From Rhodanobacter denitrificans (GTDB taxonomy: Bacteria > Pseudomonadota > Gammaproteobacteria > Xanthomonadales > Rhodanobacteraceae): a DNA stretch of 64,000 nucleotides. The notes under the pieces are model-generated. The model was not told the DNA's origin. It did not search any database and was given only the letters and a program-made list of their open reading frames with translations. Shown piece after piece: positions 1 through 64,000 of the stretch. Location of the stretch: assembly GCF_000230695.2 (NCBI RefSeq), contig NC_020541.1, positions 1 to 64,000 on the forward strand. The letters are read 5' to 3'. How positions within the stretch are numbered: position 1 is the stretch's first letter; each line of letters begins with the position of its first letter. Made by a program: the position numbers and the translations under genes.

Positions 1-58
1 AGGTTGGAAAGTATGTGGGGTGAATGACACCACTGTCAAATGGCGGTGGAGGGCACCC

Positions 59-79
59 TGTGGATACCACTGTGGATAG
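59..79 (-). promoter_or_regulatory. Two DnaA-box-like 9-mers upstream of dnaA
   Basis: TGTGGATAC at 59-67 and TGTGGATAG at 71-79 are the complements of GTATCCACA and CTATCCACA, each one mismatch from the consensus DnaA box TTATCCACA. They lie about 90 bases before the dnaA start in the same orientation. Boxes here usually mediate DnaA autoregulation and may belong to the origin region. No clear promoter hexamers were recognised in bases 1-165. Confidence 0.7.
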
Positions 80-165
80 GTGGGCGGCCGGGGGCGTGTG
101 GGAGGCTGCTAGACTACCCCATCACCCCGCGCGCAAGCGCTCCCAAGCTGTGGTTGATCCTATCC

Positions 166-1494
166 ATGAGTGATCTGTGGCGGCGCTGCCTTGAGCGCCT
201 CGAAGGCGAGCTGAGCGCCGAAGACCTGCATACCTGGCTGATGCCGCTGCAGGCGCGCGAAGACGCCAACGGCCTGCAGTTGTTCGCGCCCAATTCCTAC
301 ACCCTGGACACCGTGCGCGGGCGCTACCTGGAACAGATCGAGGCGATGCTGCTGCAGCTTGCCGGCAAGCCGTGTCCGGTGCGGCTGGAGGTCGGTTCCA
401 GTGCGGTCCGGCCGGCACCGCCGGCGAAGGTAGCCGCGGCGCCCCGGGTCGCCATGACGGCGGCTGCCGCGTTCAGCCACAACCTCGACCCGCACTACAC
501 CTTCGAAACCTTCGTCGAGGGCAAATCCAACCAGCTCGGCAAGGCCGCCGCCATGCAGGTGGCGACCAATCCGGGCCGGGCCTACAACCCGCTGCTGCTG
601 TACGGCGGCACCGGCCTGGGCAAGACCCACCTGATGCATGCTGCCGGCAACCTGATGCGCGAACGCAACCCGGACTGCAAGGTGCTGTACCTGCGCTCGG
701 AGCAATTCGTGGGCTCGATGATCGAGGCCTTGCGCGCCAAGAGCATGGACCAGTTCAAGCAGCGCTTCCGCTCGGTCGACGCGCTGCTGATCGACGACAT
801 CCAGTTCTTCGCCGGCAAGGACACCACGCAGGAGGAGTTCTTCCACACCTTCAACGCGCTGTTCGAGTCCAAGCAGCAGATCATCCTCACCTGCGACCGC
901 TATCCGAAGGAAGTGGACAAGCTGGAGCCGCGGCTGAAGTCGCGGCTGGGCTGGGGCCTGTCGGTGGCGATCGAGCCACCGGATTTCGAGACCCGCGCGG
1001 CAATCCTGCTGTCCAAGGCGCACGAGAAGGGGGTGGCCGTGGACGAACACGTGGCGATGCTGCTGGCCAAACGCATCCGCTCCAACGTGCGCGACCTGGA
1101 GGGTGCGCTGAACACGCTGGCGGCACGGGCGAATTTCTATGGCAAGCCGATCACCACCGACTTCGCCGAGGAAACCCTGCGCGACCTGCTGGCCACGCAT
1201 GCGCAGGCGGTCACCATCCCGAACATCCAGAAGATCACCGCCGAGTACTTCAACGTGCGCCTGCAGGACCTGTTGTCCAAACGCCGCGTACGCTCGCTGG
1301 CGCGGCCGCGGCAGATCGCGATGACCTTGTCCAAGGAGCTGACCGAGCACAGCCTGCCGGAAATCGGCGAGGCGTTCGGCGGGCGCGACCACACGACCGT
1401 GATGCACGCCTGCAAGACGATCCGCAAGTTCATCGAGACGGACGCACGCATGCGCCAAGACTGGGAGCAACTGATTCGCACGCTGACCGGTTGA
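166..1494 (+). CDS. dnaA: Chromosomal replication initiator protein DnaA
   Basis: DnaA binds DnaA boxes at oriC, oligomerises with ATP and opens the duplex for helicase loading. The 442-residue product has the usual four-domain layout: an N-terminal domain (about 1-85), a variable Pro/Ala-rich linker, an AAA+ core with Walker [10 protein letters not shown] near residue 147 and Walker [10 protein letters not shown] near 207, and a C-terminal box-binding domain with [13 protein letters not shown] near 405. The frame is open from base 40, but the ATG at 166 begins [13 protein letters not shown], which matches the family N-terminus. The extra 42 codons would cover the upstream DnaA boxes, so the later start is preferred. 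It is the first gene of the dnaA-dnaN-recF-gyrB cluster. Confidence 0.97.
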
Positions 1495-1737
1495 GCGACG
1501 ATCGGCAAAGTTTATGGATAAGCGGGGGCCCAAGCTGTGGATAATGGGTGGACAGATCGGTCCTTGAAGTTATCCACAAACAGCCCACCGGCAGGCCGCC
1601 CTTTCAGGCACAATCAAGAATCATTGCAAATCATTGATAGACAAAAGAAAAACAGGTCGCGAACGTTATCCACCGGTACCACCACAACCACCAACTTCTT
1701 TTAAAGACAGAACAGCAGGTATAGGGGAAGCACAGCC
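1495..1737. other. oriC: Candidate replication origin (dnaA-dnaN intergenic)
   Basis: The 243-base gap holds a perfect DnaA box TTATCCACA at 1570-1578, a second perfect box on the other strand at 1536-1544 and a near-match TTATCCACC at 1666-1674. Between the second and third lies an A/T-rich stretch at about 1608-1655, unusual for this GC-rich window. It contains AATCATTG twice with a 10-base period (1619-1626 and 1629-1636), which resembles a duplex-unwinding element. Boxes flanking an AT-rich segment beside dnaA are the classical bacterial origin layout. Function is inferred; the dnaN promoter must also lie here. Confidence 0.7.
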
Positions 1738-2838
1738 ATGCAATTCAGCATCCAACGAGAAGCTCTGCTCAAGCCGCTGCAGCAGGTGGTTGGTGTGGTT
1801 GAACGCCGCCAGACGCTACCCGTGCTGGCCAACCTGCTGGTCCGGGTCGGCAACGGCAAGTTGTCGCTGACCGGAACCGACCTGGAAGTGGAGATGGTCG
1901 CCACCACCGAGGCGGAGAAGCTGGTCGACGGCGAGGTGACCATTCCCGCCCGCAAGCTGTTCGATATCGTGCGGGCGCTGCCCGACGGCGCCCGCATCGA
2001 GCTCAAGCTGAACGGCGACCGCGTGGCGCTCAATGCCGGGCGCAGCCGCTTCACACTGACCACCCTGCCAGCCAGCGAATTTCCCACGATCGACGAAATC
2101 GAGCTGGTCGAAAAAGTCAGCCTGCCCGAGGAAGCGTTGCGCGACCTGATGGAGCGCACCGCGTTCGCCATGGCAAACCAGGACGTGCGCTACTACTTGA
2201 ACGGCATGTTGCTGGACCTGCAGGAGCACACCTTGCGCTGCGTGGCTACCGACGGCCACCGTCTGGCGATGAAGGAAACCGAGCTGCAGAGCTCGGTCAG
2301 CGCGCGCCGGCAGATCATCATTCCACGCAAGGGCGTCAACGAACTGATCGGCCTGCTGGAAAGCGGTGACGGCCAGGTCGAACTGGAGTTCGGTCGCAAC
2401 CACCTGCGCGTACGCCGCGGCGACGTGGTGTTCACCTCCAAGCTGATTGACGGCCGCTTCCCGGACTACGAAGCGGTGATTCCGCTGGGTGCCGACAAGA
2501 CCGCCACGCTGGATCGGGAAGTGCTGCGTGGCGCCTTGCAGCGCGCGGCGATCCTGTCGAATGAGAAGTACCGCGGCGTGCGGCTGGAATTGTCGCCGGG
2601 CAAGCTGCGCATCGTGGCGCACAACCCGGAGCAGGAGGAAGCCGTGGAGGAGGTCGAGGCCGACACCCACGTGTCTGATCTGGCGGTTGGCTTCAACGTA
2701 GGCTACCTGCTCGATGCGCTGGCGGCGCTGCGCGGCGAACAGGCCCGGCTCAGCCTGCGCGACGCGCAGTCGAGCTGCCTGGTGCAGGAACACGACAACG
2801 AGCATGCCCGCCACGTGATCATGCCGCTGCGGCTCTGA
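1738..2838 (+). CDS. dnaN: DNA polymerase III beta subunit (sliding clamp)
   Basis: The product forms the dimeric ring that tethers polymerase III and many repair proteins to DNA. Its 366 residues equal the usual family length and show the three-fold repeated clamp fold. It starts MQFSIQREALLKPLQQVVGV, has the conserved TDGHRLA segment in the middle, and ends with HVIMPLRL, the typical C-terminus. The ATG at 1738 has a good AGGGGAAG ribosome site about 10 bases upstream. It follows the candidate origin and precedes recF; a strong GC hairpin at 2882-2910 separates it from the recF start. Confidence 0.98.
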   Translation: MQFSIQREALLKPLQQVVGVVERRQTLPVLANLLVRVGNGKLSLTGTDLEVEMVATTEAEKLVDGEVTIPARKLFDIVRALPDGARIELKLNGDRVALNAGRSRFTLTTLPASEFPTIDEIELVEKVSLPEEALRDLMERTAFAMANQDVRYYLNGMLLDLQEHTLRCVATDGHRLAMKETELQSSVSARRQIIIPRKGVNELIGLLESGDGQVELEFGRNHLRVRRGDVVFTSKLIDGRFPDYEAVIPLGADKTATLDREVLRGALQRAAILSNEKYRGVRLELSPGKLRIVAHNPEQEEAVEEVEADTHVSDLAVGFNVGYLLDALAALRGEQARLSLRDAQSSCLVQEHDNEHARHVIMPLRL

Positions 2839-2881
2839 CGGCCGACCGATGGCGCTCGCCACGCACGGCAAGCCATGGCAA

Positions 2882-2910
2882 CGCCGGGGCCCCCCTCAGG
2901 GACCCCGGCG
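2882..2910 (+). other. Strong GC hairpin between dnaN and recF
   Basis: CGCCGGGG at 2882-2889 is the exact complement of CCCCGGCG at 2903-2910, with further CCC/GGG pairing inside. Only a weak T-rich stretch follows, so it is not a textbook terminator. It may attenuate dnaN read-through into recF or stabilise the dnaN mRNA end. Its position also bears on the choice of recF start. Confidence 0.55.
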
Positions 2911-2934
2911 TTGCCGTTTGTGGGCGCCTTGCCC

Positions 2935-4014
2935 GTGAGGTTGCAGCAGCTTCGGATACGCGGACTGCGTTGCCTCACCGACGTCGATGCGGTGCTGGGT
3001 CCGGCTATCAATGTTTTCGTGGGCGCGAACGGCGCCGGCAAGACCAGCGTGCTGGAAGCGGCGTTCCTGCTTTCACATGCCCGCTCCTTCCGCAGCGGGG
3101 CGAAGGAGGCGCTGTTGCAGCGGGGCGCCACGCAGTTGTCGATCTTTGCCGAGTTGTGTCATGCCGACCGGCGGGTGTGCCGGCTGGGCCTGGGCCGCGC
3201 CGGAGCGGGCTGGGAGGCGAAGCTCGATGGTTCGGGCGTCCCGCTCGGGCAACTGGTGAGCGAATGCGCGGTGGTCTGCTTCGAGCCAGGGTCGCACGCC
3301 CTGATCGCCGGCGCGGCCGAGGAGCGCCGACGCTACCTGGACTGGGGTGTGTTCCACGTGGAACATGCGTTTCTGTCCTGCTGGCGCCGCTACCAGCGGG
3401 CGCTGAAACAGCGCAACAGTCTGTTGCGTTCCCTCTCGCCCCCCGGCGACGAGCTGTTTGCGCCATGGGAGGCCGAACTGGCGCAGGCTGCCGATCAAAT
3501 CGATCGGCAGCGGCGCGCCTACCTGGATCGGCTGCGCCCGCGGCTGCAGGGCAGCATCGCGGGTTTGCTGCCGGAACTGGGGGCGTTCGCGCTGCGTTAT
3601 CGCCGCGGCTGGTCGGACGAGCTGGATCTGGCCCGGCAGCTGCGCGAGCAACGGGGCAGGGACCTGGCACGCGGGCACACCACGCTCGGCGCGCATCGGG
3701 CCGACTGGTCGATCACGTTCGAACAGGCGCCACTGCGTGAGCATCTGTCCCGCGGCCAGGAGAAACTCACCGCGCTGGCCTGCCTGCTGGCCCAGGCCGA
3801 ACTGTATGCCGAGCATCGCGGGGAATGGCCCATCGTCTGCCTGGACGATCTCGCCTCCGAACTGGATCAGGCGCACCAGCTTGCGGTGGTGACGCTGCTG
3901 CGGGCGGCCGACGCCCAAGTCCTGCTGACCGGCACTGAGCTGCCGGCCGCGCTGCAGGGACTCCCTGCCTGCGTGTTCCACGTGGAACAAGGCAGGCTGG
4001 CGCGCCTGCTATAA
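2935..4014 (+). CDS. recF: DNA replication/repair protein RecF
   Basis: RecF is an SMC-like ATPase that loads RecA at single-strand gaps with RecO and RecR. The Walker A motif GANGAGKTS sits near residue 31, and the C-terminal part carries the ABC signature LSRGQEKL and Walker B segment VCLDDLASELD. The GTG at 2935 gives 359 residues starting VRLQQLRIRGLRCL, which matches the family N-terminus and length. An in-frame ATG at 2875 would add 20 low-complexity residues encoded by the hairpin at 2882-2910 and is less likely. The gene contains two perfect parS palindromes, read as FHVEH and FHVEQ. Its stop TAA overlaps the gyrB -10 element. Confidence 0.93.
   Translation: MRLQQLRIRGLRCLTDVDAVLGPAINVFVGANGAGKTSVLEAAFLLSHARSFRSGAKEALLQRGATQLSIFAELCHADRRVCRLGLGRAGAGWEAKLDGSGVPLGQLVSECAVVCFEPGSHALIAGAAEERRRYLDWGVFHVEHAFLSCWRRYQRALKQRNSLLRSLSPPGDELFAPWEAELAQAADQIDRQRRAYLDRLRPRLQGSIAGLLPELGAFALRYRRGWSDELDLARQLREQRGRDLARGHTTLGAHRADWSITFEQAPLREHLSRGQEKLTALACLLAQAELYAEHRGEWPIVCLDDLASELDQAHQLAVVTLLRAADAQVLLTGTELPAALQGLPACVFHVEQGRLARLL
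3350..3365. promoter_or_regulatory. parS: parS centromere-like site 1 (inside recF)
   Basis: TGTTCCACGTGGAACA is a perfect 16-base palindrome and matches the conserved bacterial ParB-binding parS consensus (TGTTNCACGTGNAACA type). It lies inside the recF coding sequence, about 1.7 kb from the candidate origin. ParB loaded here would spread and recruit condensin and ParA for chromosome segregation. parAB is not in this window. Confidence 0.92.
3974..3989. promoter_or_regulatory. parS: parS centromere-like site 2 (3' end of recF)
   Basis: This is a second copy of exactly the same 16-base palindrome, TGTTCCACGTGGAACA, 624 bases downstream of the first and still within recF. It ends 17 bases before the TGC of the extended -10 element of the putative gyrB promoter, so ParB bound here would sit over the -35 region. 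Two identical 16-mers within one gene near the origin would not be expected by chance. Confidence 0.92.
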
Positions 4015-4015
4015 T
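4007..4015 (+). promoter_or_regulatory. Probable gyrB promoter (extended -10)
   Basis: TGCTATAAT is a perfect extended -10 element (TGnTATAAT). It overlaps the recF stop codon TAA at 4012-4014 and lies about 94 bases before the gyrB ATG. No good -35 hexamer is present at the expected distance, as is common for extended -10 promoters. That region is occupied by parS site 2. Confidence 0.6.
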
Positions 4016-4045
4016 CAAAAGGTTGCATCTCCCGGGATTGCATAA

Positions 4046-6541
<2,496 letters not shown>

Positions 6542-6554
6542 AACAGCTTGCGCT

Positions 6555-6594
6555 GGCATGCCGGCCGGCGCCAGGCGTCGGCCAGCGGCATGCC
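6555..6594 (+). terminator. Hairpin downstream of gyrB
   Basis: GGCATGCCG at 6555-6563 pairs exactly with CGGCATGCC at 6586-6594, with extra GCC/GGC pairing inside. It lies 13 bases after the gyrB stop. No T-run follows, so it may be a weak or Rho-assisted terminator, or a 3'-end stabiliser. Confidence 0.4.
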
Positions 6595-6745
6595 CATTGG
6601 GCGCCTTGCCGCGTGGTGCGGCGCCAAGCAATTGATTTTCAACAGGCTTTGATGCGGCAGTGCAACTTGTTATCCCGTGCCGGGTCGAGTTACGCTCCGC
6701 AATCCCCCGCGTCATCACGACACGCCCAGACATTAGAGGATCACC

Positions 6746-8035
6746 ATGAAGCATGCCCGAGGGTTAACCATGCTGGCCGGCATTGCGCTGCTGCTGGGCG
6801 TGGCCAGCAGCCCGGCACTGGCGCGCAAGAGCGACGACGCCAAACCCAAGAAGGAAGTGCTGTATCCGAACGCGACGCGCGTTGAGCCGAAGCTCGACCT
6901 GAGCAGCGTGAAGGATCAGAAGAACCTCAACGACGGCCTGGATGCGGTCAACGAGGGCGACAAGGCCAAGGCCGAGCAACTGCTGCAGCCGATCATCGAC
7001 GGCAGCAAGAGCAAGTACGCCCAGGCGCTCGCCCTGCAGGGCATGGCCAGCCTCCACTACAACGACGGCGACACCAAGGGCGCGATCGCCGCGCTGCAGC
7101 GCTCGCTGGCGCTTGGCGTGATGCCGAATGACACCTACTTCCAGTTGATGTACATGCTGGCGCAGTTCCAGCTGGCCGACGAGCAGTACCAGGCCGCGCT
7201 GGACACGATCGCCAAGTGGCGCGCCGAAGGCAAGAAGGAAACCGCCGATTCGTACGCGCTCGAAGGCAATGCCGACTATCGGCTCGGCAAATATCCCGAG
7301 GCGATCGCCGCCATCACCAAGGCCAAGTCGCTGACCGACAAGCCGCAGCCGACCTGGGACCAGATCCTGATGGCCAGCTACGCCGAATCCGGCCAGGACG
7401 ACAAGGCAGCCGCACTGGCTACCAGCCAGCTCAGTTCCAATCCGGACGACCCGAACGTGCTCAACAACGCGGTCGCCGTGCTGATGCAGGCGCACAAGTA
7501 CCCCGAAGCGATCCAGATGCTGGAAAAGGCCCGCGCCGCCGGCAAGCTCGGCAAGGACACCCAGTATGTGAACCTGGCCAAGCTGTACCTGATCAGCGGC
7601 CAGGACAGTTCCGATCCTGCGCCGAACGCGCTCAAGGCCCAGCAGGTGCTTGAGGACGGTATCGGCAAGGGCGTGCTCAAACCCGACGCGGAAACCTACG
7701 TGCTGCTCGGCCAGTCCGCCGAGATCGGCAACAACATCGACAAGGCGATCGGCTATTACAACAAGGCCATCCCGCTGGCCAGCAACGGTGAGGCCGCGCT
7801 GCGCGCAGGACGCCTGCTGCTGAGCGAGAACAAGTACAGCCAGGCCAAGGGCCTGGTCCAGCAGGCGATCGACAAGGGCGTGCAGCACAAGGGTACGGCG
7901 TACATGCTGCTGGCCGAGTCCGAGCGTGGCTTGAAGAACAAGCCGGCGGCGATCGCCGCGATGAAGAAGGCCGCACAGGATCCGGAGACGGCGGCGAAGG
8001 CAAGGGACTGGCTGAAAAAGACCGGCGCCGAGTGA
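6746..8035 (+). CDS. Exported tetratricopeptide-repeat protein
   Basis: The 429-residue protein begins with a clear Sec signal peptide (MKHARGLTMLAGIALLLG, cleavage probably after ALA near residue 26). The mature part is almost entirely helical TPR-like repeats of about 34 residues, for example around ALALQGMASLHYNDGDTKGA and GRLLLSENKYSQAKGLVQQA. TPRs mediate protein-protein contacts, here in the periplasm. The gene sits just upstream of tonB-exbB-exbD on the same strand, an arrangement common in Xanthomonadales, so a link to TonB-dependent transport or envelope assembly is plausible but not shown. An AGAGGAT ribosome site precedes the ATG. Confidence 0.85.
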   Translation: MKHARGLTMLAGIALLLGVASSPALARKSDDAKPKKEVLYPNATRVEPKLDLSSVKDQKNLNDGLDAVNEGDKAKAEQLLQPIIDGSKSKYAQALALQGMASLHYNDGDTKGAIAALQRSLALGVMPNDTYFQLMYMLAQFQLADEQYQAALDTIAKWRAEGKKETADSYALEGNADYRLGKYPEAIAAITKAKSLTDKPQPTWDQILMASYAESGQDDKAAALATSQLSSNPDDPNVLNNAVAVLMQAHKYPEAIQMLEKARAAGKLGKDTQYVNLAKLYLISGQDSSDPAPNALKAQQVLEDGIGKGVLKPDAETYVLLGQSAEIGNNIDKAIGYYNKAIPLASNGEAALRAGRLLLSENKYSQAKGLVQQAIDKGVQHKGTAYMLLAESERGLKNKPAAIAAMKKAAQDPETAAKARDWLKKTGAE

Positions 8036-8256
8036 CCGGCCGAGGCACCTGGCAGGTCGCGGGGTGGATGGACGTCCATATGATTCGCCACGCGGCGCTA
8101 TACAAATGTCATGTGCTGTTGTACCGTTGAAACCTTTCCCTGCGTCTCCCCAGCGGCATGTTCCCTTCGGATCCGTCAAGGCATCAGACGACGGCTTCGG
8201 GGCCAAGCCCTGCGGCAACGTTCTCCTTCGGTTTGATCAGCTCCAGACAGTGACAG

Positions 8257-8910
<654 letters not shown>

Positions 8911-8916
<6 letters not shown>

Positions 8917-8936
8917 CCGGGTCCGCCCGGTTACAG
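8911..8936 (+). promoter_or_regulatory. Perfect 11-bp hairpin across the tonB stop codon
   Basis: CTGTAACCGGG (8911-8921) pairs perfectly with CCCGGTTACAG (8926-8936) around a four-base TCCG loop. The tonB TAA stop is inside the left arm. No T-tract follows, so full termination is unlikely. A stem here could protect or process the mRNA and set the ratio of TonB to the more abundant ExbB/ExbD. Confidence 0.6.
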
Positions 8937-8971
8937 TTACAGTTCACGCTTGACTTCCTTAGGGTAGCGTT

Positions 8972-9745
8972 ATGTTCCTACAAACTCCTGCAACGACCGA
9001 TGCCGCACAAGCTTTGGGTGGCAACACCAATGCTGAAGCCATGAAGGCCATGGGCTTTGGTGATTTGATCCACAATTTTGATCCGCTCGGTTGGGTCGTC
9101 TTCGTGACCCTGGTCGTGATGTCGTTCCTGTCGTGGTACTTCATCGTCGCCAACGGCATCCGCAATGCGACGGTGAAGGCCCGCGCCGACAAGGTCATCG
9201 ACGGCTTCTGGGGCAACGGCTCCACCCAGGACGCGATCCGTGAACTGGAAGCCCAGCCGCGCAGCGAGCCGTTCTCCAAGATCGCGCTCGACGCCGCCTC
9301 GGCGGTCGCCCACCACCAGCAGGCCACAGCGGCGGCCGGCACCACCGGACGTCTGGCCGAGTCGCTGAGCCGTTCCGAGTTCATCGACCGCGCCCTGCGT
9401 CAGGCCGTGGCCCGCGAGAGCATGCGCCTGGAAGGCGGCATGACCCTGCTCGCCACGGTGGGCTCGGCCGCGCCGTTCGTCGGTCTGCTCGGTACCGTGT
9501 GGGGCATCTATCATGCTTTGATCAAGATTGCCGCTTCTGGCAACGCGTCGATGAACGCGGTGGCCGGCCCGGTCGGCGAGGCGCTGATCATGACCGCGTT
9601 CGGTCTGTTCGCCGCGATCCCGGCGCTGTTCGCCTACAACTTCTTCAGCCGCTCGAACCGCGTGGTCTATGCACGCTTCGACGAATTCGCGCACGACCTG
9701 CACGACTTCTTCGCCACCGGTTCGCGCGTCGAAAGCCAGAAGTGA
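8972..9745 (+). CDS. exbB: ExbB/MotA/TolQ-family proton channel subunit
   Basis: ExbB forms the pentameric inner-membrane channel that surrounds ExbD and powers TonB. The 257-residue product has a transmembrane helix near residues 35-60 (WVVFVTLVVMSFLSWYFIV) and a cytoplasmic loop. Two further helices follow at about 150-180 and 195-220, with the signature LLATVGSAAPFVGLLGTVWG and the segment GEALIMTAFGLFAAIPALFA. Length and topology fit the family. It lies 55 bases after tonB and 11 before exbD1, consistent with co-transcription. Confidence 0.95.
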   Translation: MFLQTPATTDAAQALGGNTNAEAMKAMGFGDLIHNFDPLGWVVFVTLVVMSFLSWYFIVANGIRNATVKARADKVIDGFWGNGSTQDAIRELEAQPRSEPFSKIALDAASAVAHHQQATAAAGTTGRLAESLSRSEFIDRALRQAVARESMRLEGGMTLLATVGSAAPFVGLLGTVWGIYHALIKIAASGNASMNAVAGPVGEALIMTAFGLFAAIPALFAYNFFSRSNRVVYARFDEFAHDLHDFFATGSRVESQK

Positions 9746-9756
9746 GGGATTGACCC

Positions 9757-10179
9757 ATGGCAGTCAGCCTAGGTGGCAATTCCGGCGGTCCGATGTCGGA
9801 AATCAACGTCACGCCGCTGGTCGACGTGATGCTGGTTTTGCTGATCATCTTCATGATCACGGCGCCGCTGATGTCGCACTCCATCACGATCGATCTGCCG
9901 ATCGCGAATCCGAAGACCAAGGATGCGGAGTTGCCGGTGGCGCCTCTGGATCTGGCGGTCAAGCAGGACGGCAGCTTGTACTTCAATGACCACCTGGTCA
10001 CCGAAGCCGAGTTGCGGGCGCAGTTTGCGGTGAATGCGCAGAAGTCGCCCCAGCCGGAACTGCAGATCCGTGCGGACAAGAACACCGAGTTCAAGATCGT
10101 GAAGAAGATCATCGGCGACGCCAAGGATTCGGGCATGGTCCATGTCGGCTTCATGACCACCGACGCGCCGAAGGGGTAA
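9757..10179 (+). CDS. exbD1: Biopolymer transport protein ExbD (copy 1)
   Basis: ExbD has one N-terminal helix followed by a periplasmic domain and shuttles protons with ExbB. The helix carries the conserved SEINVTPLVDVMLVLLIIF segment whose Asp is the proton carrier, followed by a periplasmic domain of about 95 residues. It is 140 residues long. It is followed after 4 bases by a second exbD with an almost identical membrane segment, the arrangement described for Xanthomonas (tonB-exbB-exbD1-exbD2). Confidence 0.94.
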   Translation: MAVSLGGNSGGPMSEINVTPLVDVMLVLLIIFMITAPLMSHSITIDLPIANPKTKDAELPVAPLDLAVKQDGSLYFNDHLVTEAELRAQFAVNAQKSPQPELQIRADKNTEFKIVKKIIGDAKDSGMVHVGFMTTDAPKG

Positions 10180-10183
10180 CGAG

Positions 10184-10588
10184 ATGTCTTTCTCCACCAA
10201 AACCAGCGGTCCGATGTCGGAGATCAACGTCACGCCGCTGGTCGACGTGATGCTGGTGCTCTTGATCATCTTCATGATCACGGCGCCGGTGCTGGCGCAC
10301 AAGATCCAGGTCGACCTGCCGCAGCCGAACCCGAACCCGACGCCGCCGACCACGCCGCTGGATCCGATCCACCTGAAGATCGACCAGGCCGGTGCGCTGT
10401 ACTGGAACGACACGCCGGTCGACGAGCTGGGCCTGAAGGCACAGCTCGCGGTGATCGCCCAGCAGAGCAACCAGCCGGAAATCCAGATCGCCGCGGATGA
10501 CGCGGTGGCCTACCAGTACGTGGCGCGCGTGCTGGCGGATGCGAAGAGCTACAACCTGGTCAAGATCGGTTTCACCGAGAACTTCTGA
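10184..10588 (+). CDS. exbD2: Biopolymer transport protein ExbD (copy 2)
   Basis: This is a second ExbD paralogue of 134 residues. The first 35 or so residues repeat those of copy 1 (GPMSEINVTPLVDVMLVLL), while the periplasmic part is clearly diverged (QPNPNPTPPTTPLDPIHLK). In Xanthomonas campestris the second exbD is dispensable for iron uptake but matters in other TonB-dependent processes; a similar division of labour is inferred here. It is the last gene of the operon, and a strong terminator follows at 10624-10647. Confidence 0.93.
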   Translation: MSFSTKTSGPMSEINVTPLVDVMLVLLIIFMITAPVLAHKIQVDLPQPNPNPTPPTTPLDPIHLKIDQAGALYWNDTPVDELGLKAQLAVIAQQSNQPEIQIAADDAVAYQYVARVLADAKSYNLVKIGFTENF

Positions 10589-10623
10589 CCGGGCGCTGCC
10601 GCGGCAGCACGCAGCATCGAAGA

Positions 10624-10647
10624 CCCCCGCCCTGTGCGGGGGTTTTT
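10624..10647 (+). terminator. Rho-independent terminator of the tonB-exb operon
   Basis: CCCCCGC (10624-10630) and GCGGGGG (10636-10642) form a seven-pair stem with a five-base loop, followed by TTTTT. It lies 36 bases after exbD2 and before the convergent pdxJ end. Confidence 0.9.
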
Positions 10648-10676
10648 GTTTGCGTGAGCGGGCCGCGGGGCAGCGC

Positions 10677-11420
10677 TCAGCGCAGGATCTGCAGGTAGTT
10701 GCGCACGGTGGTGGCCAGTCCTTCGTACAGCGCCTCGCCGATCAGCGCATGGCCGATGGAGACTTCGGCCAGTCCGGGAATCGCCGCCTTGAAGGTGCCC
10801 AGGTTCGCCTGGCTGAGGTCGTGTCCGGCGTTCACCGCCAGCCCGGCCTGCTGCGCGCGGCGCGCGGTGTCGGCGCACGCGGCCAGCGCCGCCGCGGGCT
10901 GGCCATCGGCGAAGGCCTCGGCGTAGGGGCCGGTGTAGATCTCGACGCGCTGCGCGCCGATCGCTGCGGCCAGCTCGAAATCCCGGCTGCCGGCGTCGAC
11001 GAACAGGCTGACCCGGCAGCCCAGGTCGCACAGTTCGCTGACCAGCGGGTGCAGCTGCGCGATGTCGCGGCGCAGGTCGAAGCCGTGGTCGGAGGTGATC
11101 TGGCCGTCGCTGTCCGGCACCAGGGTCACCTGGGTCGGGCGCACCTCGCGGGCCAGCGCGATCAGTCCCGGGTAGTCGCCGCGGGCGGCGGCAAACGGGT
11201 TGCCTTCGATGTTGTACTCGACCCGCCCGCGCAGCATCGCGGCCAGTGTGCGCACGTCCTGCGGCCGCACGTGGCGCTGGTCCGGGCGCGGGTGCACGGT
11301 GATGCCGCCACAGCCGGCCTCGATGCAGGTCTGCGCGGCGCGGCAGATATCCGGTTCGTGGCCGCCGCGCGAATTGCGCAGCACGGCGATCTTGTTGAGG
11401 TTGACACTGAGCAGGGTCAT
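10677..11420 (-). CDS. pdxJ: Pyridoxine 5'-phosphate synthase PdxJ
   Basis: PdxJ condenses deoxyxylulose 5-phosphate with 3-amino-2-oxopropyl phosphate in the last ring-forming step of vitamin B6 synthesis. The 247-residue TIM-barrel protein starts with [17 protein letters not shown] and carries [17 protein letters not shown] and the C-terminal [15 protein letters not shown] phosphate-binding segment, all family hallmarks. The ATG complementary to 11418-11420 is chosen because upstream codons do not match the family. It is downstream of, and co-oriented with, the phosphopantetheinyl transferase gene. Confidence 0.95.
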
Positions 11421-11504
11421 GGCGGGCGGTTCTTGGTGGTGGGCGATCGGCGTGGCACGCGGGTGGCGCACGGGCCGGTCGATGGACCGGAAACACTGCG
11501 CCGA

Positions 11505-12149
11505 TCAGTCGTCGCTGGCAAGCGTGCCGAGGCGGATCCGCCGCTCGCCGCCGCGCCACGCCAGGGCGGCGATCAGGCCATGCCCGAGCGCCAGCCGCTG
11601 CAGCTGCCAGGCGCCGGCGTCGTCGCCGTGCAGCCGCCGCAGCTGCAGCCGTCCGTCCGCGCTGGCGACGCTGAGCCGGTCCAGGCCGAACGCGAGGCCG
11701 CGCCCCAGCGCCTTCAGCACCGCCTCCTTGGCGGTCCACAGTTCGAGGAAGACGGCGCCGCGCTCGGCCTCCGGCAAGGCGGCCAGCGCCGCGGCCTCCT
11801 CGGCGCAGAAAAAACGCCGGGCGAGCTGCAGTGCGTGCGGGCGTGGGCGCAGGCATTCGAGGTCGATCCCCGGCGCGACATGGCGGCCGACCGCGACCAG
11901 GGCATGGCCGCCACTGTGCGACCAGTTGAAGCCGAGCGTCGGGTCCAGCCCGGCGGCGAGCGCGGGGCGACCGTGCTCGCCCTCGGCCAGCACCACCTGC
12001 TCTGCCGCGATGCCGAGGTAGGTGGCCAGCAGTGCGCGCAGCGGTGCCCGCCCGCGCGACTGCTGGTGGTCCAGCCGCCACACATGAATCTCGTCATCGC
12101 GCAGGTGCTCTGCTACGTTGGCAAGTGTCGGTGCGGGCGCGGCGATCAT
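11505..12149 (-). CDS. 4'-phosphopantetheinyl transferase, Sfp/AcpT type
   Basis: The enzyme moves the phosphopantetheine arm of CoA onto a serine of carrier proteins. Motifs are in the right order: NWSHSGGHALVAVG, the magnesium-binding GIDLE, then FFCAEEAAAL and LWTAKEAVLKALGRGL. At 214 residues it is of the Sfp/AcpT class, not the roughly 125-residue AcpS class. The start at 12149 is preferred; an upstream in-frame start would add 16 Arg/His-rich residues. It is co-oriented with pdxJ (84-base gap) and divergent from the sensor kinase gene. Confidence 0.9.
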   Translation of the reverse strand: MIAAPAPTLANVAEHLRDDEIHVWRLDHQQSRGRAPLRALLATYLGIAAEQVVLAEGEHGRPALAAGLDPTLGFNWSHSGGHALVAVGRHVAPGIDLECLRPRPHALQLARRFFCAEEAAALAALPEAERGAVFLELWTAKEAVLKALGRGLAFGLDRLSVASADGRLQLRRLHGDDAGAWQLQRLALGHGLIAALAWRGGERRIRLGTLASDD

Positions 12150-12237
12150 CCGCGCATGGTGCCGCCGGCACCGCCATGGCACAAGCACGGGCCGCATGGT
12201 GCCGCGCCCGTCGATCGTCTGGCCGGGAGAAGGTGAC

Positions 12238-15200
12238 TTGATTCAGGGGTGGATGCTGCTGCTGGTGTCGCTGCTGTACGTCGGGCTGCTGTTCGTGGTG
12301 GCCTACGCGGGCGACCGTCGGCCGCTGTACCCGCGCCAGCCGCGACTGCGGCCGATCGTCTACAGCCTGGCGCTGGCGGTGTACTGCTCGTCGTGGACGT
12401 TCTACGGCGCGGTCGGCACCGCCGCACGCGACGGCCTGGCCTACCTGCCGATCTACCTCGGCCCGATCCTGCTGTTCGTGTTCGGCTTCGGCCTGCTGCG
12501 CCGGCTGGTGCAGACGGTGAGGCAGCGCAACATCACCTCGATCGCCGACTTCATCGGCGCGCGCTTCGGCAAGTCGCACGGGTTGGCCGCGCTGGTGGCG
12601 GTGATCGCGGTGGTCGCCGTGGTGCCGTACATCGCGCTGCAGTTCAAGGCGGTGGCGATGTCGTACAGCGTGCTGGGCGGGGTCAGGCACGGCATGGTGA
12701 CCGCCGGCGGCGTCGACAGCGCGCTGTGGTGCGCGGTGCTGCTGGCGGTATTCGCGATCCTGTTCGGCACGCGCAGCATCGACGCCACCGAACACCACCA
12801 CGGCATGATGCTGGCGATTGCGCTGGAGTCGCTGATCAAGCTGCTCGCGTTCGTGGCGCTGGCCGGCTACGCGCTGTGGCAAGGCCCCGGGCTGGCCGAT
12901 ACCGTGCAGCTTCCGGCTGCCCAGCTGAGCCATGGCCTGTCGCCGGGTTTCCTGGCGCAGACGATGCTGGCGTTCTGCGCGATGTTCTGCCTGCCGCGGC
13001 AGTTCCAGATCGGCATGGTCGAATGCGAGGACACCGACGACCTCACCCGTGCGCGCTGGATGGTGCCGCTGTACCTGGTCATCGTCAGCGTGGCGGTGCT
13101 GCCGATCGTGGCGGCCGGCGCACACCTGCCGCTGGTGCGCGACGGCGCCGCTGACGCCTGGGTGCTGACCCTGCCGATGGCGCACGGTGACCGCGGCATG
13201 GCGCTGCTGGCCTTCATCGGCGGTTTCTCGGCGGCAACCGGCATGGTGATCGTGGCCTCGGTGGCGCTGTCGACGATGATCAGCAACGACCTGGTGATGC
13301 CAGCGCTGCTGCGCATCCGCCCGCTGCGGCTGGAGCAGCGCAGCGACCTGTCGCAGCTGGTGCTGGGCGTGCGCCGGGTGGCGATCATCCTGCTGGCGGT
13401 GATGGCCTACGCCTACTACCGGGCCGCCGCGAACGCGGAGAACCTGGCTGCCACCGGCCTGCTCGCGTTCGCCGCGGTGGCGCAGTTCGCGCCGGCGCTG
13501 ATCGCCGCGCTGTACTGGCGCGGCGCCAGCCGTCGCGGCGTGATCGTGGGCCTGGCCGGCGGCTTCGCGGTGTGGCTGTACACCTTGCTGCTGCCGGCGC
13601 TGATCCGCTCGGATGGCTGGCTGCAGCACGGTCCGTTCGGCTGGGACTGGCTGCGCCCGCAGGCGCTGTTCCACCTGAGCGGCTGGGACCCGGTGATGCA
13701 CGGCACGTTCTGGTCGCTGCTGGCCAACGTGGGCTGCCTGGTGTTCGTCTCGCTGCGGCTGCGGCCCAGCCTGGAGGAGCGCCTGCACGCGGCGATGTTC
13801 ATGGATGCCGATCCGGCCAGCCGCGGCGGCAGCGGCGACTGGCGCGGCCGCGTGGCGGTGGCCGACCTGCGCACCATCGCCGAGCGCATCGTGGGCGAGC
13901 GCAGCAGCGTGCGCGCGTTCGAGGAATACGGACAGCGCCGCGGCAAGCCGCTGCTGGCCGGCGAGGCGGCCGACCGCGCACTGATCCAGTACACGGAGCG
14001 GCTGCTCGCCTCGGCGGTGGGCGCGGCGAACGCGCGGCGCATCCTGATCAGCGCGCTGTCCGGCAGCGGCCTGGACCTGGCCGAGTCGATGGCGTTGCTG
14101 GACGAGGCCTCGCAGGAGTTGCGCTTCAACCGCGAGCTGTTGTCCACCACGCTGGAAAACGTTTCGCAGGGGATCAGCGTGGTCGACGCGCGGATGCGCC
14201 TGGTGGCGTGGAACCGGCGCTACCTGGAACTGTTCGACTACCCCGACGGCATGGTGCACGTGGGCGTGCCGGTGGCCGAGCTGATCCGCTGGAACGCCGA
14301 GCGCGGCGAGTGCGGCCCGGGCGAGGTCGAGGCGCACGTGGCCAAGCGCATCCAGTACATGCGGGCCGGCTCGGCGCACCTGTTCCAGCGCGTGCGCCCG
14401 GACGGCACGGTGATCGAGATGCGCGGCCGCGCGCTGCCCGGCGGCGGCTACGTCACCACCTATACCGACGTCACCGCGTACAAGCACGCCGAGCAGGCGC
14501 TGATCGAGGTGAACGAGACGCTGGAGCAGCGCGTCGAGCAGCGCACTGCCGAGCTGTCCGAGGCGCTGGTCGCCACCGCGCAGGCGCGGCGCGCGGCGGA
14601 AACGGCGAACATCTCCAAGACGCGCTTCCTGGCCGCCGCCAGCCACGACCTGCTGCAGCCGCTCAACGCGGCGCGCCTGTTCACCTCGGCACTGCGCCAG
14701 CATCCCGGACTGGACCCCGAGGCCAGCGGTCTGGCCGAGCGCATCGACGCCTCGTTCCGCGCCGCCGAGGACCTGCTCGATGCATTGCTCGACGTCTCGC
14801 GGCTGGATGCCGGCAGCTACCACCCCGAGGTCGGCGCGTTCGCGCTGGCCGAGCTGTTCGATTCGCTGACGGCGCAGTTCGCGGTGGTCGCCGAACGGCG
14901 CGGGCTGCGCCTGCGCGTGGTGCCGACGCGGCTGGCGGTGCGCAGCGACCCGCAGCTGCTGCGCCGGATCCTGCAGAACTTCCTCTCCAACGCGCTGCGC
15001 TACACCAGCAAGGGCAGCGTACTGCTGGGCGCGCGGCGGGTCGGCGTGGACGAGGTGCGCATCGAGGTATGGGACTCCGGCCCCGGTATCGCGGCGGAGC
15101 AGCGCGCGCGGATCTTCGACGAGTTCCAGCGGCTGGAACAGCCTTCGCCGTGGGGTGAGAAAGGACTGGGCCTGGGCCTGTCGATCTGCGACCGCCTGGC

Positions 15201-15726
15201 CGGCATCCTCGGCCACCGGCTCGACCTGCATTCGCGGGTCGAGCACGGCAGCTGCTTCGCGGTGACCGTGCCGCGCAACGAGGCGGTGCCGGTGCGCCGC
15301 CAGCGCGTGCAACGCAGCGGCACCGACAAGCAGCTGCCGCTGACCGTGCTGTGCCTGGACAACGACGCGGCGATCCTCGACGGCATGCGCGCCCTGCTCA
15401 GCCGCTGGGGCGTCGACTGCCGCATCGCGCTCGACGCGGCACAGGCGCGCGACGAACTGCGCCGCGGCACGGTGGACCTGATCCTGGCCGACTATCACCT
15501 GGCCGACGATGCCGACGGCCTGCAGGTGCTGCAGCAGTTGCGCCAGGCGCTGGGCGACCTGCCGCCCGTGGCGATGATCACCGCCGACGGCAGCAGCGAG
15601 CTGAAACAGCGCGCCCGCGCGCTCGGCTACCCGCTGCTGCACAAGCCGGTGCGCCCCGCCGCGCTGCGCGCGCTGCTGACGGCGCTGGTACGCAGGCAGG
15701 GGGAGCCCGCGAGTTCAGCGGATTAG
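12238..15726 (+). CDS. Hybrid sensor histidine kinase with sodium/solute-symporter domain (CrbS/MxtR-like)
   Basis: The 1162-residue protein combines an N-terminal SSS transporter-like domain of about 12-13 membrane segments (residues 1 to about 510), a PAS region and a coiled coil. The kinase core has H-box ASHDLLQPLNAARLF with His near 803, N-box FLSNALRYTSKG and G-boxes DSGPGI and GLGLGLSICDRLAG. A receiver domain follows, with the phospho-acceptor Asp in LADYHLADD near residue 1085. The TTG at 12238 follows a strong GGAGAAGG site and gives the expected short N-terminus. With the convergent LuxR regulator and acs next door, this resembles the CrbS-CrbR (MxtR-ErdR) acetate-switch system. 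The function is inferred from architecture and neighbourhood. Confidence 0.9.
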   Translation: MIQGWMLLLVSLLYVGLLFVVAYAGDRRPLYPRQPRLRPIVYSLALAVYCSSWTFYGAVGTAARDGLAYLPIYLGPILLFVFGFGLLRRLVQTVRQRNITSIADFIGARFGKSHGLAALVAVIAVVAVVPYIALQFKAVAMSYSVLGGVRHGMVTAGGVDSALWCAVLLAVFAILFGTRSIDATEHHHGMMLAIALESLIKLLAFVALAGYALWQGPGLADTVQLPAAQLSHGLSPGFLAQTMLAFCAMFCLPRQFQIGMVECEDTDDLTRARWMVPLYLVIVSVAVLPIVAAGAHLPLVRDGAADAWVLTLPMAHGDRGMALLAFIGGFSAATGMVIVASVALSTMISNDLVMPALLRIRPLRLEQRSDLSQLVLGVRRVAIILLAVMAYAYYRAAANAENLAATGLLAFAAVAQFAPALIAALYWRGASRRGVIVGLAGGFAVWLYTLLLPALIRSDGWLQHGPFGWDWLRPQALFHLSGWDPVMHGTFWSLLANVGCLVFVSLRLRPSLEERLHAAMFMDADPASRGGSGDWRGRVAVADLRTIAERIVGERSSVRAFEEYGQRRGKPLLAGEAADRALIQYTERLLASAVGAANARRILISALSGSGLDLAESMALLDEASQELRFNRELLSTTLENVSQGISVVDARMRLVAWNRRYLELFDYPDGMVHVGVPVAELIRWNAERGECGPGEVEAHVAKRIQYMRAGSAHLFQRVRPDGTVIEMRGRALPGGGYVTTYTDVTAYKHAEQALIEVNETLEQRVEQRTAELSEALVATAQARRAAETANISKTRFLAAASHDLLQPLNAARLFTSALRQHPGLDPEASGLAERIDASFRAAEDLLDALLDVSRLDAGSYHPEVGAFALAELFDSLTAQFAVVAERRGLRLRVVPTRLAVRSDPQLLRRILQNFLSNALRYTSKGSVLLGARRVGVDEVRIEVWDSGPGIAAEQRARIFDEFQRLEQPSPWGEKGLGLGLSICDRLAGILGHRLDLHSRVEHGSCFAVTVPRNEAVPVRRQRVQRSGTDKQLPLTVLCLDNDAAILDGMRALLSRWGVDCRIALDAAQARDELRRGTVDLILADYHLADDADGLQVLQQLRQALGDLPPVAMITADGSSELKQRARALGYPLLHKPVRPAALRALLTALVRRQGEPASSAD

Positions 15727-15849
15727 CAGGTCCGATACCGCGTCGGACCCATCCGTTTGCTGGCGCGAATTCCGCCGTGCGTTCCGCCATGGGGCAATCC
15801 GGGCTTTCCGCGATGGCGGGTTGCCTTCGCAAGCCTGCCCGGGACGGCT

Positions 15850-16524
15850 TCAGGCGTCGTCGTCTTCGGGCAGCGGCTGCATCGCGCCGGGTTCGACCGC
15901 CAGCTGGCTGGCGATCAGCGCGACCTGGGTGCGGTTGTTGACGCCGAGCTTGCGCATGATCGCGGTCATGTGCGCCTTGACGGTGGCTTCGGAAACGCCG
16001 AGCTCCCAGGCGATCTGCTTGTTCAGCAGGCCTTCGGCGATCATCGTCATCACGCGAAACTGCTGCGGTGTCAGCGCGGCGACCTGCGCGGCAGCGGCGG
16101 CTTCGTCGGGCCTGAGCTCGGCGTTGCCGCCGACCAGTTGTGGCGGCAGCCAGACGTCGCCGTCGAGCACGGCGCGGATCGCCGCCACGATGCTTTCGCC
16201 CGAACTGGATTTCGGGATGTACGCCGACGCACCGTGAGCCAGCGCGCGGCGTGCCACCTGCGCCTCTTCGTGGCCGGACACCACGATGGTCGGCAGGCCC
16301 GGATACTGGCCGCGGATGTGCGCCAGCGCGGAATAGCCGCGCGCACCGGGCATGTGCAGGTCCAGCAGCAGCAGCTCGGCATCGGGGAATTGCTCGATCA
16401 GGCCGAGCAGGGCGTGCACGCTGTCGGCGGTATGCACGCGTGCCTGCGGCATGGCGGCCAGCACCGCGCGCTGCAGCGCGTCGCGGAACAGCGGGTGGTC
16501 GTCGGCGATCAGGATGTCGGGCAT
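15850..16524 (-). CDS. LuxR/NarL-type response regulator (CrbR/ErdR-like)
   Basis: The 224-residue protein has an N-terminal receiver domain (ILIADDHPLFRDAL, phospho-acceptor Asp55 in LLLDLHMPGARG, VVSGHEE, KSSSGE). A C-terminal LuxR helix-turn-helix follows (LTPQQFRVMTMIAEGLLNKQ and SEATVKAHMTAIMRKLGV). It is convergent with the sensor kinase gene, separated by 123 bases, and lies just downstream of acs on the same strand. In Vibrio and Pseudomonas the CrbR/ErdR partner of an SSS-type kinase activates acs; the same role is inferred here. The start at 16524 gives the canonical MPDILIADD N-terminus. Confidence 0.92.
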   Translation of the reverse strand: MPDILIADDHPLFRDALQRAVLAAMPQARVHTADSVHALLGLIEQFPDAELLLLDLHMPGARGYSALAHIRGQYPGLPTIVVSGHEEAQVARRALAHGASAYIPKSSSGESIVAAIRAVLDGDVWLPPQLVGGNAELRPDEAAAAAQVAALTPQQFRVMTMIAEGLLNKQIAWELGVSEATVKAHMTAIMRKLGVNNRTQVALIASQLAVEPGAMQPLPEDDDA

Positions 16525-16539
16525 GGCGTTCGTCGGCAA

Positions 16540-16615
16540 GGCGGGAGCGCACCCCGTGCGCGATGCTTTTGCTCCGCTGTGTGGAAAAGCACAGCGCACG
16601 GCGTGCGCTCCTGCC
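16540..16615. repeat. GTAG-type REP inverted pair between acs and the regulator gene
   Basis: Two imperfect inverted copies of a REP unit face each other. The left arm includes GGAGCGCACCCCGTGCGCG followed by ATGCTTTT, and the right arm is its near complement ending GCGTGCGCTCCTGCC. Each unit is itself a palindrome. The same unit recurs at 24189, 46167 and 60007. Here the GTAG head is degraded to GCGG or GCAG. Confidence 0.8.
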
Positions 16616-16621
16616 ATTTCC

Positions 16622-18562
<1,941 letters not shown>

Positions 18563-18693
18563 GGCTGGGCTCCTGCTGGCTCGGCGTGGAAGGTGGCGAA
18601 GGGGGATCCCGCGGCAGGCGTCGACGCCCGGCGGTGCGCACGCTTCGAGTGTAGCCCGATCGTCGCGAAGGTAGCGGCGCGCCGCCGGCTCGA

Positions 18694-18716
18694 CTTTGGT
18701 CGAAGTTCGACCAAAG
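18694..18716. promoter_or_regulatory. 23-bp perfect palindrome in the acs/porin divergent region
   Basis: CTTTGGTCGAA (18694-18704), a single central G, then TTCGACCAAAG (18706-18716) form a perfect inverted repeat. It lies 68 bases upstream of the porin ATG and about 130 upstream of the acs ATG. It is a strong candidate operator for the nearby LuxR-type response regulator or another acetate-linked regulator. As RNA it could also form a stem, but there is no loop and no T-run. Confidence 0.65.
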
Positions 18717-18783
18717 GCGAATAGTCGCCCGCGTCGCAGCATGGCCATGCTCGGCTCGTCATCGACCCTGGGGAGACGCACGC

Positions 18784-20160
18784 ATGACTCAACGACACAC
18801 CCATCGTTACTCCGCGCTTGCCCTGAGCATGGCTTGCGCCCTGATGCTTCCGCTGGCCGGCCACGCGCAGGCGGACACGCACGAGCAGCAACTTGAGCAG
18901 CGTGTGGCGCAGCTCGAGCAGCAGTTGAACGAACTGAAGGCCATGATCCAGGCGCAGAAGGCCGCGCCCGCGCCGCCGGCACCCGCGCAGAACGTGGCGG
19001 CGGCCCCAGTGGCGGCGACGCCGGTGTTCAGCAGCGCGCCCGGCGTGTCGGTGGCGCTGCACGGTTTCGTCAGCGCCAGCGCGTTCAGCCAGAACAAGAG
19101 CTTCACCTACGGCAACGGTCAGAACGCGCTGTTCCCGATCCCCGGCTCGAAAGGCTCGCTCTCCGGGGTCGACGTGCGCAACACGCGCTTCTGGCTCGAC
19201 TTCAAGGGCGCCAAGTTCGCCGGCAACTGGAGCGGCGGCGGGCGCATCGAGATGGACTTCTTCGGCGGCTTCAACGGCACCGGCGCGTACAGCCAGCAGC
19301 AGCCGACGCCGCGTCTGCGCCAGGCCTACATGGACCTGACCAACCCCGAGAGCGGCACCACCGTGCGCATCGGCCAGCAGTGGGACCTGATGTTCCCGGT
19401 CGACAACTCGCCGACCTCGCTGGCGCACATCGCGTTCCCGCTCGGCTTCGGTTCCGGCTACGGCGGCTGGCGCTTCCCCGGCGTGGTGGTGATGCAGGAC
19501 CTCAACCACGGCAGTACCGGTGCGCAGTGGCGGCTCGACGTGGGCGCGTTCGAGGGCACCTGGAGCGGACCGGGCAACAACGTCAACTACCTCACCGCCG
19601 GCAGCGCCGGCTTCCGCCCGCAGGTGGAGGCACGCTTGCACGTGCAGGACAAGAACTGGCTGGCGTACTTCTCGGCGCACTACAGCAAGGTCGACCTGCG
19701 CGGCGTGGGCGGCACCGCGCCGACGCCAATCCAGTCCAGCGTGAAGAGCACCGGCTACGAAATCGGCGGCCAGTGGAAGCCGGGCCCGTGGACGTTCAAG
19801 GGACTGGCCTACACCGGCAACGGCCTTGGCGAGATCTTCGGCGCGATGTCGCAGTTCGGCGACATCCAGGAGAGCGGCGGCTTCGTGCAGGCGGGCTACA
19901 GCTTCACGCCGAACTGGAGCCTGTATGCGTTCTATGCCTACAGCAAACCCGACAGCAAGGACGTGATCGCCTGGATGGGCAACGGCTCGACCGGCTTGCT
20001 GCGCAACCGCCAGACCGCGCTGAGCCTGCAGTACACCGCCGGCTCGTATGACCTCAGTGCCGAATGGATGCACGACAAGCTCGACTCCACCAGCAACGGC
20101 GTGGATCGTAAGACCACCACCGGCAACCAGTTCAGCCTCAACGCGCTTTATCGCTTCTGA
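18784..20160 (+). CDS. DcaP-like outer-membrane porin
   Basis: The 458-residue protein starts with a signal peptide (about 1-31, ending GHAQA), followed by a coiled-coil segment with [20 protein letters not shown]. An Ala/Pro linker leads into a long beta-barrel region with repeated aromatic-rich strands and the terminal Phe (NALYRF) that the BAM machine recognises. This architecture fits DcaP-family trimeric porins, which take up dicarboxylates and other small acids. It is divergent from acs and followed by an MHS transporter, so outer- and inner-membrane steps of carboxylate uptake are inferred. A GGGGAGACG site precedes the ATG. Confidence 0.85.
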
Positions 20161-20197
20161 GGTTCATGGCGGCGTGCCCCGGCGCGCCGCCGACCCA

Positions 20198-20217
20198 CCT
20201 CCCGCGACAGCGGGAGG
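20198..20217. repeat. CCTCCCGC/GCGGGAGG hairpin, porin-MFS gap
   Basis: CCTCCCGC and GCGGGAGG are separated by GACA, forming a perfect 8-bp stem in the 158-base gap between the porin and transporter genes. The same arms recur as a longer palindrome at 31774-31797, so this is probably a dispersed palindromic repeat rather than a terminator (no T-run follows). Confidence 0.55.
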
Positions 20218-20318
20218 ATGACGAGGTGCGGCCCGGGGCAAGGGACGGTCCGCACCTTCCGACTTCTCCCCAGCGTTCCGGGCAGAGGCATCTCACACCA
20301 TTCGGGAGGGGAAACATC

Positions 20319-21989
20319 ATGGCCAGCAATGCCATTGGCGCCATCGGCAACCAGGCCGACGCCGCGCTCGACGTCAGCCACAAGCGGGTGATCCTGGCTT
20401 CCAGCCTGGGCACCGTGTTCGAGTGGTACGACTTCTACCTGTACGGCTCGCTCGCCGTGATCATCGGCCACCAGTTCTTCTCCGGCCTGAACGAGGCCAG
20501 CCAGCTGGTGTTCGCCCTGCTGGCGTTCGCCGCCGGCTTCGCAGTGCGTCCGTTCGGCGCGCTGGTGTTCGGCCGGGTCGGCGACCTGGTCGGGCGCAAG
20601 TACACCTTCCTGATCACCATCGTGATCATGGGCCTGTCCACGTTCTTCGTCGGCCTGCTGCCCAGTTACGGCTCGATCGGGGTGGCCGCACCAGTGATCC
20701 TGATCGCGCTGCGCATGCTGCAGGGCCTGGCACTCGGCGGCGAATACGGCGGCGCGGCCACCTACGTGGCCGAGCATGCGCCGCACGGCAAGCGCGGCCT
20801 GTACACCAGCTTCATCCAGATCACCGCCACCTTCGGCCTGTTCCTGTCGCTGCTGGTGATCCTGGGCTGCAAGTGGATGCTCGGCGACAAGTTCAACGAC
20901 TGGGGCTGGCGCATTCCGTTCCTGCTGTCCTCGCTGCTGCTGGCGATCTCGGTGTACATCCGCCTGCAACTGGCCGAGTCGCCGGTGTTCAAGCAGATGA
21001 AGGAGGAAGGCAAGCAGTCGAAGGCGCCGCTGACCGAATCGTTCGCGCGCTGGGGCAACCTGAAGCTGGTGATCCTGGCCCTGCTCGGCGCCACCGCCGG
21101 CCAGGCCGTGGTGTGGTACTGCGGCCAGTTCTACGCGATGTACTTCCTCGGCAGCACGCTGAAGATCGACGCCACCACCACCCAGCTGCTGATCGCCGCG
21201 GCGCTGGTGATCGGCACGCCGTTCTTCGTGGTGTTCGGCTGGCTGTCGGACAAGATCGGGCGCAAGCCAGTGGTGCTGGCCGGCTGCCTGCTCGCCGCGC
21301 TGACCTACTTCCCGATCTTCAAGGGCCTCACCCACTACGGCAACCCGGCGATCGAGGCGGCCAGCGTGGCGGCACCGGTCAAGGTGCTGGCCGATCCGGC
21401 TGGCTGCAGCGTGCAGATCGACCTGATCGGCAAGAAGGTCTTCACCAGCTCCTGCGACGTGGCCAAGAGCTACCTGGCCAAGCGCGGCGTGCCGTACGAG
21501 AACGTCGCCGCGGCGCCGGGCACGGTGGCGGTCGTCTCGGTCGGCGGCCAGGACTTCCCCGCGTTCGAGGGCGGCGCCCTGGCCAAGGCCGACTTCACCG
21601 CGCAGGGCAAGGCGTTCGGCGACAGCGTCGGCAAGGCCCTGGCCGCTGCCGGTTACCCGGCCAAGGCCGACCCGGCGCAGACCAACACGCCGATGGTGAT
21701 CCTGCTGCTGACCATCCTGGTGCTCTACGTGACGATGGTCTACGGACCAATCGCCGCGTGGCTGGTGGAGATGTTCCCCACCCGCATCCGCTACACCTCG
21801 ATGAGCCTGCCCTACCACATCGGCAACGGCTGGTTCGGCGGCTTCCTGCCCTCGGTATCGTTCGGCATCGTCGCGGCCACCGGCAACTTCTACGCCGGCC
21901 TGTGGTATCCGGTGGTGATCGCCACGATGACCTTCGTGATCGGCATGCTGTTCGTGCGCGAGACCAAGGACGTCGACCTCAACGACTGA
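20319..21989 (+). CDS. MHS-family MFS metabolite:proton symporter with large loop insertion
   Basis: The 556-residue transporter starts with the MHS hallmark LGTVFEWYDFYLYGSLA and has the cytoplasmic motifs FGRVGDLVGRKYTFL and FGWLSDKIGRKP, and LQGLALGGEYGGAATYVAEH. About 12 membrane helices are visible. Between helices 8 and 9 (residues about 350-465) lies a hydrophilic insertion of roughly 110 residues with two Cys (DPAGCSVQ and TSSCDVAK). Substrate is not determinable; the neighbouring porin, acs and sensor pair suggest acetate or another carboxylate. The ATG at 20319 follows CGGGAGGGG. A terminator follows the gene. Confidence 0.88.
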   Translation: MASNAIGAIGNQADAALDVSHKRVILASSLGTVFEWYDFYLYGSLAVIIGHQFFSGLNEASQLVFALLAFAAGFAVRPFGALVFGRVGDLVGRKYTFLITIVIMGLSTFFVGLLPSYGSIGVAAPVILIALRMLQGLALGGEYGGAATYVAEHAPHGKRGLYTSFIQITATFGLFLSLLVILGCKWMLGDKFNDWGWRIPFLLSSLLLAISVYIRLQLAESPVFKQMKEEGKQSKAPLTESFARWGNLKLVILALLGATAGQAVVWYCGQFYAMYFLGSTLKIDATTTQLLIAAALVIGTPFFVVFGWLSDKIGRKPVVLAGCLLAALTYFPIFKGLTHYGNPAIEAASVAAPVKVLADPAGCSVQIDLIGKKVFTSSCDVAKSYLAKRGVPYENVAAAPGTVAVVSVGGQDFPAFEGGALAKADFTAQGKAFGDSVGKALAAAGYPAKADPAQTNTPMVILLLTILVLYVTMVYGPIAAWLVEMFPTRIRYTSMSLPYHIGNGWFGGFLPSVSFGIVAATGNFYAGLWYPVVIATMTFVIGMLFVRETKDVDLND

Positions 21990-22010
21990 GTACAGTCGCC
22001 TGGAAACCAA

Positions 22011-22040
22011 AAACGCAGCGGCTCGTGCCGCTGCGTTTTT
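22011..22040 (+). terminator. Rho-independent terminator after the MFS gene
   Basis: AAACGCAGCGGC pairs with GCCGCTGCGTTT around a TCGT loop (arms 22011-22022 and 22027-22038), ending in five T's on the plus strand and preceded by A's. It may terminate in both directions and also serve the convergent small membrane-protein gene. Confidence 0.92.
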
Positions 22041-22064
22041 GTTGGCCACGGTGAACCGGACGGG

Positions 22065-22325
22065 TCAGGCGCGCTTGATCAGGCCGATGAGCACCAGCAG
22101 CACGATCGCGCCGATCATCGCGTAGATGATGCTGGTGACGATCGGGCTGCCGAGACTGAAGCCGATGCCGAGCGTCGGCAGCAGCCAGCCAGCGAGAAAC
22201 GCGCCGATGATGCCGACCACGATATTGCCGAGCAGGCCGAAGCCGAAACCGCGCACGATCAGGCCGGCCAGCCAGCCGGCGATCGCGCCGATGAGCAGAA
22301 AAATGATCAAGCCGGACGCAGTCAT
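22065..22325 (-). CDS. GlsB/YeaQ/YmgE-family stress membrane protein
   Basis: The 86-residue protein has three hydrophobic segments. The conserved pattern is IIFLLIGAIAGWLAGLIVRG, then GLLGNIVVGIIGAFLAGWLL near residues 30-50 and a C-terminal helix ending LIGLIKRA. This family (transglycosylase-associated, DUF1269/YeaQ type) is stress-induced in many bacteria, with unknown biochemical role. The ATG at 22325 is chosen because upstream codons lack family similarity. Confidence 0.88.
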   Translation of the reverse strand: MTASGLIIFLLIGAIAGWLAGLIVRGFGFGLLGNIVVGIIGAFLAGWLLPTLGIGFSLGSPIVTSIIYAMIGAIVLLVLIGLIKRA

Positions 22326-22518
22326 CGTGAATTTCCAGGTAATGCGGGGCAGCAGGATGCCATGCCGCGATGTCAGCGCAAGCGTCCTAGTTCTGCCGTG
22401 CAGCGATCGTGATTGAAGCGTGATGCTGCCGACCCGCACCATGCACGCGCAGCGGCGATCCGGAAGCAGACGCTATGCTGGCAGCCGGGCTGCGTACGAT
22501 GACTACGGGAGAGCACCG

Positions 22519-24188
<1,670 letters not shown>

Positions 24189-24192
<4 letters not shown>

Positions 24193-24262
24193 GAGCGCAC
24201 CCTGTGCGCGATGCTCTGAGGTCAATCCAGCCAAGAGCATCGCGCACAGGGTGCGCTCCTGC
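24189..24262. repeat. GTAG-REP inverted pair after the acyl-CoA synthetase gene
   Basis: The left unit starts GTAGGAGCGCACCCTGTGCG. Its 27-base arm 24191-24217 is perfectly complementary to 24234-24260, with a 16-base spacer. Each unit also folds on itself (GCGCAC..GTGCGC). The GTAG supplies the TAG stop of the upstream gene, and the right unit ends 14 bases before the stop of the convergent gene. Confidence 0.9.
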
Positions 24263-24273
24263 CCGTGGCGACC

Positions 24274-24513
24274 TTATCGAGCCAGGCGGTCGTGCTTCAG
24301 CGGATCCTTGCCCTCGCGCAGCCGCTTCAGGTCGTACTCGGACAGGCTGTCCCCGCGCACGCTGCCGGCGATGCGCGCCTGCACGAAGGCCAGCGTGGTG
24401 GCGAAGACGCCGATCAGCCCAACCAGCAGCCAGAAGCCCCAGGCGCCGGCGCCGTGGCGGGTGAAGCACAGCATGAACGCGAACACGGTGGAGACGAGCA
24501 GCAGCCAGCGCAT
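24274..24513 (-). CDS. Small two-helix membrane protein, function unknown
   Basis: The 79-residue protein has two hydrophobic helices (LLLVSTVFAFMLCFTRHG region, then WGFWLLVGLIGVFATTLAFV) and a charged C-terminal tail ending EGKDPLKHDRLAR. I do not recognise a named family. The start at 24513 places the first helix at the N-terminus; 19 in-frame upstream codons are less membrane-like. It is convergent with the acyl-CoA synthetase gene and divergent from the radical SAM gene. Confidence 0.65.
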   Translation of the reverse strand: MRWLLLVSTVFAFMLCFTRHGAGAWGFWLLVGLIGVFATTLAFVQARIAGSVRGDSLSEYDLKRLREGKDPLKHDRLAR

Positions 24514-24659
24514 GAAGTAAGCCCCGACAGGTGGAAGCGCACCGCCGGCAGCGGCGGACGGCCGCATCATAGCGTCGCCATGGCGCGTCCGGCGCGCGCC
24601 GGATCACGCCGCGCAAAAATGTCGCGACGGCTGAGACGTCGCCGCGCGACACTGCCGCG

Positions 24660-25778
24660 ATGGATCATCCCTCGCCATTGCCGGCCTCCCCGGAACAGTT
24701 CCCCGCGACGCGCCCGCTCAAGGGCCGCGGCGCCGCCTCCAATCCGGAAGGCCGCTTCGAAAGCATCCGCCACCAGGCCGAGGACGACGGCTGGCAGAGC
24801 GCGCTGCTGGACGGGGATGCACCGCGCCCGCGCACCGAGGTCACCGAGGAGCGCGCGCGCAGCGTGATCAGTCGCAACGACTCGCCGGACATCGCGTTCA
24901 GCCAGGCGATCAATCCGTACCGCGGTTGCGAACACGGGTGTATTTATTGCTACGCGCGCCCCTCGCACAGCTACCTCAACCTCTCGCCCGGGTTGGACTT
25001 CGAAACGAAGCTGCGCGCGAAAGGCAACTTCGCCGAGGTCCTGCGTGCGGAACTGGCGAAGCCCGGTTACGCGATCAGCCCGATCAACATCGGCAGCAAC
25101 ACCGACCCCTACCAGCCGATCGAGAAGAAATGGCGGCTGACCCGCGCCGCGCTGGAACTGCTCGCTGAATGCCACCACCCGTGCACCATCGTGACCAAGA
25201 ACGCGCTGGTCGAGCGCGACCTCGACATCCTGCAGCCGATGGCGCGCGAAAAACTGGTGCAGGTGTTCGTCTCGGTGAACTCGCTGGACAACCAGCTCGC
25301 CGCGAAACTCGAACCGCGCGCCAGCGCGCCGCACCGGCGGATCAAGGCCATCGCCGCACTGGCCGCGGCCGGCGTGCCGGTCGGCGTGCTGGTGGCGCCG
25401 ATCATTCCCGCGCTCAACGACAAGGACATGGACGCGGTGATGGCGCAAGCGGCCGAGGCCGGCGCGCGCTGCGCCGGCTACACCACGCTGCGCCTGCCGT
25501 ACGAGTTGAAGCAGCTGTTCCGCGAATGGCTGGCGCTGCACGCGCCGCAACGTGCCGAACACGTGATGAGCCTGCTGCAGCAGATGAACGGCGGCCGCGA
25601 CTACGACAGCGATTTCCGCACCCGCATGCGCGGCCAGGGCGTGTTCGCCGATCTGCTGCGCCGCCGCTTCGAAGTCGCCTGCCGCAAGCACGGCTTCGGC
25701 CGCGCCCGCGAACTCACCCTCGATACCTCGCGCTTCGTGCCGCCGCGCAAGCCGTCGCCGCAGGGCGAGTTGTTTTGA
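24660..25778 (+). CDS. PA0069/SplB-like radical SAM protein
   Basis: The 372-residue protein has the radical SAM iron-sulfur motif CX3CX2C in YRGCEHGCIYCYARPSH near residue 95. The SAM-binding region GSNTDPYQPIEKKW and the segment LVAPIIPALND follow. It matches the widely conserved PA0069-type family related to spore photoproduct lyase. The reaction is unknown, and a role in DNA or nucleotide repair is only suggested by the SplB likeness. It is a single-gene unit, with the membrane protein on the other side of a 146-base gap. Confidence 0.88.
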   Translation: MDHPSPLPASPEQFPATRPLKGRGAASNPEGRFESIRHQAEDDGWQSALLDGDAPRPRTEVTEERARSVISRNDSPDIAFSQAINPYRGCEHGCIYCYARPSHSYLNLSPGLDFETKLRAKGNFAEVLRAELAKPGYAISPINIGSNTDPYQPIEKKWRLTRAALELLAECHHPCTIVTKNALVERDLDILQPMAREKLVQVFVSVNSLDNQLAAKLEPRASAPHRRIKAIAALAAAGVPVGVLVAPIIPALNDKDMDAVMAQAAEAGARCAGYTTLRLPYELKQLFREWLALHAPQRAEHVMSLLQQMNGGRDYDSDFRTRMRGQGVFADLLRRRFEVACRKHGFGRARELTLDTSRFVPPRKPSPQGELF

Positions 25779-25817
25779 CGCGGTGGCCGCGGATGGACAT
25801 CCCTCCGCGGCTTCGGC

Positions 25818-27293
25818 TCAGGGCTGCGCCAGGAACGGATGCGGCAGTCGCTGCATGCCACGCCAGCCGCGTCGACCAAGCCAGACCATTGCCGCGCCGA
25901 ACAGCAGCCAGCTCAGCACCAGCGGCGGCAGTGTCGAGGCCGCGCCATGCAACGGGTGGCGACCCAAGGCCAGCACGGGCAGCAGCATGCTGAGCAGGGT
26001 CAGCGCGATCGCGATCATCAGCAGCAGGCCGGCGCCCCAGATCGGCAGCGCGCGGCCGCCGAACAGGTTGAGCATGGCGGCCACGGTGATCGTGGTCGTG
26101 CCCAGCTGCGCCAACAATAGGAACGACAGCATCGCCACATGGCCGTGCCAGCACAGCATGGCTACGCCGACCAGCAGCAGTACCAGCGCGTGCATCAGCA
26201 GCGGCAGGCCGAGCGCGGCGCGCAGCAATTGCCAGCGGACGTGGGCGTGCCCGCCCAGCCCGGGCAGCAGTGCCAGCAGGGGCAGTTCGCCGTTCACCCG
26301 CTGCCAGCGCTTGCTCAGCCACAGCAGACTCAGCGCGCTGATCATCGGCCCGGCTATCACGCCGAGCGTGCCGAGGCCGCCGACCAGGCTACCCTTCAGT
26401 AGATCCGTATTGTTGCGATCGTGCGGGCCGAGATAATCCAGCAGCAGAATCGACAGTACGGGCACCGCGACAATGCCAAGCAGCAGCGCCAGCTGCCGGA
26501 GGTGGCTGCTCAGGGTCAGCGGCAGGTACCAGCCGCCCAGCGCAACCCGCAGTGCGCGGTGCGGCTGCGTCGGGCCAACATCATCCAGATCGACGGCCGG
26601 CTGCAGCCAGCCCGGCCGCTGGCACAGCAAGCGCTGCTCGCCGACCTGGCTCCAGAGACCCCAGCTGCCGTTGCGGAACTGCAGCACCATCGGCGAGTTC
26701 CAGCCGCTCGCCTGGCCGTTGCTCACGCGCAGCAGCTGTCGCCAGCGCCAGGCACAGCACAGCAATAGCACCGGGATCAGCAGCAGCATCACCTCGACCG
26801 TGCGTGGATCGGTGAAGCCGGGCAGGTCGAAATGGCGCCACAGCCCGCTGAGCAGCGAGGGCGTTAGCCCGATCACGATGGCGAGATAGCGCGGCATCAG
26901 CGCGAACAGCATTCCGCCGGTGCCGAGCAGGGCCAGCAACGCGGTGGCGGGCAGCAGGGGTTGCCCGGCCCGTGCCAGCACGGCCAGCGGCAAGCCGAGA
27001 CCCAGCGCGCCGTACAAGCACAGGCTGGCGAAGATCGGGCGCTGCACCCCCGGCACGCGTAGCCGCCGGGCGTCGATCGCCAGCAGCAGGCTGAGCGGCA
27101 GGAAGAACGCCCACACGAAGAACAGGCCGATGCCATACAGCATCGCCGCGCCCCGCCAGGCATCCGGCCGACCGGCGAGCAGGCCGAGCGCGAGCGCGCC
27201 TGCACTGCACAGCGCGAACACCAGAACAGTCATCCAGCGCAGCGGGCGGTGCGCCGAGTACCAGGGTATCTGCAACAGCTGCGAGAGATTCAT
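25818..27293 (-). CDS. ABC transporter membrane subunit
   Basis: The 491-residue protein is dominated by about 12 hydrophobic segments with a soluble stretch near residues 215-260. It overlaps the upstream ATP-binding gene by four bases (ATGA), and a GntR/YtrA-type regulator leads the operon. The layout GntR-ATPase-permease fits YtrA/YtrB-like transporters induced by cell-wall or membrane stress. The substrate is unknown. The start at 27293 gives MNLSQLLQIPWY and is fixed by the overlap. Confidence 0.8.
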   Translation of the reverse strand: MNLSQLLQIPWYSAHRPLRWMTVLVFALCSAGALALGLLAGRPDAWRGAAMLYGIGLFFVWAFFLPLSLLLAIDARRLRVPGVQRPIFASLCLYGALGLGLPLAVLARAGQPLLPATALLALLGTGGMLFALMPRYLAIVIGLTPSLLSGLWRHFDLPGFTDPRTVEVMLLLIPVLLLCCAWRWRQLLRVSNGQASGWNSPMVLQFRNGSWGLWSQVGEQRLLCQRPGWLQPAVDLDDVGPTQPHRALRVALGGWYLPLTLSSHLRQLALLLGIVAVPVLSILLLDYLGPHDRNNTDLLKGSLVGGLGTLGVIAGPMISALSLLWLSKRWQRVNGELPLLALLPGLGGHAHVRWQLLRAALGLPLLMHALVLLLVGVAMLCWHGHVAMLSFLLLAQLGTTTITVAAMLNLFGGRALPIWGAGLLLMIAIALTLLSMLLPVLALGRHPLHGAASTLPPLVLSWLLFGAAMVWLGRRGWRGMQRLPHPFLAQP

Positions 27294-28183
27294 TCGGCGA
27301 CCTCCACGAACAGGTCTTCCAGGCCCAACGCGTCGATGCGCGCGCCGGCCAGCTCGGCGGCTTCCGGCCAGCCGCCGCGGGAGTCGCGTTCGACGACCAA
27401 GCTAAGGCTGCCGTCGTCGTGGCGGTGTCGGCTGAGGCTTTGCACGGGTGCGGCCGCGCTCATCCGCGCCGGCAGCCACAGTCGCGCATAGCGTTCCTTG
27501 GTGTCGTCCACGCTGCAGCGGAACAGCAGCCTGCCCTGGTGCAAGAACGCCACCTCTGAGGCGGCGCGTTCCAGGTCCGACACGATGTGGGTGGAGAACA
27601 GCACGGTGGTGCCCGCGTCGCCGGCGCGCAGCGCCACCTCGCGCAACAGCTCGCGGCGCGCCACTGGGTCGAGCGCCGCGGCCGGCTCGTCCAACACCAG
27701 CAGCTCCGGCTGCGAGGCGAGTGCGCGGATCAGGTCCACTCGCTGGCGCTCGCCCGGCGACAGTTTGGCCAGCAGCTTGTTTTCCGGGATCTGCCAGCGC
27801 TCCAGCATATGCTTCGCGAACACCTTGTCCCAGCGCGGGTAGAAGCGGCCGACAAAATCGAGCATCTGACGCGCGCTGAGCCAGGCCAGCGCCTCCGGCT
27901 GCTGGGGCACGTAGGCGATACGCGCCTTGGCGGCGTCGGACAGCGTCAGTGCCGGCTCACCGAACACGCGCACCTCGCCGGCACGCGGCTCGAGCAGGCC
28001 GAGCATGACGCGGATCAACGTGGACTTGCCGGCGCCGTTGCGGCCGACCAGGCCGAGCACGCTGCCCGGTTCCAGGACCAGCTCGACGCCGTCGAGCGCG
28101 TTGCAGCCGTCGTAGTGATGGACAAGGCCACGCACGGCGAGTGGGGCGATGGCGGATTCCGTTTCGCGCAGTATGGCGTTCAT
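27290..28183 (-). CDS. ABC transporter ATP-binding protein
   Basis: The 297-residue ATPase has Walker A GLVGRNGAGKST, a Q-loop (YVPQQPEALAWL), signature LSPGERQRVDLIRAL, Walker B LLVLDEPAAALDP and the H-loop in FSTHIVSDLERA. The C-terminal 70 residues form a variable regulatory extension. It lies between the GntR regulator (1-base gap) and the membrane subunit (4-base overlap), so all three are probably co-transcribed and co-repressed. Confidence 0.93.
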   Translation of the reverse strand: MNAILRETESAIAPLAVRGLVHHYDGCNALDGVELVLEPGSVLGLVGRNGAGKSTLIRVMLGLLEPRAGEVRVFGEPALTLSDAAKARIAYVPQQPEALAWLSARQMLDFVGRFYPRWDKVFAKHMLERWQIPENKLLAKLSPGERQRVDLIRALASQPELLVLDEPAAALDPVARRELLREVALRAGDAGTTVLFSTHIVSDLERAASEVAFLHQGRLLFRCSVDDTKERYARLWLPARMSAAAPVQSLSRHRHDDGSLSLVVERDSRGGWPEAAELAGARIDALGLEDLFVEVAE

Positions 28184-28184
28184 C

Positions 28185-28568
28185 TCACTCTCCCAGCAGT
28201 CTGGTCAGTCGCCGCAGCACCGGCTCGGCGGGCAGTTCGAGTTCACGGACGTGACGCGCCAGTGCCTGCAGTTGCGATTCGAGCAGGGCGAGGCGCTGGT
28301 GTTCGGTCCGGTTGGCGAGGCGCGTGGCGGCCACCGTCATGCCTTTGCCGCGCAGGCGTTCAAGCAGGCCCTCGCTTTCGGCAATGCCATAGGCACGCGA
28401 CACGGTCATCGGATTGATCGCGTGGAATGCGGCCACCTCGCGTACCGATGGCAGAAGCTCTCCCGGCACCAGCTGGCCGCCGGCGATCAGCCGGCGCAGC
28501 TGTTCCGCGATCTGCCGGTAGATAGGCTCGCTGGCGGCGGGTTGTATGTTGAGCAGTGATGCATCCAT
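28185..28568 (-). CDS. GntR-family regulator, YtrA subfamily
   Basis: The 127-residue protein has an N-terminal winged helix (SEPIYRQIAEQLRRLIAGGQ, GELLPSVREVAA, NPMTVSRAYGIAESEGLLER). Its short C-terminal dimerisation helix lacks a ligand-binding domain, typical of the YtrA subfamily. Proteins of this type repress their own ABC transporter operon. The ATG at 28568 touches the operator/promoter with no room for a ribosome site, so the message is probably leaderless. Confidence 0.9.
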   Translation of the reverse strand: MDASLLNIQPAASEPIYRQIAEQLRRLIAGGQLVPGELLPSVREVAAFHAINPMTVSRAYGIAESEGLLERLRGKGMTVAATRLANRTEHQRLALLESQLQALARHVRELELPAEPVLRRLTRLLGE

Positions 28569-28605
28569 GTGTATCAGTACAGCAATACACTTAGGTGCTT
28601 GTCAA
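28569..28605 (-). promoter_or_regulatory. Promoter and operator of the GntR-ABC operon
   Basis: Read on the minus strand: a perfect -35 TTGACA (28600-28605), an 18-base spacer, a -10-like TGTACT (28576-28581), then seven bases to the ATG. An inverted repeat GTGTAT-N10-ATACAC (28569-28590) covers the -10 and ends directly at the start codon. A repressor bound here would block RNA polymerase. Transcription should begin at or next to the A of ATG. Confidence 0.75.
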
Positions 28606-28692
28606 GCATGATTTGCGGCGGCTGCCGCAATCCGGACGCGTCCGGCATGAAAAGCCGCCGGTCGCGTTGGCCATGCTTGCGCCGTGGATCGG

Positions 28693-30750
28693 CTAGTGAG
28701 TGGCCGGCAGGTATTGTCCGAACCACGCCAGCGCCCGCTGCAGCACGTCGCGCTGGTGCGTGGGGTCGACGAAGTGGTGGCCTTCGTTCGGGTAGACCAC
28801 CAGCGAGGTCGGCACGTTCTGCGCGCGCAGCGCGTGCCACATCTCGAACGATTGCGGCGCCGGGCATTCGGCGTCGCGATCGCCGACCACGATCAGCATC
28901 GGCGTCTTCACCTGCTTGACGAAGTTGATCGCCGAGCTCTTCGCGTACACCGCCGGGTCGTCGTAGACGCTGGCGCCGAAGAACGGCGGCATCCACTGGT
29001 CGATCAGGTTCTGGCCGTAGTAGCTCTGCCAGTTGGCGGTGCCGGCGCCGGCCACCACGGCGCGGAAGCGCTGGGTCTGCGTGGGCGCGAACATGCTCAT
29101 GAAGCCGCCGTAGCTCCAGCCGGTGAGGCCGAGCCGCTGGTCGTCCACCGGCAGCTTCTTCTCCACCGCGTCGACGCCGGCGAGGATGTCGCGCAGGTCG
29201 CCGTAGCCGAAATCCTTGCGGTTCGCCTGCACGTACTGCTCGCCCTGGCCGAAGCTGCCGCGCGGGTTCGGCATGAACACGAAGTAGCCCAGGGCCGCCA
29301 GCGGCGCGCCGCCGTAACCGACGCCGGGCCAGCGCGGGATCACCGCGCTGGACGGGCCGCCATGCACCACCACGATCATCGGGTAGCGCTTCTTCGCGTC
29401 GTAGTTGGCCGGGTACAGCAGCCAGCCCTGCACGTGGAAGCCCTCGTTGTTCCACTCCACCGATTCGGCCTTGCCCCAGGCCGGTTTCAGCGCGGCGTTG
29501 AACGCGGTCACTGCCGGCGGCGGCGCGTGACCCAGCGCGCCGACATGCACCTCGCTGGCGGCCGTGTACGAGCTCTGCACGAAGGCCACGTGCCTGAGGT
29601 CGGCGGAGAGCGACATCGCCATCGACGCGCTGCCGTCGCCGATGCTGGCCGGCACCGTGAAGTGCACGCCTTGCTGCTGCGCGCGGTCGCCGGTGACGGC
29701 GTAGTCCGCCAGCTGGCTCTGGCCGTTGCTGACCTGGCTGACCAGCAGCGAGTGCGGCCCGCTCCAGCGCAGCCACGACGGCGTGACGCGGATGCCCGGC
29801 GTGAGATCGACCGGCGCACCACCGCCGGCCGGCACCGCATAGATGTCGCCACCGGTGGCGCCCTGGTCGCTCATCAGGCCGCCGATGAAGGCGATCCGCG
29901 CGGCTTCCGGCGACCAGCGCGGCAGCGCGATCTGCAGGCCGTGCAGCGAAGCGCTGGCGGTGCCGGCCGGGTCGACCAGCACGCGGGCGTCGGCGCCCGC
30001 CTGCGCGCTCTGCACGTAAAGCTTCGCGATCCACCAGTTGTTGTCGCCCGGCGGCGGCGCGGCGGTGTAGGCGATGCGCGAGCCGTCCGGCGACCAGTCG
30101 AATTCGTAGGCGTACAGCGTGGCCGGGGTCAGTTCGCGCAGCGTGCCGTTGGCCACGTCGACGCTGGCCACGCGCTGCACTTCCAGCCCGCTCACGCCGA
30201 TCTCGCCGGCGGCCGGCTTGGCGGCGGCCACCGCGCTGGCGTGGCGGGTGGCGCCGGGTACGTAGAGGAAGCCGAGCGACTTGCCGTCGGCAGTCCATTG
30301 CAGCGAACGCACGTAGCCTTGCAGTGCGGCCAGCCGCGCCGGCGTGCCGCCGCCGCGCGTGTCGGCGAGATAGATGGCGTTCTGCATCGCCTTGGTGCTG
30401 GTCAGATCGACGTGGCAATTGGCAATGAAGGCGAGGCGGCGCGAATCGGGCGCCCAGGCGATGCCGGATTCGGCACAGCTGCCCGGCGTAGTGGCGGCGC
30501 TGACGCGGTGCGCATGGCGGCCGTCGGCGTCGGCGACCTCGATCGCCGGCTTGTCGTCGCGCCGGATCACCCACGCCAGCTGTTTGCCGTCCGGCGACAG
30601 CGCCACCGCCTGGATCGACTGCGCCTTGCCCAGCTCGGTCAGCACCTGTTCGATGCGCGGATCGACCGTGGGCGTGGCGGCGAAGGCATGCGGTGCCAGT
30701 GCCACAGTCAGCAGCGACAGCGGGAGGATCAGGCGCGAGCGTTTCAGCAT
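28693..30750 (-). CDS. S9-family prolyl oligopeptidase-like peptidase
   Basis: The 685-residue protein has a signal peptide (about 1-24, ending HAFA) and a beta-propeller built of WD/PD40-type repeats (SPDGKQLAW, SPDGSRIAY). A C-terminal alpha/beta hydrolase domain follows, with nucleophile GWSYGG (Ser546) and the downstream GDRDAECP and GHHFVDP segments supplying Asp and His. It is likely a periplasmic dipeptidyl-peptidase or acylaminoacyl-peptidase; specificity is not readable. It is a single gene with its own short 3' region. Confidence 0.92.
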   Translation of the reverse strand: MLKRSRLILPLSLLTVALAPHAFAATPTVDPRIEQVLTELGKAQSIQAVALSPDGKQLAWVIRRDDKPAIEVADADGRHAHRVSAATTPGSCAESGIAWAPDSRRLAFIANCHVDLTSTKAMQNAIYLADTRGGGTPARLAALQGYVRSLQWTADGKSLGFLYVPGATRHASAVAAAKPAAGEIGVSGLEVQRVASVDVANGTLRELTPATLYAYEFDWSPDGSRIAYTAAPPPGDNNWWIAKLYVQSAQAGADARVLVDPAGTASASLHGLQIALPRWSPEAARIAFIGGLMSDQGATGGDIYAVPAGGGAPVDLTPGIRVTPSWLRWSGPHSLLVSQVSNGQSQLADYAVTGDRAQQQGVHFTVPASIGDGSASMAMSLSADLRHVAFVQSSYTAASEVHVGALGHAPPPAVTAFNAALKPAWGKAESVEWNNEGFHVQGWLLYPANYDAKKRYPMIVVVHGGPSSAVIPRWPGVGYGGAPLAALGYFVFMPNPRGSFGQGEQYVQANRKDFGYGDLRDILAGVDAVEKKLPVDDQRLGLTGWSYGGFMSMFAPTQTQRFRAVVAGAGTANWQSYYGQNLIDQWMPPFFGASVYDDPAVYAKSSAINFVKQVKTPMLIVVGDRDAECPAPQSFEMWHALRAQNVPTSLVVYPNEGHHFVDPTHQRDVLQRALAWFGQYLPATH

Positions 30751-30833
30751 GGGAGGGTTCCGGCGCGGGAAGTCCCCACGCTACAACCCGGTGGTCACCG
30801 GCGCCAAGTGCAGGACGGCACGGCCGGCGTGGC

Positions 30834-31742
30834 TCAGGGGGCGACGTTGGCCGCGGCGGCCTGGTGCGCCGCGACCATCGCGGCCAGCTTGGTGCGGATC
30901 GCCGGGATCGCCGCCAACGCGGCTTTCTCGCCCTCGAGGATGGCCTGGTTCTTCTGCTCGAAATCGGTCGGGCCGATGCCGCGTAGGTCGGGACGGATCA
31001 CCACGTCGGCGCGCGCACTTTCCTGTGCAGCCAATTGCCGGCCCATGATGGTGATGGACTGGCCGACGATGCCCATCATGTCCTGCGGGTTGCTGCCGTC
31101 GGGCATGGCGGAGATGTCCACCGCGATCACGAAGTCGGCGCCGAGCTGGCGCGCCGCGTCGACCGGGATCGGGCTGACCACGCCGCCGTCGACATAGTGC
31201 TTGCCGTGGATCTCGACCGGCTCGAACACGCCGGGAATGCTGGACGACGCGCGCACCGCGCGGCCGGTATTGCCGCGCACGAACACCGTGCGCGTGCCGG
31301 TTTCCAGCTCGGTGGCGACCGCGGCGAAGGGCCGCTTCAGCTGCTCGATCGGCTGCTTGTGCAGCAGCTGGTTGACGTAGTCCTGCAGTGCCTGGCCCTG
31401 CACCAAGCCGCCGGAAAACAGCCGCACGTCGCGGATCTTCGCTTCGTCCAGGCCGAACGCGGTCTGCTGCAGCGCGAACGCATCCATGCCGCTGGCGTAC
31501 AGCGCGCCGACCACGCTGCCGGCGCTGGTGCCGGCGACCACGTCCGGGTGGATGCCGCTGGCCTCCAGCATCTTGATCACGCCGATGTGCGCGAAGCCCT
31601 TGGCCGCACCGCCGCCAAGGGCGAGGCCGATCTTCAGCTTCACCGGTGGCGGCGCCGCCGGCGGCGGCACGGGTTTGGTGGCATGCGTGCAGGCGCCCAG
31701 CAGGAGCGTGGCGAGCAGTGGCAGCAGGCGGCGGAGAGGCAT
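30834..31742 (-). CDS. Patatin-like phospholipase lipoprotein
   Basis: The 302-residue protein starts with a lipoprotein signal ending LLGACTHA (lipobox Cys near residue 18) and a Pro-rich tether. The patatin fold follows, with oxyanion motif LALGGGAAKGFAHIG, nucleophile GTSAGS, and the catalytic Asp in the DGG of YVDGGVVSPIPV. It belongs to the RssA/NTE-like group of bacterial lipases. It is likely anchored to the outer or inner membrane from the periplasmic side. It sits downstream of fbp on the same strand; a palindrome separates them. Confidence 0.9.
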   Translation of the reverse strand: MPLRRLLPLLATLLLGACTHATKPVPPPAAPPPVKLKIGLALGGGAAKGFAHIGVIKMLEASGIHPDVVAGTSAGSVVGALYASGMDAFALQQTAFGLDEAKIRDVRLFSGGLVQGQALQDYVNQLLHKQPIEQLKRPFAAVATELETGTRTVFVRGNTGRAVRASSSIPGVFEPVEIHGKHYVDGGVVSPIPVDAARQLGADFVIAVDISAMPDGSNPQDMMGIVGQSITIMGRQLAAQESARADVVIRPDLRGIGPTDFEQKNQAILEGEKAALAAIPAIRTKLAAMVAAHQAAAANVAP

Positions 31743-31773
31743 GGGTGTCGGTGTCGGAGGTTTTTGATCCGCT

Positions 31774-31797
31774 CCTCCCGCTGCATGCAGCGGGAGG
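31774..31797. repeat. 24-bp perfect palindrome (CCTCCCGC family)
   Basis: CCTCCCGCTGCA is followed directly by its complement TGCAGCGGGAGG. It lies in the 76-base gap between fbp and the patatin gene and shares its outer arms with the hairpin at 20198-20217. No T-tract follows on the minus strand. It is probably a dispersed palindromic repeat that may also stabilise the fbp mRNA end. Confidence 0.6.
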
Positions 31798-31818
31798 CTG
31801 GTGACCGAAGGGAGTCAA

Positions 31819-32850
31819 TCAGCCCACGACGCCGTCGGCTTCCCGGTGGTAGTGCGTGGCCAGTTCGACCTCCTGCTTCGAACCGAGGAACACCGGCACG
31901 CGCTGGTGAAGACCGGTCGGCTGCAGCTCCATGATGCGCTGACGCCCGGTGGTGGCGGCACCGCCGGCCTGCTCGACGATGAAGGCCATCGGGTTGGCCT
32001 CGTACATCAGGCGCAGCTTGCCGCCCTGCTTTTCGATCTTGGCGTCCAGCGGGTAATAGAACACGCCGCCGCGGGTCACGATGCGGTGCACGTCGGCCAC
32101 CATCGAGGCGACCCAGCGCATGTTGAAGTCCTTGCCGCGCGGGCCTTCCTTGCCGGCCAGCAGCTCGCCGACGTAGCGCTGCATCGGCGCCTGCCAGTGG
32201 CGCTGGTTGGACATGTTGATGGCGAACTCGGCGGTCTCGGCCGGAATGCGGATGCCGCGGCGGCTGAGGATGAAACTGCCCACCTCGCGGTCCAGCGTGA
32301 ACTCGTGGGTGCCGTGGCCGAAGGTGAGCACCAGCACGGTGGACGGGCCGTACACCACGTAGCCGGCGGCGAGCTGGGCGGTGCCCGGCTGCAGGAAGTG
32401 CTCGGCCTTCGGCTCGGTCACGCCGTCCGGGCAGCGCAGCACCGAGAAGATCGTGCCGACCGAGATGTTGACGTCGATGTTCGAGGAGCCGTCCAGCGGG
32501 TCGAACAGCAGCAGGTGCTGGCCCTTCGGGTAGCCGTCCGGGATCTGCTGCGGGTCTTCCATCTCCTCCGAGGCGCAGGCGGCGAGGTGGCCGCCCCAGG
32601 CGTTCGCCTCCAGCAGGATCTCGTTGGAGATCACGTCCAGCTTCTTCTGCGCTTCGCCCTGGACGTTCATGCTCAGCGCGTCGCCGTTGCCGGCCATGCC
32701 CAGCACGCCGCCCAGCGCGCCCTTGCCGGTGGCCACGCCGATGCGCTTGCAGGCGCGCGCGACCACTTCGATCAGCAGCGAGAGTTCGGCGTTGATGTGG
32801 CCGGCGCGGCGTTCCTCGATCAGGAACTGGATCAGCGAGACGGGTTTCAT
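31819..32850 (-). CDS. fbp: Fructose-1,6-bisphosphatase class I
   Basis: The enzyme removes the 1-phosphate of fructose 1,6-bisphosphate in gluconeogenesis, fitting growth on acetate and other acids suggested by the acs module. The 343-residue product has the metal site [20 protein letters not shown] and the C-terminal [19 protein letters not shown]. The ATG complementary to 32848-32850 begins [15 protein letters not shown], as expected for the family. Upstream codons in the same frame are antisense to the next gene and are not part of it. Confidence 0.97.
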
Positions 32851-33003
32851 GTCGGGTCCGTGGCAAGAGGAAGCGCCATTGTCCCGGCTCCGGCTGAACG
32901 GTGCCAGCCCGGCAGCCCGCGTGCCCGCATCCAGCCCGGCTGCTGACATCACGTTGGCAGCAAGGGGTGGGCAAGCTGTACCTCCATAGCGGAGGGACAC
33001 GAC

Positions 33004-33615
33004 ATGCGCGACGCGGTTTATTTCCTGGTGTTCGACGGCTTTGCCGACTGGCAGGCCGCGCTGGCCCTGTGCGAGATCCGCCGGCCCGGCGACTGGCAGG
33101 TGCAGGCGGTGGGCTTCTCGACGGCGCCGGTGGTCTCGATGGGCGGCCTTCGCGTGCAGCCCGAGCTGTCGCTGGATCAGCTCGATCTCAAGCGGGCGGC
33201 GTTGCTGATCGTGCCCGGCGGCCACCTGTGGCAGCGTGGCGAGGGTGCCGCGGCGGTGGCGGCGATCCGCCGGCTGTACACCGCCGGGGCGCCGGTGGCC
33301 GCCATCGACAGCGGCGTGCTGGCGCTGGCCCGCAGCGGCCTGCTCGACCACTGCCGGCACACCGGCAACTGGGCCGGGCACATCGACAGCCACGTCCCGG
33401 CCTACGCCGGCGCGGAGCAGTACGATGCCGGCGTGCTGGCGGTCAGCGACGGCGGCGTGATCAGCGCCAGCCACCTCGGCAGCGTGGAGTTCGCGCGCGA
33501 GGTGATCCGCACGCTGGACCTGTACAGCCCGAGCGACCGCGAACACTGGTACCGCCTGTTCAAGCACGCCGAGCTGCCGCCGTGGTGCGTCGGCGAAGCC
33601 GTGGCGACGGCCTGA
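33004..33615 (+). CDS. DJ-1/PfpI-superfamily protein lacking the usual nucleophile
   Basis: The 203-residue protein has the DJ-1/PfpI fold: [20 protein letters not shown] at the start, the [10 protein letters not shown] loop near residue 70 and the nucleophile-elbow region [18 protein letters not shown]. Close relatives carry Cys-Gly at this elbow (AICG); here the sequence reads IDS, so the reactive Cys appears to be replaced by Asp. Chaperone, glyoxalase or amidase activity of the classical type is therefore doubtful. It is divergent from fbp and leads a run of plus-strand genes. Confidence 0.85.
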
Positions 33616-33625
33616 GGAGCCCACC

Positions 33626-33811
33626 ATGAAGCCGCTACTGAAAACCGTGCTGATGGCCTACCGCCCGCTCTATCTGAATGGCCTGCTGCTGGACGGGCAG
33701 TACAAGCTGCCCAAGCCGGCGCCGACCGACGCCGCCGCGCCGCGCGCGCGCCGGCGCACCCTGCTGGCTGCACTGACCCACATCGTCTGGCACCCGCGCG
33801 GCAAAGCATGA
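33626..33811 (+). CDS. Small hypothetical protein (61 residues)
   Basis: The frame starts 10 bases after the DJ-1-like gene, with a GAGGAG ribosome site in front of ATG. The product begins [21 protein letters not shown], carries a basic middle (RARRR) and ends HPRGKA. No family is recognised. Spacing and ribosome site suggest a real translated small gene co-transcribed with its neighbour, but it could be fortuitous. Confidence 0.5.
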
Positions 33812-33958
33812 TCCCGTCCGTCGCAAGGCGTTCTTCGACTCGCCGCTGGCCTCGCCGGCAGCGGCCCTGCCCCGGCGCGATCGACATGGACCGCGACGAG
33901 CCGGCGGCGGCCCGTTTCCGCAGCACTGACATCACCCCATCGGGCAGGAGCACCCAGC

Positions 33959-34591
33959 ATGGACACGACACCCCGCATCACCTTCTTTCATGCGCTGCAG
34001 AGCCGCTCCGCCGGCACCCGTGCCCTGCTCGAGGAACTCGGTGCCGACTACGAGCTGCAGCTGCTCGACCTGAAGGCCGGCGAACAGCGCCGGTCGCAGT
34101 ATCTGGCGATCAACCCGATGGGCAAGGTGCCGGCGATCCGTCACGATGGCGCACTGGTCACCGAGCAGCCGGCGGTATTCATCTACCTGGCCGATCTCTA
34201 CCCCGCGGCGAAACTGGCGCCACTGCTGGGCGACCCGCTGCGCGGGCCGTACCTGCGCTGGCTGGTGTTCTACGGCTCGTGCTTCGAGCCGGCGGTGACC
34301 GACAAGTCGATGCAGCGCGAACCGGCGGCGCCATCGACCTGCGGTTACGGCGACTACGACACCATGCTGCAGACGCTGGTCGGCCAGCTCGAACAAGGCC
34401 CGTACCTGCTCGGCGACAGCTTCAGCGCCGCTGACGTGCTGTGGGGCACCGCGCTGAACTGGACCACCCTGTTCAAGCTGGTGCCCGAGCTGCCGGTGAT
34501 CCGCGCCTATATCGATCGCGTGCTGGCGCGCCCGGCGATGCAGCGCGCCGCGGCCAAGGATGCCGAACTGCTGGCCGCCCGGGCCGGGTGA
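33959..34591 (+). CDS. Glutathione S-transferase family protein
   Basis: The 210-residue protein has the thioredoxin-like GST N-domain: ITFFHALQSRSAGTRALLEE, cis-Pro region INPMGKVPAI and glutathione-binding EQPAVFIYLAD. The helical C-domain has the conserved Asp of FSAADVLWG. The N-terminal S-x-S position suggests a beta- or zeta-like bacterial GST; the substrate is unknown. The gene is preceded by about 150 bases without a clear gene and followed by a WYL regulator. Confidence 0.92.
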   Translation: MDTTPRITFFHALQSRSAGTRALLEELGADYELQLLDLKAGEQRRSQYLAINPMGKVPAIRHDGALVTEQPAVFIYLADLYPAAKLAPLLGDPLRGPYLRWLVFYGSCFEPAVTDKSMQREPAAPSTCGYGDYDTMLQTLVGQLEQGPYLLGDSFSAADVLWGTALNWTTLFKLVPELPVIRAYIDRVLARPAMQRAAAKDAELLAARAG

Positions 34592-34660
34592 CGCGATGTA
34601 TCGCGTCCGGCGTGACGTTCGGCGCTGTTCGCCCGCAGGTGCCTCGGCGATGATGTACGG

Positions 34661-35365
34661 ATGCGTCGAGCCGATCGCCTGTTCCTCATCATCCATGCCC
34701 TGCGCGGCCGGCGTACCGCGTTGCAGGCGCGCTCGCTGGCGCAGACCCTGGGCGTGTCGCTGCGCACGGTGTACCGCGACGTCGCCGACCTGCAGCTGTC
34801 CGGCGTGCCGATCGAGGGGGAGGCCGGCGTCGGCTACGTGCTGCGCAAGGGCTCGGACATCCCGCCGCTGATGTTCACCGCGAACGAGCTCGAAGCCCTG
34901 GTGGTCGGCTCGCGCTTCGTGCGCGCGTTCGCCGGCACCCGGCTGGCCGAGAGCGCGCAGTCCGCCTTGCTGAAGATCGAGGCGGTGCTGCCGCCGGAAT
35001 TGCGCGAGCGCGCCGCGCGCACGCGGATCTTCGCGCCGGTGTGGCGCGACCAGTACCGCGAGGATTTCGCCGCGCTGATCGACCGCCTGCACGCGGCCAT
35101 CGTCGGCAGCCAGGTGCTGCGGCTGGAGTATCGCGACGAGGGCGGCAAGCCCAGCACGCGCGAGGTCGAGCCGCTGTGCCTGTCGTTCTGGGGCGGCAAG
35201 TGGACGCTGGGCGCGTGGTGCCGGCTGCGCGGCGACTTCCGCAATTTCCGCCCGGACCGCATCGGTACTTGCGTGCCCAGCGGCGAGGTCTTCGTCGAGA
35301 CCGGGGAACGCGACCTGGCCGCCTACCTGCGCGCGGTCGGCGTGGGCAAGCTCGATCTCGGCTGA
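34661..35365 (+). CDS. YafY-like HTH/WYL-domain transcriptional regulator
   Basis: The 234-residue protein has an N-terminal DeoR-like HTH (MRRADRLFLIIHALRGRRTA, then LGVSLRTVYRDVADLQ) and a C-terminal WYL domain (LRLEYRDEGGKPSTREVEPL, FWGGKWTLGAWCRLRGDFR). WYL regulators sense small ligands or nucleic-acid fragments. Its target is unknown; an inverted repeat at 35423-35441 between it and the next gene is a candidate site. The start at 34661 puts the HTH at the N-terminus. Confidence 0.9.
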   Translation: MRRADRLFLIIHALRGRRTALQARSLAQTLGVSLRTVYRDVADLQLSGVPIEGEAGVGYVLRKGSDIPPLMFTANELEALVVGSRFVRAFAGTRLAESAQSALLKIEAVLPPELRERAARTRIFAPVWRDQYREDFAALIDRLHAAIVGSQVLRLEYRDEGGKPSTREVEPLCLSFWGGKWTLGAWCRLRGDFRNFRPDRIGTCVPSGEVFVETGERDLAAYLRAVGVGKLDLG

Positions 35366-35422
35366 GCGGTGCGGCTGGCCCCACGTTGCCATGCCGCGGC
35401 AGGAAGGCGAGGATAGGCGTTC

Positions 35423-35441
35423 GCATCACGTCGCGTGATGC
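35423..35441. promoter_or_regulatory. Inverted repeat upstream of the DUF885 gene
   Basis: GCATCAC (35423-35429) and GTGATGC (35435-35441) flank GTCGC, giving a 19-base dyad that ends 32 bases before the GTG start of the DUF885 gene and 82 bases after the WYL regulator start region's stop. Placement suits an operator; regulation by the neighbouring WYL protein is a guess. Confidence 0.4.
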
Positions 35442-35473
35442 ACGTTGACGCCGTCCCGCTGCAAGGAATCCGT

Positions 35474-37294
35474 GTGAACAAGCCCCTGATGATCGCGCGG
35501 CTGGCCGCGCTCGCGCTGACCTGCAGCGCCGCGCCGCTGCAGGCGGCCGCCACGCCGCCGCCCGCCGCCGCCAGCGCCAGCGCCGATGCACGCTTCAAGG
35601 ACATCTACCGTGCCGAGTGGGCCTGGCGCACCGGCCAGGCCGGCATCAGCACCGCCGGCGAGCCGCAGCTGAACAGCGGCCGGCTCGACCAGGTCGATGC
35701 CGCCAGCCAGCAGCGGCGGCTGGCGTATTGGCAGGGTGTGCTGAAGCGGCTCGACGGCGTCGACGTGACGCGGCTATCGCCGGCCAATCAGGTCAACTAC
35801 GCGATCTATCGCGAGCAGATCGGCAACTTCGTCGCCGGGCAGAAGTTCCAGGCCTGGCAGATGCCGTTCAACAGCGACTCCGCGTTCTGGTCCGATCTCG
35901 GTTACGTGCTGGGTGGCGACCGCCTGCGCACGGCCGCCGACTACCAGCGCTACCTCGACCGGCTCGGCCAGGTCCCGGCCTACTTCGACCAGCAGATCGC
36001 GAACATGCGCGCCGGCCTCAGGCGCGGCTTCAGCGTGCCGCGTGCGGTGCTGGGCGGGCGTGACGCCTCGATCGCCGCGGTGGCCGAGCTGAAAGACCCG
36101 ACCCGCAGCAGCTTCTACGAACCCTTCCGGCAACTGCCGGCCTCGATCCCGGCCGATCGTGCGCAGGCGCTGCAGGGCCAGGCGCTGCGGCAGATCCGCG
36201 ACGAGGTGATCCCCGCCTACGCGAAGCTGCTGGCCTTCTTCCGCAATGAATACGTGCCGCAGGCGCGCACCACACTGGCGGCCGAGGCGTTGCCCGACGG
36301 CAAGGCGTTCTATCGCCAGCAGATCCGCGAGTACACCACGCTCGACCTGGGGCCCGACGAGATCCACCAGATCGGCCTCGACCAAGTGGCGAAGATCCAC
36401 GCGCAGATGCTGCAGGTGATGCAGGACACCGGCTTCAAGGGCAGCTTCGCCGAGTTCCTCACGTTCCTGCGCACGGACCCGCAGTTCTACGCGAAGACGC
36501 CAGACGAACTGCTGATGCGCAGCGCCTGGGTGGCCAAGCAGGTGGACGGCCAGATGTCGCGCTACTTCGGCCACCTGCCGCGCGCGCACTTCACCATCAA
36601 GCCGGTGCCGGCCGACATCGCGCCGTACTACACCTCCGGCCGCGGCGGCGCCGATGCCTACCTGGTCAACACCTACGACCTGAAGTCGCGGCCGCTGTTC
36701 AACGTGCCGGCGCTGACCCTGCACGAGAGCTACCCCGGCCACGCGCTGCAGCTGGAGCTGGCCGACGAACAGCACGAGCAGCCCGCGTTCCGCCGCAACA
36801 GCTACATCTCCGCCTACGGCGAGGGCTGGGGCCTGTACTCGGAATACCTCGGCAACGAGATGGGCATCTACCACACGCCGTACGAGCGCTTCGGCTACCT
36901 CACCTACCAGATGTGGCGCGCCTGCCGGCTGGTGGTCGATACCGGCATCCATCACCTCGGCTGGACGCGCCAGCAGGCGATCGACTACCTGACCGGCAAC
37001 ACCGCGCTGTCCGCACGGGAGATCGCCAACGAGGTGGACCGCTACATCAGCTGGCCGGGCCAGGCGCTGTCGTACGAACTGGGCTACCTGAAGATCCGCG
37101 AGCTGTGCGCGAAGGCGGAACAGGCGCTGGGCGGAAAGTTCGACATCCGCCACTTCCACGACACCGTGCTCGCGCTCGGTTCGGTACCGCTGCCGGTGCT
37201 GGAGCAGCGCATCGACCGCTTCATCGCCGAGGGCGGTCCGGAGCCGGACTACGCGTGCGACTGCGCGAAGACGAAGGGAGCTTCGGGACATTGA
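35474..37294 (+). CDS. Exported DUF885-family metallopeptidase-like protein
   Basis: The 606-residue protein starts at a GTG with AAGGA six bases upstream and has a signal peptide (about 1-23, cut near LQA). It carries the DUF885 signature LHESYPGHALQLELA, which resembles a zinc HExxH-type site, and a second conserved segment YGEGWGLYSEYLGNEM with the third metal ligand Glu. C-terminal PGQALSYELGYLKIRELC also fits. The family is thought to hold zinc-dependent peptidases. An in-frame upstream start at 35435 would add 13 residues in front of the signal peptide and is less likely. Confidence 0.88.
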   Translation: MNKPLMIARLAALALTCSAAPLQAAATPPPAAASASADARFKDIYRAEWAWRTGQAGISTAGEPQLNSGRLDQVDAASQQRRLAYWQGVLKRLDGVDVTRLSPANQVNYAIYREQIGNFVAGQKFQAWQMPFNSDSAFWSDLGYVLGGDRLRTAADYQRYLDRLGQVPAYFDQQIANMRAGLRRGFSVPRAVLGGRDASIAAVAELKDPTRSSFYEPFRQLPASIPADRAQALQGQALRQIRDEVIPAYAKLLAFFRNEYVPQARTTLAAEALPDGKAFYRQQIREYTTLDLGPDEIHQIGLDQVAKIHAQMLQVMQDTGFKGSFAEFLTFLRTDPQFYAKTPDELLMRSAWVAKQVDGQMSRYFGHLPRAHFTIKPVPADIAPYYTSGRGGADAYLVNTYDLKSRPLFNVPALTLHESYPGHALQLELADEQHEQPAFRRNSYISAYGEGWGLYSEYLGNEMGIYHTPYERFGYLTYQMWRACRLVVDTGIHHLGWTRQQAIDYLTGNTALSAREIANEVDRYISWPGQALSYELGYLKIRELCAKAEQALGGKFDIRHFHDTVLALGSVPLPVLEQRIDRFIAEGGPEPDYACDCAKTKGASGH

Positions 37295-37329
37295 GGCCAG
37301 CTGGTGGTTGGCTGGTTTTTACTGTGCTC

Positions 37330-37356
37330 GTGAAGTAATATCTTCAATAACTTCAC
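37330..37356 (+). promoter_or_regulatory. Operator/promoter of the Xre-RES toxin-antitoxin operon
   Basis: GTGAAG (37330-37335) and CTTCAC (37351-37356) form an outer dyad. A nested dyad TGAAG-N6-CTTCA occupies 37331-37346 and contains the -10-like TAATAT (37336-37341). It lies 17 bases before the antitoxin ATG. Overlap of -10 and dyad suits autorepression by the Xre antitoxin. Confidence 0.65.
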
Positions 37357-37372
37357 AGGGAGAGTAGGCACC

Positions 37373-37783
37373 ATGGCTGCTCATTCGACCCGCATCGCCG
37401 AAGCCGCACCCCGCTACACGCCGCCGGACACGCTCGCCGAGCCGGCGCTGCGCGCGTTCTTCAAGCTGGCCGAACACTGGAAGCTGCGCATCGCCGACCA
37501 GCGCAAACTGCTCGGCGACCCGCCGGAATCGACCTTCTACAAGTGGAAGCGCCAGCAGGGCGGTGCACTGGGGCGCGACACGCTGGAGCGGATCAGCTAC
37601 CTGCTCGGCATCTGGAAGTCGCTGCAGATCCTGTTCCCCGACCCGGCCCAGGCCGATGCCTGGCTGCACAAGCCGAACGCAGCGCCGCTGTTCGGTGGCC
37701 ATTCCGCGCTGGAGCGCATGCTGTCCGGCAACGTCGCCGACCTGTACGTGGTACGCCAGTATCTGGATGCGCAGCGCGGCTGA
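37373..37783 (+). CDS. Antitoxin, Xre/MbcA/ParS toxin-binding family
   Basis: The 136-residue protein has an N-terminal Xre-like HTH (LAEHWKLRIADQRKLLGDPP and STFYKWKRQ). The C-terminal MbcA/ParS toxin-binding domain includes ERISYLLGIWKSLQILFPD, ADAWLHKPNAAPLFGG and the NVADLYVVRQYLDAQRG end. Such proteins neutralise RES-domain toxins and repress their own operon. The ATG follows GGGAGAG. The RES gene lies 96 bases downstream on the same strand. Confidence 0.92.
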   Translation: MAAHSTRIAEAAPRYTPPDTLAEPALRAFFKLAEHWKLRIADQRKLLGDPPESTFYKWKRQQGGALGRDTLERISYLLGIWKSLQILFPDPAQADAWLHKPNAAPLFGGHSALERMLSGNVADLYVVRQYLDAQRG

Positions 37784-37879
37784 CGCATGTCGTGAGCGCG
37801 GTCGCGACGAGCGCGACGGAAATGCCACACGCTCAGCTCTTCCCTGCCATGCGGGGCGCGAGCACATCATGGAGCCGCG

Positions 37880-38602
37880 ATGCCAACCGAACTTCCACCC
37901 GTCAAACGCATCCGCTGGAACCAGGCCTACCGCATCGTGCCCAGCCGCTTCCCGCCAGTCGGGGTGTATGACCGCATCGCCGATCCGGCCGATCTCGACG
38001 CGCTGTTCGCGATCGAGGCGCTGACCAACCCGCGCCTGCGCGAGGAAGCCGGCGCGTTGAAGCTGGTGCCGAAGGAGCATCGCCTCAGCGGGCCGGGCTC
38101 CACCCCGGTGATGGCCGCGTTCACCCATCTCAATCCGGAAGGCAGCCGCTTCTCCGACGGCAGCTGGGGCGTGTTCTACGCCGGGCACAGCGTCGCCACC
38201 GCGGTCGAGGAAACCGTGTACCACCGCGAGCGCTTCCTTGCCGCCACCGCCGAGCCGGCCTGCGACATCCAGATGCGCTGCTACCGCACCCATGTCGACA
38301 GCCGCCTGCACGACCTCCGCGGCGGCTGGAAGGCCGAGCACGATCCGGGCGTCTATACGGCCAGCATCAAGCTTGCCCGCGAGCTGCGCGAGCAGGGTTC
38401 CAACGGCATCGTCTACGACAGTGTGCGCGATCCGGGCGGCGAATGCCTGGCTGCATTCCAGCCTGACGTGGTGGCGCCGTGCGTGCAGGCGCAGCACCTG
38501 GTCTACCGCTGGGACGGCACGCGCATCGCGCAGGTGCTGGCGGTTTCGGAACTGGCGCGGCCGCGCCAGGCTGCGGGCACACCCGGGGAGGCGAGCCGAT
38601 GA
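37880..38602 (+). CDS. RES-domain toxin (NAD-degrading, MbcT-like)
   Basis: RES toxins such as MbcT degrade NAD. The 240-residue protein shows the three family residues in order: Arg in AYRIVPSRFPP, Glu in ATAVEETVYHRERF and Ser in GIVYDSVRDPGGECLAAF. Length and the WGVFYAGHS segment fit. It pairs with the upstream Xre/MbcA antitoxin; no inactivating change is visible. Its stop overlaps the next gene's start by four bases (ATGA), so a GDSL esterase may be co-transcribed. Confidence 0.92.
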   Translation: MPTELPPVKRIRWNQAYRIVPSRFPPVGVYDRIADPADLDALFAIEALTNPRLREEAGALKLVPKEHRLSGPGSTPVMAAFTHLNPEGSRFSDGSWGVFYAGHSVATAVEETVYHRERFLAATAEPACDIQMRCYRTHVDSRLHDLRGGWKAEHDPGVYTASIKLARELREQGSNGIVYDSVRDPGGECLAAFQPDVVAPCVQAQHLVYRWDGTRIAQVLAVSELARPRQAAGTPGEASR

Positions 38603-39537
38603 AGACCCTGCGCAACCTGCTGCTGTTCCTGCTGCTGTGGCCATTGCTGGCGATGGCACGCGACAACCGCGAGAACGATCACGCGCAGTGGAACGCGGAG
38701 ATCGCCGCGTTCCAGGCCGGCGATCGCATGCATCCGCCGCCGGCCGGCGCGGTGCTGTTCATCGGCAGCTCGTCGATCCGCCTGTGGACCTCGCTGGCGG
38801 CGGATTTTCCCGGCGTGCGCACGATCAACCGCGGCTTCGGCGGCTCGGAGATCGACGACGCCACTTTCTTCGCCGACCGCATCGTGGCGCCGTACCACCC
38901 GCGCGCGATCGTGATCTACGCCGGCGACAACGACCTGCAGGACGGCGACAGCCCGGCGCACGTGCGCGACGATTTCGCTGCCTTCGTGCGCAAGGCGCGC
39001 GCGGTCGATCCCGGCGTGCCGATCGCCTTCATCGCGATCAAGCCCAGCGTGGCGCGCAAGGCGCTGTTGCCGAAGATCCGCGAGGCGAATGCGCTGGTGC
39101 GAACCTATGCAGCGACCCAGTCGGGTGTTGCCTACCTGGACGTCTTTACGCCCATGCTGGGCAAGGACGGCCAGCCGCAGTCGCGGTGGTTCATCGCCGA
39201 CGGCCTGCACATGAACCGCCAGGGTTATGCACGGTGGATCGAGCTGGTGAAACCCTGGCTGGACGCGACGCTGCGCCGATCCGCCGGCTCAGGTATCCGC
39301 GTTGGCCGCCCAGCCCACGCGGTCGCCGCGGGTGAACACGCGGTCGCCGTCCAGCACGTCGCCGGCAGCGTGCGCCGGCCGCTCGCGCAGCTTGGCGTAG
39401 ATCGGCGTGAAGTCCGGCCGGGTCGCCTCGAACAGCTGCTCGAAGCTGTCGATCACGAAGTAGGTCTGCTGGTAGGTGTCGATGCGGTAGCGCGTGCTCA
39501 TCACGCGTTCCAGGCCGAAGCCGATGCGGTTCGGTGA
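38599..39537 (+). CDS. GDSL/SGNH-type esterase with unusual C-terminal extension
   Basis: The protein has a signal peptide (about 1-21) and SGNH blocks: block I FIGSSSIRLW, Gly in RGFGGSEIDD, Asn in YAGDNDLQDG and the Asp-His dyad in DGLHMNRQGY. The expected family end is near residue 230 (ELVKPWLDATLRR), but no stop occurs. The frame runs on for about 80 Ala/Val/Arg-rich residues, antisense to the 3' end of phhA, to a TGA at 39535, giving 312 residues. The extension is probably non-native sequence produced by loss of the stop. It overlaps the RES gene by four bases. Confidence 0.85.
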   Translation: MKTLRNLLLFLLLWPLLAMARDNRENDHAQWNAEIAAFQAGDRMHPPPAGAVLFIGSSSIRLWTSLAADFPGVRTINRGFGGSEIDDATFFADRIVAPYHPRAIVIYAGDNDLQDGDSPAHVRDDFAAFVRKARAVDPGVPIAFIAIKPSVARKALLPKIREANALVRTYAATQSGVAYLDVFTPMLGKDGQPQSRWFIADGLHMNRQGYARWIELVKPWLDATLRRSAGSGIRVGRPAHAVAAGEHAVAVQHVAGSVRRPLAQLGVDRREVRPGRLEQLLEAVDHEVGLLVGVDAVARAHHAFQAEADAVR

Positions 39538-40176
39538 CGGCGAATCCAGGCAGTAGATCGACTCGCCCTTGGAGCTGACGATGCCGGCGCCGTAGATGCG
39601 CATGCCTTCGGCGGTGTGGATCAGGCCGAACTCCACTGTGTACCAGTACAGCCGGGTCAGGTTCATCAGCGCCTCGGGGCCGATCGCGAACGCCTTCATG
39701 CCGCCGCGGCCGTAGGCCTGCATGTAGTCGGCGAACACCGGGTTGAGCAAGAGCGGCACATGGCCGAACAGGTCGTGGAACAGGTCCGGTTCGCTCAGGT
39801 AGTCGAGCTGCTCGGGTTTCCTGATCCACCAGCTGACCGGGAAGCGGCGATGCGCCAGGTGGTCGAAGAACACCTCGTCCGGCAGCAGGCCTTCCACCGC
39901 CACCAGCTCCCAGCCAGTGGCCTGGCGCAGTACCCGGGTGACGTCCTCGAACTTCGGGATGCCACCGTTGCCCAGGCCGAAGCGCTCCACCCCGGCGAGG
40001 AACTCCCGGCAGGCGCGCCCGGGCAGCAGTTCGCGCTGGCGCTTGAACAAGGTGTCCCACACCTCGTGGTCACTCTGGCTGTAGCTGGCCCACGGCTGCT
40101 CGACCACGCCGGTGGCGTACACCGGCACGTAGCCGCGGTCGGTCTGCTGGTGTTCGACTTTGCGGGGCGTGTCCAT
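39289..40176 (-). CDS. phhA: Phenylalanine 4-monooxygenase
   Basis: The enzyme hydroxylates phenylalanine to tyrosine with tetrahydropterin and Fe(II). The 295-residue product carries the iron-binding FHDLFGHVPLLLNP and the Glu of YWYTVEFGLI, with SSKGESIYCLDS downstream, matching bacterial PhhA. The ATG at 40176 is preferred over an upstream TTG at 40203. An Lrp/AsnC regulator is divergently transcribed across a 137-base gap, a pairing that suggests amino-acid-responsive control. The last 249 bases overlap the extended GDSL frame. Confidence 0.96.
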   Translation of the reverse strand: MDTPRKVEHQQTDRGYVPVYATGVVEQPWASYSQSDHEVWDTLFKRQRELLPGRACREFLAGVERFGLGNGGIPKFEDVTRVLRQATGWELVAVEGLLPDEVFFDHLAHRRFPVSWWIRKPEQLDYLSEPDLFHDLFGHVPLLLNPVFADYMQAYGRGGMKAFAIGPEALMNLTRLYWYTVEFGLIHTAEGMRIYGAGIVSSKGESIYCLDSPSPNRIGFGLERVMSTRYRIDTYQQTYFVIDSFEQLFEATRPDFTPIYAKLRERPAHAAGDVLDGDRVFTRGDRVGWAANADT

Positions 40177-40240
40177 CGGTGCGATTCCGGTGTGATCGGG
40201 CAAGCCACAGCATACGGCGGTTCGGCCGCAGCAGGGTTGT

Positions 40241-40266
40241 TTTGTTGCATCGCGCTGCGGAACAAA
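40241..40266. promoter_or_regulatory. Dyad in the phhA/Lrp divergent region
   Basis: TTTGTT (40241-40246) and AACAAA (40261-40266) form a symmetrical pair with a 14-base spacer in the AT-rich part of the divergent region. Lrp-family sites are AT-flanked dyads of this size, so it is a candidate binding site for the adjacent regulator. The promoters were not confidently identified. Confidence 0.4.
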
Positions 40267-40313
40267 TGCACTATTCTTGCTTTGAAATAGCCATTATCTG
40301 AGGTTTATTGCGC

Positions 40314-40790
40314 ATGACGACACTCGATCGCACCGACCTGCGCATCCTCGCCGTGCTGCAGAGCGAGGGCCGCATCACCAACGCCGAACTGGCCGAGCAG
40401 GTCAGCCTGTCGCCGTCGGCCTGCCTGCGCCGGCTGCAGCGGCTGGAGGCGGACCGGGTGATCACCGGCTATGCCGCGCAGGTCGATCCGCAGGCGGTGG
40501 GGCTGGGCCTGCAGGCGTTCGTGCGGGTGCAGCTGGTGAAACACGAGAGCGCGGCGATCGAGGGCTTCGTGGAGCGCGTCAACGGCTGGGACGAGGTGGT
40601 CGCCTGCCACGCGCTGACCGGCGACATGGATTACCTGCTGCACGTCTACGTGGCCGATCTCAAGGACTTCTCGCGCTTCCTGCTCGACCATCTGCTGAAC
40701 GCGGCGGGGGTGGCCGATGTCAATTCCAGCTTCGTGCTGCGCACGGTGAAGCGTTCGCCGTCGCTGCCGCTGGCGCAGCTGGAGCGCTGA
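40314..40790 (+). CDS. Lrp/AsnC-family transcriptional regulator
   Basis: The 158-residue protein has an N-terminal HTH (LDRTDLRILAVLQSEGRITN, then AEQVSLSPSACLRRLQRLEA) and a C-terminal RAM ligand domain (VACHALTGDMDYLLHVYVAD). It is divergent from phhA and so probably regulates aromatic amino-acid catabolism. The ATG at 40314 begins MTTLDRTDLRIL; an in-frame TTG six bases upstream is possible. Confidence 0.93.
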   Translation: MTTLDRTDLRILAVLQSEGRITNAELAEQVSLSPSACLRRLQRLEADRVITGYAAQVDPQAVGLGLQAFVRVQLVKHESAAIEGFVERVNGWDEVVACHALTGDMDYLLHVYVADLKDFSRFLLDHLLNAAGVADVNSSFVLRTVKRSPSLPLAQLER

Positions 40791-40832
40791 CGCCCCGCGT
40801 GTGCGCGAAACTGCCGCTAAACTAACCGACTG

Positions 40833-41642
40833 ATGAGTATCGACACCACGACTACCACGACCGGGCCCGAGCGCGACCTGCTGCGCCCGCTGCGTTACCT
40901 GTGGCGGGTGCCGCTGCTGCTGCTGCACATCGTGCTGGGCATCGCGCTGTGCGCGCTGATCCTCAGCTGGAACCAGCGCGTGGTGATGAACAACGGCCGC
41001 GAGCCGTTCGCGCACCGCATGATCCGCTGGTGGTCGCTCGGTCTGCTGCGCATCTTCGGCCTGCGCTCGGTGCGCTTCGGCGAGGTGCGGCGCGACCCGG
41101 TGCTGTTCGTGGCCAACCACACCTCGTGGATCGACATCGTGATGCTGCACAGCCAGCGCGCGGCCTGCTTCGTGGCCAAGGCGGAGATCGCCGGCTGGCC
41201 GCTGATCGGCTGGCTGGCCAGGAACGGCGGCACCATCTTCCATCGCCGCGGCAACAACCATTCGCTGTCCACGGTGATGCAGGCGATGGTCGAGCGGCTG
41301 CGCGAGGGCCGTTCGGTGGCGGTGTTCCCGGAAGGCGGCACCGGCTACAACGGTGTGCTGAAGATCTTCCATGCGCGCATCTTCCAGGCCGCGCTGGATG
41401 CCACGGTGCCGGTGCAGCCGGTGGCGCTGCGTTTTGCCCGCGATGGGCGACGGGTGCTCGATGCCGGTTTCCGCGAGCACGAAAGTTTCCTGCACAACAT
41501 CGTGCGCATGCTGGGCGAGGCGCCGCTGGACGCCGAGGTGCATTTCCTGGCGCCGGTGCCGGCCACCCCGGAGGCACGCCGACGCATGGCCGAGCTGTCG
41601 CGCGAGCGCATCGCCGTCGCGCTGGAAGATCGCCCCGGATGA
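40833..41642 (+). CDS. 1-acyl-sn-glycerol-3-phosphate acyltransferase (PlsC-like)
   Basis: The 269-residue protein has an N-terminal membrane helix (VPLLLLHIVLGIALCALIL) and acyltransferase motifs NHTSWIDI (the catalytic HX4D) and FPEGGTGYNG. It makes phosphatidic acid in phospholipid synthesis or remodels lysophospholipids. The stop overlaps the start of the next gene by four bases (ATGA), so it is co-transcribed with a YheT-type hydrolase. Confidence 0.9.
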   Translation: MSIDTTTTTTGPERDLLRPLRYLWRVPLLLLHIVLGIALCALILSWNQRVVMNNGREPFAHRMIRWWSLGLLRIFGLRSVRFGEVRRDPVLFVANHTSWIDIVMLHSQRAACFVAKAEIAGWPLIGWLARNGGTIFHRRGNNHSLSTVMQAMVERLREGRSVAVFPEGGTGYNGVLKIFHARIFQAALDATVPVQPVALRFARDGRRVLDAGFREHESFLHNIVRMLGEAPLDAEVHFLAPVPATPEARRRMAELSRERIAVALEDRPG

Positions 41643-42658
41643 ACCTGCTGCACGGAAAGGATTTCCGACCGCCCTGGCCGCTCAGCAGCGGCCACATCCA
41701 GACCATGCTGTCCTCCAGCGGCGTGCGCCGCGTGTTGCTGCCACGCGCGGCGAAGAGCGTGCTGCGCGGGGCCGAGGCGGTAGTGGTCGACGGCGGCGGC
41801 GGCGTGCGCCTCACCGGTGCGTACACCGCACAGCAAACCCGGCCGCAGTCGCGCGGCCTGGCCGTGCTGTTCCACGGCTGGGAAGGCAGCGTCGACTCCA
41901 CCTACGTGCTGCAGACCGGTAGCCGCCTGCTCGCCGACGGCTGGGACATCTTCCGGCTGAACTTCCGCGACCACGGCGACAGCCATGGGCTCAACGAGGC
42001 GCTGTTCCACTCCTGCCGGCTCGACGAGGTGGTGCACGCGCTGGGTGACATCGCCGCGCGCTGGAGCGCGCGGCCGATGGCGCTGGCCGGCTTCTCGCTG
42101 GGCGGCAATTTCGCGCTGCGCGCGGCGATGCAGACCTCGCGCGTGGGCATCCCGCTCAGCTACGTGCTGGCGGTGTGCCCGATCATCGACCCCGGCGAGG
42201 GCCTGTTCTCGCTGGAGGAATCCGCGCCGTGGTTCTACCAGGCGTACTTCATGCGCAAGTGGCGGCACTCGCTGCTGGCCAAGCAGAAGGCGTTCCCGCA
42301 GCACCAGTATTTCGAGATGTCCGAACTGAAGCAGCACCTGCGCGGGCTGACCGAGTCGCTGGTGCTGCGGCATACCGACTTCAATACCTTGCAGCAGTAT
42401 CTGGACGGCTATTCGGTGGCCGGCGACGCCATGCGGGCGATGCAGATTCCCGCCACCATCCTCACCGCCAGGGACGACCCGGTGATCCCGGTCAGCGGCT
42501 TCGAGAAACTCGAACTGCCGGCCAACGTCGAGCTGGACATCGCGCCGTACGGCGGCCACTGCGGCTTCATTCGCGGCTGGGGCATGACCAGCTACACCGA
42601 CGACTACATCGCCACGCGCTTCAATGCGGTGGCGGACGCGGCCGTGCCGGCCGGCTGA
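41639..42658 (+). CDS. YheT-family alpha/beta hydrolase
   Basis: The 339-residue protein begins MNLLHGKDFRPPWPLSSGHI, typical of the YheT/EMB8 family (the P-x-x-SGHIQT segment). It has LFHGWEGS, nucleophile elbow GFSLGGN, Asp in ARDDPVIP and His in GGHCGF. The physiological ester or amide substrate is unknown; coupling to the acyltransferase gene hints at lipid metabolism. The start is fixed by the ATGA overlap. Confidence 0.92.
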   Translation: MNLLHGKDFRPPWPLSSGHIQTMLSSSGVRRVLLPRAAKSVLRGAEAVVVDGGGGVRLTGAYTAQQTRPQSRGLAVLFHGWEGSVDSTYVLQTGSRLLADGWDIFRLNFRDHGDSHGLNEALFHSCRLDEVVHALGDIAARWSARPMALAGFSLGGNFALRAAMQTSRVGIPLSYVLAVCPIIDPGEGLFSLEESAPWFYQAYFMRKWRHSLLAKQKAFPQHQYFEMSELKQHLRGLTESLVLRHTDFNTLQQYLDGYSVAGDAMRAMQIPATILTARDDPVIPVSGFEKLELPANVELDIAPYGGHCGFIRGWGMTSYTDDYIATRFNAVADAAVPAG

Positions 42659-42737
42659 ACGTCGGCGCGATCGCCTGGAGAGCGGGTGCCCACGGACGAA
42701 CGCGCACCATCACCGTGGGCAGGCCGGGGGCGGGGGC

Positions 42738-45700
42738 ATGATCGGATCGGGGTGGATGGGGAACTTGCACGCAGCCGGCTGGCTGCGCCGGGGTCTATGG
42801 CTGGCCTGCCTGCTGCCGTGCCTCGCGGCCGGCGCCACGGAAACGGGCTTCCTGCGCTCGTTCGAGAACAGCGAGCCGGCGCCGCCGGCACCGTTGGCGG
42901 GCGCCTCCTTCAGCGTCGACGTGGCCGGCGGCCCCGGCCAGGCGGCGGCGCTGACCGCCAAGCCCGGCGTCGGCTTCAGCGGGCAGCGTTCGCTGCACTA
43001 CCGCGGCAGCGCCGGCGGGCAACAGCAGGCGGAGCTGTATGCGGTGGACCTGCCGGTACGGCCGGATACGCAGCTGTCGTACCTGATCTTCCCGCTGTCG
43101 AACGCGGGCGACCTGCGCAACCCTTCCACCTACGTCGCGGTGGACCTGCTGTTCGACGACGGCAGCCGGCTGTCCACCCGCGGCGCACGCGAGCAGCACC
43201 GCATCGGCGCCGCGGCGCGCGCACAGGGCGAGGGCCGCACGCTGTATCCGGACCAGTGGAACTACCTGTCGATCGACGTGGGCGCGGTCGCCGCCGGCCG
43301 CACGATCAAGCGCATCGTGCTGATGCACGATGGTCCGGCCGCCAGCTTCGATGGCTATCTGGACGACCTGCGCCTCGGCGCCGCGCCCGCCGATACGCGT
43401 CGGCGCCCCAGCGACTTCGTCGACACCCGCCGCGGCACCAACTCCAACGCCCGCTTCTCGCGCGGCAACAACTTTCCCGCGGTGGCCGTGCCGCACGGCT
43501 TCAACTTCTGGACGCCGGTGACCGATGCCGGCTCGGACTGGATGTACCAGTACCAGCAGCGCAACGATGTCGACAACCGCCCGCGGCTGGAAGCGTTCGC
43601 GCTGTCGCACGAACCGAGCCCGTGGATGGGCGACCGGCAGACCTTCCAGCTGATGCCGGCCGCGGTCGCCCGCGGTGCGCCGAGCGCGAATCGCGCGGCA
43701 CGCGCGCTGAGCTTCAGCCACGCGAACGAGGACGCGCACGCGCACACCTACCGCGTGGCCTTTGACAACGGCATCGTCACTGAGCTCGCGCCGACCGACC
43801 ACGCCGCGATGTTCCGCTTCACCTTCGCGGGCGATCGCGCGCAGCTGGTGTTCGACAACCGCGACGATCGCGGCGGCATCGCGCTGGACCCGGCGACGCG
43901 CAGCTTCAGCGGCTGGTCCGACGTGAAGAGCCGGCTTTCCGCCGGCGCCACCCGGCTGTTCTTCTATGGCGAGGTCGACCAGCCGGTGCACGAGAGCGGC
44001 CGGCTGCGCGGCGAAGGCCGCGACCACGTGGCGGCGTGGTTCGGCTTCGACACCACGCAGGCGAAAGTGGTGAACCTGCGCATCGCCAGCTCGCTGATCA
44101 GCCTGGAACAGGCGCGGCGCAACCTGGCGCTGGAGATTGCGCCGCACGAGAGCTTCGACGAGGTGCGCGAGCGCGCGCAGCGGCAGTGGGACAAGCAGCT
44201 CGGCATCGTCAAGGTGCGCGGCGCCAGCCGCGACGAGCTGACCACGCTGTACTCCAACCTGTACCGGCTGTTCCTGTACCCGAACGTCGCCTACGAGAAC
44301 ACCGGTACGGCGGCGCAGCCGCACTGGCGCTACGCCAGCCCGTTCTCCGCGCCGGTCGGCCCGGACACGCCCACGCAGACCGGCGCGCGCGTCGTCGACG
44401 GCAAGCCCTACGTCAACAACGGCTTCTGGGACACCTACCGCACCGCGTGGCCGGCCTACGTGCTGTTCACGCCGACGCAAGCCGGCGAGATGATCGACGG
44501 CTTCGTGCAGCAGTACCGCGACGGCGGCTGGATCGCGCGCTGGTCGTCGCCCGGTTATGCCGACCTGATGGTCGGCACCAGCGCCGACGTGGCCTTCGCC
44601 GACGCGTGGCTGAAGGGCGTGCGCAACTTCGACGTGCGCGCGTTCTACCAGTCCGCGCTGAAGGACGCCACCGTGGTCAGCCCGCTCGCCGGCACCGGCC
44701 GCAAGGGGCTGCAGCGCGCGATCTTCAACGGCTACACCGACACCGGGGTGAACGAGGGGCTGTCCTGGTCGATGGACGGCTATATCAACGACTTCGCGAT
44801 CGGCAACCTCGCCGCCGCGCTGGCGCAGCAGCCGGCGAACGACGATCCGTACGCCGCGCACTACGCCGACGATGCGGCGTACTTCCGCCAGCGTGCGCTC
44901 GGCTACGCGAACCTGTTCGACCCCGCCGTCGGCTTCTTCGTCGGCCGCGACGGTGCCGGCGACTGGCACCACGGCGCCGAGGATTTCGACCCGCTGCGCT
45001 GGGGCGGCGACTACACCGAGACCGACGCCTGGAACATGGCCTTTCACGCACCGCAGGACGGCGCCGGCCTGGCCGCGCTGTATGGCGGCCGCGCCGCGCT
45101 GGCGGCGAAGCTCGATGCGTTCTTCGCCACGCCGGGCGAGTTCCACGTCGGCAGCTACGGCGAGCCGATCCACGAGATGCTCGAGGCGCGCGACGTGCGC
45201 ATGGGCCAGTACGGCCACAGCAACCAGCCCTCGCACCACATCATCTACATGTACGACGTCGCGGGCCAGCCGTGGAAGACGCAGGACAAGCTGCGCGACG
45301 TGCTGAGTCGCCTCTACGTCGGCAGCGAGATCGGCCAGGGCTACCCGGGCGACGAGGACAACGGCGAGATGTCCGCGTGGTACCTGTTCAGCGCCGCCGG
45401 CTTCTATCCGCTGCGCATGGGCACGCCGGAATACGTGATCGGCGCGCCGTACTTCCCGCACCTGGACATCGCGCTGGAGAACGGCAGGCACCTGGTGATC
45501 GACGCGCCCGCGGTGAGCGACGTCAACCGCTACGTGCAGGGCCTGCGCGTCAACGGCCGGCGGTGGCACCGGCTGACCCTGCCGCACGCGCTGCTGGCGC
45601 AGGGCGCCACGCTGGAGTTCGCGATGGGGCCGCGCCCGTCGCGCTGGGCCAGCGACGAGGCCGCGCTGCCGCCGTCGCTGACCGGCGAGGGCCTGCCGCA

Positions 45701-46121
45701 GCCGCTGCACGATCTCGTCGAGCAGCGGCTGGGCCGGGCCCGCAGCATCCCCGCCGTCCCGGGCCTGCCGTTGCTGTTCGACAACGACTCCGCCACCGAA
45801 GTGGCATGGCCCGCCGCCACCGCCACGATCGACTGGTACTTCGGGCTGCCACGCCGGGTGAGCATGCTCACGCTGACCGCGGGCAGCACGGCCACGGCGC
45901 CGTCGGGCTGGCAGTTGCAGGGCTCCGCCGACGGGCAGCACTGGTCCACCCTCGATGCGCGCCACGACGAACGCTTCGCCTGGCCGCAGCAGACCCGCGC
46001 CTTCGCCGTGCGTGCGCCGGGCGAGTACGCCTACTACCGCCTGCGGATCGATGCGGCGACGACGGACGCGCGGCGCGCCCTGGCCGAGATCGAGCTGCTC
46101 GGCGCCACCTCCGGCCCGTAG
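42738..46121 (+). CDS. GH92-family glycosidase (alpha-mannosidase type), secreted
   Basis: The 1127-residue protein has a signal peptide (hydrophobic WLACLLPCLAAGATE) and an N-terminal beta-rich region. The GH92 catalytic domain carries family landmarks GFWDTYRTAWP, PGYADLMVGTSADV, GHSNQPSHHIIYMY and GYPGDEDNGEMSAWY; GH92 enzymes are calcium-dependent exo-alpha-mannosidases. A C-terminal discoidin-like (F5/8 type) module (SGWQLQGSADGQHWSTLD) ends the protein. The ATG at 42738 is chosen after a G-rich site; starting at 42756 would also keep the signal peptide. It implies use of mannosyl glycans, for example fungal or plant material. Confidence 0.92.
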   Translation: MIGSGWMGNLHAAGWLRRGLWLACLLPCLAAGATETGFLRSFENSEPAPPAPLAGASFSVDVAGGPGQAAALTAKPGVGFSGQRSLHYRGSAGGQQQAELYAVDLPVRPDTQLSYLIFPLSNAGDLRNPSTYVAVDLLFDDGSRLSTRGAREQHRIGAAARAQGEGRTLYPDQWNYLSIDVGAVAAGRTIKRIVLMHDGPAASFDGYLDDLRLGAAPADTRRRPSDFVDTRRGTNSNARFSRGNNFPAVAVPHGFNFWTPVTDAGSDWMYQYQQRNDVDNRPRLEAFALSHEPSPWMGDRQTFQLMPAAVARGAPSANRAARALSFSHANEDAHAHTYRVAFDNGIVTELAPTDHAAMFRFTFAGDRAQLVFDNRDDRGGIALDPATRSFSGWSDVKSRLSAGATRLFFYGEVDQPVHESGRLRGEGRDHVAAWFGFDTTQAKVVNLRIASSLISLEQARRNLALEIAPHESFDEVRERAQRQWDKQLGIVKVRGASRDELTTLYSNLYRLFLYPNVAYENTGTAAQPHWRYASPFSAPVGPDTPTQTGARVVDGKPYVNNGFWDTYRTAWPAYVLFTPTQAGEMIDGFVQQYRDGGWIARWSSPGYADLMVGTSADVAFADAWLKGVRNFDVRAFYQSALKDATVVSPLAGTGRKGLQRAIFNGYTDTGVNEGLSWSMDGYINDFAIGNLAAALAQQPANDDPYAAHYADDAAYFRQRALGYANLFDPAVGFFVGRDGAGDWHHGAEDFDPLRWGGDYTETDAWNMAFHAPQDGAGLAALYGGRAALAAKLDAFFATPGEFHVGSYGEPIHEMLEARDVRMGQYGHSNQPSHHIIYMYDVAGQPWKTQDKLRDVLSRLYVGSEIGQGYPGDEDNGEMSAWYLFSAAGFYPLRMGTPEYVIGAPYFPHLDIALENGRHLVIDAPAVSDVNRYVQGLRVNGRRWHRLTLPHALLAQGATLEFAMGPRPSRWASDEAALPPSLTGEGLPQPLHDLVEQRLGRARSIPAVPGLPLLFDNDSATEVAWPAATATIDWYFGLPRRVSMLTLTAGSTATAPSGWQLQGSADGQHWSTLDARHDERFAWPQQTRAFAVRAPGEYAYYRLRIDAATTDARRALAEIELLGATSGP

Positions 46122-46166
46122 GCAAGCCCTCGTTGAAGTCGAACTGCCCGGCGTCGCCCCCAACCC

Positions 46167-46289
46167 GTAGGAGCCCGCTGGCGGGCGATGCTTTGGTCTT
46201 GCGTATCCCGAATTCCGAATCCCGGCTCTCAACAGACGAACGTCTGGTCATCCCGGCTTTAACAGCATCGCCCGCCAGCGGGCTCCTAC
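46167..46289. repeat. GTAG-REP inverted pair between GH92 and the 2OG oxygenase
   Basis: GTAGGAGCCCGCTGGCGGGC plus GATGCT (46167-46192) is perfectly complementary to 46264-46289, with a 71-base spacer. The spacer holds a small dyad CAGACG-AA-CGTCTG (46233-46246). On the minus strand the GTAG head of the right unit supplies the TAG stop (46286-46288) of the oxygenase gene. Confidence 0.9.
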
Positions 46290-46897
46290 GCGATCCGGTC
46301 AGGGCTGCGCTGGCGCATCCAGCAGGCGATGCTCAGGCGCTCGCGCGTGGCCGGCAGCACCTCGTGCTCGAACCGCGCGGAGAGGAACAGCAGCAGCGTG
46401 CCGGCGTGCGGAAGGATGTCGCGATGCGTGCCGTCGCCCAGGTACAGCCGCAGCGCGCCGCCGTCGGCTTCCTGCCAGCCCTGGTTGAGGTAGAACACCG
46501 CCGACAGCACCCGCGCGTCGCTGTCGCGCAGGCGATCCAGGTGCCGCGCGTAGCGCGCCCCCGGCGGGTACACCGCGTAGTGCGCCTCGCTTTCCACCAG
46601 GCCCAGCATCAGCTCGCGGTTGAGCGCCAGGCGCAGCGCGTCGAGGCGCGCGACGAACGTCCGCTGCGGCGCACTCGCCGCCGCCGGGTCGAACCACTGC
46701 GTGCGGTCGCCGCGCAGCTCCGTGGCCGTGCGCGCCGCACCGACCCGCGCCGGCGCCAGCCGCCGCGCCGCGTACAGCGCCGTGCACTCGTCGGCCAGCG
46801 CATGGGTCTGTGCCGGCGCCAGCAGCTCGGTCAGCACGCACCAGCCGTCGCCAGCCAGGGCGTCGGCGGCGGTGCGGAAGAGGCTGGCGTTGTCCAT
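46286..46897 (-). CDS. 2-oxoglutarate/Fe(II)-dependent oxygenase (PKHD type)
   Basis: The 203-residue protein carries the facial triad HxD in YARHLDRLRD and the distal His in RFEHEVLPATRERLSI, whose Arg binds 2-oxoglutarate. The preceding VLSAVFYLNQGWQEADGG is typical of prolyl-hydroxylase-like 2OG oxygenases. The substrate is unknown. Its last codons (SPDRIA-stop) run into the REP element. It is followed upstream on the same strand by a DUF3820 gene after a 23-base gap. Confidence 0.88.
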   Translation of the reverse strand: MDNASLFRTAADALAGDGWCVLTELLAPAQTHALADECTALYAARRLAPARVGAARTATELRGDRTQWFDPAAASAPQRTFVARLDALRLALNRELMLGLVESEAHYAVYPPGARYARHLDRLRDSDARVLSAVFYLNQGWQEADGGALRLYLGDGTHRDILPHAGTLLLFLSARFEHEVLPATRERLSIACWMRQRSPDRIA

Positions 46898-46920
46898 GCG
46901 CGCAGTGTAGCCAGCGCGGC

Positions 46921-47139
46921 TCAGGAAGTACGTCGGCGCAGCGGCTCCAGCAGCCGGGACAGGCCGTTGTGGTCGAGCTCCAGCATCAACGCCAGCAACC
47001 GGCCCAGCTCGCCGTTCGGAAAGCCCTTGCGCGCGAACCAGGCCAGATACGCGCCGGGCAGGTCGGCGAGCAGCCGGCCCTGGTACTTGCCGTAGGGCAT
47101 GCGCACCGTCACCAGCTTCGGCAGGTCTGCTGCATCCAT
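46921..47139 (-). CDS. DUF3820 family protein
   Basis: The 72-residue protein has the family pattern MPYGKYQGRLLADLPGAYLAWF and KGFPNGELGRLLALMLE. The family is described as a putative quorum-sensing-regulated factor; the biochemical role is unknown. The ATG at 47139 has GGGA eight bases upstream; an in-frame ATG at 47148 would add three residues. Confidence 0.85.
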   Translation of the reverse strand: MDAADLPKLVTVRMPYGKYQGRLLADLPGAYLAWFARKGFPNGELGRLLALMLELDHNGLSRLLEPLRRRTS

Positions 47140-47165
47140 CGTCGTCATTCCCGCCGTGCTGGCCC

Positions 47166-47978
47166 TCACGGCTTCACGAACTTCAACGTCATCCGATCCG
47201 ACTCGCCGATCGCCTTCATCTGCGCGTGCTCGCCGTCAGGCCCGGACAGATCCGGCGGCAGGCGGTGCACGTTGATGTCTTCCGGGTCGTTCGGGTTGGC
47301 ATTGATCTGCGATACGCCGGCCACGCGAAAACCGGTTTTGAGGGCCAGCGCGATCAGGTAATCCTCGGGGAGACGGTGCAATGCCCCGGCGCTTTCCACG
47401 CCATCGGCGAACGGTTTGGCGCGGTGTTCGGTGACGCCAAATACGCCGCCGAGCTTGAGCACGTTGAACGCAGCCTTGAACACGGCATCAAGCGTGGCCG
47501 GGCTGTGGTTGAGCCAGTCGTGCGTGTTGCGGAAGGTGAGCACCATGTCGGCGGAGTGGTCAGCGCCCAGCTTCACCTGCTCCGGTGGGGCGAACGGAAT
47601 GACTTTTGCGATGTGTCCGTACACCGCCGGGTCGGCCTTGAGCTTGGCGGCGAACTTCGCGGCTGATGGTGGCGCCGCTTCGATCAGGTGACCGTGCGCG
47701 TGGAGGAACGGCGCGAGGATTTCGGTGTACCAGCCGCCGCCGGGTGCCAGTTCGATCACCGTCATGTTCGGCTTGATGCCGAAGAACTGCAGCGTCTCGA
47801 GCGGATGCCGATATTTGTCGCGGGCCCGGTTCGCGTCGGAGCGCCAGTGGCCGTTCACCGCCTGCTGCAGCGCCGCGGTGGTGCTGTCCGGCGCGCTGGC
47901 AGGAGCGGCGCTGGCGGCGACAGGGAGCAGCAGGGCCGCGAGCAGCGGGATGAGCAGCTTGCAGGTACGACGAAACAT
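47166..47978 (-). CDS. Exported class I SAM-methyltransferase-like protein
   Basis: The 270-residue protein begins with a signal peptide (about 1-24, cut near ASA). A Rossmann methyltransferase domain follows, with motif I VIELAPGGGWYTEILAPFL, the DMVLTFRNTHDW segment and KLGGVFGVTEHR. An AGGAGG ribosome site precedes the ATG. Export of a methyltransferase is unusual because SAM is cytoplasmic, yet such proteins recur in proteobacteria; the activity is unproven. It is transcribed ahead of the DUF3820 gene. Confidence 0.85.
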   Translation of the reverse strand: MFRRTCKLLIPLLAALLLPVAASAAPASAPDSTTAALQQAVNGHWRSDANRARDKYRHPLETLQFFGIKPNMTVIELAPGGGWYTEILAPFLHAHGHLIEAAPPSAAKFAAKLKADPAVYGHIAKVIPFAPPEQVKLGADHSADMVLTFRNTHDWLNHSPATLDAVFKAAFNVLKLGGVFGVTEHRAKPFADGVESAGALHRLPEDYLIALALKTGFRVAGVSQINANPNDPEDINVHRLPPDLSGPDGEHAQMKAIGESDRMTLKFVKP

Positions 47979-48069
47979 GGTTCGACCCTCCTGACGATGG
48001 GCGTTCAAGACTACGCCGAAACCGAGGGTCGGGGCCGTGCCGGAGCCGTCCTCCGCGGTAACCGTCGCG

Positions 48070-48255
48070 TTACTTTGCGAACAACTGCGCGCGATCGGCG
48101 AACACCTTGAACTCCAGCGCATTGCCGCAGGGGTCGAGCAGGAACATCGTGGCCTGCTCGCCCGGCTGGCCCTCGAAGCGGATAGGCGGCTCGATCACGA
48201 AGCGCGTGCCGGCCGCCCGCAACCGTTCGGCCGATGCATGCCACGCATCCATCTC
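48070..48255 (-). pseudogene. C-terminal remnant of a VOC/glyoxalase-family gene
   Basis: Only the last roughly 60 codons are recognisable: [20 protein letters not shown], then [20 protein letters not shown], the classic second half of a VOC domain with its metal-binding Glu. The first half of the fold is missing; further 5' the frame continues only as antisense of the plus-strand gene at 48347. There is no good start near 48255. The breakpoint lies near 48256. Confidence 0.7.
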
Positions 48256-48346
48256 TAGGAACCTTGCAAGCGCCCGGGCGGTCCACCCCATGCCTGCGCC
48301 GGGGGAAGGCTCGACCGTGAGAGAAGAGCCGGGGAAGTCCAGCCGT

Positions 48347-49000
48347 ATGCGCGAGTCGAGTGGCCGGGTCGCGGTCCTGGTCGTGGTGATCGCCTGCCAT
48401 CTTGGCCTGTGGATGCTGTTGCTGCGACCGGTCGTCTTCCATCGGGGCACGATGCCGGTCGTGGAAGACCATCCGCACGTACTCAAGCTGCGTTTTCTCC
48501 GGCTACCGCGGCCATTGCCGCACCAGGCATCGCCACGCCCGCCGACTGCACCGGCTGCGCGCGGCCATGCAACGCGGTCGGCAAGGTCGTCGAAATCGGT
48601 GGCGGTTCGGCAGGCTGTACGGATCGACGCGCAGCCCGATGAATCACACTCCTCCAGCGCGGGAAGCCAGGGCATGAGCGAGGACGATTCCGCCGGCGAC
48701 GGAGGCTTTCAGAACCGGTTGCGCGATGCCCGGCACGCCCACTCCGTTCACGGAGTGCCCGGCTCCGATACTCCTTCTGCACCCGGCATCCATTTGGTCG
48801 ATCCGATGAGCCAGGGTATCGGTGCAGTGATGCGCGCGGCACAACGCGCCTTCGGCATCAAGAATAGCCATTGCATCGATGTCGACGTGTGGCGCCATCT
48901 CACTCCGCAGGAGTTGAGTGCGCGACACGTCTCGCCGGATGACGTCGACAAGCTCGACGAGAAGTACGCCTGCAACAAGCCGCCGGGGCTACATTTCTAG
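48347..49000 (+). CDS. Hypothetical single-helix membrane protein
   Basis: The 217-residue protein has one N-terminal helix ([19 protein letters not shown]), a disordered Ser/Ala/Pro-rich middle and a conserved-looking C-terminal segment ([18 protein letters not shown], then [20 protein letters not shown]) with two Cys. I recognise no named domain. The ATG at 48347 with GGGGAAG upstream is chosen; in-frame starts at 48290 (ATG) and 48317 (GTG, with GGGGGAAGG upstream) are alternatives. It replaces the 5' half of the VOC gene on the other strand. Confidence 0.7.
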
Positions 49001-49091
49001 TCTTCCGGCCAGAAGCGTGCCGCCGAGGCATGCAATCCGGCCTGGTTTTCCGGACCTCGAAGCGCCGTTCTTGGTGGGGCAGGCGATGGGC

Positions 49092-50189
49092 TCAATGCCC
49101 TTCGATGCCCGCCCTGTGCACCAGTGTCTCGAACGCCGCGGAGATCTGCGCGTCGGTGAAGTTGCAGTGCCCATCGCCGGTCGGGGCGAGCACAGTCAGC
49201 AACTTGCCGTTGCCCGCCGCACGCACCTGGTCAGGGTAGATGGGATGAAAGCGCGACGGGATGGTTTGATCGAAGGCGTTCCACTGCATCACCAGCGGCG
49301 CGTCGATACGGCCGGTCAAGGTGACGTTGCGTTGGGCATAGGCCATGGCAGCGGGCGAGCCGGCATAGCGATGCACCTGGCGGTTGAAGGCAGCATCGTC
49401 GCCGAAGCCGTGATAGATGGTCTTGCGGTTGTCCACCGGCATGCCGCCGGCGCGCTGTTCGAGTTCACGCAACACCATGTAGTCGAGCGCCAGCGATGGC
49501 AGCGTTTCCGGCGTTTCCTGCAGACGCTTTTCCAGCAGGCTGGCCTGCTTCGGGTGCGCCTGCAGCGCCTTGGCGAAGACAGCTGGAGGAATGAACGGTG
49601 GTGAGTCGGGAGCGGCCAGGTCCGGCAGGATGCCGGGAATCAGTGCATCGAAGGCCACCAGCGGTGTAACTACGGCACGCGACAGGAGGTCGGGTGTCGA
49701 AACGGTCACTCCGCACATGACCAGCGCACCGGTGTAGACGTGTTGGTAGCGCTCGATGCTTGCCGCGGTCTCCAGGCCACCCAGTGAGAAGCCGTAAATC
49801 CAAGTGTGGGCAGGGCGGGCGAAGGCACGAATGAAATGTCGGCGAAGACGTTCGTTGTCGACGACGGCATCACCCACAGCCCAGCCTTGCGATGCGTATT
49901 CGCTCTGTGCGACGGCATAGCCTTGCTTGAGAAAGATCGGAGTGGCTTCAGCTGCCCTCATCGGCGTCGTTTTCGGCGCACCCACGGGCTGATAGCCGTG
50001 CATCAGCATGACCAGGTCGCCGTTCCAGTTTGCCGGGATATCGATGCGGTAGGGAGCGCCCTGCAGCGTACCGGCGTGGGCGCCCGGCTCCAGGCCGGCG
50101 GCGAGCGCAGACAGAGAGCCGATTCCGATACAAGCGGCCAACATGAGCCAAACGTAGATCAGTCGAACCTTCCGTAGCGACCTTTGCAT
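49092..50189 (-). CDS. Exported alpha/beta hydrolase
   Basis: The 365-residue protein has a signal peptide (about 1-31, LSALAAG). It has a hydrolase core with VMLMHGYQPVG, nucleophile elbow YGFSLGGLETA, and later QWNAFDQTIP and GDGHCNF as candidate Asp and His positions. It resembles secreted esterase/lipase-type hydrolases of the tannase/feruloyl-esterase kind only loosely. An AGGGGTC site precedes the ATG. Substrate unknown. Confidence 0.82.
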   Translation of the reverse strand: MQRSLRKVRLIYVWLMLAACIGIGSLSALAAGLEPGAHAGTLQGAPYRIDIPANWNGDLVMLMHGYQPVGAPKTTPMRAAEATPIFLKQGYAVAQSEYASQGWAVGDAVVDNERLRRHFIRAFARPAHTWIYGFSLGGLETAASIERYQHVYTGALVMCGVTVSTPDLLSRAVVTPLVAFDALIPGILPDLAAPDSPPFIPPAVFAKALQAHPKQASLLEKRLQETPETLPSLALDYMVLRELEQRAGGMPVDNRKTIYHGFGDDAAFNRQVHRYAGSPAAMAYAQRNVTLTGRIDAPLVMQWNAFDQTIPSRFHPIYPDQVRAAGNGKLLTVLAPTGDGHCNFTDAQISAAFETLVHRAGIEGH

Positions 50190-50269
50190 GATGACCCCTA
50201 TGGTGGTGAGCGCAGGAAGTTAGTACGCGGAAAAGATCGGTATCGCCTCATCCTACAACTCAGTCCCGG

Positions 50270-51745
50270 TCAATCCGCCGCCACGCAGCGCCCCTGCGCC
50301 CACGCCCTTAGCGCCTCCACCTGCTCCCGCATCAACACCGACAGCGGCCGCGTCTGCTTCAGCGCATTGAGCAAGGTCGCCTGATCCGGCGGCGTGCCGC
50401 TGCCGGCGGCGTCGTACAGCGCGCTGACGATGGTCTGTTCGATTTCGGCGCCGGAGAAGCCGTCGCTGGCGGCGGCCAGCGCGGGCAGGTCGAAACTGGC
50501 GGGGTCGAGTTTGCGGCGGGCCAGATGCATGGCGAAGATCTCGCCGCGCACGTTTTCCTTCGGCAGGTCGACGAAGAAGATCTCGTCGAAGCGGCCCTTG
50601 CGCAGCAGTTCGGCGGGCAGCTCCTGCACTGCGTTGGCGGTGGCGACCGCGAACACCTTGGCCTTGCGTTCGGCCATCCAGGTCAGCAGGTAGCCGAGCA
50701 CGCGGCGCGACACGCCGCCGTCATCGCCGCCGCCGGCCAGGCCTTTCTCGATCTCGTCGATCCACAGCACGCACGGCGCCAGCAGCTCGGTGCTGGCCAG
50801 CGCCTCGCGCAGGTTCTTTTCGGTCTCGCCCTGGTACTTGTCGTACAGCGTGCCGAAGTCCAGCCGCACCAGCGGCACGCCGAAGCCGCCGGCGATCGCC
50901 TTCGCCGCCAGGCTCTTGCCGCAGCCCTGCACGCCGAGCAGCAGCACGCCCTTCGGCGGGTCGAGCGCGGGGTCGGGCGTGGCGGCGAGGAACACCGCGC
51001 GGCGCCGCTGCACCCATTCGCGCACGCGGCTGACCCCGGCGATGTCGGCGAAGCTGGCGGTGGCGTATTCGTAGTGCAGCAGGCCGGAGCGGTTGAGCAG
51101 GTCGAACTTCGACTGCATCAGCTCGGGCAGGTCCTGCGGGCCGAGCGCGCCGTCGTTGTAGATCAGCTTGCGCACGATGCGCCGCGCATCCGGCGCGGAC
51201 AGGCCGAGCAGGTTGCGCACGATGGTGCGCGCGGCGTCGTTGTCGACCGTGACGTTGCGGCCCTGCTCGCGCTGCCAGGCCACCGCCTCGCCGCGCAGGA
51301 TGCCGGCCAGTTCCTTGAGATCGGGCAGCGACAGCGGCACGCGCAGGGCCAGCGCTTCGAGTTCCTCCGGCAGCTCGACCCGGGCGCCGACCAGCACGAT
51401 GGTGTGCGCCGCCGAACGCTGGCGCTGCACGATCTCGCGCAGCTGGCGCAGGCTCATCGCGTAGCGCAGCAGGCTGTGGAAGTCGAACATCAGGTAGATG
51501 CCGCGCTGGTCCTGCGCGCGGATCGCGTCCAGCGTGGCGGTCGCGTCCGGCGCCACCTCGGCGTCGGTTTGCGCGAAGTCGAGCCGGCCCAGGCCGTCGG
51601 TGAGCGTCCAGCGCCACAGCGGGTGCAGCGCCTGCGCAATCACGTGGCGGAAGCACTCGATCACGCGCTGCTCGTCCACCGTCTCGATCACCAGCAGCGG
51701 CGTGGCCGCGCGGACCAGGGTGGTGAGATCGTCCAGTTCGCTCAT
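50270..51745 (-). CDS. Ycf46-like AAA+ ATPase
   Basis: The 491-residue protein has an N-terminal inactive AAA-like half (ETVDEQRVIECFRHVIAQAL, YLMFDFHSLL) and a C-terminal AAA+ domain. The latter has Walker A GVQGCGKSLAAKAIAG, Walker B VLWIDEIEKGLA, sensor TANAVQELP and an arginine-finger region RKGRFDEIFF. It matches the Ycf46 family found in cyanobacteria and many proteobacteria; the target protein is unknown. It is divergent from the sugar dehydrogenase gene. Confidence 0.9.
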   Translation of the reverse strand: MSELDDLTTLVRAATPLLVIETVDEQRVIECFRHVIAQALHPLWRWTLTDGLGRLDFAQTDAEVAPDATATLDAIRAQDQRGIYLMFDFHSLLRYAMSLRQLREIVQRQRSAAHTIVLVGARVELPEELEALALRVPLSLPDLKELAGILRGEAVAWQREQGRNVTVDNDAARTIVRNLLGLSAPDARRIVRKLIYNDGALGPQDLPELMQSKFDLLNRSGLLHYEYATASFADIAGVSRVREWVQRRRAVFLAATPDPALDPPKGVLLLGVQGCGKSLAAKAIAGGFGVPLVRLDFGTLYDKYQGETEKNLREALASTELLAPCVLWIDEIEKGLAGGGDDGGVSRRVLGYLLTWMAERKAKVFAVATANAVQELPAELLRKGRFDEIFFVDLPKENVRGEIFAMHLARRKLDPASFDLPALAAASDGFSGAEIEQTIVSALYDAAGSGTPPDQATLLNALKQTRPLSVLMREQVEALRAWAQGRCVAAD

Positions 51746-51844
51746 GCAGTCCCCTCGAAAGGCTGCAGTTTAGCGGGCGGTGTGGCTTCTGGCTTCACGC
51801 GGGCCGGTATACGCTGCGGTTTCCCCGGAACGCGGAGAACTGCC

Positions 51845-52933
<1,089 letters not shown>

Positions 52934-52953
52934 GCCCCATGGCATTCCTGCGC

Positions 52954-53057
52954 GAAGTGCGATTCCTGCCTGCGCAGGAATGACGATGGTGTGGGTGATG
53001 AGCGGGCGTGGACCTTTTTTCCCTTTGTCATTCCTGCGAACGCAGGAATCGCACTTC
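52954..53057. repeat. Paired-palindrome element, upstream copy (units A and B)
   Basis: Unit A (52954-52984) reads GAAGTGCG then ATTCCTGCCTGCGCAGGAAT then GAC. Unit B (53027-53057) is the inverted form, GTC then ATTCCTGCGAACGCAGGAAT then CGCACTTC. Each unit is itself a hairpin. The 42-base interval contains GGGCGTGGA, shared with the downstream copy. Unit B ends 16 bases before the GIY-YIG start codon. Confidence 0.85.
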
Positions 53058-53073
53058 AATGCGAGGTATAGCC

Positions 53074-53367
53074 ATGGACAGGCGACAACCCTGCGTCTAC
53101 ATGCTGGCGAGCAAGAAGAACGGCGTTCTCTACATCGGCGTAACCAGCGACCTGGCCAAGCGCATCTGGCAACACAGGAACGACGTGGTGGAGGGTTATA
53201 CCCATCGTTACAGCGTGCATACGCTGGTGTGGTACGAACTTCATCTCACCATGGAATCGGCGATCCTGCGCGAGAAAACGCTCAAGGCCTGGAAGCGCGA
53301 CTGGAAGATGCGGTTGATCAACGAAGGCAATGCCGAGTGGCGGGACTTGTATCCGACTATCCTGTAA
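53074..53367 (+). CDS. GIY-YIG nuclease-superfamily protein
   Basis: The 97-residue protein is a stand-alone GIY-YIG domain. It has CVYMLASKKNGVLYIGVTSD (the GIY..YIG pair as VYM..YIG), the catalytic-type Arg in LAKRIWQHRNDVVEG, the conserved YTHRYSVHTLVWYE, and the metal-binding Glu region AILREKTLKAWKRDWK. Size and pattern fit the YhbQ/UPF0213-like group. The gene is bracketed tightly by two related paired-palindrome elements (B ends 16 bases before the ATG; C begins 5 bases after the stop). It is an isolated gene, and the arrangement suggests a mobile or palindrome-associated unit. Confidence 0.92.
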   Translation: MDRRQPCVYMLASKKNGVLYIGVTSDLAKRIWQHRNDVVEGYTHRYSVHTLVWYELHLTMESAILREKTLKAWKRDWKMRLINEGNAEWRDLYPTIL

Positions 53368-53372
53368 CTGTC

Positions 53373-53462
53373 GAAGTGCGATGTCTGCCTGCGCAGGCAT
53401 GACGGGCGTGGAGGACGCCATATTTCTCCGCCGTCATGCCTGCGCAGGCAGGCATCGCATTC
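53373..53462. repeat. Paired-palindrome element, downstream copy (units C and D)
   Basis: Unit C (53373-53403) reads GAAGTGCG then ATGTCTGCCTGCGCAGGCAT then GAC. Unit D (53433-53462) is inverted, GTC then ATGCCTGCGCAGGCAGGCAT then CGCATTC. Core bases differ from the upstream copy (TTCC changed to GTC or TGCC), but the outer GAAGTGCG and GTC edges are kept and the interval again contains GGGCGTGGA. Confidence 0.85.
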
Positions 53463-53495
53463 GGCGGGCAACCTGCTATCCAACGGAGAAACCCC

Positions 53496-54119
53496 ATGCA
53501 CCTGCGCAGCGACAGTTTCGACAACGGCCAACCGATTCCCGCCGAGTTCGCCTTCGGCCAGCGCGGCGACCCGGTCGCGCTGTCGGACAACCGCAGCCCG
53601 CACCTGGCCTGGCAGAACGCGCCGTCCGCCACCCGCTCGTTCGTGCTCACCTGCATCGACCCCGACGTGCCCAGTCGCGGCGACGACGTGAACCAGCCCG
53701 GTCGCACGGTGCCCGCCGACTTGCCGCGGGTGGAGTTCGTGCACTGGCTGATGGCGAACATCCCTGCCGAGTGCGGCGAACTGGCCGCGGGCGCGTGCAG
53801 CGACGGCATCACCGCGCGCGGCAAGCGCGCGCCGTTCGGGCCGCCGGGCAGCGTGCAGGGCGTCAACGACTACACCGGCTGGTTCGCCGGCGACGCCGAG
53901 ATGGGCGGCGAGTACCGCGGCTACGACGGCCCGTGCCCACCGTGGAACGACGCACGGCTGCACCATTACCACTTCAAGCTGCACGCGCTCGACGTGGCCG
54001 CGCTGCCGCTGGCCGGCGGCTTCTCGCTGGCCGAGCTGCGCGCGGCGATGGCCGGCCACGTGCTGGCCGAGGCGGAGCTGGTCGGCAGCTACAGCCTGAA
54101 CCCGGCGGTTGCCGGCTGA
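53496..54119 (+). CDS. YbhB/YbcL-family (Raf-kinase-inhibitor-like) protein
   Basis: The 207-residue protein carries the PEBP fold signatures: SPHLAWQNAPSATRSFVLTC with the DPDVP phosphate-site residues, VHWLMANIPA, and YDGPCPPWNDARLHHYHFKL with its conserved His. Bacterial PEBPs have no settled function, and ligand or protein binding is assumed. The ATG follows GGAGA. It leads the plus-strand group of envelope-stress-type genes but is separated by 171 bases from the next. Confidence 0.92.
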   Translation: MHLRSDSFDNGQPIPAEFAFGQRGDPVALSDNRSPHLAWQNAPSATRSFVLTCIDPDVPSRGDDVNQPGRTVPADLPRVEFVHWLMANIPAECGELAAGACSDGITARGKRAPFGPPGSVQGVNDYTGWFAGDAEMGGEYRGYDGPCPPWNDARLHHYHFKLHALDVAALPLAGGFSLAELRAAMAGHVLAEAELVGSYSLNPAVAG

Positions 54120-54290
54120 GAAATCGCGTCTGGCACGCCATGGTCGGCCGGCCCGGACCGCACGTGTCGCAAACGTCGGCATCGCGTGCACGGCGCTGCC
54201 GGCGCCCTTCACACCCGCATGGCGCCGGCTGTGGGTGAATGGTCACGCGCGGTTTCCCCGCCGCCATTCCCTGCAGATGAGGATGCCTTC

Positions 54291-54446
54291 ATGCTTCACT
54301 ACGCCCTGGTTTTCCTGGTCATCGCGATCATCGCCGCCGTGCTCGGCTTCGGCGGCATTGCGGGTGCCGCCACCGGGATCGCGAAGATCCTGTTCATCAT
54401 CTTCCTGATCCTGGCGATCATCGCGTTCTTCCGCCGCGCCAGTTGA
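54291..54446 (+). CDS. DUF1328 small membrane protein (YtjA-like)
   Basis: The 51-residue protein is almost all membrane-spanning: [20 protein letters not shown], a [14 protein letters not shown] turn and a second helix [16 protein letters not shown]. This is the complete DUF1328 pattern and usual length. Such genes are stress-induced in many proteobacteria and occur with YqjD-like genes, as here. A GAGGATG site precedes the ATG. Confidence 0.92.
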
Positions 54447-54500
54447 CGGCCGGTCGTCGCATCGCGTCTGTGCCACCATGAGTCTTCTCCGGAGCATGCA

Positions 54501-54863
54501 ATGAACAAGCAAGTCCAGACCCCCGAACAAGCCGTCGGCGATCGCATCGACGAACGCGCCGAACGGATCAAGCAGGCCACCTCCGAGGCAGTCGCCGCCA
54601 CCAAGGAAAAGGTGGATCGCGCCGCGGACCATGTCGAGGAAGGCCTGCACCACGCCACCGACAAGGCTGCCGGCGCGGCCCACAAGGCCAGCGACAAGGC
54701 CGCACGGGTCGGCGAGCGTGGCCGCGAGGTCTACGACGAAACGATGGACCGCGCCGACGCGTGGCTGGAGCAGGTACGCGACTACGTGCGCGAGAAGCCG
54801 ATGCAGTCAGTCGCCATCGCGCTCGGCGCCGGCTGGCTGATCGGCCGCATCCTGCGACGTTGA
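54501..54863 (+). CDS. YqjD/ElaB-like (DUF883) membrane-anchored protein
   Basis: The 120-residue protein has a long Ala/Lys/Asp/Glu-rich amphipathic helix (repeats such as KEKVDRAADHVEEGLHHATD and KAAGAAHKASDKAARVG) and a C-terminal membrane anchor, SVAIALGAGWLIGRILRR. It fits the ElaB/YqjD group, whose members bind ribosomes at the inner membrane in stationary phase in E. coli. It starts the YqjD-YqjE-like run. Confidence 0.85.
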   Translation: MNKQVQTPEQAVGDRIDERAERIKQATSEAVAATKEKVDRAADHVEEGLHHATDKAAGAAHKASDKAARVGERGREVYDETMDRADAWLEQVRDYVREKPMQSVAIALGAGWLIGRILRR

Positions 54864-54886
54864 ACGGCGCGGCACAGGGGCCGGGA

Positions 54887-55372
54887 ATGCACGACGAGGG
54901 TGAGTCACCCCGCGCAGCGGCGGCGCCGGATCCGGCGCCGCCGTCGTCTGGCTTGCTGGCCGAGGTCGGCCAGCTCGCGCGCGCGGTCAAGCGGCTGTTC
55001 GGCGCGCAGATGCAGCTGCTGGCGGCGGAGCTGGGCTTGGCGCGCAGCGCGATCTCGTGGCTGCTGCTGGCGGCACTGGCCACCACCGTGGCCGGGGTCG
55101 CCCTCGGCCTGACCCTGCTCGGCTTGGTCGGCGTGCTGCTGGCGGCGTGGTTCGGCTCGTGGATCTGGGCCTTGCTGGTGCTGGCGTTGCTGCAGGTGCT
55201 GTTCCTGCTTGGCTCGATCGCGCTGTTCCGCCGCTGCATGCACTGGATGAGCCTGCCCGCCACACGCAGTGAATGGAGTGCGATGATGCGCGAGACCCTG
55301 CACAAGGCCGAAGCCGGCGACACGGCCGCGCAGGACAACGGACAGGACAGTCAGCGGGAGGAGCGGCGATGA
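54887..55372 (+). CDS. YqjE/holin-superfamily membrane protein
   Basis: The 161-residue protein has a soluble N-terminus (GLLAEVGQLARAVKRLFGAQ), two strong transmembrane helices (WLLLAALATTVAGVALGLTL and WALLVLALLQVLFLLGSIAL) and a charged tail. This is the usual YqjE (phage-holin-III-like) pattern. It is 23 bases after the YqjD-like gene and overlaps the next gene by four bases (ATGA). Role unknown; probably stress or envelope related. Confidence 0.82.
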   Translation: MHDEGESPRAAAAPDPAPPSSGLLAEVGQLARAVKRLFGAQMQLLAAELGLARSAISWLLLAALATTVAGVALGLTLLGLVGVLLAAWFGSWIWALLVLALLQVLFLLGSIALFRRCMHWMSLPATRSEWSAMMRETLHKAEAGDTAAQDNGQDSQREERR

Positions 55373-55692
55373 GCGTGTTCGATCGCCTGGCGAAGGTGCA
55401 GGCCGCCCAGTTGCGCATGCGCGCGGCGCGACACGCGTTGACCACGCCGGCGGCCGCACTGCTGGTGCGCGGCCGCGCGCATCCGCTGACGACGGTGGGC
55501 GCGGCCGCCGGTGCCGGCTTCGTATTGGGCAGCCTCGACGTGCATCCGCTGCGGGTGCCGGGGCTGGGTCCGCTGCTCGGTGGCGGCCTGGCCGAGGTGG
55601 TGGCCCACGGCGTGCGCTTGGTCGCGGAGCTGGGCGCGATGGCGCCGGGTGCCGCCGCTGCGGCGGATGCCGAGGGCGGCGAGCCGGCATGA
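55369..55692 (+). CDS. Small hypothetical protein of the YqjD-YqjE cluster
   Basis: The 107-residue protein starts MSVFDRLAKVQAAQLRMRAA and has a Gly/Ala-rich hydrophobic segment (TTVGAAAGAGFVLGSLDVHP and GPLLGGGLAEVVAHG). Position corresponds to YqjK-type genes of other bacteria, but sequence likeness is weak. It overlaps both neighbours by four bases (ATGA at each end), strong evidence that it is translated. Confidence 0.75.
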   Translation: MSVFDRLAKVQAAQLRMRAARHALTTPAAALLVRGRAHPLTTVGAAAGAGFVLGSLDVHPLRVPGLGPLLGGGLAEVVAHGVRLVAELGAMAPGAAAAADAEGGEPA

Positions 55693-56879
55693 GCGAACCC
55701 GAACAGGTCTTTCCGCCCGCACCGGACGGAGACGTGACCGGGGCCGGCGCCATCGCCATCCCGGCGGAGCCGGCGACGGCAGAAGAGACGGCGGTTCGCC
55801 ACGGGCTGCGCCACTTGAACGCCGCGCGCGGCATGCGCCAGCACCTGCGTGCGGTGCGCATGGTGCTGAACGCACTGCTGTTGCTGGCGCTGCTGTACAC
55901 CATCACCCTGACCAAGGCCTTGCTGATTCCGCTGGTGCTGGCCGCGTTCATCGGCCTGGCGCTGAACCCGATCGTCGCCTTCGGCACGCGCATCCGCCTG
56001 CCACGCTGGCTCACCGCCAGCGTGCTGATGCTCGGCCTGATCGTCGGCATCGGCAGCGGCGTGGGCCTGCTGGCGCAGCCGGCGATCGGTTGGTTCCATG
56101 GCGCGCCCACGGCGATCAAGAGCTTCGTGCCGAAGCTGCGCAGCTTCACCAAGCCGCTGGAGGCGGCCAACCGCGCCACGCAGACCCTGGTCAGCAGCGG
56201 CACCAGCACCCGTGCGGCCGTGCCGCAGTCCGCGCCGGTCTCGATCAGCGCCTGGGACGTGGTGTCGACCGCGCCGAAGGTGCTGGCGGCCGTGCTCAGC
56301 GTGATGTTGCTGGTGTTCTTCTTCCTGATCTACGGCGACTCGATGCTGCGCCGGCTGGTGCAGATCACCCCCGGCTTCGCCTACAAGCGACATGCGGTGA
56401 CCATCGTGCGCGGGATCCAGACCGAGGTGTCGCGCTACCTGCTCACCGCGCTGCTGATCAACGCCGGCCTCGGCGCGATCACTGCCGGCATGCTGTGGCT
56501 GTACAAGGTGCCCGACCCGCTGCTGTGGGGCGCGGTGGCGATGTTCGCCAACTTCATTCCCTACGTCGGCGCGATCGTCACCACCACCGTGCTGGCGGTG
56601 GTGTGCATGCTGTACGCGAACGACGCCAGCCTCGAAGTGTTCCTGCCGGTGCTGACCTTCGCCGGCATCACCGCAGTGGAGGGCAACCTGATCACGCCGA
56701 TGATCCAGGGCGCCAGCATGCGGCTATCGCCCATCGCGATCCTGCTGTGGCTGCTGGTGTGGGGCTGGCTGTGGGGCATCCCCGGCGCCCTGCTGGCGGT
56801 GCCGATGCTGACCTGCACCAAGCTGATCACCGAACGCGTGCGCGGCTGGGAATGGTTCGCGCACATCGTGCAGCGCTAG
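55689..56879 (+). CDS. AI-2E family transporter
   Basis: The 396-residue protein has about eight membrane segments. The family features are ALLIPLVLAAFIGLALNPIV, a periplasmic stretch at about 130-190, LVFFFLIYGDSMLRRLVQIT, and LWGAVAMFANFIPYVGAIVT near the C-terminus. Members export AI-2 (TqsA) or act as Na+/H+ antiporters or general exporters; the substrate is open. It is the last gene of the overlapping run starting at 54887 (ATGA overlap). Confidence 0.92.
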   Translation: MSEPEQVFPPAPDGDVTGAGAIAIPAEPATAEETAVRHGLRHLNAARGMRQHLRAVRMVLNALLLLALLYTITLTKALLIPLVLAAFIGLALNPIVAFGTRIRLPRWLTASVLMLGLIVGIGSGVGLLAQPAIGWFHGAPTAIKSFVPKLRSFTKPLEAANRATQTLVSSGTSTRAAVPQSAPVSISAWDVVSTAPKVLAAVLSVMLLVFFFLIYGDSMLRRLVQITPGFAYKRHAVTIVRGIQTEVSRYLLTALLINAGLGAITAGMLWLYKVPDPLLWGAVAMFANFIPYVGAIVTTTVLAVVCMLYANDASLEVFLPVLTFAGITAVEGNLITPMIQGASMRLSPIAILLWLLVWGWLWGIPGALLAVPMLTCTKLITERVRGWEWFAHIVQR

Positions 56880-57070
56880 ATACGCTCGTCGCAGGGTGGA
56901 CACGACCCGCCGTTCCCCATGCTCCAGCCCGCCACTTGGTCGCCGCCCTGATCATGGGGCCTGCGTCAAGCATCCTGGGTCGGCATGTCACGATTGCATT
57001 TCCTGATGCGTCCTGGTGATTGGCGGGCGGACACAACGACCGCGAAACCAGCGAACTTGAGGAGAATGCG

Positions 57071-57373
57071 ATGAACAAAAGTGCGAGTCTCGTGATGCTC
57101 AAGGCCAAGCCCGGCCAGCGCGACGAGGTCAGGCGCGTCTGGGAGAAATATGCCCGCGACTACATCGCCGGCAGCGCGCTCAGCTTCTACTATTGCTACG
57201 ACGACAACGATCCCGACCGGATCATCGTGTTCGGACTCGGCGATCAGGCCAGCCTTCGGGGGTTCGCGCAGCAGCCCTGGTTCCCCGACTATCAGCGCGA
57301 CACGCACGCGCTGCTTGCCGAGCCGGGCGAGGTCCGCAGCACGACGCCGCAGTATGTGAAAGACAACGCATGA
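57071..57373 (+). CDS. Antibiotic-biosynthesis-monooxygenase (ABM)-fold protein
   Basis: The 100-residue protein has the dimeric ferredoxin-like ABM pattern: SLVMLKAKPGQRDEVRRVWE at the start and YYCYDDNDPDRIIVFGLGDQ in the middle, then FAQQPWFPDY. The fold is used by small cofactor-free monooxygenases and by non-enzymatic proteins. A GAGGAGAATGCG site precedes the ATG. It overlaps the next cupin gene by four bases (ATGA). Confidence 0.85.
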   Translation: MNKSASLVMLKAKPGQRDEVRRVWEKYARDYIAGSALSFYYCYDDNDPDRIIVFGLGDQASLRGFAQQPWFPDYQRDTHALLAEPGEVRSTTPQYVKDNA

Positions 57374-57750
57374 TCGGGTACGCGATGACAGACAGTGCGA
57401 TCAACCTGTGCGACAAGCTCACCCGGTTCTCGGAACACTGGTCGCCCCGCGTCATTGCCGAGATGAATGACTACCAGTTCAAGCTCGCCAAGCTCCAGGG
57501 CGAGTTTGTCTGGCATGCGCACGCGGACACCGACGAAGTCTTCATCGTTCTCCAGGGCGCCATGACGCTCCAGTTCAGGGACAAGGCCATCCCGCTCGCT
57601 GCCGGGGAAATGTACGTCGTTCCCAAAGGCGTGGAGCATCGCCCCGTGGCCGAGCAGGAATGCTGCGTGATGCTGGTCGAGCCACGCGGCGTGGTCAACA
57701 CCGGCGATGCAGGCGGTGCCTATACCGCGCAGAACGACGTGTGGGTGTAG
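57370..57750 (+). CDS. Cupin-domain protein
   Basis: The 126-residue protein carries both cupin motifs: GEFVWHAHADTDEVFIVLQG with the metal-binding His/His/Glu, and GEMYVVPKGVEHRPVAEQEC with the second-motif His. It is a small single-domain cupin whose function cannot be inferred. The start at 57370 is fixed by the ATGA overlap; an internal ATG at 57385 is an alternative. Confidence 0.9.
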   Translation: MIGYAMTDSAINLCDKLTRFSEHWSPRVIAEMNDYQFKLAKLQGEFVWHAHADTDEVFIVLQGAMTLQFRDKAIPLAAGEMYVVPKGVEHRPVAEQECCVMLVEPRGVVNTGDAGGAYTAQNDVWV

Positions 57751-57782
57751 CGCACCCCGCGGTTCATTTCAGCAGCGGGCAT

Positions 57783-58820
57783 TCATGCAGGCTTCTTCGC
57801 GGAAGCGGGATCGGCCGGGGCGGCGTTCGCCGGCGGCGCAATGCCGTGCGCACGCAGCAGGGCCGAGATGTCGAAGCGCCAGAGATTGCGCGAGCCGTTC
57901 AGCGGCGACTGCAGGCGCCGTTGCAGCGAGGCCGCATCGTCGCGGGGTTTGGGGAAATGCACGTCGTCGCGGCGCGCGCTCGCTACGTAGAGCTCGCCGA
58001 ACGCCGGCCCCAGCGACGGTGCGTTTTCCAGCGTGCGGCTGTTGACCTCGCCGCCCAGGCGTGCGGGGTTGCCCCAGCCGCCGTCCGGCCGGCGGAACAC
58101 GATGTAGATGTCGGCGCTGCCCAGCGCGTCGCCCTCGTTGCCGGCGTAGAGCAGGAAGCGTCCTTGCGGGTCGACCGCGGGATCCATGCGGTTGTTCGCC
58201 AAGTCGCCCAGCGGCAGCCGTTCGGGTGCCGCGTAGCCGTTGCCGCGGCGGTGCGCCAGGTAGATCTGGTATGCCTTGCCGGAATCTTCGCGGTGCGCCG
58301 AGAAATAGAGGTCGCCGTTCGCCGCCAGCGACGGGTTGTAGATCATCGCGCCGTCGTTGAGCGCGCCGTCGACGTGGATCGGCGCACTCCATCCGCCGTT
58401 CGGTTGCCGCGCGACGTACCAGAGGTTCGTGCCGGGAAAACGCCGCCCGTTCATCTCGGCCATCACCGGCGCGGCGCCCGGGCGCGGCGGCCGGTTGGAG
58501 ACGAAGTACAGGCGCCCGCCGTCGGGCGACAGCGTCGGTTCGGAGTCGTGCCACCGGCCGGAGAACGCGGCCACCTGCGGCGTCGACCAGCGGCCCGCGG
58601 CGCGATGCGCGACCATGATGGTGTCGTCGGCTTCGGCGAAATCCGAGCGCATGAAGTACAGCGTCCGGCCGTCCGGCGTCAGCGCGGCCGAGGTTTCCTG
58701 CAAGCCGGTGGAGATCACGCCGGAGCCGAGCAGTTCGCCGACGCTGGCCGCGCGCGCGGCGGGCAGCGCGGTGAGCATGGCCGCGATACAGGCGGCGTGG
58801 ACGAGCTTGCGTGGGGACAT
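57783..58820 (-). CDS. Exported PD40 (TolB-like) beta-propeller protein, copy B
   Basis: The 345-residue protein has a signal peptide (about 1-24, ARA). It carries at least five PD40/WD40-like blades with the S/TPDG pattern (LTPDGRTLYFMRSDF, LSPDGGRLYFVSNRPP, VDPQGRFLLYAGNEGD). It is a paralogue of the gene just upstream (58877-59836) and of the truncated copy at 62990-63466. A likely role is periplasmic binding or scaffolding; none is established. An AGGAG site precedes the ATG. Confidence 0.85.
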   Translation of the reverse strand: MSPRKLVHAACIAAMLTALPAARAASVGELLGSGVISTGLQETSAALTPDGRTLYFMRSDFAEADDTIMVAHRAAGRWSTPQVAAFSGRWHDSEPTLSPDGGRLYFVSNRPPRPGAAPVMAEMNGRRFPGTNLWYVARQPNGGWSAPIHVDGALNDGAMIYNPSLAANGDLYFSAHREDSGKAYQIYLAHRRGNGYAAPERLPLGDLANNRMDPAVDPQGRFLLYAGNEGDALGSADIYIVFRRPDGGWGNPARLGGEVNSRTLENAPSLGPAFGELYVASARRDDVHFPKPRDDAASLQRRLQSPLNGSRNLWRFDISALLRAHGIAPPANAAPADPASAKKPA

Positions 58821-58876
58821 GCGGATCTCCTGGCGGATGCGGCTGGATCGCGCCGGCGATGGCGGACGGAGCGAGC

Positions 58877-59836
58877 TCACGGCGCGTGCTGTGCCGCCAG
58901 CCACGGCGCCAGCGACAGCCGCCAGATGTGGTTGTTGCCGTTGTCCCAGGCGCGCATGCGCGCCAGGTCCGCGCGCGCCTGCGCGGGCGCGCGCGGGTAG
59001 GCCACCTTCGCCGTGTAGTTGCTGGTGAAGTACAAGGTGCGGGCGTCCGGACCCAGGTGCGAACCCCACGGCTCGTAGCGGTTCACCGCATCGCCGAGGT
59101 CGACCGGCTTGCTCCAGGCATCGCCTGCGCGGAAGGCGATGTACAGCCGGTCGGGCTTGTCCTTGCCGGCGTAGTTGGCGTCGAACACGATGAACGACTG
59201 GTCCGGCGCGACCGCCGGATCGAGTTCGTGCGCCGCCGGATCGCCCGGCGCGAGCCGCTGCGGCGGCTGGTAGCGGCCCTCGCGCCAGGCGGTGCGGTAG
59301 AGGTGGAACTCGTGCGTGGCCTCGTCGCGCCGCTGGTAGTACACGTCGCCGTTGGCCGCCACGCTGGGCGCGTAGATGTTTGGCGCGTCGTTCACCACGT
59401 CGGGCAATCGCTGCGGCTGGCCCCAGCCGTCGCCGCGGCGGTCGACCCGCCACAGGTGGCCGCCATGCAGCGCCGGCCCGCCGGCCACGTCGGCGCGATT
59501 GGAGGTGTACACCAGGAACGAGCCGTCCGGCGCCATCGCCGGATCGTGGTCCTGCCACTGCCCGGAGAACGATGCGATTTGCGGCGTCGACCAGCCGTTG
59601 CCGACGCGATGCGCTTCCATGATGAAACCGTTCCAGCCCGCCTGTTGGTCGAAGTAGACGGTGGCGCCATCGGGCGCGAAGGTCAGGCAATCCACCCCGG
59701 ACGGGCCGGAGATCGCGCCAGGCGCGAAGATTTCCGGTGTGGCGGGTGTCGTGTCGGCGGCGTGGGCGCCGGCGAGGCCGAACAGGGCCAGCGCGAGGAG
59801 GCTGCAGGCGAGCAGGGGGAGCGGGTGGCGGGCCAT
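58877..59836 (-). CDS. Exported PD40 (TolB-like) beta-propeller protein, copy A
   Basis: The 319-residue protein has a signal peptide (about 1-26, AHA). It has PD40 blades (FAPDGATVYFDQQAGWNGF, MAPDGSFLVYTSNRADVAGG, VAPDQSFIVFDANYAGKDKP, LGPDARTLYFTSNYTAK). It is first of the two-gene minus-strand unit; copy B follows after 56 bases. A pair of 12-base direct repeats (59905-59936) lies 69 bases upstream of its ATG. A related repeat pair precedes the truncated copy C. Confidence 0.85.
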   Translation of the reverse strand: MARHPLPLLACSLLALALFGLAGAHAADTTPATPEIFAPGAISGPSGVDCLTFAPDGATVYFDQQAGWNGFIMEAHRVGNGWSTPQIASFSGQWQDHDPAMAPDGSFLVYTSNRADVAGGPALHGGHLWRVDRRGDGWGQPQRLPDVVNDAPNIYAPSVAANGDVYYQRRDEATHEFHLYRTAWREGRYQPPQRLAPGDPAAHELDPAVAPDQSFIVFDANYAGKDKPDRLYIAFRAGDAWSKPVDLGDAVNRYEPWGSHLGPDARTLYFTSNYTAKVAYPRAPAQARADLARMRAWDNGNNHIWRLSLAPWLAAQHAP

Positions 59837-59904
59837 GCATGTGCCTCGACAGGACGATGGTGCGGTCGAGTCTGCTTGGCGGTGTTGGCGCGTCGCTGCC
59901 GCTT

Positions 59905-59936
59905 TGTGACGAGCGGAGACTCGCTGTGACCAGCGG
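59905..59936 (-). promoter_or_regulatory. Direct repeat upstream of the PD40 unit
   Basis: TGTGACGAGCGG (59905-59916) and TGTGACCAGCGG (59925-59936) repeat with a 20-base period, two helical turns. A related pair precedes the third, truncated PD40 copy at 63575-63606. Such spacing suits an activator that binds direct repeats in tandem. Confidence 0.55.
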
Positions 59937-60006
59937 TTGTCAACGTAGGGCAACCGGTTCGACCTCGTCGCGGACTCGCGGCGCCCCTGACGCGTGCGCT
60001 GCCCTT

Positions 60007-60036
60007 GTAGGAGCGCGCTTGCGCGCGATGCTCTTG
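60007..60036. repeat. Single GTAG-REP unit
   Basis: GTAGGAGCGCGCTTGCGCGC followed by GATGCTCTTG is a REP unit of the family seen at 16540, 24189 and 46167, with internal GCGCGC-TT-GCGCGC pairing. Unlike the others it stands alone, with no inverted partner nearby. Confidence 0.85.
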
Positions 60037-60127
60037 TCTGACCGGGTATCCGGCTTCCTGCGTTGCCTCACCTCGCCGTGGCCCGCACCCGGGTGCGCGC
60101 CCATTGGTGCCAAGCGATCCTTGCACA

Positions 60128-60163
60128 TGCCCATTTCGGGCAATAACATGCCCAATATGGGCA
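60128..60163 (+). promoter_or_regulatory. Tandem 15-bp dyads at the MNT gene start
   Basis: TGCCCATTTCGGGCA (60128-60142) and TGCCCAATATGGGCA (60149-60163) share TGCCC-N5-GGGCA, with centres 21 bases apart, on the same DNA face. They overlap the proposed start codon region of the HTH-containing MNT gene. They are probably its autoregulatory operators. Confidence 0.75.
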
Positions 60164-60795
60164 ACAAGACGAACAGCAGAATCAGCGAAGCAGCGGCGCT
60201 CTACGCCAGCACCAGCTTGTCCGATGCCTTGTTCACCGCCACCCAGCAGCGCGTCCTCGCCTGCCTGTTTGGCCAGCCTGATCGCAGCTTCACCATCAGC
60301 GAACTGATCCAGACTACCGGTGCCGGCAGCGGCGCGGTGCAGCGCGAGGTCGCCCGGCTGGCCGGTAGCGGCCTGCTCGCGGTGGAACCCGTCGGCAATC
60401 AGAAGCGCTATCGCGCCGACCCAGCCTCGCCCATCCATGCCGAGCTGGTATCCATCGTGCGCAAGACCTTTGGCCTTGTTGCTCCCTTGCGCGAAACGTT
60501 GGCGCCGCTGGCTCCGCATATTCCGGCCGCGTTCGTGTACGGCTCGGTGGCCAAGGGTACCGACACCGCTGCCAGCGACATCGACCTGATGCTGGTGTCG
60601 GATGCGCTGACCTATGCGGACGTCATGGCCGTCCTGCATCCGCTGATCGAACGCCTGGGGCGGGAGATCCATCCCACGCTCTACACCCGCGCCGAACTGC
60701 GCAAGCGCATCGCCGCGGGCAACAGCTTCGTGACCCGCGTGCTGGCACAGCCGCGGCTCTGGGTCATCGGTGGTGAGCATGACCTCGCCGCTTGA
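60157..60795 (+). CDS. MNT-type nucleotidyltransferase with N-terminal winged helix (antitoxin type)
   Basis: The 212-residue protein has an ArsR/MarR-like winged helix (ATQQRVLACLFGQPDRSFTI, GSGAVQREVARLAGSGLL). A minimal nucleotidyltransferase domain follows, with AAFVYGSVAKGTDTAASDID, the GSxxxG...DxD metal site, near residues 125-145. MNT proteins neutralise HEPN RNases by AMPylating them. The ATG at 60157 lies inside the operator, so the true start may be a later codon just before SLSDALFTATQQ. It overlaps the HEPN frame at 60779. Confidence 0.82.
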   Translation: MGNKTNSRISEAAALYASTSLSDALFTATQQRVLACLFGQPDRSFTISELIQTTGAGSGAVQREVARLAGSGLLAVEPVGNQKRYRADPASPIHAELVSIVRKTFGLVAPLRETLAPLAPHIPAAFVYGSVAKGTDTAASDIDLMLVSDALTYADVMAVLHPLIERLGREIHPTLYTRAELRKRIAAGNSFVTRVLAQPRLWVIGGEHDLAA

Positions 60796-61207
60796 GAACC
60801 TCGCCGGCACCGGCAAGCCGCTGGTGGAGGAGCCGATGGATTCGGCGGAACTCGAAGGTCTGCTTCGCTCCGGCAGAGCGTGACTGGTCGACGCACGCAA
60901 CGCATCACTCGCATTGGAAAGCCGCTTCGACCTGGCCTACAACGCTGCGCATGCATTGTGTCTGGCTGCGTTGCGCCGCGAGGGCTACCGCGCCCGCCAT
61001 CGTTACATCGTCTTCCAGGTACTGCCGCATACGCTCGGACTGGGGCCGGACATATGGCGCGTGCTGGACAAGTGCCATCACATGCGCAACGTCGCCGAGT
61101 ACGAAGGGGTCCTTGATGTGGAGGAACGGATCGTGGCTGACCTGGTCGCGGCGTGTGAGAAGGTTGCGGATACACTTGCCGCGCTCCTGCAAAGGGATCA
61201 TTCGTAG
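60779..61207 (+). pseudogene. HEPN-domain toxin partner interrupted by an in-frame TGA
   Basis: The frame starts MTSPLENLAGTGKPLVEEP, overlapping the MNT gene by 17 bases. It meets TGA at 60881-60883 after 34 codons, then continues in the same frame with LVDARNASLALESRFDLAYN and later CHHMRNVAEYEGVLDVEERI, the HEPN core, to a stop at 61207. Relatives have an uninterrupted helix here, so a single CGA-to-TGA change would explain it. Re-initiation at a TTG (60914) could yield a 97-residue core. Confidence 0.75.
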
Positions 61208-61224
61208 GTGATGGGTACCGCACC

Positions 61225-61539
61225 ATGACCGACAAACTCTACGGCGTCATCTGCGACAACACCGGCTTCCTCGTATTCCTTGACCACGCTCCTGACTCGG
61301 AAGCAGCCTGTCGCTTGGCGACGAGAGAAGGTACGCGCTGGGGCGCATTGGGGTCTTTCAAGCGTTCGCTCATGGGAGCACCGAAAGGTGATGGCCGCTC
61401 CTGGCTGGAGCTGAGCGTTTACGACGTGACGGGCGTGCTTGAGTCTGACCTCGATCCGATTCCGGATGACGAGTCGTTGATGTGCGCCATGGACGAAGAA
61501 AACTTCGCAGCGCGCTTCATCGCGGAGCAATTGAGCTGA
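61225..61539 (+). CDS. Hypothetical protein (104 residues)
   Basis: The acidic protein starts MTDKLYGVICDNTGFLVFLD and ends DEENFAARFIAEQLS. It has no membrane segment or recognisable motif. It lies 17 bases after the HEPN frame on the same strand within a cluster of toxin-antitoxin genes, so a conflict-related role is possible but unsupported. Its lower GC third positions in places (for example around its start) suggest acquired DNA. Confidence 0.55.
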   Translation: MTDKLYGVICDNTGFLVFLDHAPDSEAACRLATREGTRWGALGSFKRSLMGAPKGDGRSWLELSVYDVTGVLESDLDPIPDDESLMCAMDEENFAARFIAEQLS

Positions 61540-61576
61540 TGCGCCGCAGTCGCGGTCTTCAAGGCGAGGTGATGAC

Positions 61577-61748
61577 ATGCCACTGACGAGAGACTTCAAG
61601 CAGACCCTGGTGGAGCGCGCGCAACGTGAGCCGGCGTTTGCGCGCGCTGCTGGATGTGGCCGCCTCACTGTTCCTCAACGGTGACCCGGCAACGGCGCGC
61701 GTGGTCCTGCGCGACCTGGTCAACGCCCCCGCTCGTCCGCCCATGTGA
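61577..61748 (+). pseudogene. Frameshifted, truncated antitoxin-like HTH gene remnant
   Basis: The first frame reads MPLTRDFKQTLVERAQREPA up to about 61645. After a frame change within GCGCGCGC (61640-61646) the next frame continues ALLDVAASLFLNGDPATARV and LRDLVNA, then stops at 61746-61748. Together they form the N-terminal half of the small HTH proteins often encoded with RelE/HigB-type toxins. Two bases lost from the GC repeat would explain the shift, and the HTH half is absent. Confidence 0.65.
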
Positions 61749-61796
61749 CACAAAAGTGCTACATTCGCGCAAGATACAGCCGCCCCGGAGCGTTTC

Positions 61797-62081
61797 ATGA
61801 GCACCACCACCATCCGCCTGCCCGACGAACTCAAGGCCCGCGTTGCCGAGGCGGCGAAACAGGCGGGCACGACACCGCACAATTTCATTCTGGAGGCGAT
61901 CGCGGAGAAGGCCGACCTGGCCGCGCAGCATGCCGCGTTCCACGCGTTGGCGGATCAGCGCTACGCCGAGTTCCTGGAATCCGGCAAGAGCATCCCGTGG
62001 GACGAAGCGCGCGCTTACCTCAAAGGGCGCATCGCGGGAAAGGCGGTGAAGCGACCGGTGGCCCGCAAGCTGGACCGATGA
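61797..62081 (+). CDS. Ribbon-helix-helix antitoxin (CopG/ParD type)
   Basis: The 94-residue protein begins with the RHH pattern MSTTTIRLPDELKARVAEAA, then TPHNFILEAIAEKAD. Its acidic and aromatic C-terminal tail (YAEFLESGKSIPWDEARAYL) would bind the toxin. The toxin frame starts one base after its stop, so translation is coupled. Antitoxins of this kind repress their operon, but no clear operator was recognised in the 48 bases upstream. Confidence 0.9.
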   Translation: MSTTTIRLPDELKARVAEAAKQAGTTPHNFILEAIAEKADLAAQHAAFHALADQRYAEFLESGKSIPWDEARAYLKGRIAGKAVKRPVARKLDR

Positions 62082-62082
62082 C

Positions 62083-62538
62083 GTGACGCGTGTGAGGCTG
62101 GCGCCCGGGGTGATCGAGGATCTGGACCGCATCGTGGAGCACTTGCATCACCACGAGAGCGCGGCAGCCGAGACAAGGGCGGGGGGAATCATCAGTGCGT
62201 TCGACGTGCTTGCGGACAACCCGCTGATCGGCCGCCCGGCTGGCGACGACAAGCGCGAATTGCTGATCGGCCACGGCGCGGCGGGATACGTGGCGTTGTA
62301 CTGCTACCTGCCGGTGATCGATACCGCCCTGATCCTGGCGGTGCGGGGACAGCGCGAAGGGGATACGCAAGACCGTGAACGGAACCGAAGCCGACAGGGT
62401 TGCAGCAGGTGCCGTTCGGCTCAGCTCCGTGGACGAGGCTTCTTGGGCGGCGGTCCCAGCTCCACAAAGGCCACGCCCACGATGGCAGCTTCCGTGATGA
62501 TGGCTTCCAGTGCCGCCTTGCCCGCTTCGTTGACATAG
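62083..62538 (+). CDS. ParE/RelE-type toxin with aberrant C-terminal extension
   Basis: The GTG-start frame gives MTRVRLAPGVIEDLDRIVEH and a ParE/RelE core (NPLIGRPAGDDKRELLIG, YVALYCYLPVIDTALILAVR). The family ends shortly after R(G/A)QRE-x-GYARP. Here the frame reads REGDTQDRERN and runs 53 more residues to 62538, giving 151. Adding one G in the GGGG run at 62359-62362 would read REGGYARP-stop (TGA 62376-62378), a normal 98-residue toxin. The extension overlaps the convergent immunity gene by 118 bases and is probably non-native. Confidence 0.85.
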   Translation: MTRVRLAPGVIEDLDRIVEHLHHHESAAAETRAGGIISAFDVLADNPLIGRPAGDDKRELLIGHGAAGYVALYCYLPVIDTALILAVRGQREGDTQDRERNRSRQGCSRCRSAQLRGRGFLGGGPSSTKATPTMAASVMMASSAALPASLT

Positions 62539-62993
62539 AGCACCGCCGCGGCTGTCAGCGGGTCTTTAAACACGGCCGCACCGACCGGCACCCAGTCCTC
62601 GAAGAATTCCTCCCTCACGATCGAACCGCTCGGACGCTTGGCCGAGCGAGCCTCGTCGATGCAGGGAATGACGCTGGTCACGTTGTAGAACCAGCGCGAC
62701 TCGCCTGCGCAGTCCATCTCGAGGAACTGCCCGAAGCGCGACAGGAAGGGCTCGAGCGCAACCTTCGCCTTGTCGTTCATGACCAGGGCGCCCGGAGTCA
62801 GTGCACTGACGTCTGCCAGCGGTTTGGGCTTCTTCTTTCCCGGTTCGACGAAGACTTCGACCCTGGGCTTTCTTGACCAGGAGAGGCTGGCGCCGGAGGT
62901 GTCGAACATGCCCGACGCGACGTCCTTGTCGCTGCCAAAGACCAAAGGCGCATAGTCATTGACGGAGCCACTTTCGAGTTTCCATACTTTCAC
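62421..62993 (-). CDS. Imm11-like (DUF1629) immunity protein
   Basis: The protein reads VKVWKLESGSVNDYAPLVFG, then PFLSRFGQFLEMDCAGESRW and FYNVTSVIPCIDEARSAKR, resembling Imm11/DUF1629 proteins that protect against secreted polymorphic toxins. The GTG at 62993 has AGGTGG upstream and gives the usual MKVWKL-type start (190 residues); an ATG at 63023 in the same frame would add ten residues. No cognate effector is present in the window. It lies against the truncated PD40 copy. Confidence 0.7.
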   Translation of the reverse strand: MKVWKLESGSVNDYAPLVFGSDKDVASGMFDTSGASLSWSRKPRVEVFVEPGKKKPKPLADVSALTPGALVMNDKAKVALEPFLSRFGQFLEMDCAGESRWFYNVTSVIPCIDEARSAKRPSGSIVREEFFEDWVPVGAAVFKDPLTAAAVLYVNEAGKAALEAIITEAAIVGVAFVELGPPPKKPRPRS

Positions 62994-63466
62994 TTCCACC
63001 ACCTCTGCCGGGAGGCTCGGCATCGTTCGCGTACAACAACACGACGATGTCCTTGCGCATATCGTTTGCCGCCGCGGCGCGGCTGCGGCTTGCCGTCGTA
63101 GTAGCCGTCGAGCGCTGCGCCGCCGGCGGCCACCGGCCGGTTCGAGGCGAACACCAGGTAGGAGCCGTCCGGCGCCATCGCCGGGTCGAGGTCGCGCCAG
63201 CGCCCGGGGAACGGCGCGACGCGCGGCGTCGACCAGCGGCCATCGACGCGATGCGACTCCATCAGCGTGAAGCTGTCGGTGCCGCGCATGAAGTACACCG
63301 CGGCGCCATCCGGGCTGAACGCGGCGGCGCCGTCGTCGTTGGGACCGGCGATGACGCCGGGAGCGAAGATCGCCGGTGCTGACGAGGTGGCAGGCGATGC
63401 TGCATGGGCGCCGCCACCGATCAGGGTCGCGGCGGTCAGGAGCACGAACGGGGACGGCAAGCGCAT
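62990..63466 (-). pseudogene. Truncated PD40 beta-propeller gene, copy C
   Basis: The frame starts with a signal peptide (MRLPSPFVLLTAATLIGGGA) and continues as a close relative of copy A: FSPDGAAVYFMRGTDSFTLM, MAPDGSYLVFASNRPVAAGG. After about 120 residues the likeness stops at LDGYYDGKPQPRRGG and a basic unrelated tail follows to 62990. Roughly 200 residues of the propeller are missing. The break near 63100 abuts the immunity gene, suggesting replacement of its 3' half. Confidence 0.75.
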
Positions 63467-63574
63467 GTCTGGCTCTCCTTCGCCGCGCGCCCGATAAAGC
63501 GGATGGCCGGCCGCGACGGCATGGATGTGGATGCCGCGCAGGCTGGCACGCGCGGCTCGGACCGTCGCCGATCT

Positions 63575-63606
63575 TGTGACGATCGGTGCTTCGAGCGTGA
63601 CAAGCA
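63575..63606 (-). promoter_or_regulatory. Direct-repeat motif upstream of PD40 copy C
   Basis: TGTGACGATCGG (63575-63586) and GTGACAAGCAG (63597 on) resemble the pair upstream of copy A (59905-59936), with a 21-base period. They lie about 110 bases upstream of the ATG, so promoter and gene appear to have been duplicated together. Confidence 0.45.
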
Positions 63607-63693
63607 GCGCGCGAACCCGCGCGGCCGGCCGGCAGGCGCTGCGGATGGATGCTGGTCCGCGCCGCGACCCCGTCGCGACCGCGCCAGGTCGAG

Positions 63694-64000
63694 CTAACCG
63701 GCTCGGCGCGCCCTTAGCCGCTTCGCGACGAGCGTGCCCAGCGCCTCGGCGACCGGTACCGCGGCCTTCCCGGCGAAGATCCGCACATCGATGGACGGCA
63801 GCGCCGGCAGCCCGCGCGCCCTGGGCAGATCCGGCGCGGCCAGATGGGAAGCCAGAACGCCAACCGCCAAACCGGCGCGCGCGGCAGCTTCCACCGACGC
63901 CACGCTGGAGGTGCTGGTGGTGATCTCCCAGGGCAGCCCGGCGCGATCCAGCGCGGCGAGCGCCTGCCCGCGCATGAGACAGCCTTCGGGGTAGAGCACG
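63694..64000 (-). CDS. LysR-family transcriptional regulator, C-terminal part
   Basis: The last 102 codons of a substrate-binding domain are present: VLYPEGCLMRGQALAALDRA, WEITTSTSSVASVEAAARAG and LAVGVLASHL, the usual LysR effector-domain pattern including the conserved S-x-x-S-V-x-A-x-A-G-x-G stretch. The start and HTH lie beyond base 64000. It ends 227 bases from PD40 copy C; no gene was seen in that gap. Confidence 0.85.
   Translation of the reverse strand, partial: VLYPEGCLMRGQALAALDRAGLPWEITTSTSSVASVEAAARAGLAVGVLASHLAAPDLPRARGLPALPSIDVRIFAGKAAVPVAEALGTLVAKRLRARRAG

Follow-up and report, generated by a model that had tools for sequence, protein, structure and literature searches.

GIY-YIG enzymes hydrolyse DNA; they are not known to form a covalent link with it or to have a strand-transfer step. 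One such family, the Ssn nucleases of Neisseria, is said to have been described in 2025 and reportedly consists of single-strand- and site-specific nucleases that act on neisserial repeats and modulate transformation. In a 2013 survey by Di Nocera et al., repetitive extragenic palindromes (REPs) of the CGTC-1 class, which includes the neisserial dRS3, are described as having a CGTC or TGTC tag, an 8-bp stem that starts with AT, a 4-nt loop and an unpaired tail, CCA in most units, and as frequently forming inverted pairs (PMC3733652). The dRS3 pattern itself, ATTCCC(N8)GGGAAT, is put at almost 700 copies in the meningococcal genome (PMC3898611). The survey reports no dedicated transposase for CGTC REPs and leaves open whether they have an enzyme of their own, and which (PMC3733652). 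REPs with a GTAG tag are paired with RAYTs, which are IS200-like HUH tyrosine transposases. RAYT genes occur in single copy, pass down vertically and replicate REPINs at a very low rate (PMC8049555).

Here we analyse a small GIY-YIG gene of Rhodanobacter denitrificans and the palindromes around it. The window, i.e. the whole stretch of DNA analysed (64,000 nucleotides), is the first 64 kb of a genome of 4,225,490 bases in one contig, and its nearest named proteins come from Rhodanobacter. With a probability of roughly 0.8, judged from sequence comparison, the gene encodes a stand-alone nuclease of the Ssn type and the palindromes are its cognate CGTC-1-type REPs, distinguished by a lineage-specific tail. 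More tentatively, and with the balance tilted somewhat against it, Ssn-type GIY-YIG enzymes may be the missing enzymes of CGTC REPs bacteria-wide, a second REP-enzyme system of separate origin from the RAYTs, maintaining and multiplying their sites through single-strand cuts and host repair while paralogues keep their REP sets separate by the tail. A candidate for the enzyme left open by the survey (PMC3733652) can in this way be named for many lineages. Among the matches listed by a literature search, none linked a GIY-YIG enzyme to REP, dRS3 or CGTC repeats, a result that describes those matches and not the printed literature in general.

The nuclease gene and its four REP units

The sequence-only reading had placed a GIY-YIG gene between two pairs of inverted hairpin units, with 16 and 5 bases separating it from the inner units, and the coordinates confirm both the layout and the gaps (Table 1). 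The upstream reading frame stops at 52933. Units and gene follow the order "- + gene - +", in which the outer tails point away from the gene and the CGTC tags of each pair stand face to face. By eye, dnaA-like and gyrB-like frames open the window (positions 1-7000), which puts the cassette some 53 kb away from the probable origin of replication.

Table 1. Coordinates of the REP units, the nuclease gene and its downstream neighbour in the window
Feature	Position	Strand	Details
REP unit 1, CGTC-1	52954..52985	-	left pair, outer; CGTC + stem ATTCCTGC/GCAGGAAT + loop GCAG + tail CGCACTTC; tail away from gene
Left-pair spacer	52986..53025		contains GGGCGTGGA at 53004-53012
REP unit 2	53026..53057	+	left pair, inner; TGTC tag, loop GAAC, tail CGCACTTC toward gene
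GIY-YIG nuclease gene, clade A, 97 aa	53074..53367	+	PF01541, E 3.8e-16; ATG 53074, TAA 53367
REP unit 3	53373..53404	-	right pair, inner; CGTC tag, tail CGCACTTC toward gene, one stem mismatch
REP unit 4	53432..53462	+	right pair, outer; CGTC tag, tail CGCATTC outward
YbhB/YbcL family gene (PF01161)	53496..54119	+	downstream neighbour; marker for locating the A site in gene-less species

Two details of the earlier description held in part. The units had been given identical edges: GTC is indeed inside, and unit 4 has GAATGCG instead of GAAGTGCG as its outer edge. A shared GGGCGTGGA had also been noted, and it is present on both sides (53004-53012 and 53404-53412) but absent from the spacers read at orthologous loci. 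GCGTGGA occurs in no unit spacer read at 11 such loci (L039 yielded no spacer) and in 12 of 152 spacers elsewhere. The motif was for this reason rejected as a functional element and given no weight.

Each unit is built of GTC, an 8-bp stem, a 4-nt loop and a tail, and reads (C/T)GTC + AT-N-CC-N-GC stem + 4-nt loop + tail. Allowing up to 3 mismatches, the pattern has 7 strand matches in the window, all at the four units, against 0.71 expected, and no shuffled version of the window out of 100 reached that number. Folded as single-stranded DNA, the two pairs gave z = -8.1 and -11.2. All four units have the CGTC or TGTC tag, the 8-bp stem with AT at positions 1-2 and the 4-nt loop of CGTC-1, and the inverted pairs are a further likeness to CGTC-1 and dRS3 as presented in the survey (PMC3733652). 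Dispersed copies are found as well, 42 matches to the unit pattern being listed in the genome (at most 1 mismatch, one site counted on both strands) against 0 for the reversed pattern. The locus differs from the described repeats in having a GIY-YIG gene as a regular neighbour, in its low copy number (about 40, both tails) and in the tail, which is CGC in 4/4 units of the window and CCAG in those of the paralogue described below. We regard CGC as the mark of a variant of CGTC-1, because the survey gives CCA for "most" units, not for all (PMC3733652). The palindromes, which the sequence-only reading had assigned to no named system, already have names, CGTC REPs and dRS3. An Rfam scan of the window gave no match at gathering score.

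The protein is a stand-alone GIY-YIG domain with intact catalytic residues and a predicted fold of high confidence (pLDDT 93.8). In 38 aligned sequences G22, R30, H34, E55, R66, E67, K71, N86, W89 and D91 are invariant, and Y9 and Y20 nearly so. The domain search returned PF01541 only and no HUH tyrosine transposase domain; since this domain is lacking and the tag is a different one, the nuclease is not a RAYT. Defence-system and phage-family scans gave weak partial matches only. None of 50,697 phage records matched the nuclease at E 1e-5, and 18 homologue loci sit in viral contigs; the gene is therefore taken as not mainly a phage gene, and phage origin was set aside as its main source.

A N. 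gonorrhoeae record contains an unannotated frame that is 63% identical, lies beside dRS3-type units and may correspond to the published Ssn. That system reportedly has in common with the present one a stand-alone GIY-YIG protein of about 100 aa and cognate palindromic repeats, both next to the gene and at other places in the genome. The present system belongs to another organism, has the tail CGCACTTC instead of one of the CCA type, and includes two tail-specific paralogues in one genome whose cleavage activity is predicted.

Recurrence of the palindromes at the gene and conservation of the hairpin

That similar palindromes recur near small GIY-YIG genes had been suggested from the sequence, and the suggestion proved correct: CGTC-type palindromes accompany the enzyme subfamily in genomes of different phyla. 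Among 31 loci in relatives, 30 (29 of them by script) carry a CGTC-type unit no farther than 300 bp from the gene, and at 27 the gene is flanked on either side. The unit of L043 was placed by hand, a contig edge having shifted the coordinates, and L052 is two-sided by way of a degenerate unit; at L058 no CGTC-type unit was found within 300 bp. Further subfamily loci in relatives showed a strict unit within 450 bp in 21 of 29 cases (L116 and L057 being one gene). Reading by eye showed inverted palindromes of longer or variant form, mostly with CGTC edges, at six of the eight strict misses (L080, L083, L085, L086, L087 and L099), and none near the gene at the other two, L090 and L091, whose similarity (38-40%) is close to the border of the control set.

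For named genomes, spanning many phyla, the best 80 of 588 confirmed loci were analysed. A GTC-tagged hairpin lies within 300 bp at 66 of these 80 loci, on both sides at 39. Hairpin density per kb is 6.51, 1.88 and 0.46 in the first three 100-bp steps from the gene, 0.10 at 1-1.5 kb and 0.16 at 1.5-2.5 kb. The 139 hairpins near the gene have C (107), T (27) or A (5) before GTC, and 129 have the tail CCA; at the 39 two-sided loci the nearest units are arranged as "+ gene -" (25), "- gene +" (7) or in the same direction (7). Degenerate or variant units, or parts of units, were seen by eye at the 14 strict misses and not scored as matches; L133, counted as a strict match, has an odd hairpin. As a control set we took the 11 GIY-YIG-like matches of lowest similarity (29-43% identity, with E values no better than 1.8e-7), set apart by similarity alone, and no palindrome of the few classes covered by the detection was found at any of the 11. 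If these genes and the far flanks are fair controls, such palindromes are not equally common at unrelated genes, and the equal frequency that the sequence-only reading had named as refuting its proposal was not seen.

Stem pairing is maintained through paired changes. When units were collected by the pattern [C/T]GTC(N20)C[C/T]A, which ignores pairing, at least 7 of 8 stem pairs were formed in 125 of 146 units within 250 bp of the gene and in 31 of 158 at distances of 700 bp and above. In a set reduced to a single unit per locus, stem positions 3 and 6 were paired in 63/68 and 61/68; among the 60 units with at least 6 of 8 pairs, the figures were 59/60 and 60/60, where shuffling gave 25.6 and 34.4 on average and 37 and 43 at most. 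The hairpin itself is conserved, since these two positions vary and yet stay paired. Loop class follows the protein tree with 6 changes (shuffled mean 14; none of 500 shuffles as low), a tree of 97 columns in which most forks are unresolved.

Two paralogues, two tails and their chromosomal sites

The genome holds a second gene of the subfamily, paralogue B (64% identical; C1:3834169-3834453), between nrdA and nrdB, with CCAG-tail CGTC REPs on both sides, a "+ -" pair on one and one unit or more on the other. The two paralogues of this genome are each found among REPs with their own tail, and the two tail-coded REP sets act as mutual controls. The tails begin with CGC at 12 of 12 clade A loci, where every complete pair detected has the order "- +"; at clade B loci they are mostly CCAG and the order is mostly "+ -".

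Across the genus, the REP number of each tail follows the matching gene. One-sided tests that ignore phylogeny were applied to the 38 of 45 genomes that are at least 90% complete. All 13 genomes with gene A (in one a contig-end fragment) have at least 6 CGC-tail REPs, as do 4 of the 25 without it; G018 and G040 carry 19 and 12 such REPs, respectively, and no gene A. After subtraction of the four at the gene, CGC-tail REPs were associated with gene A (p=3.9e-6) and, likewise less four, CCAG-tail REPs with gene B (p=2.3e-4), and the cross terms between each tail and the non-matching gene gave p=0.72 and 0.87. Phylogenetically independent pairs on supported branches number 3, too few for significance; REPs moved with the gene in 1 to 3 of them, depending on pairing and threshold, and against it in none. 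Outside the genus, two of 55 relatives have CGC-tail REPs (1 and 8 copies). In a phylum-wide survey of 299 genomes, in which one palindrome class (CGTC-1) was searched and counts were transcribed by hand, 38 had both gene and REPs, 54 the gene only, 16 REPs only and 191 neither (p=2.7e-11). At least 5 CGTC-1 REPs were present in 54 genomes, 16 of them with no detected gene and one of these with 154 REPs; of the 92 gene-bearing genomes, 54 had fewer than 5 REPs of this single class.

Both genes are tied to particular sites. Clade A loci occupy one chromosomal site in 12 of 12 cases, and the nrdA-nrdB site is common to 13 clade B loci (the present one and 12 in relatives, four of which belong to other genera; L043 shows one flank only), while six other loci of the comparison stand elsewhere. 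The empty sites that the sequence-only reading had advised looking for exist. The A site was read in 18 gene-less species, two more having no YbhB match, and was not judged in G001, G006 and G028, where the upstream neighbour differs (in G028 a CGTC unit is present at this place). Among the 15 judged, 7 have a REP that is solo or decayed (by the strict pattern in G007, G018 and G042; by eye in G014, G021, G032 and G033) and 8 have none. Inspection by eye of the empty A site, of nrdA-nrdB and of two REP-dimer sites showed no target duplications, which had been proposed along with the empty sites. On the midpoint-rooted YbhB tree, species with gene, solo REP or neither are interleaved (9 changes if the three unjudged species are scored as having neither), and gene presence takes 7 changes, at least 3 of them on supported branches; G004, G012 and G024 form a separate group that has neither gene A nor CGC-tail REPs. 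One gain with repeated loss and repeated gain at one site both fit this history. Overall, the cassette is probably inherited vertically, for the most part, at a fixed site and often lost, its REPs decaying afterwards.

At nrdA-nrdB, no REP-type unit was found in 24 of 25 readable gene-less species (G040 was not readable), and the cassette therefore behaves as a unit; G033 retains a leftover REP pair, and G048, one of the 24, has a long-loop CGTC-edged palindrome. From species to species the gap (L239-L263) varies: it may contain small unrelated reading frames, of which two kinds recur by eye, or other palindromes, or be empty.

Species also differ in the REP pairs that they have at two orthologous sites, one apparently inside a coding linker and the other the next intergenic site, and G012, which has gene B and no gene A, has a CCAG-tail pair where the present genome has a CGC-tail pair. 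Close pairs in this genome are "+-" in five cases (one beside gene B), "++" in four (one a tandem array) and "-+" in two (both at gene A); 28 of 32 pairs hand-picked from listings of relatives are "+-".

Possible roles of the nuclease and further repeats

On the reading that we favour, a REP would fold when its DNA becomes single-stranded, as at a replication fork, during repair or on import, and the nuclease would recognise the unit by its CGTC tag, hairpin and tail and cut one strand at or near the hairpin. Host repair or recombination would have to follow the cut, because GIY-YIG enzymes hydrolyse DNA and are not known to form a covalent link with it; such repair could carry REP copies from one site to another, or delete the cassette and leave a solo REP. 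The first interpretation, in which the nuclease may recognise or spread the palindromes, is partly supported: by the RAYT-like layout, by the specific co-occurrence of the palindromes with this GIY-YIG subfamily, and by copy numbers that follow the gene. By analogy, the system is best read as working like a RAYT/REPIN pair: common to both are a chromosomal enzyme gene bracketed by REPs of a dispersed family, matched REPs elsewhere, dimeric dispersed copies and (here probably) mostly vertical inheritance. It differs in having a GIY-YIG enzyme in place of an HUH/Tyr one and a CGTC in place of a GTAG tag, in lacking any known strand transfer, and in that its sites are fixed and it is repeatedly absent.

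That intergenic REPs simply accumulate beside any small gene is very improbable. CGTC and GTAG REPs do lie predominantly between genes, according to the survey (PMC3733652), but none of the 11 control genes has a palindrome, the two paralogues match their own tails, and hairpin density falls 40- to 65-fold off the gene, a value partly inflated by far flanks that are mostly coding, an effect that touches the GIY-YIG-like controls less. Passive co-location is disfavoured on the strength of this drop and these controls. A possible but somewhat doubtful alternative makes the nuclease the dispersal enzyme of CGTC REPs, a RAYT counterpart with "+ -" dimers as non-autonomous and "+ gene -" as autonomous elements. 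The prevalence of the latter arrangement at two-sided loci (25/39, within the best 80 of 588) and of "+-" pairs, the dimers that vary between species, among them the CCAG pair of G012 at the place of a CGC pair, and the REP numbers that follow the gene within the genus would all suit it; it sits less well with fixed gene sites, with GIY-YIG chemistry and with the sites read by eye, at which neither a clean insertion with defined ends nor a target duplication was found. Moreover, repeats of unrelated kinds also occur in the variable linker at the first dimer site, and CGC-tail units stand at the second in G018, a genome without gene A.

Unlikely, in our judgement, is a homing-like selfish gene that cuts bare-REP alleles and is installed by repair from the gene-bearing allele. 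The single sites of 12/12 clade A and 13 clade B loci, the solo or decayed REPs at 7 of 15 readable empty A sites and the 7 changes that gene presence requires on the YbhB tree (3 or more of them on supported branches) could be so explained, but vertical descent with repeated loss accounts for the same data, and nrdA-nrdB offers nothing of REP type to cut in 24 of 25 readable gene-less genomes. In contrast to I-TevI-type GIY-YIG homing endonucleases, the 97-aa protein has no further domain match, no intron or intein was seen, and the gene does not interrupt its site: if the palindromes are taken as the sites, the cassette leaves them complete on both sides. A main role in the control of DNA uptake or recombination, with incoming single strands cut at REPs as reported for neisserial Ssn, is conceivable, though we lean slightly away from it. 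The 63%-identical gonococcal frame adjoining dRS3-type repeats speaks for this role, which would account for the sites but not for the place of the gene among them; it is compatible with the cognate nuclease-REP pair that we favour and does not exclude it. Should REP numbers prove to be sustained by the enzyme, this large class of palindromes, so far of obscure role, would become a live enzyme-substrate system.

Some further repeats were noted. At the first dimer site (L028:480-600; G000:C1:2709789-2709896) the REP dimer apparently lies inside the linker of a large frame, mutase-like by eye, and other repeat families occupy this linker in other species. A palindrome of the form CGTCATTGCGAG...GCAATCC adjoins nuclease homologues at L083, L086, L168, L178, L202 and L207, and the link between nuclease and palindromes may extend beyond the four described CGTC families. 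Spacers of B-type dimers at L045, L047-L051 and L054 have longer complementary edges, e.g. CCAGTGnCT ... AAGTCACTGG, which suggests that the functional tail of these units could be longer than four bases. Finally, at L026 (G000:C1:1193257-1193598) five CGC-tail REPs follow one another in the same direction, with a period of about 79 bp, and another unit lies about 1.7 kb away; nearby are long G+C-rich stretches that by eye look like an inverted repeat around a small coding region.
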